This document shows positions 1-35,581 of a DNA stretch of 35,581 nt, in pieces. Made by a program: the position numbers and the translations under genes. The stretch comes from a bacterium (GTDB taxonomy: Bacteria > Electryoneota > Electryoneia > Electryoneales > Electryoneaceae). Every line of letters begins with the position of its first letter. Position 1 is the first letter of the stretch. Location: contig JAIOHU010000070.1 of assembly GCA_019912845.1 (NCBI GenBank), positions 1 through 35,581 on the forward strand. The letters run 5' to 3'. Under the pieces are notes generated by a model, which was given only the letters and a program-made list of their open reading frames with translations, was not told the origin of the DNA and searched no databases.

Positions 1-1719
1 GTTTTTAAAGCACCTTGCATGTTCAATGAGTATTACAAGAATCCAACAGTAACAGCCAGAGACCTCATAAATGGGTGGTTTCATACCGGGGATCTCGGAT
101 ATGTTTCGCACAACCACCTGTTTGTTACGGGTCGAAAAAAAGACCTCATTATCCTTGCCGGTAAAAACATTTATCCGCAGGATATTGAATCAATGGTAAA
201 TGAGACGGAAGGAGTAATACCCGGACGTTGTGTTGCCATCGGAGTAGAAAATGAGGAAAAGGGCACGGAAGAATTAGTTGTAATCGCGGAGACCAATGTT
301 GTAGATCCGCATGAACTGAATAAAATGAAGGAGAAGCTGTACGAACGAATCGCCGGTCAAACAGAAGTAGTCCCGGCTGAAATCCGTTTTGTCCCGCACA
401 AATGGTTGCATAAATCTTCATCTGGAAAAATAGCACGGAAAGCAAATCGACTACGTTATAATCAACTACCTCCAGAAAAAAGCGTGCTATCAGAAAACGT
501 AAAACCCACCTCAGCAAGTCCACCGTTGGAACCAGAAAAGAATGTGGATGAGGAAGTACTATCGATTATTAAATTAATTCTTTCAAACAAACGGCTATCT
601 TTTACAGAATTAAAACATGACACTGCTTTATTGACGTCTGGTTTGATAGATTCATTAACACTGGCTGAAGTAATCGCCGCCCTTGAATATAAGCTAAGTA
701 TAGAATTTCCACCTAGCATGCTCAATGTGAACTATCTGAATACTCCTCGACAGATCGCAGATGTAATCCAAAAACTAATGAAACACCCAGAATTATTCAG
801 GGCTTTGCGTTCTACTGTTAGTACTCACTATACAAATGAGCGTGATGGAAAATGTGAGTATTTCCTTGCCCGTCAAGATGGCATTAACTTACTTATCCTT
901 GGTAGTTCAAAAGCTGTTCGGCTGACTACAGATATTGCCAGCAAATATGGATACACAGGATTCAACTTTGCTGTGAACAGTGCTCGCGCAGAAGATTGGT
1001 ACGCGATACTAAAATTTGTTCTTCAACATAACAAAGCATCACTTCGGAAGGTTATTTTGGGCGTGGATATTGAATCTTTTTCCAACGGTGTCGTTATGGA
1101 CAGACGTTTGCGTGATTCCAAATATCTAGTTAAATACCTAAACCCGGAAGACCTGACAACTAGCAAAATCGCGAATAAACACACCCCACCAATGGAATTG
1201 AACGACAAATCCTTAGCTGATATTATTCTCGAAAACCTTAAAATTGGGGATGTCCGTGATGAAATTTACAATCCGGAAACAGGAGACCATATTACCTCAC
1301 GGATTGATTCACCGGGAAATGACCGTAGCCCGGTTGTACTAAAAAATCCATTGGAGCGAAGTAGTGCTGAATATCTGATGAGGATGAGGAATTTTACCGA
1401 AATAAGCTCGGTTCGGATGGAATATTTTATTCAATTTGTTGAGCTTTGCGCCGAAAATGGAATTCAGTTACTGATTTACCTGTCACCACTCCATAAGAAA
1501 TTACACCAGCAAATTGTAGAGAATACAGAGTACGGAAGTCGTCTAAAGGATTTTAAACGATTGATGGACAGCACCTCGCTTCCCTTCCTCAAGTTCTTTT
1601 ATACCCCGACTGTGGACACGTTTGGAGGGCTTGAAGATGATTTTCTGAATGGTGCCCACATGGGTCGAGCAAATGCTGATATCCTTTTGGAAAAGTTGTT
1701 GCAGGAAAATACAGACTAA
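1..1719 (+). CDS. Fatty-acyl-AMP ligase / acyl carrier / SGNH-like fusion protein, 5' end missing
   Basis: The reading frame is already open at base 1, so the gene starts before the window; an internal ATG at 19 is in mid-domain. Numbering residues from that ATG, 1-145 are the C-terminal part of an AMP-forming ligase: GWFHTGDLGY at 19-28, GRKKDLIILAGKNIYP at 38-53 and the catalytic-lysine motif SSSGKIAR (K139). Residues about 180-255 are an acyl carrier domain with GLIDSL, where S212 would carry phosphopantetheine. Residues about 290-566 look like an SGNH/DltD-type domain, with LLILGSSKA (S296/S297) near its start and NGAHMG (H547) near its end. The family logic is activation of an acyl chain as acyl-AMP, loading on the carrier and possible transfer by the third domain; the transfer step and acceptor are inference. 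The second block is NxxH rather than the usual DxxH. It converges on leuS, whose stop is 129 bases away. Confidence 0.85.
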   Translation, partial: VFKAPCMFNEYYKNPTVTARDLINGWFHTGDLGYVSHNHLFVTGRKKDLIILAGKNIYPQDIESMVNETEGVIPGRCVAIGVENEEKGTEELVVIAETNVVDPHELNKMKEKLYERIAGQTEVVPAEIRFVPHKWLHKSSSGKIARKANRLRYNQLPPEKSVLSENVKPTSASPPLEPEKNVDEEVLSIIKLILSNKRLSFTELKHDTALLTSGLIDSLTLAEVIAALEYKLSIEFPPSMLNVNYLNTPRQIADVIQKLMKHPELFRALRSTVSTHYTNERDGKCEYFLARQDGINLLILGSSKAVRLTTDIASKYGYTGFNFAVNSARAEDWYAILKFVLQHNKASLRKVILGVDIESFSNGVVMDRRLRDSKYLVKYLNPEDLTTSKIANKHTPPMELNDKSLADIILENLKIGDVRDEIYNPETGDHITSRIDSPGNDRSPVVLKNPLERSSAEYLMRMRNFTEISSVRMEYFIQFVELCAENGIQLLIYLSPLHKKLHQQIVENTEYGSRLKDFKRLMDSTSLPFLKFFYTPTVDTFGGLEDDFLNGAHMGRANADILLEKLLQENTD

Positions 1720-1848
1720 AATCCACTTTGGAGATATGCCCCGATGATGAGGCTCATTTTATGGCTTCTGCTCCTCCGGTACAGCGATGTGTAATCCGAG
1801 AAGCTAACGTATCCACTACCCACAACTTTCCTCAGAATCCTGAGCCCT

Positions 1849-4326
1849 TCAGTTAATCACCAGGTTAACCAGCTTCCCGGGCACGACGATTACCTTTCGT
1901 AAGGTTCCAGTCTTGAGGAATTCCTTCACACGGTCGGATTCGAGTGCCATTTCCTCGAGCCGTTTTTTATCTGTATCTGCTGGGGCTTCGAGACGGTCAC
2001 GTACTTTCCCATTCACCTGGATCACCAGTTCAATCGTATCCTGAACCAACGCCTCAGGATCAAATTCAGGCCAGGTCTGATCGAAAATACTTCCCTCTTC
2101 ATTCATCCGTTGCCAGCACTCCTCTGAAAAATGAGGTGCGAATGGTGCCAGGACAATGATCAGATTCTTCAGGATACGTTGTATAGCGGCATGGTCAACT
2201 ATTTCAGCATCAGTATCCAGCCAACCATAAAGTTCGTTCACCAACTCCATCATACGACTTATAGCCGTATTAAAAGAGAAAGCTTCCAGATTCTCTGCGA
2301 CCGCTTTCACCATGAAGTGATACGCTCGATAGACACTCTCCGGGTAATCTTTCGCAATCGGAGTTCCATCGACTTTACCCTTAGGTCGAAAATCACGTAC
2401 AAGACGCCAGACACGATTAATAAACCGGTCTATTCCGCTAATTCCCTCATCCGACCAGTCACCACCTATGCGGTAATCGCCCATGAACATCAGATAGATA
2501 CGGAAGACATCAGCACCATGTCTTTTTACAAAGAGATCGGGATTCACCACATTCTCTTTGGATTTCGACATTTTGATGCCTCCCTTTTTAATCAATCCCT
2601 GGTGAATCATCCGTCTCGCTGGTTCCGCAACAGGAGATATCCCGATTTCGTGCAGGAATCGTGTGATAAAACGGAAATAGATCAAATGACCTGTTGAATG
2701 ATCTGATCCACCGACATAAGTATCAATCGGCAACCACTCTTTCATCCGATCTGGTCGGAATGGTTGGCTATGATTATCCGCTGCCAGGTAACGCAGGTGG
2801 TAAAAAGAGCTGTCGACGAAGGTGTCCATGGTATTAGGATCACGTTCTGCAGGCTTGCCACATTTCGGACAAGTGGTCTCCATCCATTCACGTATCCCAC
2901 CGAGTGGTGAGGTTCCTTTGGGACGGAAATCCTCTATCTCCTCAGGGAGTAAAACTGGTAAATCCTCTTCCTTGACCGCTACCACACCACAATCCTCGCA
3001 ATGCACCACTGGGATGGGTGCACCCCAGTATCGTTGACGAGAGATCGACCAATCACGTAGACGATAGGTAACCGCCTTTGCTCCTGCGTTCAGCTTCTCC
3101 AGTTTTTCAGTCACCGCATTTTTTCCATCGACACTGGGAACTCCGCTGAAGTTTTCGGAATTCTGCATGATGCCTTCTTCTTCGTAGGCTTCACGCATCT
3201 CCTCGATTTCGAGAAACTGGTCAGTGGGGCGTATCACGATTTGCATCGGTAAGCTATGTTCTTGTGCGAACTCGAAGTCGCGTTGATCGTGAGCAGGAAC
3301 CGCCATAACTGCACCGGTGCCGTAACTTCCAAGTACATAATCCGCCACCCAGATCGGAAGTTTCGCACCCGTGAGAGGATGAGTCACATATCCCCCAGTA
3401 AACACTCCGGTCTTGGCGCGATTCTTAGCAGTACGTTCAACCTCAGTGGCGTGCAAAGCACTGTTTACATAGTCTTTAACTTTTTCCAGACGATCCCGGC
3501 TGGTAACCTTTTCAACCAAGCTACTCTCTGGAGCAACAACCACATAGGTGACACCGTAAATCGTATCGGGACGAGTGGTGAATACCTCGATCTCGCCCTC
3601 AATTCCATCCAGCGGGAATTTAATCCAGGCGCCTTCACTCCGCCCAATCCAATTTCGTTGCAAAGTTTTAGTGGATTCCGGCCAGTCAATCTCATTCAAC
3701 CCCAGAAGCAGTTCATCAGCATATTTGGTGATACGGAAATACCACTGCTTCATCTTTTTATGGCTTACCTCAGCCCCGCAACGTTCGCAGTGACCATCGG
3801 AAACAACCTGCTCATTAGCGAGGACAGTCTGGCAACTGGGACACCAGTTCACCATACCTTCATTTTCGTAAGCGAGATCATGTTCGAAGAGTTTCAGGAA
3901 GAGCCATTGAGTCCATTTGTAGTAGTCAGCGTGGCTTGTAATGACCCTGTAACGCCAGTCATACATGGCACCAATCGCTTCCAGCTGTGCTTGTATTGAA
4001 GAAATAGACTGTTCGGTTACTTGCTTTGGATGGGTACCGACCTTGATTGCGAAGTTTTCAGCAGGAAGTCCGAAGGAATCGAACCCCATCGGCTCAAAGA
4101 CTTTATAGCCCTGCATTCTCTTGAATCGGCTGTATGTGTCAGTTGGACCGTAATTCCACCAGTGACCGATATGTAATTTGCTGGCGGATGGATAGCTGAA
4201 CATCACCAGCACATACTGCTTTTTCTCTGCTGGATCATCCAGGTCGATATCGTTTACATGGTTCTCACGCCAGAACTTTTGAATTTTCGGTTCGACTTCC
4301 CAGAAGGGGTAACGGTTTTCACTCAT
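1849..4326 (-). CDS. leuS: Leucyl-tRNA synthetase
   Basis: Cytoplasmic class I aminoacyl-tRNA synthetase that charges tRNA-Leu with leucine. At 825 residues it has the usual bacterial length. The ATP-binding motif HIGH is at 52-55 inside SYPSASKLHIGHWWNYG and KMSKS is at 585-589. Between them lie the CP1 editing domain (TTRPDTIYGVTYVVVAPE, GTGAVMAVPAHDQRD) and zinc-ribbon-like cysteine pairs (CPSC...CERCG and later CEDCG, CPKCG). The C-terminal anticodon-binding and tail region ends VIVVPGKLVNLVIN. All landmark motifs are intact. It stands alone as a single gene between the ligase fusion (convergent) and hsp20 (divergent, 405 bases from start to start). No T-box or other leader was recognised upstream. 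Confidence 0.98.
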   Translation of the reverse strand: MSENRYPFWEVEPKIQKFWRENHVNDIDLDDPAEKKQYVLVMFSYPSASKLHIGHWWNYGPTDTYSRFKRMQGYKVFEPMGFDSFGLPAENFAIKVGTHPKQVTEQSISSIQAQLEAIGAMYDWRYRVITSHADYYKWTQWLFLKLFEHDLAYENEGMVNWCPSCQTVLANEQVVSDGHCERCGAEVSHKKMKQWYFRITKYADELLLGLNEIDWPESTKTLQRNWIGRSEGAWIKFPLDGIEGEIEVFTTRPDTIYGVTYVVVAPESSLVEKVTSRDRLEKVKDYVNSALHATEVERTAKNRAKTGVFTGGYVTHPLTGAKLPIWVADYVLGSYGTGAVMAVPAHDQRDFEFAQEHSLPMQIVIRPTDQFLEIEEMREAYEEEGIMQNSENFSGVPSVDGKNAVTEKLEKLNAGAKAVTYRLRDWSISRQRYWGAPIPVVHCEDCGVVAVKEEDLPVLLPEEIEDFRPKGTSPLGGIREWMETTCPKCGKPAERDPNTMDTFVDSSFYHLRYLAADNHSQPFRPDRMKEWLPIDTYVGGSDHSTGHLIYFRFITRFLHEIGISPVAEPARRMIHQGLIKKGGIKMSKSKENVVNPDLFVKRHGADVFRIYLMFMGDYRIGGDWSDEGISGIDRFINRVWRLVRDFRPKGKVDGTPIAKDYPESVYRAYHFMVKAVAENLEAFSFNTAISRMMELVNELYGWLDTDAEIVDHAAIQRILKNLIIVLAPFAPHFSEECWQRMNEEGSIFDQTWPEFDPEALVQDTIELVIQVNGKVRDRLEAPADTDKKRLEEMALESDRVKEFLKTGTLRKVIVVPGKLVNLVIN

Positions 4327-4638
4327 GACTTTCTCACTAGAAACTGTATGTGATGATTCGCTTTTACTATTAAACGATATGGTTCATGGACTCTGTATAC
4401 TGCGTTTGAAGTTGCAACCAAGATGCAAAGGTAGCAAGCAGGAACAGATAGAGCAACGACAATTTTTCATTGAGAGCGGGAGCATGCTCTGATGGCAGAG
4501 AGTATATGACAATTTGACAGCTAATGGTCTGACTTTATGGCATACTCTTCGTGCGGTAGCGATTTCTGGTACAACTGCTACTTCATGAATACTTCATAAA
4601 TATATGTATTTATATAGCTTAACGCGGTTCTCGAATTT

Positions 4639-4655
4639 TTGGCACGGACGTTGCT
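4639..4655 (+). promoter_or_regulatory. Sigma-54 (RpoN) -24/-12 promoter of hsp20
   Basis: The sequence TTGGCACGGACGTTGCT matches the consensus YTGGCACGRNNNTTGCW at every fixed position. The -24 GG is at 4641-4642 and the -12 GC at 4653-4654, with exactly the required 10 bases between them. Transcription would begin near 4665, leaving a leader of about 65 bases before the ATG at 4732. If functional, expression would depend on an AAA+ enhancer-binding activator, none of which is encoded in this window. Confidence 0.8.
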
Positions 4656-4716
4656 AATTACTAGAGCGAACACATGATGTAGTTACTCAACATTGAAAAC
4701 ACAAATGATACAAACT

Positions 4717-4723
4717 AAGGAGG
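4717..4723 (+). promoter_or_regulatory. Ribosome binding site of hsp20
   Basis: AAGGAGG, 8 bases before ATG 4732. It fixes the start at 4732 and rules out the upstream in-frame TTG at 4693, which has no such site. Confidence 0.85.
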
Positions 4724-4731
4724 AAGTAAAA

Positions 4732-5169
4732 ATGACACTCGTACGTTGGGCACCAATGCAATCAGAGTATCGTGACCGTTTCGGCAAGATGTTTGATGAG
4801 TTCTTTAACAGTAACATGGACGAATCAGTGATAAACCGTGTGTGGTCACCACGTGTGGATATCATTGAAGGTGAAAATGAAGTCCGTGTTTATGCTGACA
4901 TTCCTGGCATGGTTAAGGAAGACCTGGATATCACCCTGGAAGACAGTGTTTTGAGTATCACTGGCACACGTAAACCGATTGAAGACAGAGAAGGTGAAAA
5001 AATGCATGTCAGCGAACGTGCGCATGGCAAATTCACCCGCCGTTTCCATCTGCAGGAAACCATCAATGCTGAAGGTATTGAGGCTTCTTTCAAGGATGGC
5101 GTTTTGACCCTGATTCTTCCCAAGGTGGAAAAAGCTAAACCGCGTAAAATAGAGATCAGCGCAGCCTGA
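4732..5169 (+). CDS. Small heat-shock protein, Hsp20/alpha-crystallin family
   Basis: A 145-residue cytoplasmic ATP-independent holdase that binds unfolding proteins and hands them to ATP-dependent chaperones. The N-terminal arm (1-38) is rich in Phe and Trp. The alpha-crystallin domain runs from about 40 to 140 (WSPRVDIIEGENEVRVYADIPGM is its first part), with the family signature A-x-x-x-D-G-V-L at 118-125 (ASFKDGVL). The usual C-terminal I-x-I tail is KIEIS. The start is set by AAGGAGG at 4717-4723. The gene has its own sigma-54 promoter and its own terminator, so it is monocistronic. Stress induction is expected from the family; control by sigma-54 is inferred from the promoter. Confidence 0.97.
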   Translation: MTLVRWAPMQSEYRDRFGKMFDEFFNSNMDESVINRVWSPRVDIIEGENEVRVYADIPGMVKEDLDITLEDSVLSITGTRKPIEDREGEKMHVSERAHGKFTRRFHLQETINAEGIEASFKDGVLTLILPKVEKAKPRKIEISAA

Positions 5170-5196
5170 TCGAAAATAATATCCCACTCAACGCAG

Positions 5197-5232
5197 ACCC
5201 CAGCTTGTAGTCAAAGCTGGGGTTGTTTTTTT
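5197..5232 (+). terminator. Rho-independent terminator of hsp20
   Basis: Perfect 10-bp stem, ACCCCAGCTT (5197-5206) with AAGCTGGGGT (5214-5223), a 7-base loop, then a T-rich tract at 5223-5232. It lies 27 bases after the hsp20 stop. There is no T-run in the other direction, so it serves hsp20 only. Confidence 0.92.
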
Positions 5233-5262
5233 ATTTCTTGCCAGAAATTACATTGATATCAA

Positions 5263-6747
5263 CTAGAGCTCGAAAACCTTTCTGAAGTGAAAGCCGTATA
5301 TCGTAAGAGTAACCGCCTGCGCAAAGAGAGAGGGACGTTTACGTAATGTCCAGAAGAGCAAACTCCAGTAATATTTTCGTTCTTTCTCAAATATACCAAG
5401 GACAAATAAGGATTTGAGGAAAGCGGATATATCTTTCCAGCCCAGTAAAGGTTTTAGGCGAAGTTTTAATGGATGGAAGTCCTGCAAAAATGTTCTCACA
5501 CGTTGATAATATTCTTTCGGCGAATAAATACCTTCCAGAATCTGTTTGTAACCGGCGATTAATTCATCAAAATCCATTTTAGGAATAAAGTTTATACTGC
5601 TATCTGTATTGTTTCCAGTACCTATCCCTGTAATACGACCTTCTTCCAGTAGACGATTATAGAGATTTGTTCCTTTGGGGGCATTTAACAGCCCGACCAT
5701 TGCTGTAACAATCCCACTATCCTGAATGAAATCAACAAGTGTTTCAAAGATACTTTTTTTATCGTTGTCAAACCCGACAATGAAACCACCCTTCACCATC
5801 ATTCCGCTCTCATGAATGATTTTGATACATTCAAGTGTATTTCTATTACTATTATGCAGTTTATTACACTCTACCAACGATTCCTCATTAACCGTTTCTA
5901 CTCCAATAAAGACCGAAGTAAACCCACACACACCCAATAAAGACAGCAATTCAGCATCATCCGCCATATCGATTGATGCTTCTGTGCTAAATGTGAACGG
6001 GAAACCATGCTTTCTCTGCCAATTGTGCAATGCGGGTAGCAGGTCTTTTTTCAGCCGAGATTTATTTCCAATAAAATTATCATCTACGAAAAAGACATTA
6101 CCCCGCCAACGTAACTCATACAATTTGTTCAACTCAGCCAATATTTGCTCAGAATTTTTAGTGCGAATTTTTCTGCCAAACAGCACTCCAATATCACAAA
6201 AATCACATTCAAAGGGACATCCTCGTGAATACTGTATATTGATTTCAGCATATTTGCGGAGGTTTACCAGATCCCAGCGTGGAACCGGTGTTCTCTTCAT
6301 AGAAGGCATCTTCTCTTCAGAATAGATACGTTTTGCCACCCCATTTTTCCAATCTTCCAAAAAAAGCGGAAGAGTTGCTTCACCATCATTCAGGATAAAA
6401 TGTGCGATATCCGTATCGAGGAAGTCCCTGTAGTAGGCAGTAAAGAGAGGTCCGCCGGCAACAACGGTCTTATTGTGAATTTTACACTGTTCGACAACTT
6501 CAAGGAGAGAGTCGCGCTGAATCATCATGGCACTGACCATCACCATTTCAGCCCACTCCAGATCGCTATTTTTCAATCGCTCCACCGACATATCAATCAC
6601 TCTTAACTCCCAGTCATCGGGAAGCATAGCGGCGATGGTAAGCAAGCCCAAAGGTGGTCCGGTAGATTTTCTGGAGATAAACTTCAATGCATGCTTAAAA
6701 CTCCAGAAGGTTTCTGGGAAGGCAGGATATACGAGTAAAACTTTCAA
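5263..6747 (-). CDS. B12-binding-domain radical SAM protein (DUF4070-like C-terminus)
   Basis: From TTG 6747 the protein has 494 residues and begins MKVLLVYPAFPETF, the standard opening of the cobalamin-binding fold. The TTG has GAGG about 5 bases upstream. The frame stays open to 6903, and ATG codons at MNEYC and MIINS are alternative starts. Residues about 1-140 are the B12-binding-like domain (VVAGGPLF), without an obvious DxHxxG cobalamin-ligand motif. The radical SAM cluster motif is C177-x3-C181-x2-C184 (RGCPFECDFCDIG), followed by FFVDDNFIGN and EASIDMADD. The C-terminal part (YKQILEGIYSPKEYYQR) resembles DUF4070. Relatives include lipid and hopanoid methylases as well as proteins of unknown substrate; the reaction cannot be named. 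It is a solitary gene convergent with hsp20. Confidence 0.88.
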   Translation of the reverse strand: MKVLLVYPAFPETFWSFKHALKFISRKSTGPPLGLLTIAAMLPDDWELRVIDMSVERLKNSDLEWAEMVMVSAMMIQRDSLLEVVEQCKIHNKTVVAGGPLFTAYYRDFLDTDIAHFILNDGEATLPLFLEDWKNGVAKRIYSEEKMPSMKRTPVPRWDLVNLRKYAEINIQYSRGCPFECDFCDIGVLFGRKIRTKNSEQILAELNKLYELRWRGNVFFVDDNFIGNKSRLKKDLLPALHNWQRKHGFPFTFSTEASIDMADDAELLSLLGVCGFTSVFIGVETVNEESLVECNKLHNSNRNTLECIKIIHESGMMVKGGFIVGFDNDKKSIFETLVDFIQDSGIVTAMVGLLNAPKGTNLYNRLLEEGRITGIGTGNNTDSSINFIPKMDFDELIAGYKQILEGIYSPKEYYQRVRTFLQDFHPLKLRLKPLLGWKDISAFLKSLFVLGIFEKERKYYWSLLFWTLRKRPSLFAQAVTLTIYGFHFRKVFEL

Positions 6748-7231
6748 TGATACCTCAATTTTTTCGGCAGTTAGTGAATTTATTATCATACAATATTCGT
6801 TCATGAAAATCTGGCTTCCCCAGAAAACGAGATGTAAATTGGTAATTAACGACCGCTTAATCTGATATGGGTTGCGAGCAGGAAATGTGCAGGAGGATTG
6901 CACTAAAATAGCCGGTAGAAGGGAAATTCAGGACATTGCAAAAAAGATAAAGTGAGTTGAATCAATTATTTCGCTTCATCTCAATGCATTTGCTAACACT
7001 GACAATCTTCAGGCTGCTTCAATACTCTTGGAATCGGGGCTCAAATGAATGATAAACAGACTCCATAAGACGGAAAACGGAAAAATTTCTCTGGACTCCG
7101 AAACGTATACTCCCCCCTTTTCATTTTCTACTACTACGTAATCTAGTGACTCTTTGAGCTAATTCCTAGTAGAAAAAAGATTATAAAAGATTTCGGTATT
7201 CAGATAATTTTCTTCTATTGATATTAGGACT
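6748..7231. other. Intergenic region, nothing recognised
   Basis: It lies between the radical SAM start and the downstream end of the subtilase gene. Apart from the possible N-terminal extension of the radical SAM frame (to 6903), no gene, tRNA, strong hairpin or clear terminator was seen. Several runs of A and T occur, with no diagnostic pattern. Confidence 0.5.
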
Positions 7232-8878
7232 TTACTCCGTCAATTCTATCGATTTATTTCCACCATAAGGTACTGTTATAGTCCCATTTAACTTATTTTC
7301 AGATGCAATAAACCGATTTTGTGGTAGAATCTTATATTTCCAGTTCCCATGCGGAAGGTTAGCAAATGATACAATTCCTTTTTCGCTGAATGCCCAGTAG
7401 GATTCTCCGAGATCAGCTTCATTCAATAGTACTTGAACTGAATCCAGACCATTTCCCATGCTATCATGCAGAAACAATCGAATCTCAGGGTAGTTTATCG
7501 CCGCAACTGCATCTGGTATCCCATAACCATAAATGTTATCTGGATGATCCGCCTGAGAGGCTGTCATGAGCAATGCTTCCTCGCATTGTTTCGCGCTCCA
7601 ATCCGGATGAGCACCGCGTACAAGTGCCAGGACTCCCGCCAGCACTGGTGTTGAAAGGCTGGTTCCATTCCAGCGTGAGTAGTTGTGCTCGGAGAAGGGA
7701 CGGATGATCGCAGTACGTACCCCCATTGCGCAGAGAGCAGGTTTGATTCTACCATCTCCGGTCGGTCCACGGCTGGAGAAACGTGCGATCTTACCTGTCG
7801 AATCCACTGCTCCACAGCTCAAATTTGTAAATGCGTCCGCTGGTGCTCCCAGGGTACGAGGCTGCGGACCTTCATTGCTCATCGCTGTTGTACAGAGGAT
7901 ACCGAGCTTCCGTGCACGATCCACTCCACGGCTGATAAAGGGCAGCTCACCATCATATTCCGCTTCTGTGTACCAGTCCTTATAAGAAAGTGACGCACTC
8001 AAAACACTCACTCCCAGTCGTCCCGCCCATTCGATAGCAGCGATGAAATTGTCTTCTTCCAGGGGAGTTTCCCTGCGTGTATCTTCAGTTTTAGCGAGCA
8101 CGAAACTCGCTTCGTGCGCAATGCCGATCAGGTTTCCGGGACTATAACCTGCGATCGCAGATAGACAACCAGTACCGTGTGCGGCTTGTCCACGCTTATC
8201 TTCAGGCTCAACACCCGGGTAATCGTCATCATCGACAAAATCATATTGTGCGAAAACATCGATCTGGTTATAGGCTTCGTGCGAGAGTTCAAAGCCGGAG
8301 TCTAACACCAGCATCAACACACCCTTGCCGCGATACCCCAGTCTGTGCGCTTCAATAGCATTCACCTGGAGATTCTGCATGTAGGAAGGACCATACAACC
8401 CAGCACCATCCGCACCCGGACCAGGCGAAGGATAGCCATCCCAACCGCCAACCTCCTCGTAACTGAACCCAGCGATATCGCCATGCAAAACAGGACGCAC
8501 CTCTTTGACAAATGGAAGCGATTTGATGATCGCGAGCGCTTGTTCATCCGCCTCAACGCTGACCGCATTGAACCAGCAGGATTGCTGTCTGATCTTCGCG
8601 CCTGTCTGCCTGATCTGCTCAACATACTCTGGATCGGGTGGTAAGTCTGCCAGGGTTACTAACGAATCGCCTGATAAACCTTCGAGTTTACGGCGCTCTA
8701 TGGCGGTTTGGGTTAACCCATTATTAACTGCGAGATTATAAATCTGGGAGGTGGAAAGAAATTGGCAGTTGGGGCGGTCATCAAGGGTAATCCAAATTCG
8801 ACTGGAATCATTTGCAATTGTGTGAGAACAAAGAATTAGTATTCCGATTAGGATAGAGTATACACTATGTGTTTTCAT
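7232..8878 (-). CDS. Secreted subtilisin-like serine peptidase (S8 family)
   Basis: 548 residues with a signal peptide (MKTHSVYSILIGILILCSHT, cut near IAND). An I9-like propeptide region precedes the catalytic domain. The triad is complete: D193 in VLDSGFELSH, H234 in AAHGTGC and S407 in NGTSLSTPV; an oxyanion-hole Asn is plausible in TAMSNEGP. After about residue 460 there is a small beta-rich C-terminal domain (LFLHDSMGNGLDSVQVLLNE). Unlike the other secreted proteins here, it lacks an NPFN-type T9SS sorting domain, so it is probably periplasmic or exported otherwise. The upstream site is weak (GGAAAG). The twin repeats lie in the 402 bases separating it from the C25-like gene, so co-transcription is doubtful. 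Substrate unknown. Confidence 0.93.
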   Translation of the reverse strand: MKTHSVYSILIGILILCSHTIANDSSRIWITLDDRPNCQFLSTSQIYNLAVNNGLTQTAIERRKLEGLSGDSLVTLADLPPDPEYVEQIRQTGAKIRQQSCWFNAVSVEADEQALAIIKSLPFVKEVRPVLHGDIAGFSYEEVGGWDGYPSPGPGADGAGLYGPSYMQNLQVNAIEAHRLGYRGKGVLMLVLDSGFELSHEAYNQIDVFAQYDFVDDDDYPGVEPEDKRGQAAHGTGCLSAIAGYSPGNLIGIAHEASFVLAKTEDTRRETPLEEDNFIAAIEWAGRLGVSVLSASLSYKDWYTEAEYDGELPFISRGVDRARKLGILCTTAMSNEGPQPRTLGAPADAFTNLSCGAVDSTGKIARFSSRGPTGDGRIKPALCAMGVRTAIIRPFSEHNYSRWNGTSLSTPVLAGVLALVRGAHPDWSAKQCEEALLMTASQADHPDNIYGYGIPDAVAAINYPEIRLFLHDSMGNGLDSVQVLLNEADLGESYWAFSEKGIVSFANLPHGNWKYKILPQNRFIASENKLNGTITVPYGGNKSIELTE

Positions 8879-8905
8879 ATTATTTTCAATTCATGCTTTC
8901 CACAA

Positions 8906-9058
8906 GATGGCCCGACGCTCCGCGTCGGGTTTAATAAACAGATTTATATATAATATCAATCAATCTTATTAGTCGCACTATGGAGAATCATTCAAATTTC
9001 AAAAAATGCATTCGGAATGCTTATGTCTCTTAGACCCGATGCAGAACATCGGGCCATC
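8906..9058. repeat. 153-bp palindrome-ended repeat, copy 1 (MITE/REP-like)
   Basis: The ends are perfect 10-bp inverted repeats, GATGGCCCGA (8906-8915) and TCGGGCCATC (9049-9058). Each end also forms its own hairpin: CCCGACGC/GCGTCGGG (8911-8929) and CCCGATG/CATCGGG (9035-9053). The AT-rich middle has no open frame. Copy 2 follows 52 bases later in the same orientation. Confidence 0.8.
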
Positions 9059-9110
9059 ATGACAAACAAATAGCATCAAAGATCAATATCGTTTTCTATG
9101 AAAGAACCAA

Positions 9111-9262
9111 GATGGCCCGACGCTACGCGTCGGGTTTAATAAACAGATTTAAACATAAGATCAATCAATCTAAAAGATCACACTGTGGAGACTCTTTCAA
9201 ATCTTAATAAATGCATACGGAAGCCTATGTCACTTAGACCCGATGCAGAGCATCGGGTCATC
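9111..9262. repeat. 152-bp palindrome-ended repeat, copy 2 (MITE/REP-like)
   Basis: Direct repeat of copy 1. It has the same hairpin at the left end (CCCGACGC/GCGTCGGG with loop TAC), the shared block GGGTTTAATAAACAGATTTA just inside it, and the shared end CTTAGACCCGATGCAGA..CATCGGG. The terminal inverted repeat has one mismatch (GATGGCCCGA against TCGGGTCATC). The interior has diverged by scattered substitutions and small indels, so the duplication is not very recent. It ends 18 bases from the C25-like gene's stop codon, so on that strand it is the first thing transcribed after the gene. Confidence 0.8.
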
Positions 9263-9280
9263 ACAATATCTTTGTAGGCT

Positions 9281-12200
9281 TTACTTCACCAGCATCATCT
9301 TCTGCGTCTGTACGAATCCTGTTTCACTTGTCATACGGACAAAGTACATGCCACTGGAGAAGGCATCGGCATTGAAGACAACGTTATAGTGCCCTGCTTC
9401 CAGCTTCTGTGACTTCAGGACAGCGACTTCACGTCCGAGTAGATCGAATACCACAAGGTTGATGTTCGCAGTTTGTGGGACAGCGAAACGTATCTGTGTA
9501 GTCGCATTGAACGGATTCGGGTAGGGCGCATCCAGTTGGAAAACATCAGGCAACTCAGCCAGAGCACTTTCCCCGACATCTACTCTGTCCAGATAGAGGG
9601 TTAAAGGAAATGTTGATATCGCTTCGGCTGTGTTGTGTTCAGCGCGGATAAAACCTCGATAGACACCATTATCCAACTCACCCTCACCAAAGGTCACCTC
9701 AACCTGCTCACTATCCCCGGGACTTACTGAAAATTCGGGCGGATCAATCAATGCCCAACCGACGAACAAGTCATACTCCCAGATTATGAGGCGATTATCT
9801 CCATTGGTGTTCACAATGGCAGCGAGAGCAGTATAATCATTCGCAAACCCGTCAATCATCTCAAGGCTACGAATCTCAGCGTCATCATCCTCATAAGGTA
9901 GGCTCGCAACTCTCATACGATCATTGGTTTCGATATTGGCTTTGTAGAGCGCACGATCACTGTTTGCATCAACGGTTGTATAGTATAACGGATAGCCGTC
10001 ATCATCATTACTAAACCACGCCATGCCACTGATATCATCTGAATTGTCCAACTCACCGAAATAGCTACCATCAGTGACTTCCAAGCCTATAATATCACTC
10101 GTTCCGGTTGCAACCCAGAGTACATCGTTACTGCGGTCATAGGTGATGGCATCATGACGGTCGAATACCCCAGCCAAACGTCTCATCTCAAGTCCTGTAC
10201 CCGGGTCCATACCGATCAAGTCCTGGTTGTAACTTCCCCAAAGCAATTTGCCATCAAAAGCGAGATCGTGGAATCCAGTCGCATCAGCACCTTGTTCAGC
10301 ACTTCCTGGTTGGCCGAATAAACGTTCATATTGTCCTTGTTCAGAAACCACATAAACAATATTCGGATTAACATTTCCGTTTGAACCAGTAATGAAATGA
10401 CGTCCTTCTGCATAAGCTAGTCCGTGAAGATTCTGATCTCGTGTTACTGATCCCATATCCCTGTCGAACAAAACGTCAAGGAATTCATCAGTCTCAATCT
10501 GAGGGAATACACGCATGCTAACATCTAACTGTGCCGAACCAGGATTTCGCACCCACATGCTCCTGACGATTGGATCGGCGGACTGCAGGGTAACAAGGAA
10601 GCTATCTGTGGAGGCATCAAAAATACCCACACCCAGCGAGATATCGACAGTCGTTATTTCTGCGGAATCAACCACGACATCTGGATGGGTAAAAATAGCA
10701 TAAGGGGGATTATCGACCAGGATATCATAATTGCCGACTCGTAAATCGATGGTGTAAAATCCCTCTTCATTTGAAATGGTCGCACGTGGGCTGCCATCAA
10801 AACCTACTACGATTCCTTCTAAAGGGTCGCCGGTATTACCATCGGTCACATGACCCTGTAATGTCCCCGCGACAACGGAAACATCTGTTGAGAATAGATA
10901 TACACGTCCATCCTCAACTGGTGCCGCGCCGGATTCATAACGTTGCCAATAAGCGATGAGCAAACCATCGGTCTGGTCACCATTTTCGATTCCGGCAGTA
11001 AAATACTGTGTATCGGTTCCACCACCCTGAGAATGATTGACCTCTAAATACTGGAACGCAAAATCATTATCACCAGTGATCGTGGGATGGGTAATCTGAT
11101 TGTAGAAGATCACCTGGAAAGTACATGGGTTACTGTTGGAAACATCCAGCAGAGAAGTAAACTGGACGATAAACCGTCCATTTTCGACGTCATTGTATGC
11201 GTGAATAGCTGAGTTGCCACCCATACGTCTCTCATCCCAATAGGGAGCGATCATATACCTCGCACCAAGCGGTGAGGGGATTGTCCATGCGCGATGTGCT
11301 GCTATATCAGACTGATCACCCATGGCAACAAAACCATTGCTGCAGACAGTGATTTGATCAAATACCTCGCCATAGTATTGGATGTCAAACGGCAAATCGA
11401 GAGCGACTGACTCATCATTATCTTCGCCGTTGTCGTTAATACCCAGATCAGTACCGTTGAAATCCGGGTCTGGCCTGTCGGGGTTAATCTCGATCCAATC
11501 GAAGGTCGGAACAGCTTCATAGTCTTCGTCTGTATCATCAAAGGCATAGTAGCCATAGCTGTCAGGTCCCAAGGGATCGGTGGAAGTCCGAGTTCCAATG
11601 ACAATAGGAATTCGTAATGAATCTACCTGCCCGTTTTCACTTGTGATAATAATTTCAGGGTAAACCCGATAACCCGGGGTGGCACTCGCACTTGCTGCAA
11701 TATTAAAACTGCTGGTGATCGCATTGTCACCAACATCTGCTGCGGAAATGACCGCCTGGTTTTGCGGAATCGTCAGCTTGTCATCTTCACTACTCATTAC
11801 AACTGTCCCCGCGGCACCGTCACTCCCACCAACGTTATTCAGGGTAATTGTAATTGCAGCTTGACCTCCAGGCTCAAAATTATCCACTCCATTTATGGCA
11901 ACAAGAGCATAACGAGGTGCAAGTATTTCCAGTGCAAAATCATCCTCAAAGTTACCTGCATTGCTGCTGAAGTCGAGGGTGAGATGTGCATTCCATTCAT
12001 TCTGGGAAGCAGCATTGACCTCGACAAGGATGAGTCCATCACCTTGAGAGGTTTGTCCGGGTGTCAGGTTGCCATAGGTAATCTCACCATCAACCTCACG
12101 AATCCAAATGTCATCCGATGAAGCGGTAACTGTAACATTCTGAGCGTCTGAAGTGCCGTAATTTTCAGCGGTCACACGCAGTCCTACAATCTCCCCCGCT

Positions 12201-14248
12201 TCCGGGATGCCATTATCATTGCCTCTCGTGCCATTTTCGCCATCATCCTGTATGCTAATTGAATTATAACTAACGCGCTCTGCATCCTGAACAACGGTGA
12301 TCGTTTGACGAACAACTTCATGATTTTGTTTTGAAACAGTCAGAAGCGCATTGCCAGAAAATCGTATCTCTGGATTAATTGTGATCAAACCACTGGCATC
12401 GGTCACTCCGGTAACCATCGTTTCTTCATTATCATCTACTTTGTACCAGGTCACCCATGCATTTTTCACAGGGCTATTTCCAGAAAACACACGCACAGAA
12501 ACCCCATTACTCCCCACCGCAATTTCGTCAGGCGCTTCTATGCTCATTTCATCTGGACGTTTGCTCCACACTGATACAGTCGGATCGCCCATGAGGTTAT
12601 ACCACTCGAGGAAATTGATGTACCCGTTATCAACACCAGCATAATTATCAATCAAGCTCAGTTTACCACCGGTTAATATGTCACCAAGTCCTGGAGTTCT
12701 CATTACCAGGAAGGCAGACCCTGAACCACCTGTGATAATATTGTTGTACCGAGTGTGGGTACTAAGTGTAGCGGTTCCCATGGCACCAATACCCCCCGTT
12801 GGTGAATTAGGAGTACCCGCTCGTATGTATGCTTCAGTGATAGCATCGCCAGTCCATGATCCTGTACCACAAGTAATATCAATGCAAACTGGTGTCATAT
12901 TGTTATTGTTCAAGCTCAATATCTGGTTCGTGGATAATCCTGCACCAACCCATCCGCCTCTGCACATATATAACCCAACACCGTTGTTGATACGATCTAT
13001 GCTGCGACCATTTACATTGCCTGCACCCCACGGTCCGATCCACGCTGTATCAACCTGTGTATATCCAATCTCAAGCATCCAGTGTCGATACCATCTACCT
13101 ATAAAGACTGGTGAGATACCTGCCATGGCGGAAGGATAAGATAGATGCCCTCTGCCAAGCCATTCATCGTTACTGTTGCTGTTTCGTTCGTACTCAATAA
13201 CTTTGTTGACGTAAGTTCTCACTTCATTTTGACTGGTTACACTTATACGACCGATATGAACATCAGGGATGTTATCATTCCCCACCAGAGTGGAATAGGC
13301 ATGATCACCCTGTCCCTGTGAGGGAGGAGTGGAATAATTGCCATTAGCATCACCAACAATGACGACATAATCAAATTTGGTTTCTGCTGCAGCATAGCGA
13401 TCCTCCAGTTCATTAGCAATTGCTCCAGCCTGCCAGTTGACATCATCATCGGTCAATAGATCAATCGTCCATCCCTTCTGTTTCTTCCATTCGAACCAGG
13501 GTTCCATTAAACCTAATAGTTGCTGATTGTCTGGCATTACTACCTGAACATGTCCACGATAGAGGGTGTATTCATCCAATTCTGAGTCATCCCAATCCAG
13601 AAGATTACGGTAAAATGGCAGAAATGCTTCGGAGATATGCGTGGGATTTGCAGGCAGTGTGCAACGATTATCATCACCTTCGTAACGGATTTCCACCTGG
13701 ATATTGCTGTAGACACGTACCTCACGCCGGGCACGATTCACTTGAACGGGAAAAGTAACGAGATTTGAGACACGGAAGTCTTTAAATCTCCCGGGATCAG
13801 CTATTCTAGCCAGCTCGCCTGGATACCAGGCATCCTCAAGGTCATTGTTTTCCGTAAGCGGTTCAATTCCATCTTCACCGAAATACAAAGCATATTCAAC
13901 ACCCGAAAAGGTCTCATATTCTGACTCAATCACTTCAACAACTGCACCGCCCTGTGGGGGTAGCCTAAACATTCTTCCAACAACTGGAACAATGGGAAAC
14001 CCATCAACTTCAAGATCACCCGCCTGCGGATATGATGCCCTCAGAGCTTCACCTTCAACTGATTCTGATGGTATCCAGGAAGGACCGTCGATTTGCAGGG
14101 ACAATCTCATCCCGTTGTCGAGGGTTATCCTTTCTGAAACGGTGACAGGAAATGAATGTGAAGCTGATAATTGTTGTGAAACAGGGAAAGCAAATGTTGT
14201 GGTAAAGAGGACAAATAAAAAAGAAAGAATCAGGCGCCTTGTCATCAT
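9281..14248 (-). CDS. Large secreted gingipain-like (peptidase C25 family) protein with T9SS sorting domain
   Basis: 1655 residues from ATG 14248 (GGAGG 5 bases upstream). The signal peptide is MMTRRLILSFLFVLFTTTFA. A gingipain-type propeptide region (about 30-200) is followed by the C25-like domain (about 230-560: FDYVVIVGDANG, IPDVHIGRISV). The nucleophile Cys is present, C460 in DITCGTGSW, but the site that is normally N-x-x-G-H-G reads MCRGGWVG (R430-G431), so the catalytic His is apparently missing. Next come Ig/CARDB-like beta domains (NDNGIPEAGEIVGLRV), a large beta domain (DLPFDIQYYGEVFDQITVCS), a carboxypeptidase-regulatory domain (LEGIVVGFDG...NEEGFYTIDL), a propeller-like region (HDLAFDGKLLWGS, YDRSNDVLWVATG) and the C-terminal sorting domain (YPNPFNATTQI, DLLGREVAVL, MYFVRM). 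Surface attachment or release by T9SS is expected; a role in proteolysis is uncertain. Confidence 0.9.
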   Translation of the reverse strand: MMTRRLILSFLFVLFTTTFAFPVSQQLSASHSFPVTVSERITLDNGMRLSLQIDGPSWIPSESVEGEALRASYPQAGDLEVDGFPIVPVVGRMFRLPPQGGAVVEVIESEYETFSGVEYALYFGEDGIEPLTENNDLEDAWYPGELARIADPGRFKDFRVSNLVTFPVQVNRARREVRVYSNIQVEIRYEGDDNRCTLPANPTHISEAFLPFYRNLLDWDDSELDEYTLYRGHVQVVMPDNQQLLGLMEPWFEWKKQKGWTIDLLTDDDVNWQAGAIANELEDRYAAAETKFDYVVIVGDANGNYSTPPSQGQGDHAYSTLVGNDNIPDVHIGRISVTSQNEVRTYVNKVIEYERNSNSNDEWLGRGHLSYPSAMAGISPVFIGRWYRHWMLEIGYTQVDTAWIGPWGAGNVNGRSIDRINNGVGLYMCRGGWVGAGLSTNQILSLNNNNMTPVCIDITCGTGSWTGDAITEAYIRAGTPNSPTGGIGAMGTATLSTHTRYNNIITGGSGSAFLVMRTPGLGDILTGGKLSLIDNYAGVDNGYINFLEWYNLMGDPTVSVWSKRPDEMSIEAPDEIAVGSNGVSVRVFSGNSPVKNAWVTWYKVDDNEETMVTGVTDASGLITINPEIRFSGNALLTVSKQNHEVVRQTITVVQDAERVSYNSISIQDDGENGTRGNDNGIPEAGEIVGLRVTAENYGTSDAQNVTVTASSDDIWIREVDGEITYGNLTPGQTSQGDGLILVEVNAASQNEWNAHLTLDFSSNAGNFEDDFALEILAPRYALVAINGVDNFEPGGQAAITITLNNVGGSDGAAGTVVMSSEDDKLTIPQNQAVISAADVGDNAITSSFNIAASASATPGYRVYPEIIITSENGQVDSLRIPIVIGTRTSTDPLGPDSYGYYAFDDTDEDYEAVPTFDWIEINPDRPDPDFNGTDLGINDNGEDNDESVALDLPFDIQYYGEVFDQITVCSNGFVAMGDQSDIAAHRAWTIPSPLGARYMIAPYWDERRMGGNSAIHAYNDVENGRFIVQFTSLLDVSNSNPCTFQVIFYNQITHPTITGDNDFAFQYLEVNHSQGGGTDTQYFTAGIENGDQTDGLLIAYWQRYESGAAPVEDGRVYLFSTDVSVVAGTLQGHVTDGNTGDPLEGIVVGFDGSPRATISNEEGFYTIDLRVGNYDILVDNPPYAIFTHPDVVVDSAEITTVDISLGVGIFDASTDSFLVTLQSADPIVRSMWVRNPGSAQLDVSMRVFPQIETDEFLDVLFDRDMGSVTRDQNLHGLAYAEGRHFITGSNGNVNPNIVYVVSEQGQYERLFGQPGSAEQGADATGFHDLAFDGKLLWGSYNQDLIGMDPGTGLEMRRLAGVFDRHDAITYDRSNDVLWVATGTSDIIGLEVTDGSYFGELDNSDDISGMAWFSNDDDGYPLYYTTVDANSDRALYKANIETNDRMRVASLPYEDDDAEIRSLEMIDGFANDYTALAAIVNTNGDNRLIIWEYDLFVGWALIDPPEFSVSPGDSEQVEVTFGEGELDNGVYRGFIRAEHNTAEAISTFPLTLYLDRVDVGESALAELPDVFQLDAPYPNPFNATTQIRFAVPQTANINLVVFDLLGREVAVLKSQKLEAGHYNVVFNADAFSSGMYFVRMTSETGFVQTQKMMLVK

Positions 14249-14253
14249 GGTAG

Positions 14254-14258
14254 CCTCC
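14254..14258 (-). promoter_or_regulatory. Ribosome binding site of the C25-like gene
   Basis: GGAGG on the minus strand, 5 bases before ATG 14248. It selects that start over the upstream in-frame TTG at 14275, which would place the ribosome site inside the coding sequence. Confidence 0.8.
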
Positions 14259-14491
14259 GGTGCGTGTTGCTGCAAGCAACCTCGTTCAATTGAGCTATCA
14301 AATCACTCTCGAAAAAGAGATCAAGATTGTTCTCGGAATATTCATGATCATTTATCGAGAATGGTAACTTTCACTATCAATCTGCTAAAATATACTAATG
14401 GATATGGTAATGCTAGAAATTCCCAAAAGTTTTGGGAGATCCACTGGTCAATAATCAGAAGTTACTATAATCCTTAACTTTATCAATGAGA

Positions 14492-14568
14492 AATGGCTGT
14501 TCTCAAACAACGAGAACAGCCATTGAATTGCCGGATTGCAGTAAACTGCAATCCTCCAGCTCGGCAAT
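14492..14568 (-). terminator. Double hairpin after the 14571-16580 gene, probable terminator
   Basis: Reading the minus strand just after the stop codon: first a nested hairpin with outer arms ATTGCCG/CGGCAAT (14562-14568 with 14527-14533) and a 9-bp inner stem GGATTGCAG/CTGCAATCC; then a perfect 13-bp stem (14492-14504 with 14512-14524) with a 7-base loop. Only a weak T-rich stretch (ATTTCTCATT) follows, so it may be rho-aided or act as an RNA-stabilising end. The remaining bases up to 14248 hold the upstream region of the C25-like gene, where no clear promoter was identified. Confidence 0.6.
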
Positions 14569-14570
14569 AC

Positions 14571-16580
14571 TTATTTCATCAGCATCATCTTACGAGTCGC
14601 AGAGAAGTCCGCAGCTTCGAGACGATACATGTAAATGCCACTTGCAAGATCACTGGCATCCAGATGGATGTTATGCTGACCGACACCATAACTACCAGTG
14701 TGACTCATAACTTCCTGACCAGCAACATTATATACAGTCAATGTAACATCAGCACGCTGTGGTACTGAGAAGTTGATGGTTGTTGATGGGTTGAAAGGAT
14801 TCGGGAAGTTCTGCTCGAGAGCAAATTCGTTTGGCAGAACGCTTGAACCTTCTTCATCAACACCTACAGTTACATCGACATAACCCAACAGGGATTCCAG
14901 CAACATCTGCTGTTGCTCAGTTGCGCGATACAGACCGCCCCAGGTTGTATAGGCAGCACTGAAGATGTCGAATGCAAAATAAACTGTCTTCTGACCATCG
15001 ACCTCTTTACGAATCGCCTGGTAGTTGCCAAGTTCTTCGCCGAGGAAAACACCAACCGCTTCATCATTTGGAACGACAAAGTCAGCCCAGTTGCCACTAT
15101 AGACTTCCGGGTAGGTTTCGTATGATTCATCTGCGAATGCACCGGAGATGGGATCGTCTACTTCACCCAGGAACAGACTGTCAGTCGGTTCAGGATCGTT
15201 GGTGCCTGCTTCAATACCAAACACATCAAATGCAAAATCACCTTCAGCGAATGTAATCTCACCAGCTTCTTCACCGTTTGTATAGAAATAATCCATGTCG
15301 TTCAGGATGAAGTTGCCACCATTCATGATGAAATCATAATATGGAGAATCATCCCAGGCACGAGTTGGCACATTGGTTCCCCAACCACCAACAAATACTG
15401 TGTTCCAGTTTCCACCATTCACAGTATACATATCCAGACCTTTATTGTCGCTTACGCTCCAATATTCGTAGGATACTCCATGACCAGCAAAATATGCTTC
15501 AACGATTTCCAGACGGTCGGTCATTGCTGCATCAACAAAGAGAAGTTCTGCATCAGGATTCGCGAGTTCGACAACGTTGAAGAAAATACCGTCATCACTA
15601 TTTGCATTAGATGCACCTTGATCATCTTCTGTCTCAATCCAGTAAGAAACTTGATCACCAGCAGCAGCACCCAAGTCAGCCAGACTGAACTCAGCCATGA
15701 ACATACCATCTTCATCGTCGTCAGTCATCTCGAATGCTTCGGGTGTCCCATCATTCAATTTCACATAAAGCATTGCTTCGTCTGTCGACCAACCATTGTC
15801 ATCTTCAATTTCAGCCCAGACTGTACAAACCTTTTCAGGATTGACAGTATTTGGAAGCTGATCCATTGTCAGGATAAATGGCGGGGGATTTTCAGTGTAT
15901 GCTACATACGCATGCATCATGATATCGACGATGGTGCCTGTATAATCACTGGAATAGGAACCCCAGATGAAATCATAATCTTCTGATGTCCAGGGACCAC
16001 CGAACCATGTGTAGGTAAAGCCACGGGACGAAACATCATCTGCCAATGGTTGTGGCAAACCATCATCTTGTGTTTTTACATAGCCAATGATAATGGGGCT
16101 TGTATCCCATTCAATACCACCATTGGGAATATCTTCATTTGTGAAGAGGGCTTCCCATTCCTGGGTACCTTCTGCTGTGTTCACAAATGGTCCAAACATT
16201 ACATCACCAAGTGGGCTGATCTCTGAGGTACCACGTTCTGGCGCACGACCATTTGCGCTGGCTTCCTCGTTGAACTCCCACATGTAAGCCTGATAACTAC
16301 CACCACTGAACCACTGAATTTGTGCTGCATAGATGGAACACGCAACTAGTGGTTGAAATGCTACAGCCATAGTATCGCCGGCAGAACCTGAACCCAGATA
16401 ATACTCAGCGTCACCAGTGTAACGACGTAAAAGTGCGTTGTCGGTGTAATCATCCAATTCTGAAGATACTACCGGACCCTTCGGGTAGCCCAGCGGTCTC
16501 AGTTTTACGAGTTCTGCCGCAAAGAGCACACCCGTCAACATGGAAAGTAACACCAAACCAACTAATACTTTTCGGAACAT
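14571..16580 (-). CDS. Secreted T9SS-cargo protein with GATase-like domain
   Basis: 669 residues from ATG 16580, chosen because AAGGAGG lies just upstream. The signal peptide is MFRKVLVGLVLLSMLTGVLFA. Residues about 30-215 form a beta-rich domain of unknown function (QPLVACSIYAAQIQWF). About 220-330 is an Ig-like beta domain (VCTVWAEIEDDNGWS...DQVSYWIETEDDQGA). About 335-570 resembles a class-I glutamine-amidotransferase/ThuA-type fold (ELLFVDAAMTDRLEIVEAYF, NTVFVGGWGTN, NGGNFILNDMDYF, KTVYFAFDIFSA), without an evident catalytic Cys-His pair, so it is likely structural or binding. The C-terminus is a typical sorting domain (QNFPNPFNPSTTINFSVP, YNVAGQEV, GIYMYRLEAA). It follows the five-gene operon after 146 bases and may share its transcript or have its own promoter. 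Confidence 0.88.
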   Translation of the reverse strand: MFRKVLVGLVLLSMLTGVLFAAELVKLRPLGYPKGPVVSSELDDYTDNALLRRYTGDAEYYLGSGSAGDTMAVAFQPLVACSIYAAQIQWFSGGSYQAYMWEFNEEASANGRAPERGTSEISPLGDVMFGPFVNTAEGTQEWEALFTNEDIPNGGIEWDTSPIIIGYVKTQDDGLPQPLADDVSSRGFTYTWFGGPWTSEDYDFIWGSYSSDYTGTIVDIMMHAYVAYTENPPPFILTMDQLPNTVNPEKVCTVWAEIEDDNGWSTDEAMLYVKLNDGTPEAFEMTDDDEDGMFMAEFSLADLGAAAGDQVSYWIETEDDQGASNANSDDGIFFNVVELANPDAELLFVDAAMTDRLEIVEAYFAGHGVSYEYWSVSDNKGLDMYTVNGGNWNTVFVGGWGTNVPTRAWDDSPYYDFIMNGGNFILNDMDYFYTNGEEAGEITFAEGDFAFDVFGIEAGTNDPEPTDSLFLGEVDDPISGAFADESYETYPEVYSGNWADFVVPNDEAVGVFLGEELGNYQAIRKEVDGQKTVYFAFDIFSAAYTTWGGLYRATEQQQMLLESLLGYVDVTVGVDEEGSSVLPNEFALEQNFPNPFNPSTTINFSVPQRADVTLTVYNVAGQEVMSHTGSYGVGQHNIHLDASDLASGIYMYRLEAADFSATRKMMLMK

Positions 16581-16584
16581 AGTT

Positions 16585-16591
16585 CCTCCTT
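16585..16591 (-). promoter_or_regulatory. Ribosome binding site of the 14571-16580 gene
   Basis: AAGGAGG on the minus strand, 4 bases before ATG 16580. It rejects the longer frame that would start at 16604. Confidence 0.85.
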
Positions 16592-16726
16592 CATTTTTTT
16601 GCATCCTATTGATGCTGGTTCATCCATTGAAACATTCGGATTTTCTCATAACTACGGTTTTTTTCTTTATCTATTTACTAAATTGGCATGTTCATCAAAC
16701 GAACAGCCGTTTTTCAATAATTACTT

Positions 16727-18073
16727 TCAAAGTGAATCAATCGCATCACGTAATTCGATTAAAAATTCCCCGAAATCATTCGCATACATATAATCCACAA
16801 CAAAACGTCCTCGATGCCTTGGCACAGGTACTGAATGGAAAGTGACCACATTGCCACCAGAGACATATTCAACAACTTCCTGGCTGAAGCCATCAGCAAA
16901 ACTGGTGGCAAAACTCCAGTCAATTGTCATGTTCGTGGTATCGTTAGAACTGATTGTAAGCGTCGGATCAGAAGCAGTTTCGAAATCGAAGGTGAAAACG
17001 CCAAGATCATTGACAACTCCCCGTTGCATACCACCATTTTCGATATACAATTCACCATTCAGCCACGTGCTTACATTGACCTGAACACGAACAAATGCAT
17101 TATTCGGTAGAACAGTTTGGCTGATTCCGAATGGTACACCGAAATCGGAATTATCGAGAGGTAGATTGTAGAAATTACATGCTCCTGTTCCACTACCCCC
17201 GTAACTTTCGAGTGAATCCACTTCAGAAATTTCGCGGACTCCTGCTTCAGTGTTGCTGACACTCCAATCATTCAGTGAGCCACTTGTCCAACTATCAAAG
17301 CTGCTGTTGCTGAGCAGATCGCTGCCAAGACTGAGATTGGTTATTGCGCTGGGGTAAACCAGATTGGTAATACTCAAATGCAGTTCGGCAATTCCGGTGA
17401 ACTGTGTATCTTCAAGCATTGTGACCACCAGAGTATCAGTTCTGGTTCCCAATTGTGCTGAGTTGGAGATAAAATTGCCACTCAAGGCATCAAGCGCAAA
17501 CATGCAGTTCGCATAGTCTTGAACACCGAAATAAGCTTCAGCCTTCAGAATAATCAGATCGGCATCATCAAAATCTTCTATCCAACGATGCGAAAATTGT
17601 GGATCAATTTCCATACACATCTCTGCACGGCTGACTGCATTTTCGTAATCCTTCGCAGCCAGGAATGCTACAGCCATCCCAGCGTACGCTTCAGCTCGTA
17701 AAACCTGAGCCTGAGCTTCAGATAAACCACCCTCATCTACCAACACCGGCGCCAAGGCTATCACATTACCAAGATTCTGTTGAGCGCGAGTCAGTTGATT
17801 CATCTGAGCAAATGAATATCCCATCCCGAGATAGGCTTCGAGATTGGTCGCTTCTGCATTTGATGCATCATTAAATGAGGTTACAGCCCGCTCAAAATTG
17901 TTGACCTCATAGTAGGTCCATCCCTCTTCGATCAACCCATTTACCGTAACAGGAGCATCGGAAGGGATATCATCACTGAACGTCTCACATCCAATGAAAC
18001 TGCCGCTGAATATCATGAAAACCAGCAGTACGAAACATTGCATGTAAATCGATTGTAGCTTTCGCATTTTCAT
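16727..18073 (-). CDS. TPR-repeat lipoprotein with jelly-roll-like insert
   Basis: 448 residues. The N-terminus is a lipoprotein signal: a hydrophobic stretch (CFVLLVFMIFSGSF) followed by IGC, with C29 as the probable lipidated residue. About 45-205 is helical with tetratricopeptide repeats (GWTYYEVNNFERAVTSFNDA; AFLAAKDYENAVSRAEMCMEIDP; AEAYFGVQDYANCMFALDAL). From about 255 to 400 comes a beta-sandwich that looks like a carbohydrate-binding-type jelly roll (LLSNSSFDSWTSGSLNDWSV), and the tail returns to a TPR-linked helix (FGEFLIELRDAIDSL). Two starts fit: ATG 18073 (3 bases after GGAGG) or ATG 18067 (9 bases after it). It is the last gene of the tight run, 14 bases after the 1558-aa protein. 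A scaffold role at the inner face of the outer membrane is plausible but inferred. Confidence 0.85.
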   Translation of the reverse strand: MKMRKLQSIYMQCFVLLVFMIFSGSFIGCETFSDDIPSDAPVTVNGLIEEGWTYYEVNNFERAVTSFNDASNAEATNLEAYLGMGYSFAQMNQLTRAQQNLGNVIALAPVLVDEGGLSEAQAQVLRAEAYAGMAVAFLAAKDYENAVSRAEMCMEIDPQFSHRWIEDFDDADLIILKAEAYFGVQDYANCMFALDALSGNFISNSAQLGTRTDTLVVTMLEDTQFTGIAELHLSITNLVYPSAITNLSLGSDLLSNSSFDSWTSGSLNDWSVSNTEAGVREISEVDSLESYGGSGTGACNFYNLPLDNSDFGVPFGISQTVLPNNAFVRVQVNVSTWLNGELYIENGGMQRGVVNDLGVFTFDFETASDPTLTISSNDTTNMTIDWSFATSFADGFSQEVVEYVSGGNVVTFHSVPVPRHRGRFVVDYMYANDFGEFLIELRDAIDSL

Positions 18074-18087
18074 TTTCCTCCGCTCCC

Positions 18088-21000
18088 TTACTTCACTAGC
18101 ATCATTTTACGTGTCATTACCACTCCATCCGCTTCCAGCCGGATGAAATACATACCACTGGCAGGATTCAAACCGGCGGTCGATCTTCCATCCCAGACGA
18201 GTGAATGGTTGCCGAATGGCATCTCACGATCGATCAACTTCGCAACCTCTCGTCCCATCACATCATAAATCACCAGACTGACATTGCTTGCATTCGGCAA
18301 TGAAAAATTGATGGTCGTGGACGGGTTGAACGGGTTGGGATAATTTTGTGCAAGTGCATATTCAGTTGGGACTGCCAGGGTTGCATCCACTTCACCGTGC
18401 GTGCCGGAGAAGATTTGGAACTTCCCAAAACTCGATACAGGACAGGTAACCGTTCCTGATAATGCATCGTAGCTTCCACCCATATATCGCCATTCATTCT
18501 CATCAAGGATGTAGACTCCTGGATCACCATCCACATCAGAGCTTAGATCACATGAAATTGTGAGGAAGGCTGGGTCGTTCAGAACCGCATTGCCGGCACT
18601 GATGTTGTAGATTCGGCTTACTGGTCTAAGCCCATCGTTTGCCTTGTTTGGCAAGTGTGTTAGTGCCTGGATCATTTCAGTATTATTGACGCTGCTAACT
18701 GTTGCAAATACATCCTGATCAAATGCTCTTGAAGTTGTATGGAATGTCAACTCCTCGCCATATTCCAATTCACCAGGACCATTTGCCGGCAATCTACTTA
18801 CACCTACGACCAGTGTATCAGCTTGAACAGGTAGTCCATTCGCATAGTACCCACGAAGCTGCCAGAAGTAAGTGCCAACATCCGCAAGCCAGAATTCTGT
18901 CTGGTAGAAATTGTATGCACTCATCTCATTATTTGCGGTAAGTTGCTCGAAGTATTCAAGCTCGGTGTAGTGAGTCAGCGTGTCACCAGTTGCAGAGTCT
19001 CGAGTACCAAGCAGCACAGGGGATTTATCACCATCATCGTTGTAAAGTTCAAATTCACTGATGATATAGATATCCAACTTCCTCGACAGTTCAGGATTCT
19101 GGGCAACGTACATCTGTGTATAGTTAGATGTCCGGGTTTCATTTGTTACATTGAATTGAGACTCACCTGTGGCGATTAGAATGAACATCCTGAAGTCTTG
19201 ATTGAGGCTCCAACCTTCATCAGGCATGGACATTGGAATACGTCCCATATTTAAATCTTCATTCCAAAGTGTTGTACCGGTAACATCTTGAACCAGGTAT
19301 TCGCTACCCAGAGTTGGTGATATATTGTTCGCCCGTACATTCAGTTTTCTAAGCAGCAGATCACTATCACTCTCACCAGCGAATACAACCACCTCTTCTC
19401 CAATTGGATCACTAATGACAGGATTTGAATCATAAATCCCATAAGAAGTGTAGTAGTAATCAAATCCCCAATCTGTTGATGCTGCCTGGTATGGAGGGCG
19501 ATCTTTGGGTGAACTGGCTTTCCACTTGAACTGTGTGCCACGCACTGAACCTTGAGTGTTAATATTCTCAAACATATAAATACCGTTATCAGCCGCAGGG
19601 GCATATGTTGTATCTATCAAATTGGCTGTGGCAAAATCCAGATAGATCTGCTTGAGTGTTTTACCTCTTAGATAGGGTTCCAGCGCATCTTGACGGGCTT
19701 CAATAACCCGGTCAATTGAATTCACACCAATTCTCGGCGATTCTGCGATTTCTGTAAGAACATCATCACCGCCATATTTTTCCCAGACATAGAGAAAGAA
19801 CATGAAGAGGTGTACATAATCAGTTCTGCTGTTGTAATCTGCACCTATACGTGTGAGGATATTTCCACCACCGATACCCTTTGCGACCGATTCGCCGTAA
19901 AACTTCGGCAACTGGTCAACAAGGAATTCAGAGAGATAAGCTAGACCGACACGCACCCAATTCTGTTCGTATTTGTCCACCTTGTATAGCACATACTGCG
20001 TGAAAATGTTTGCCAATGCTGGAAGTCCATTATTTAACGCCGTCGTATCTGCTAAATCCCATTCATAATCCTGATCGTCCCACTTGTAAGCAACTTCGCC
20101 CTGAATGAAGCTTTGCGGATAACTATCTATTATGAGTAGTTCAGCATTATTGCCGTACTCATCACCTTGACCAGGTAGATTTGCCGGATCAAAATACCCA
20201 TGCTTCCAATAGCCGGCTTTGGAGTCATTACGTCCCGCTTCGCCAAAATCATCAAAAACATCGGCTAGCAGAATATCAACTTTTTCAGGGACTTTATTGC
20301 TGTAATCTCCTGCGAAGATATCGACCAACTGTTCATATACACCGCGTGTTGTATCCTTAGGTGTAGAATCTTCGAAATAGGAAACCATCGCATCAATTTC
20401 AGCCGGTTTTACCGGACGCAGCAATGGCATATCAATAATCTTTCCGGAATCTTCATTGTCATGGAAAACGCCGTTGAGTTTCGTTATTCCTGTCCACTGC
20501 TCGTTTGAAACATACCATAATGCATGGTCGGATATCTTCCTTATGGAAGCATGCAGTTTACGAGGGATTGTCGGAAAGACCTGGAACGCTTTCACAAAGA
20601 AATCACGTCCATATCCTAATAACACTTCCGATGAATTGCTCATACTGGTGAGCATTTGCATGTCGCTGACATCCTGGAAAAGCTCTGACTGCACACCATC
20701 ACCATTTGTCAGGAACGCAACATCAAACGTGGCTATAATTGAATCCATCATCGATTCTTCGATGGCATTCAGTGAATTTACATCGCCTTCACTAAGGTGA
20801 TATATAAGACGATCAACATCATATTCGACCAGACCATCTGATCCAGTGGTTACACTGTCTGGTTCAGTAAGTGTAACACCAGCAAACGTCAGCTTCGTAA
20901 TATCAATTTGCTCAACCGTAAGTGGTGGATTGGATTCCAGCACCAGTGTACCATCCATAAAATTATAGAAAACATACTTAGGTAGTGGTGGATTTGGATC

Positions 21001-22764
21001 TGCTGTATAAACAACAGGGATAGCAGAAATCTGCCGGTTCCCATTAAAAATGTTCTGCTGGAAAACAGAATAGGGATCGATTCGGAGTGTTGGGTCATCA
21101 TGACCTTCAAGTGATTCAAATACCTTTTGGTCATACCCATTCAAAGTAATTCTAAGTGCTTTATTCCCCGACTCACGTTCAAAGGTACCACCAGTTAGCT
21201 GATGTGAACTATCCGCAGTTTCGAGCGCGAATCCTGTCAGGTCGACATCCTGATCAAGGCGTACATCAAACCGGACATACAGCTCATTTGTAGCGGCATC
21301 GTAAGTAACGATCTCTGCTGGATCGGGTTCAGGTGCTTTGTTCCTGTCATCCTCGAGAACAAAGGTCAGGGGGCAGTTTGCTTCACGGTTGCCATTTCCC
21401 TCTTCACTTAGTACAGCATTCGCATTCAGGTACGCCCAGTATACCAGATATCTGTCTGGGTCGGTAATATTCTGATACCTGATGAAATAGTCTTCAATAA
21501 CACGTGAATCAGGAATTTTCGTGCTGATCTTCACACCATTACTGCCTGTTGTGCCAGGATCTCCGCCACTCAGATAGACGACCAGAGAATCCACCGCGAC
21601 AGTGTCGATTGGATTGTCATTATCATCTCGGACGACTTCCATTAAGTAGCTATGTACCCAGAACTTGGGAATAACGATATAATCCTTTATTGGATCATCC
21701 GTATACAGATTTTCGTTAAACCAGGCGGATAACCGATTTTCACCAAAATTGTATCTCGCGCTGTCCGGCAGGAATGGAGTTGTATCCCTTGTGACCTGCA
21801 CAGCCATATTTTCAACTGATTCAACCGTATTGTAGTCAACATCCACAAAGGTAAATTCACTGAAAGAAATGGTTAAGGTATTGAGGTCGAGTTCCTCAAG
21901 AGATGCCCTGCCACTCTTGGTCAGTCGTAGCGAAATGGAGGTCGAATCTCTTCTTGTCATATCCAATGCACTAGTTGGAGTGAAGGTTTTACCACTGGCA
22001 TCGGCGAGTACAATTCGAGTCAAACGAACATTTTGCTCAAAATCAAGCGTATCATTTTCATTTCGATCTTCAGTCAGATCATCACCAGATACAAGTATAT
22101 CCAGTTTTCCATTTCCTGGTCCCGACCACGCCGGGTTAACAGGATGTGGTTTGGAAATATCTTCTGCGATCTGGTCGTTACGAATCAGATTATTAAATTC
22201 GAGGCGCAGGATATTGGTATTTGCATTATAGTAGACATCCTGCACTTCGGTGAGTTGACCATCAGGTGTCGCATCATAAGTAAGTGGTGCCCAATTGCCC
22301 ACATTGGGGATTCCGTCTGTACCACGGACTGCGCCAGCAGGAAGCCAGACACGCAATTCAGCACTCTGATCTGTCATTGTTTCCAGATCCATTAAGTCCT
22401 GATAGTCCAGACCCCAACAATCTGCTGTGACTTCAGCACCTTCGGCATCGTTGTAGAGGTAGGTATCGATAACACCCGTAAAATATGGCTTGAGTCGAAT
22501 ACTGGTACCGACATCGTTTGTATTGACTAGTGTTCCGCCTCTCAGAACAACATCTGCATCTTTCCCACCTCTATCATCATCAATCGCAATGCCGCGCATC
22601 GCAACATATTCTGCATTTGTAAAAATCTGTGCATCAAACTCTATTGCGATTTCATTCGTATTCTCATGATAGGTCGCTGAAACTGCAATGGGCTGTGCCG
22701 ATGATACTGTCGCTGCAATCATGAGCAGCAGAACGACCAACCCAAACACCCTGTTCACTGACAT
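18088..22764 (-). CDS. Secreted multidomain protein with degenerate M30-like metalloprotease domain and T9SS sorting domain
   Basis: 1558 residues from ATG 22764 (AAGGAGG 8 bases upstream). Signal peptide: VFGLVVLLLMIAATVSSAQP. Residues about 25-720 contain about five copies of a beta module marked by Y-x-x-x-T/E-N-x-L-x-x-x-F (YHENTNEIAIEF, YYNANTNILRLEF, YNFGENRLSAWF, YDAATNELYVRF, YNFMDGTLVLES). Residues about 850-1060 follow the hyicolysin-like (M30) metalloprotease layout: GYFDPANLPGQGDEYGNNAE, LLIIDSYPQSF, LFMFFLYVWEKYGG, GVNSIDRVIEA. The zinc motif HEFQH is replaced by N919-I-F-T-Q923 and the downstream NEG by R938-V-G, so it is almost certainly not a zinc protease. The C-terminus is a sorting domain (NYPNPFNPSTTINFSLP, YDVMGREVAKL). 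Likely a binding or structural surface protein. Confidence 0.88.
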   Translation of the reverse strand: MSVNRVFGLVVLLLMIAATVSSAQPIAVSATYHENTNEIAIEFDAQIFTNAEYVAMRGIAIDDDRGGKDADVVLRGGTLVNTNDVGTSIRLKPYFTGVIDTYLYNDAEGAEVTADCWGLDYQDLMDLETMTDQSAELRVWLPAGAVRGTDGIPNVGNWAPLTYDATPDGQLTEVQDVYYNANTNILRLEFNNLIRNDQIAEDISKPHPVNPAWSGPGNGKLDILVSGDDLTEDRNENDTLDFEQNVRLTRIVLADASGKTFTPTSALDMTRRDSTSISLRLTKSGRASLEELDLNTLTISFSEFTFVDVDYNTVESVENMAVQVTRDTTPFLPDSARYNFGENRLSAWFNENLYTDDPIKDYIVIPKFWVHSYLMEVVRDDNDNPIDTVAVDSLVVYLSGGDPGTTGSNGVKISTKIPDSRVIEDYFIRYQNITDPDRYLVYWAYLNANAVLSEEGNGNREANCPLTFVLEDDRNKAPEPDPAEIVTYDAATNELYVRFDVRLDQDVDLTGFALETADSSHQLTGGTFERESGNKALRITLNGYDQKVFESLEGHDDPTLRIDPYSVFQQNIFNGNRQISAIPVVYTADPNPPLPKYVFYNFMDGTLVLESNPPLTVEQIDITKLTFAGVTLTEPDSVTTGSDGLVEYDVDRLIYHLSEGDVNSLNAIEESMMDSIIATFDVAFLTNGDGVQSELFQDVSDMQMLTSMSNSSEVLLGYGRDFFVKAFQVFPTIPRKLHASIRKISDHALWYVSNEQWTGITKLNGVFHDNEDSGKIIDMPLLRPVKPAEIDAMVSYFEDSTPKDTTRGVYEQLVDIFAGDYSNKVPEKVDILLADVFDDFGEAGRNDSKAGYWKHGYFDPANLPGQGDEYGNNAELLIIDSYPQSFIQGEVAYKWDDQDYEWDLADTTALNNGLPALANIFTQYVLYKVDKYEQNWVRVGLAYLSEFLVDQLPKFYGESVAKGIGGGNILTRIGADYNSRTDYVHLFMFFLYVWEKYGGDDVLTEIAESPRIGVNSIDRVIEARQDALEPYLRGKTLKQIYLDFATANLIDTTYAPAADNGIYMFENINTQGSVRGTQFKWKASSPKDRPPYQAASTDWGFDYYYTSYGIYDSNPVISDPIGEEVVVFAGESDSDLLLRKLNVRANNISPTLGSEYLVQDVTGTTLWNEDLNMGRIPMSMPDEGWSLNQDFRMFILIATGESQFNVTNETRTSNYTQMYVAQNPELSRKLDIYIISEFELYNDDGDKSPVLLGTRDSATGDTLTHYTELEYFEQLTANNEMSAYNFYQTEFWLADVGTYFWQLRGYYANGLPVQADTLVVGVSRLPANGPGELEYGEELTFHTTSRAFDQDVFATVSSVNNTEMIQALTHLPNKANDGLRPVSRIYNISAGNAVLNDPAFLTISCDLSSDVDGDPGVYILDENEWRYMGGSYDALSGTVTCPVSSFGKFQIFSGTHGEVDATLAVPTEYALAQNYPNPFNPSTTINFSLPNASNVSLVIYDVMGREVAKLIDREMPFGNHSLVWDGRSTAGLNPASGMYFIRLEADGVVMTRKMMLVK

Positions 22765-22772
22765 ATTCAATT

Positions 22773-22779
22773 CCTCCTT
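22773..22779 (-). promoter_or_regulatory. Ribosome binding site of the 18088-22764 gene
   Basis: AAGGAGG on the minus strand, 8 bases before ATG 22764; it selects this ATG over the in-frame TTG at 22770. Confidence 0.8.
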
Positions 22780-22820
22780 GTCAAACGGTTTTTTTTCATC
22801 AGTTCGTTTTGATTAATTCA

Positions 22821-23801
22821 TCAGAAATTGAAACTGATGTTAAACCGTTGCACAAAATCGAGAACTCCAAAATCCGAATAGGCATAATCGATGCCGAAGC
22901 CATTCCAATTCGCTCCGAGGCCAGCCGACATACCAAGTGTATCATGGCGGAAGGTGTACCCTCCACGAAGGAAGAACATTTCCATGAAGCCATATTCACC
23001 GCCGACATTGTACCTTTCGATATTGTCATTGGGGTGTTCAAGTTCTGCAACGAGGGTTAGACGATGTTCGTTTGTTATCCATGGATCGGCTGCCATTCCC
23101 ATCTTGAAAGTCATGGGGAAGTGATATGGCAAGAAATCACTCATGCCAGCTACCTGGTTGCCGTTATCCCAATCGTTGTACTGACCACCTAACTGTACCT
23201 CAGGACCAAAATTGAAGATGTTCATACTCAGCCTGACAGTTTTCCAGCCAGTATCGTACAGAGTACCAACGTCAATTGCCCAGGCATCCGCAGCATCCCC
23301 ATCAAAGTCTTCGTGTACATATTTGATATTTGCACCGATGGAGAATTTATTTGTCAGAGCCGTTGATGCAGAGGCACCAACCATCATATCTGTGACAGCG
23401 TATGTTTCACCAGTGCCGTCAGGCTGGTCGATAGTAGTAACCTCTATATTACCTGAGTTTAAGCTGGTTGCAAATAATCCGACGACCATCGAATTATTCA
23501 GTCTATGTGACATTCCAACTGCACTGTAACTTATCTCTGCAATCCAATTGACCTGCTCGAGTGTAACGTTGGTTTTATCCGTCTTTGTCAGTCCAGCTGG
23601 ATTCCAGAACATTGCAGTAGCGTCATCGCTCACACTTGAAAATGCATGCCCCATCGCAGCACCGCGTGCTCCCACGGGTATTTTCAGGAATTGCGATCCT
23701 ACAGTTCCTACTTTTGCAAATTCCTCAGCCAGCAGTACTCCCGGAAGAAGCATACCGACCAGGAGCACACTGATTATCATAAATCGTTCAATTTTTCTCA
23801 T
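22821..23801 (-). CDS. PorV/PorQ-family outer-membrane beta-barrel protein
   Basis: 326 residues with signal peptide (MISVL-type core, cut near LLA/EEFA). The segment KVGTVGSQFLKIPVGARGAA followed by MGHAFSSVSDDATAMFWNPAG is the recognisable N-terminal signature of the PorV/PorQ (UPF0164) family. The rest alternates like a barrel, and the protein ends with Phe (RFNISFNF), as outer-membrane barrels do. In T9SS, PorV shuttles cargo from the translocon to the attachment machinery; whether this copy does the same or serves only the neighbouring proteins is inference. A GGAG site precedes the ATG. It lies 19 bases after the 23821-26328 gene and 56 bases before the 1558-aa protein, inside the operon. 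Confidence 0.9.
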   Translation of the reverse strand: MRKIERFMIISVLLVGMLLPGVLLAEEFAKVGTVGSQFLKIPVGARGAAMGHAFSSVSDDATAMFWNPAGLTKTDKTNVTLEQVNWIAEISYSAVGMSHRLNNSMVVGLFATSLNSGNIEVTTIDQPDGTGETYAVTDMMVGASASTALTNKFSIGANIKYVHEDFDGDAADAWAIDVGTLYDTGWKTVRLSMNIFNFGPEVQLGGQYNDWDNGNQVAGMSDFLPYHFPMTFKMGMAADPWITNEHRLTLVAELEHPNDNIERYNVGGEYGFMEMFFLRGGYTFRHDTLGMSAGLGANWNGFGIDYAYSDFGVLDFVQRFNISFNF

Positions 23802-23820
23802 GGTGTATCTCCTCTTCCGC

Positions 23821-26328
23821 TTATCGCATTATCAGGAATTTGCCGACCTTTTTCTGCTCATCTGGTGTTTCAACAATGTAGATGTACAGACCGGAAACGA
23901 CCTTCTGGTTATTACGACTGATTAAATCCCAGTCAGCGGAACCCTGAGTCGCATCGTTATGATAAATCTCATCAACAAGGTCACCAGTCATGGTGAAAAT
24001 TGAGATCTTCGCACGCGGTGGCAGGTTAAAGAAGGCTATCCTGTCTTCATAACGTGATTCCCAGACTGCAGTCGCCTTGTAAGGATTAGGAACTACTGTG
24101 ACGTTATCTACAGTACCATATAACTCTTCAGGATCTACATCTTGAACCAGTAAGTCTTCATCAATCGACGGATCAGGACGAGGAATTACCGCTTCAGGTG
24201 CGCCTTCAAGGCTCTTTCGATAGTTGGATTTGGCTGATTCGATCTGGAAAAGACCGAATTGAGGTTTATCTGGATCGTACGCTGCAACAGCGTAGTAGTA
24301 TTTCAATCCATTCACAGGTGCTTCAGTATTGCGAATGATTAATGTGCCATCCTGAGCGAGGAAATCACCGCCATCATCGATATAGGAATGTACGATGTCC
24401 ATTTCCGATGTTCCTGGCAGATTCACCTTCAGGAATGAACCACCACCTTCCATACGCATTGTTTCATAAGCTGGATGGGTTATCGTGACAGTGTCACCGA
24501 TATCAAAGGTGTAGCTGATATTATCAACTGTCACTGTTGTTGAACCATTAGGGAGTATTGGATTAAGTGTATCTCCCTCGGTATTCAGGAGGTAAACTTC
24601 CGTGTCTAACACATCAAATGCAGCAATCAATTCCCATGTCTGTGCGTTGTACTTGGAACGATAAATTTTATATCCTTCAAAGTCCGAAGTTCCTAGGAAA
24701 TTATCGATTGCAGTTTCTGCGTACGAATCCCAGACCAGTCGCACCTGGCGATCTCCCGGGCTGTAATGCAAGTCGGGAATAGGTGGTGGGATAGGAAGTA
24801 GAAAGTGTTTATCCTGTCGAATAGCGTTATCACTTACACCTGTAAAACCACGTTGTTCAGGATCAGGTGCTTCAAGAACTGGTGTACCAATAACTTCCGG
24901 TTCACCCTGGTAATATGCCACCAGCGCATTATCAATGATCTCACGTACGCCTTGCAATCCCCAGCCAACACCGGTGACCATAACAAATTTCCGAGTCTCA
25001 CCATCCTGCCAGTCGTTGATCGGACCGATAGTATGCATATAACGGTAATCGAATACTGGTGCACCTGCTCCATAGTCAAAGGGGTGAGGCATGAACTTCA
25101 TCCCTTGAGACAAAGAATGATTTCCAGTCATATACTCATATTTTTCTTTATCAGAACCTGGATCAGATTCCCAATTCCACCATTGGTGACTATATGGACG
25201 CGCCATACTGTCTGCGGCAGATAGATTAAATGGTTCAATCGGCATATAAAGAATACGTGTGCCGATAAAACCTGCTACTGGAGTACTCAAACTACGTTCA
25301 CCAGTGTCATTCTCGCCGCTTTGCGCATAATCGCCATCGTACATGTAGCTCATATTTCTGGAGAGGAGATATCCATGTAATGGTTCTCCATCTGCATCGG
25401 TGAGAACCTGCCCCTCGAATACTGTCCCCTCTTGACCAATAACTTCGGGACCGTTTGGATCAAAATAGAGTTGATATTCATCGTAGATACCATCGGGCTC
25501 CGCCTCAAATGTTTCAGGCATGTGACCATCATCTTTATAGCCCTGCTGGTAGGGGTTACGGGGGTCAGCCTTTGCCCAGCCCCAGTAGTCATAGCCAGTT
25601 TCTCCATCACCATCTAGATCGTAGGGATCAACCCAGTCGACTTTATAAGGGTTCTGGCTATCAGGTGTCCAACCATCATAATCAACGAGGTCATCAATAT
25701 GAGGCTGATCGGGGTCACCACCAGGTCCAGCCCCGACATCATTGTCAAAGACCCAGGAGGGATAAACACCATTAAGAGTCCCGCCACTGACATTCTTGAT
25801 TTCGTATAGGAAAACAACAAAGTCATCATATTCTGGCAGCGACCAGGAAAGACTGCGTTGAGATATTTCAAAACCAATCGGTGTATGCCCCTCGATATCA
25901 GTCAGATCATCAAATTGCACAACACCATCTTGAATTGATTTTGGTCCTGTACCAAAATAGAACACTGACCCTTCAGTTGGATCGAATTCATAGTTCCCGT
26001 AATCGGCATGACTTACAAGTGGTTCGCCTCCAACCATTGCACCCAGCCAGAAACGACCTTCCCAGATATAGTATACTTCCGATCCGCTAGGCCATTCAGC
26101 AGAAGGCAGACTGGCATTGGGATCGCCATAATTACCATAATTGGAGATTGCCATCCAGATATTGCCGACATCATGCACACGTTGTGCTAACGCCGGTCTG
26201 GCATCTGTCTGGTGAACTGGTCCCTTGATACCGTTGCGTCCTGGCATTACCGCAGCATTTACCATTGCCACGGTCAATCCAAGAAGGGCTAGTACAGCGA
26301 CCATTTTGATAATTTTAATTTTCTTCAA
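23821..26328 (-). CDS. Secreted T9SS-type protein next to TonB receptor, function unknown
   Basis: 835 residues. The start is a TTG at 26328, supported by AAGGAG 8 bases upstream and by the lysine-rich signal peptide it yields (MKKIKIIKMVAVLALLGLTV, cut near VNA). The N-terminal half (HDVGNIWMAISNYGNYGDPN, FWLGAMVGGEPLVSHADYGN) resembles a family that I associate with uncultured FCB-type genomes but that has no named function. About 520-690 is a fibronectin-III-like region (VRLVWDSYAE, DFEGYKIYRSKY, LKYYYAVAAYDPDKPQFG). The C-terminus is a FlgD/T9SS-like module (VVPNPYKATAVWE, ISIFTMTGDLVDEI, VVSGLYIYIVET, KVGKFLIMR), with NPYK in place of NPFN. It is 23 bases after the receptor gene, so a surface partner of that receptor is likely but inferred. 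Confidence 0.85.
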   Translation of the reverse strand: MKKIKIIKMVAVLALLGLTVAMVNAAVMPGRNGIKGPVHQTDARPALAQRVHDVGNIWMAISNYGNYGDPNASLPSAEWPSGSEVYYIWEGRFWLGAMVGGEPLVSHADYGNYEFDPTEGSVFYFGTGPKSIQDGVVQFDDLTDIEGHTPIGFEISQRSLSWSLPEYDDFVVFLYEIKNVSGGTLNGVYPSWVFDNDVGAGPGGDPDQPHIDDLVDYDGWTPDSQNPYKVDWVDPYDLDGDGETGYDYWGWAKADPRNPYQQGYKDDGHMPETFEAEPDGIYDEYQLYFDPNGPEVIGQEGTVFEGQVLTDADGEPLHGYLLSRNMSYMYDGDYAQSGENDTGERSLSTPVAGFIGTRILYMPIEPFNLSAADSMARPYSHQWWNWESDPGSDKEKYEYMTGNHSLSQGMKFMPHPFDYGAGAPVFDYRYMHTIGPINDWQDGETRKFVMVTGVGWGLQGVREIIDNALVAYYQGEPEVIGTPVLEAPDPEQRGFTGVSDNAIRQDKHFLLPIPPPIPDLHYSPGDRQVRLVWDSYAETAIDNFLGTSDFEGYKIYRSKYNAQTWELIAAFDVLDTEVYLLNTEGDTLNPILPNGSTTVTVDNISYTFDIGDTVTITHPAYETMRMEGGGSFLKVNLPGTSEMDIVHSYIDDGGDFLAQDGTLIIRNTEAPVNGLKYYYAVAAYDPDKPQFGLFQIESAKSNYRKSLEGAPEAVIPRPDPSIDEDLLVQDVDPEELYGTVDNVTVVPNPYKATAVWESRYEDRIAFFNLPPRAKISIFTMTGDLVDEIYHNDATQGSADWDLISRNNQKVVSGLYIYIVETPDEQKKVGKFLIMR

Positions 26329-26351
26329 AACGATTTCTCCTTGGATTCAGA

Positions 26352-29300
26352 TTAAAATTCAAGACCAACGCCTAGCTGGAAGTAACGACCGCGCTCCCAG
26401 TACCTTGGATCATTGTAAACACCGTCAACATCTTTGTCTGGCTGACCATCATTGTCAGAATCATTTTCCAGGTACCAACCAGCATCTGCATTTACCTGGA
26501 AGAATCGTTGATCAATATTGTGGTGATTAAAGATGTTGTAGCCTTGTAGATATGCGACCATCGCAAAGTTATCATTGAAACTGAAACGTTTTTGAATACG
26601 ACCGTCAAATTCGAGTGTATATGGAAGTCGTTCATCGTTGATAGGGGGTTCCTTTGATTTTGCTGGACTGGAGAAAGGCAAACCACTGCCATAACGTCCA
26701 ATCAGGCTGATCAGCCATTCATCAAAGAAGTCGAATCCAAAAGGACTGGTTCCTTTTGGAACCATAAACTGCACAGAGCCATAAATAGTATTTCTCTGAT
26801 CCCAGTCGAGATAACTTTCTGTGGTACGAATCTGATTCTCAGCCCATGCATTTTCATAATTCTGACGTGCATCGGAGGCTTTACCTTTTGCTACGGAATA
26901 GGTATAGCTTAATGATCCGCTGTAGAAGTGACTGAATCGTTTCTCAAGTGAAAGTTCAAAACCACGCACGTTGCCATAATCAAGGTTGATATATAAACCA
27001 TACCAGTTCCGTGGATCATAAAACACCTGACGTGTATCAACCAAGCCGGATACATCCTTGTAGAAACCAGTAGCAACCATTGCCAGATCAGCCATAAACT
27101 GATGGCGCAGTGTTAATTCGTATGAGGTTGTTCTTTCTGGTTCAAGATTTGGATTCCCGATGATCGGAAATGCACCAGAGAGATCCCAGTTTACATTGGT
27201 GTAAGCATAACGCAGAATTGGAATCTGAAAATTACGGCTATAATTGAAACTCAGGAGGTCTCGTTCAGTTATTGGGAAAGCTACACCTAAACGTGGTCCC
27301 CAATAATATTTCTCTTTCACTTCCACCGGGTTCTTTACAGTACCACCGCTTTGAGTATCAGTCACGGGGTCAGTTACATCTTCTGGATAATTATCCCAGT
27401 TAATATCGAAGATATCGAGACGAGCACCTATATTGATGACCATCCCCTCAAATTCCATCTTGTCTTCGACCCAGCCGCCATAAAGCCTTGGATTCGCTTT
27501 AAAATTTTGTCCATATACATTTCCACCAGATGCCATATCAACATCATGATCAAAAATTTCCATGAACTGCAACTCAATACCACTTTTTATCTGGTGATAA
27601 CGGTGAACCTGGCTGGTGATACTCCCTTTATATGTGAAGGTCTCTTTATAGTCATCATTCCAACGCAATCGGTAATAGGTTTTACCATCACCGAACGTGT
27701 AAAATTCGTCATTGTCTGTAGAATTTGAGTTGAAGTTGATATCTTCCCACATCAACCATTCGGATTTAGGACCATTTTCTGAAGCATCGATATAGCCATT
27801 GTTGTTCTCATCAACGAATAGATCGTGACCACGTCCATACTTCTTCCAATCCCATTCTTCGTTACCGTTTAGATCCTCATACTCGTACACACCATTGCGA
27901 TTGAAATCGAACCAGACATATTGCACTTCATTCTGATCGTCTATTACCGCTTCAAGAAGGTCACGGAAAGGAATGATTTCACCGTTTGGTGCCCTATAAT
28001 TGGAATTCAGAACATCATCAGGAATTTCATCGAAGGAGCTATAAGACAGTTCAAGATCGAGCTGACCATTGCCATTGGAATCCTCGTTAAAACTTTCGTT
28101 GACGTTATATTTCATGAGTGTTTTGTAATAAGAAGCACTCATCTCATAGAACGTCCTGGAGTTCAATGTATGGTTCCACTTCACAGAAAACTGCTCAGTA
28201 TGCCCGAAATAGTCTGGCAGGTGATCCAGCATATTATAAGAATCAAGCGAATAATCATTATTCAAATCTTCGCTGTCAAGGAAACCATTACTGTTTAAAT
28301 CCTCACCCGGATCAATCACACCGTTATGATTCAGATCCTCGGTGTCAACACGATTGTTATTGTACCAGGGGATACGATTTCCATCATTGTCGTGTAGGAA
28401 GTTGCCATTTTCATCACGAGCATAAAAGTTATAGTCCGGTTTCAAATTACCAAGGTTATCTGTCGGTCGATATTGTGCAAGCAGATCTTCATTTGTTGTC
28501 CTGCTCCAGAGGTGACCATAGTACTGGTAGTTTGAATTTGAGACCGCAGAGTTGAAGGTCAATTTATGCCGTGGAGTAATTTTATAGGTCAATTTACCAT
28601 AGAAACTTGATAAGGTCGAATCATCATTCTGAAAACGACCATTTGTATCATAGAACTGTCCTGAAAGCAGAAATGACAAATCGCCAGCACCGAGTTGGTC
28701 GAAGAAAGGAATTGGACCTGAAATCACACCCTGCAAATCCTTCATTCGATCACGTTCCCCAATGAAAACCTCATCCTCACCCATATCATTGGTTCTTACA
28801 AAAACACTCCCTTCAAATCTGTCACCACCATCCTTGGTTACCTGGTTGACCACACCTGAAAGTGAGTTACCATATTCAACTGATTGACCACCGGTAATGA
28901 CGTTAACCTCTGAAAAACTCACCTGGGGGATATATCCCTCATAACGTCCTGTCATCGGGTCTACCATCGAGACACCATCCACGATATAACTAACTTCGGT
29001 GTCACGTCCTCCACGGAAGTTGTTGCCAACAGTTCCAGCGGTAAGTTGAATAACATCACGTACATTCTCCACTGGCATCATCTTAAGATCCTCGGAGGTG
29101 CGTGTGATACGACTGTCGGTCATATCCTTACGGATCATCGGACGTTTAGCGATATAGACAACTTCTTCGCCAAGTTCCATGACCTTCTCTTCTAGATCAA
29201 AACTCAACTTGGTTGTCCGGTCAGTGGAAACCTGAACGTTGTTGTACACTACACCGTTGTAGCCCAGCATAGAGGCACGTACAGTGTATGTCCCCGGTGG

Positions 29301-29501
29301 GATGTTCAAAATGAAGAAATCACCATCGACACCCGTTTGAGCGCCAAGGCTTGTCCCTTCGAGAACGATATTTGTCCCAATCAAAGGGTTGCCCTCTTTA
29401 TCTGTAATTCTACCGATAATTTTACCAGTAGAAGCTGCATAGACACTTACAGCGAAGAGTAAGAGGACAAAAATCAAAACAAATCGATTCAAACGAACCA
29501 T
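26352..29501 (-). CDS. TonB-dependent-receptor-like outer-membrane protein with EF-hand-like calcium loops
   Basis: 1049 residues. Signal peptide MVRLNRFVLIFVLLLFAVSV, then a carboxypeptidase-regulatory-like domain (about 24-105: GKIIGRITDKEGNPLIGTNI, PPGTYTVRASMLGY). A TonB-box-like stretch (EEVVYIAKRPMIRKDMTDS) and a plug domain (about 125-235: VRDVIQLTAGTV, YIVDGVSMVDP, VNVITGGQSVEYGN) follow. The 22-strand-type barrel ends with Phe (YFQLGVGLEF). Within presumed surface loops there are several DxNxNGxxD motifs: DLNHNGVIDPGE and DLNSNGFLDSED (about 384-420), DSNGNGQLD, DFNRNGVYEYED, DENNNGYIDASE (about 529-575) and DSDNDGQPDKD near the end. These look like calcium-binding loops. It is the first gene of the operon. 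Ligand unknown; it could act as a transporter or as a secreted-protein docking barrel. Confidence 0.92.
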   Translation of the reverse strand: MVRLNRFVLIFVLLLFAVSVYAASTGKIIGRITDKEGNPLIGTNIVLEGTSLGAQTGVDGDFFILNIPPGTYTVRASMLGYNGVVYNNVQVSTDRTTKLSFDLEEKVMELGEEVVYIAKRPMIRKDMTDSRITRTSEDLKMMPVENVRDVIQLTAGTVGNNFRGGRDTEVSYIVDGVSMVDPMTGRYEGYIPQVSFSEVNVITGGQSVEYGNSLSGVVNQVTKDGGDRFEGSVFVRTNDMGEDEVFIGERDRMKDLQGVISGPIPFFDQLGAGDLSFLLSGQFYDTNGRFQNDDSTLSSFYGKLTYKITPRHKLTFNSAVSNSNYQYYGHLWSRTTNEDLLAQYRPTDNLGNLKPDYNFYARDENGNFLHDNDGNRIPWYNNNRVDTEDLNHNGVIDPGEDLNSNGFLDSEDLNNDYSLDSYNMLDHLPDYFGHTEQFSVKWNHTLNSRTFYEMSASYYKTLMKYNVNESFNEDSNGNGQLDLELSYSSFDEIPDDVLNSNYRAPNGEIIPFRDLLEAVIDDQNEVQYVWFDFNRNGVYEYEDLNGNEEWDWKKYGRGHDLFVDENNNGYIDASENGPKSEWLMWEDINFNSNSTDNDEFYTFGDGKTYYRLRWNDDYKETFTYKGSITSQVHRYHQIKSGIELQFMEIFDHDVDMASGGNVYGQNFKANPRLYGGWVEDKMEFEGMVINIGARLDIFDINWDNYPEDVTDPVTDTQSGGTVKNPVEVKEKYYWGPRLGVAFPITERDLLSFNYSRNFQIPILRYAYTNVNWDLSGAFPIIGNPNLEPERTTSYELTLRHQFMADLAMVATGFYKDVSGLVDTRQVFYDPRNWYGLYINLDYGNVRGFELSLEKRFSHFYSGSLSYTYSVAKGKASDARQNYENAWAENQIRTTESYLDWDQRNTIYGSVQFMVPKGTSPFGFDFFDEWLISLIGRYGSGLPFSSPAKSKEPPINDERLPYTLEFDGRIQKRFSFNDNFAMVAYLQGYNIFNHHNIDQRFFQVNADAGWYLENDSDNDGQPDKDVDGVYNDPRYWERGRYFQLGVGLEF

Positions 29502-30510
29502 AGCTAACCCCTTTTTTTAAGACCGGCTCGCAAGAGTTCATACCATTAATCACGAAATGAACTCACCTCTCTGCTTGGAGAGGCTACGGTTGATTGACTA
29601 CTCAGGTCTTATGAATCGTTATTCAATTTAAATTGGTGCAAATCGAAACACTACTTGTAGATCATGTATTCGTTTGCTACATCTCTGAAACTAAATAATA
29701 TCACGGCAGGCAAGAGCTGGATTGTAGCATGAAGCAAACACAAGCACTTACGAGGGGTACAAAAAAATGCTGCCAAATAAAGTTATATGGCATAACATTT
29801 GCTAAATTATTTATGGGTAAGAATCGTTTTTAAAATCAGATCAAGATAAATAAATGAATCCCTCAGCTAAAGTAATATCAGGGGGATTACCCCGGCTCGT
29901 ATTTTACTTCTAAAGAGTCAAGATAAGTACTTTGTGCATTGTAGTGCAATCCCTAAGTACGAAACTCACGGAAAAGCCAATTTCATCCACATAAGTCAAG
30001 TAACTTACCCTTCCTCCTCTAATAATTGGGTTTTGTGAAATCCAGCACTCCCCAGCGCATTTTTCTAAATGAGATATCTAAACTCATCAATTTCTAATAT
30101 AATGAAATTTTGAACTGATTGTATCCCACTTACAAGGTTACAAATAAAATCTTTGGAGCCAAAGAGTCAAGCCGTCAGAAAAAAATATTTCAAAAACTGT
30201 TATACCGAACTCTGGTATTCATTCAAATAGAAGCAACCAGAAAAACAACCATGTATCAAAATGAAACAAGGTTCCAAATAATGTTTTCCAGGTCTGTCAG
30301 ACTGTGCATATTTAGCATTGCTACTAACTTCACTGCACTAATTCAGCCTCAACATCTCTGGCACAACTCCACTTTCTTCAAGCTGTACGTTACTTTCAGG
30401 CTCTCCTTTTCCCGAGGCATCGGGTTTGCTCATTATGGCTATAAGTATCATATTAAACGTGCGCTGGTAAGTGGAGGTTCCTCACCTCCAAAATTTGACT
30501 GGAGAGAAGA
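29502..30510. other. Long divergent intergenic region, no supported gene
   Basis: It separates the operon (minus) from the subtilase (plus). Near the operon are two inverted repeats, annotated separately. Elsewhere: GGGG-ATTA-CCCC at about 29882-29893; a TATAAT box at 30098-30103 without a good -35; a short hairpin CCCGA-GGCA-TCGGG at 30411-30424; and GGAGGT/ACCTCC (30473-30478 with 30484-30489) just before the subtilase ribosome site. A 137-codon frame at 30119-30532 is not credible as a gene. Confidence 0.5.
29534..29583 (-). promoter_or_regulatory. Two adjacent inverted repeats in the leader of the TonB-receptor operon
   Basis: On the minus strand, CCTCTC-N6-GAGAGG (29566-29583) is followed by GAGTTCAT-N15-ATGAACTC (29534-29564, sharing the spacing), ending about 33 bases before the ATG at 29501. 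They could be an RNA leader structure or operator half-sites for a dimeric regulator. No known riboswitch pattern was recognised. Confidence 0.35.
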
Positions 30511-32865
30511 ATGTATCGTCTGTTTAAATTGAGGTGGAGTCTACCACTCCTCATCCTTAGTATGGTATGCACACTCCCAGGTGTTGCGAACCTCAATCAT
30601 GAGTACCCCTCCCCTACCTCTGATCGGAAAGTACCCGTTGATTATACAGAGACAGAATATTGGAAGAGAGCACGCGTTGTGGTTCAATTTTTTGAAGCTG
30701 ATAAAATTCGCGCTGAAAATGGGATCGCCATCTCACTGGCAGGAGCAGATGTTTCATCGCTAAATTCAGTCCTATCCAAATTTAACGCCACATTAAACAC
30801 ACGTTTTTTCCGTTCTTACGAAGAACTGGAAGTTGACCGTAAATTTGCTGAAGAGTTCAGCGGCGAGGAAGCACCAGACCTGACACGATTTGCTGAGATC
30901 GATGTACCACGTGGTGTGATTCCTGATGAGCTGCTGTATGCAATTGAAACGCTCCCGCTGGTGGATGATGCCTGGCATGATCCAATTCCGCAACTGCCTG
31001 ATGTAACCGATATCCCACCTGAAACACCACTATATGAATTGAATCAGGGCTATACTGAAAGTGCTCCCTATGGTATCGGTGCAGTAGCAGTAAGGTTGGC
31101 TTATCCTGGGGCAGCTGGTGAAAGTGTCTGGTTTACAGATATAGAGGGTGGTTGGAATCCAGATCATGAAGACCTCGATATATCAAATGATGCTATTTTC
31201 GGGCAGATCATTCATGATGAGGATGAAGGCTGGATTCATCACGGTACTGCCGTTGTCGGTGAGGTCGTCGGTGAGGGTAACGAGTATGGTATCACTGGAA
31301 TAGTACCGGCTACATCTTTTGTCTGGATGGTGTCCGTTGGCAATATGAGCGCTGCTGCGGCAGTCAATCTGGCTGCATCAGATCTGATCTCAAATGTCGG
31401 CGATGTTTTTCTTATTGAACTTCATGCCGAAGGACCGGAACCACCTGATGGCATCGAATGTGAGTGCAACTGTGGACAGTTCAGGTATATAGCCATGGAG
31501 TATTGGCGGGATACTTTTGACGCTATCCTGACTGCCACACTCTCAGGCAGGGTCTGTGTTGAGGCGGCCGGCAACGGATCGATGAATCTCGACTGGGAGA
31601 CTTATAATGGCAGATTCGACCGTGAGGTGCGGGATAGTGGAGCAATTGTTTGCGGTGCAGTGAATCCCAACAACCTTGTTGGTGAATGTTGGACGAACAA
31701 CGGCTCCCGTGTTGACCTCTATGGCTGGGGGCGGAATGTCGCCACTACCGGCTATGGAAACATGTTTGATGGTGGCAACGATTTTAACCAACTCTATACA
31801 TCCTCCTTCAGTGGCACCTCCAGTGCATCACCTATAGTCACAGGTGCGGTGATCGCGCTCCAGGGTGCTGTAAAGGCAATCTCGGATTCAACCTGGACTG
31901 CCTGGGAGATCAAAGAATTTCTGGGCGAATATGGGACTCCTGATGAAGACCCCAGCCGTCTACTGGGTCACATGCCCGATCTCGAACGTGCGCTTGCCGA
32001 GCTTATGCCGGGCCCTGTAGTTGAAAATGTATTTGCCAGCAGTGATGATTTTGAGGGTATACAGTTGTCCTGGGAAAACAGCGATCCACCAGTCGAATTC
32101 TTTCTCGTAGAACGTATGACCGATGACTATGCCATTTTTGAAGTTTTGGCTGAAACAGATGAGCTGAGCTTCTACGATGACACAGTCCATGAAGGTGAAG
32201 CGACCTATCGTATTCGCACTGTTAGTGAAGAGTTTGCGCCGGGTGTAGTGGTTACTGGTTTCCGTATCCCGGTTCAAGACCCACCAATAATCGCTAGTCC
32301 TCTTCCCGATCTCGAATTTTTGATCGGTGCGAACGAAGCGTATGGCTTTGATCTCGATACCGTATTTGTCGAGCCAGACTTTGAAGAGATGAGCTTTTCT
32401 GCTGCGGGGAACTCGGAGATGATCTTCGCCAATATCGTACGTGACCAGTTCCTGAGTGTCCGTATGGATGTCGATACTCCACTCGGTGAATATGAGCTAT
32501 ATGTCAGCGCTGAGGATCCCTGGTTCGCAACTGCGATTGATACACTGTTGCTTCATGTCGTTGAGGCGCATGATGCTCCTGAAGATGCTGAGAGTATCCC
32601 TATTGAATTTGGAATCACTGCGATTCACCCGAATCCTTTTAACAGTGAAGCACTGATTCACTTCTCACTTCCCGGATCGCAAAGGGTCAGAGTACTTGTT
32701 TATGATCTATTGGGGCGGGAAGTTCAGACCCTTGCGAATGGTAATTTTGCTGCAGGTACACACACTGTTCAATTGCAATCAGGCTTCTTAAGTGCCGGGA
32801 TGTACTTCGTGAAATTACAAGGCGAATCGCATAGCGTGGTTCAGAAGGTTGTTGTGTTGGAATAA
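30511..32865 (+). CDS. Secreted subtilisin-like serine peptidase (S8) with T9SS sorting domain
   Basis: 784 residues; GGAGAG at 30501-30506 supports ATG 30511. The signal peptide includes SLPLLILSMVCTLPGVA. The catalytic domain has D210 (WFTDIEGGWNPDHED), H244 (HHGTAVVG) and S437 (SGTSSASPIV), with VEAAGNGS supplying the oxyanion-hole Asn, so it should be active. An unusual CECNC cluster (C317, C319, C321) sits in an insertion between His and Asn, with more Cys at VCVEAAG, IVCGAV and GECWTNNG. From about 500 come a fibronectin-III-like module (IQLSWENSDPPVEFFLVERM) and a cadherin/Ig-like module (PDLEFLIGANEAYGFDLDTVF). The C-terminus is a sorting domain (HPNPFNSEALIHFSLP, YDLLGREVQTL, GMYFVKLQ). 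It is transcribed away from the TonB operon and stands alone. Confidence 0.93.
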   Translation: MYRLFKLRWSLPLLILSMVCTLPGVANLNHEYPSPTSDRKVPVDYTETEYWKRARVVVQFFEADKIRAENGIAISLAGADVSSLNSVLSKFNATLNTRFFRSYEELEVDRKFAEEFSGEEAPDLTRFAEIDVPRGVIPDELLYAIETLPLVDDAWHDPIPQLPDVTDIPPETPLYELNQGYTESAPYGIGAVAVRLAYPGAAGESVWFTDIEGGWNPDHEDLDISNDAIFGQIIHDEDEGWIHHGTAVVGEVVGEGNEYGITGIVPATSFVWMVSVGNMSAAAAVNLAASDLISNVGDVFLIELHAEGPEPPDGIECECNCGQFRYIAMEYWRDTFDAILTATLSGRVCVEAAGNGSMNLDWETYNGRFDREVRDSGAIVCGAVNPNNLVGECWTNNGSRVDLYGWGRNVATTGYGNMFDGGNDFNQLYTSSFSGTSSASPIVTGAVIALQGAVKAISDSTWTAWEIKEFLGEYGTPDEDPSRLLGHMPDLERALAELMPGPVVENVFASSDDFEGIQLSWENSDPPVEFFLVERMTDDYAIFEVLAETDELSFYDDTVHEGEATYRIRTVSEEFAPGVVVTGFRIPVQDPPIIASPLPDLEFLIGANEAYGFDLDTVFVEPDFEEMSFSAAGNSEMIFANIVRDQFLSVRMDVDTPLGEYELYVSAEDPWFATAIDTLLLHVVEAHDAPEDAESIPIEFGITAIHPNPFNSEALIHFSLPGSQRVRVLVYDLLGREVQTLANGNFAAGTHTVQLQSGFLSAGMYFVKLQGESHSVVQKVVVLE

Positions 32866-32922
32866 ATAATCTCTGGGGTAGCTCTGAATAAAGCGTTGCC
32901 TCGCTCTATCCTATGGACTGGG

Positions 32923-33001
32923 ATAGGGGTAGGAAGGAATGGTTTTTTTTCCATTCCCTCCCCCCTCCGAACTGTGCATACGGTTCTCCCGCACACAACT
33001 C
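32923..33001 (-). ncRNA. Group II intron 3' end (domains V and VI), remnant
   Basis: On the minus strand, 33001-32969 folds as a group II intron domain V: GAGTTGTGTGC at the 5' arm, a GAGA tetraloop after GCGG, and GCACAGTTC at the 3' arm. It is followed by GGAGGGGGGA and a domain-VI hairpin (GGAATGG-N8-CCATTCC at 32936-32957). The 3' end reads CCTACCCCTAT, a typical intron terminus, placing the splice boundary at 32923. The catalytic triad position reads AGT instead of AGC. No reverse transcriptase frame accompanies it on the upstream side, so this is a remnant or an ORF-less intron. Confidence 0.7.
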
Positions 33002-33002
33002 T

Positions 33003-33713
33003 GCGGTTGATGGTTCACCGCTTAGCGGATTGACAAACCACTTTCCAAGCTGTAAACATGGAGAACAGCCCAAGATTGACAAAGAAAGAGTTCCGCCACA
33101 TTATGTGTTCAATTTCACGACCACGTCCACGTTTGCCCAAACGACTGTGTCGCCAGCAGTTTGCTCTGGGTTACATGTCAATGGACTGAAAACATTCTAC
33201 TACTTAAGATCGCTGGCAAGGGTGAATCCGCTGATAACTGCCATCTTGATCGAAGATATTCCTGACCGAGACGGTCATGCTACGAAAACCGCCATACTCC
33301 TAAGCCAAAGTGGTATCCGGCATCATGTAGAACTGGCGTCCCGCCCGTGGGTGATTATAACTATCCTGCCTATGATTCACATTTCAGCTTTCAGAAGGTT
33401 AGCTTATATCATGCTGGCATGACGTGTGGTGGAAATAGAAATTGTTGCCCCTTGAAGTGTATTGGATAATATATAAGTTGGTTGTTTTTCAAGTGTGATA
33501 CCTGCAGGAAGTTCAGGCCACCCCGTGGAAATTCTCGCATACAAACAGGTGACATTTGATCCATCTCAATCAGCAGTTAGGACTTAGAGAAATTCAACAA
33601 AATTTTTTTGATTCTATCGTTGTATATATAGCCCGGGTTGAGATAACTTGGCACTGGTGAAACATCTTGCAAATTTAGATAAAAACTCAGTCTCAATAAT
33701 AAGCACCTTAACA
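33003..33713. other. Decayed mobile-element flank without a supported gene
   Basis: On the minus strand, 33003-33430 would be the part upstream of intron domain V. Its best frame has several stops, although a stretch ending WKVVCQSAKR just before domain V reads like protein. From 33590 to 33415 (minus) a 55-codon open stretch without an ATG includes GWPELPAGITLEKQPTYILS, also protein-like and probably a gene fragment. A 169-codon plus-strand frame at 32913-33422 runs antisense through the intron RNA and is not accepted. No promoter was identified for the gene at 33714. Confidence 0.45.
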
Positions 33714-34508
33714 ATGAAAATCCTCCTCTCAATTGTGCTCATATTTCATGGACTCAAATCACCAGCTTTTGCCTCTGACGATTCATTTTCGCAACCCGAC
33801 ACTTATGAACGAATCGAAGAACTGGCTGACAGTTTGAGGTATTGGTCAAAAAGTAGTCTTACTGATTTACCTGAGCTCAATACCGCTATTCAACTTCCCC
33901 TCGATTCACTGACTATGAAAGAATTGTTTCCTGGAGCCAAACTCATCTTTCAGGATAACCTCAATAGAATAATTATAAAACAACCAACCTATCTGGAAAC
34001 CTTTTCAAACCAACTTACTCTCACTCAAACCAAAGCTACTGGCAATAACAATGCAGCCGACTGGTCTGTTTTATTCGATGTGCAAGATACTCTGCTCTTC
34101 CTTGACAGCATGGCAATTCCGATCAGGAAAGGAGTAACCGTCGATTCGCTGTTGAGCAGAAAAGTGTATCAACGTATTCTTGCATTGCGTACCATTCATT
34201 TACCCCTGGAGGTTCGTGCTGAGTTTACAGGGGATATTGATATGCATCTGAGCGTAAAGCTGAGAGGAAGAGATACAGTTTATATCCCATTTAATTTGCA
34301 AAACTGGTTGTATGCACTCGGACGTCTTTCGGTAGGAAGAATGGTCTATGCTGGGATATTATCTATAGAAGGTTTAGCGATTGGTTCTGAGACGAACTAT
34401 TTCGTCCTTATAACTTCACCCCAGGCAACAGGGCACCATTTTATCGAATGGAGCGAATCATTGCACAAAACTGAATCGGGCTGGGAGACAGTTATATTGT
34501 TTCTTTGA
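33714..34508 (+). CDS. Secreted protein of unknown function, 3' end probably cut by IS630 element
   Basis: 264 residues from ATG 33714, preferred over an upstream TTG (33648) because it starts directly with a signal peptide (MKILLSIVLIFHGLKSPAFA, cut before SDD). No strong ribosome site is visible. The mature part has no family I recognise: an early helical stretch (ERIEELADSLRYWSKSSL), then alternating strands (FPGAKLIFQDNLNRIIIKQP, LPLEVRAEFTGDIDMHLSVK, VYIPFNLQNWLYALGRLSVG). The stop codon TGA (34506-34508) lies inside the 9-bp inverted repeat of the adjoining insertion sequence (CTTTGAAAT from 34504), so the last one or two residues and the stop come from the element. The native protein was likely longer. 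Confidence 0.6.
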   Translation: MKILLSIVLIFHGLKSPAFASDDSFSQPDTYERIEELADSLRYWSKSSLTDLPELNTAIQLPLDSLTMKELFPGAKLIFQDNLNRIIIKQPTYLETFSNQLTLTQTKATGNNNAADWSVLFDVQDTLLFLDSMAIPIRKGVTVDSLLSRKVYQRILALRTIHLPLEVRAEFTGDIDMHLSVKLRGRDTVYIPFNLQNWLYALGRLSVGRMVYAGILSIEGLAIGSETNYFVLITSPQATGHHFIEWSESLHKTESGWETVILFL

Positions 34509-35546
34509 AATAATGTCTCATGCTACTCTGCATATTGAAGCAACTTCTGGTTCATTTTTCATCATTTTCTTTAGTGCTGTACATACTCGTTCTTCTAGTG
34601 TTTCATAGTTGTCTGTATACCAGTTGTTGAAGTATCGATCTTTCATCACCCGCCATAATCTTTCTATGGGATTCAAATCTGGTGAATAGGTTGGCAATAA
34701 TAACGGTTGGATATGTCTCCAGTTCAACGCTGCTTTGTGCCATGTTGCATTGTCCAGAACCAGGATTGTCTTTCGATCTTTTGTATGTTTTGCCAATTCA
34801 TCAATGAATTTTTGGAACCGTTGCTTCTCCATACGATCAAACACCAGTGCGTGCAGTTCCCCATTTACTGGATTTACTGCAGCAACAACATTTGCACGAA
34901 TGTGTAGACCAGTGGTGGGTGTTGTTGGTGTGGTTCCTTTTTCTGCCCAGCGTCGACATGGTCTGGGATCAGCAAGAAAACCGCTTTCGTCGCAAAACCA
35001 GATATCGATATCCGTGCGTTTTTGCAATTGTTCCATTGTCCAGCGATAGTTGTTACGGTCTTTCTGATTCTGCTTGGCAGGCCACGATCGTGGTGTTTTT
35101 ACAGCATAATTATTCCGGTGAAGCGTATGGGTGACAGTTGAATAGCCACATTGAACTTTCAGTTCATGAATCAGGTAGCCATGTACCATTTTTGCTGTCC
35201 AAACCTCAATCCCACTATCATGGGAAGGATCAAGGTGGGGTCGAAATTTTTCAAATGTTTCATTTGAAATGAGGGGTGGACGTCCTGGTTTCCGTTTTGT
35301 AGCCAATGCATCAATTCCACCCTCATTGTAAGCATTCACCCAACGAGTAAGGGTTTTAGTAGTAACCAGAGCGGCACGTAACACAACATGGCGTTCAAGA
35401 CCCTCCAATAAAAGCTCAATGGCCTGCAGACGACGGAAATAGTTCTTGTCCTTAGTTGAGTGCATAACCTCAAGCAATTCATCAAACCGAGCATTTTCGG
35501 GATTTGGAAAAAGTGTGTTCATACAGCAAGTGTAAGAATTTCAAAG
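34504..35546 (-). mobile_element. IS630-family insertion sequence
   Basis: About 1043 bp, bounded by imperfect inverted repeats. The outer 9 bases are identical: CTTTGAAAT at 34504-34512 and ATTTCAAAG at 35538-35546. A weaker match continues inward (ending TGCT on both sides). It contains one intact transposase gene. A TA target duplication, expected for this family, is not evident immediately outside these repeats, so the exact ends may be a few bases further out. Confidence 0.75.
34518..35522 (-). CDS. IS630-family transposase
   Basis: 334 residues, full length. The N-terminal 110 residues are helix-turn-helix DNA-binding modules (RRLQAIELLLEGLERHVVLR; TLTRWVNAYNEGGIDALATK; PGRPPLISN). The DDE catalytic domain has D178 (WFCDESGFLADPRPCRRWAE), D257 (ILVLDNATWHKA) and E287 (YSPDLNPIERLWRVMK). 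D257 and E287 are 30 residues apart, slightly less than the usual D34E spacing. All three catalytic residues and the frame are intact, so the element may still be active. No clear ribosome site precedes ATG 35522. The element's left end reaches into the end of the neighbouring plus-strand gene. Confidence 0.95.
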   Translation of the reverse strand: MNTLFPNPENARFDELLEVMHSTKDKNYFRRLQAIELLLEGLERHVVLRAALVTTKTLTRWVNAYNEGGIDALATKRKPGRPPLISNETFEKFRPHLDPSHDSGIEVWTAKMVHGYLIHELKVQCGYSTVTHTLHRNNYAVKTPRSWPAKQNQKDRNNYRWTMEQLQKRTDIDIWFCDESGFLADPRPCRRWAEKGTTPTTPTTGLHIRANVVAAVNPVNGELHALVFDRMEKQRFQKFIDELAKHTKDRKTILVLDNATWHKAALNWRHIQPLLLPTYSPDLNPIERLWRVMKDRYFNNWYTDNYETLEERVCTALKKMMKNEPEVASICRVA

Positions 35547-35581
35547 AGCTGGAGAAAGCAAATCGAATGAACTCCATGCGA
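35547..35581. other. Right flank of the IS630 element
   Basis: 35 bases to the window edge. Two of its three plus-strand frames are open. It may hold the continuation of the gene interrupted at 34504, but it is too short to tell. Confidence 0.3.

Follow-up and report, generated by a model that had tools for sequence, protein, structure and literature searches.

A dispersed REP-like hairpin family with an atypical foot and its tandem inverted doublets in a bacterial genome

Tandem units between two peptidase genes

The window, i.e. the whole stretch of 35,581 nucleotides that was analysed, carries a repeat region bordered by two protease genes. The gene of a C25 peptidase with a C-terminal secretion sorting domain (Por_Secre_tail) occupies positions 9281-14275 on the minus strand, and a subtilase gene (peptidase S8; 7232-8878) is located on the same strand, downstream of the repeats. 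Between them, two units follow each other in the same orientation: unit 1 at 8906-9058 (plus strand, 153 bp), a spacer of 52 bp at 9059-9110, and unit 2 at 9111-9262 (plus strand, 152 bp), the two units being 86% identical. The original prediction of a tandem pair in the same orientation, 52 bases apart and with inverted hairpin ends, was confirmed by direct reading, and its unit length of 153 bp applies to unit 1, whereas unit 2 is one base pair shorter.

Both units start with GATGGCCCGACGC and finish with CATCGGG(C/T)CATC. Each unit end forms a hairpin by itself, and the two ends of one unit are inverted copies of each other, with 38-nt arms that are 79% complementary in unit 1. The fold of this unit reaches -50.8 kcal/mol against a shuffle mean of -28.5 (z -6.2), a value matched by none of 200 shuffles. 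At up to two mismatches GATGGCCCGACGC occurs four times in the window (0.49 expected), and a second hairpin motif is likewise found four times at up to three mismatches (0.00 expected).

With the extent taken from the profile described below, the hairpins of unit 1 are placed at 8905-8947 (plus strand, 5' partner) and 9017-9059 (minus strand, 3' partner), and those of unit 2 at 9110-9152 (plus strand, 5' partner) and 9221-9263 (minus strand, 3' partner). The 5' partners show a GACG stem and the tail TTTAATAAACA, the 3' partners a GATG stem followed by the tail TCTAAGAGACA in unit 1 and TCTAAGTGACA in unit 2. The window units are two heterodimers of REPs (repetitive extragenic palindromes) with their feet outside, in a REPIN/BIME-like arrangement. 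A local duplication best accounts for the second of them.

Dispersal and architecture of the GATGG hairpin

The whole unit, used as a query against its own genome (4.65 Mb in 297 contigs, 92% complete), yielded 52 matches, with 40 of the 64 first-look candidates scored. Two of the matches are full-length and correspond to the window copies; the other 50 cover one end only, over at most 45 nt. A second query led to the same result, the window copies alone matching over the full length. The dispersed part is an end of about 43 nt, AGATGGCCCGATGCTYTGCRTCGGGTYTAAGNGACAWATTCW, and the middle of the unit recurs only in the window. The 25-nt core of this hairpin (the GATGG family in the following) is present in 56 copies at up to two mismatches, and 63 rows are obtained at up to three, the palindromic place on contig C218 being counted on both strands. 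The reversed core pattern, serving as a control, has no match in the same genome. A lack of further genomic copies had been named as the outcome that would reduce the pair to a local duplication; this applies to the unit as a whole but not to its ends, of which more than 50 copies exist. The REP-doublet family suggested earlier is borne out: each unit is an inverted doublet, and its ends are REP-like hairpins dispersed across the genome. No match to the hairpin core was obtained in 60 relatives (six sharing the family, 32 the phylum, and 22 the domain), and an exact hairpin match was found neither in genome_contigs nor in viral_contigs, collections that may not include this genome or very close ones.

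Hairpins of the family are also encountered in composite settings. A larger repeat of about 630 bp (G000:C16:11099-11729, with copies on C21, C112, C15, C294, and C135) has a GATGG hairpin inside. Several intergenic stretches (L069, L072, L088, L096, and others) are mosaics of more hairpin families, including GGAGCGCCACACTCCAGTGTGGC, GTCATGCCAGC..GCTGGCATCCAGGAAG, and CTCCCCGGGTTCCGCTTCGCTACACGCCGGGG, for which no RAYT was seen.

Architecture and placement refer to 59 sites at up to five mismatches, drawn from 40 fetched stretches plus the window, with four weaker places (three to four mismatches) outside this count. Fifty-eight of the sites have enough flank for a profile, and removing those with redundant flanks left 35. 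The boundaries of the hairpin in these 35 are sharp: from -1 to about +41 the information content is high, and beyond these limits it drops close to background. The foot, GATG(G), the stem, and the ACA of the tail are nearly invariant across sites; the first CA in the tail is found at offset 9 in 42 of the 59 sites and at offset 7 in ten. The stem pair 11-19 is T-G in 27 sites, T-A in 27, C-G in five, and C-A in none, where T-G in part marks a subfamily and its 27 sites are not independent events. The GATG strand is more stable than its complement in 56 of the 59 sites, and the G-T pairs single out the 5'-GATG strand as the folding one.

Relative to mechanically called ORFs of at least 100 aa, 53 of the 59 sites lie between two ORFs, five at a contig end with one flanking ORF, and one inside an ORF of 138 aa. 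Being dispersed, sharply bounded, mostly located between ORFs, and folding on one strand, the hairpin is assigned as REP-like. Nineteen neighbouring pairs are less than 1 kb apart, 13 of them direct, two with feet inside, and four with feet outside, and the remaining sites are single; the doublet is not the main dispersed form. Besides the window units, the foot-outside pairs are those at C222:1043-1195 (153 bp) and C138:14031-14440 (410 bp). All four are heterodimers: the stem is GACG in the 5' partner, whose tail differs from TYTAAG, and GATG in the 3' partner.

RAYT-like genes and their private hairpins

The genome harbors IS200-type copies on C87 and C245 and six genes near the model of REP-associated tyrosine transposases NF047646, those on C78 and C288 above the cut-off and those on C135, C102, C48, and C109 below it; two more matches to the model are weak. 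A wider profile search retrieved the same RAYT-like genes and two weak extra matches, and among solved structures the TnpArep chain 4er8 is a weak match for the C78 protein (E 6.6e-4). These six genes are flanked by five hairpin families, all of them other than the GATGG hairpin: CGCAACATCTTCGGATGTTGCGG at C78, GCACGGGCGTCTCGCCCGTG at C135, TTGGCTTGGGATTTATCCCAAGTYTAAT in common at C102 and C109, tandem AACGCGCTGAAGCACGCACTCAC at C48, and inverted pairs, e.g. CACGGGGATGAG..CTCATCCCCGTG, at C288. The GATGG hairpin was not detected in the RAYT flanks of this 92% complete genome (1.5 kb where the contig allows, two flanks being shortened by contig ends) and shows no link to C87 and C245 in the flanks searched. 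Searches via PF01797, NF047646, one protein, and two alignments revealed no RAYT linked to it, and among 93 stretches in genome_contigs that fit a pattern of the RAYT alignment none was confirmed. A transposase gene sharing the unit ends, whose presence had been suggested as a check, was not found beside GATGG hairpins.

Several of these loci show peculiarities of their own. The RAYT on C109 (G000:C109, 1429-1965, minus strand) is 94% identical to that on C102 and reads MINPIH where the latter has MINHIH; since a Pro replaces the first His of the HUH motif, the protein is probably inactive. In the RAYT on C135 (G000:C135, 1405-2157, minus strand; 250 aa), the N-terminal stretch reads through the gene's own hairpin repeats (SIHASISPAENHG). 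Directly 5' of the RAYT gene on C48, tandem AACGCGCTGAAGCACGCACTCACTGGGTT-like units at about 1065-1360 (G000:C48) are also readable as a repetitive ORF. The hairpins of the C288 RAYT (about 1321-1432 and 1990-2100) consist of arms of about 12 bp with roughly 70 nt between them, a very long loop for a REP. At about 1486-2535 of G000:C86, a 350-aa ORF with no hairpins noticed nearby gives a weak match (E 0.004) to the model of REP transposases.

The RAYT type of C102 and C288 occurs in 19 of 41 genomes, the own genome included. Its best match outside is G004:C196, 46% identical to the C102 protein and 48% to that of C288. There, GGTGGCCCGGGGCTTGCCCCGGGTTTA is present twice upstream of the gene and once, inverted, about 580 bp downstream; in the G004 genome it is found at 13 places at up to three mismatches and at none when reversed. 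This hairpin resembles the window hairpin in the foot, the first stem bases, and the start of the tail. A rule of the form 'TGG foot, C..G hairpin, T[TC][TC]' was framed after 17 RAYT flanks had been read, and two of 30 loci were dropped for want of a HUH ORF. The rule fits 12 of the 28 loci (eight on both sides) against one of 560 shuffled flank sets, which is a post hoc figure, and one of the nine among the 28 that were unread before it was framed. None of eight held-out loci fits (0 of 400 shuffles); by eye, six of these are bordered on either side by matching hairpins whose feet differ from the rule, one has such hairpins on one side, and one has none. Private hairpins are thus usual for RAYTs of the C102/C288 clade, but a shared TGG foot and TYY tail was rejected as a general rule.

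Origin of the family and likeness to known systems

Most probably, the four window hairpins belong to a REP family that is confined, as far as searched, to its own genome and has been spread as single-stranded DNA via an enzyme of the RAYT kind. This reading is supported by the 56 core copies against none for the reversed pattern, the sharp ends, the placement between ORFs, the conserved foot and tail, the pairing retained on one strand, the presence of RAYT genes that each have a hairpin family, and the similar hairpin on both sides of the RAYT gene at G004:C196. The missing adjoining RAYT, the GATG(G) foot, the predominance of direct pairs, and the foot/tail rule's failure at all held-out loci count against it. 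The GATGG family would represent a non-autonomous element spreading in single-stranded form, with a RAYT-type Y1 HUH enzyme reading foot and hairpin and cutting in the conserved tail, where a C|A cut would agree with the ACA that hardly varies. For TnpAREP enzymes, the part of the literature consulted describes action on the REP strand and not on its complement, use of the foot, and cleavage at CT, with one enzyme cutting also at CA (PMC8266576). As no RAYT-like gene was found beside GATGG hairpins, the cognate enzyme may be lost, may be encoded in the unassembled part of the 92% complete genome, or may be another RAYT of the own genome that acts in trans. The last variant, an orphan REP family spread by a RAYT whose cognate hairpins have a different stem (C102 or C288), is considered rather unlikely. 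If true, one enzyme would serve several hairpin families that have little in common beyond TGG in the foot and the first part of the tail.

It is less likely again that the hairpins are retained mainly for a role in transcripts, ending them or shielding their 3' ends. Judged by gene order and strand, transcription of the C25 gene would enter the repeats, and 18 bp lie between its stop codon and the end of the core of one REP, the 3' partner of unit 2. G-T pairs suit an RNA hairpin on one strand, but they also suit single-stranded DNA. Among 42 co-directional sites, 27 are nearer to the upstream stop and 15 nearer to the downstream start, and gaps with a REP are rarely divergent (3 of 37 vs 15 of 59 without a REP in the same stretches, p = 0.058). 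However, the REP points with the genes in 21 of the co-directional sites and against them in 21, though only one strand pairs well. A search for intrinsic terminators (a GC-rich hairpin, then a T run) in 8700-9500 found none, with 0.4 expected by chance, which makes for a weak test. No Rfam family reached its gathering score, three matches staying below it (MIR4371 with 25.8 of 110, E 0.0027; CRISPR-DR20 with 20.8 and 18.4 of 42). According to the passages of PMC6006769 consulted, REPs elsewhere raise the stability of mRNA and bring about termination, and an effect on the C25 transcript is possible.

Slightly more doubtful still is the MITE of 153 bp put forward in the original prediction, i.e. 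a whole unit with terminal inverted repeats that moves via an end-reading transposase. The inverted ends and the two window copies conform to it, as does the length of exactly 153 bp of the third pair, at C222. C78-type hairpins and two C288-type inverted pairs lie inside the C138 pair; judged by eye, this pair would shrink to about 147 bp once some 263 bp of presumed later inserts are subtracted. However, the C222 middle resembles unit 1 no more than shuffled sequence does (241 of 1000 as good) and is only marginally close to unit 2 (25 of 500), and most end copies are single or in direct pairs. With the full unit covered by only two of the 52 matches, no flush direct repeat as a target duplication at the ends of either window unit (by eye), and no transposase gene with these ends, the notion of a dispersed 153-bp element was abandoned. 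A chance or simple local duplication that arose in place, without wider meaning, is very improbable: the full unit is found only in the window and local duplication still explains unit 2, but the more than 50 dispersed end copies, against none in the reversed control, refute it for the ends.

The REP family favoured here shares several traits with the GTAG-tagged REP families, as far as the consulted sections of PMC3733652 describe them: a short stem with a 3-nt loop, a conserved 5' foot tetranucleotide, and G-T pairs in the stem; a location mostly between ORFs in single, paired, and grouped copies; and heterodimers of different stems, with several families per genome. It differs from them in the foot, GATG(G) vs GTAG (GTGG in one family), in a conserved tail of about 18 nt, and in the predominance of direct pairs, whereas head-to-tail dimers are rare in most of the genomes treated there (PMC3733652). 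Its 56 copies contrast with the more than 100 that are usual for REPs according to the part of PMC2817692 consulted. An unpaired GTAG/GTGG foot 5' of the hairpin is absent from the family; since the foot is GATG(G), the hairpin is REP-like with an atypical foot and not a GTAG REP. REPINs and BIMEs, in the excerpts consulted, consist of two inverted REPs with the feet outside, as do the window units, which stand in tandem (PMC3116915, PMC2817692, PMC6006769). In the GATGG family, however, such pairs number four among 59 sites, and their spacers are not conserved between loci.

The table row for RAYT subclass 2.6 lists NH[LIV]H, WQ, YIH[QN]NP, a length of about 179 aa, and an SS extension, and the REPs of this subclass are said to have 'atypical secondary structures' in Bacteroidetes (consulted part of PMC6006769). 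Compared by reading with this table passage, the C102 RAYT resembles the row (178 aa, NHIH, WQ, YIHNNP, SS), and its flanking hairpins, which lack GT[AG]G, recur beside the C109 paralogue. In contrast, C288 reads YIRKNP, and GATGG hairpins do not lie beside C102 or C288. Ends of IS200/IS605 elements are comparable in their subterminal hairpin, 5' guide tetranucleotide, and single-stranded cutting (PMC6006769, as far as consulted), but no transposase gene lies between two GATGG ends, and the C87 and C245 copies are unlinked to them in the flanks searched.

The consulted parts of the literature already describe REPs, their doublets and heterodimers, the coexistence of several families in one genome, and feet of atypical sequence (PMC3733652, PMC6006769, PMC2817692), and the exact GATGG family is new as far as sequence collections and literature titles were searched. 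Beside at least five pairings of a RAYT with a hairpin family, the genome contains an abundant family of hairpins that has no partner gene. It offers a concrete case for asking whether RAYTs serve their own REPs only, with a predicted foot GATGG and a predicted cut site in the tail ACA. It also illustrates how hairpin families nested in one another turn the spaces between the genes of such a genome into mosaics.
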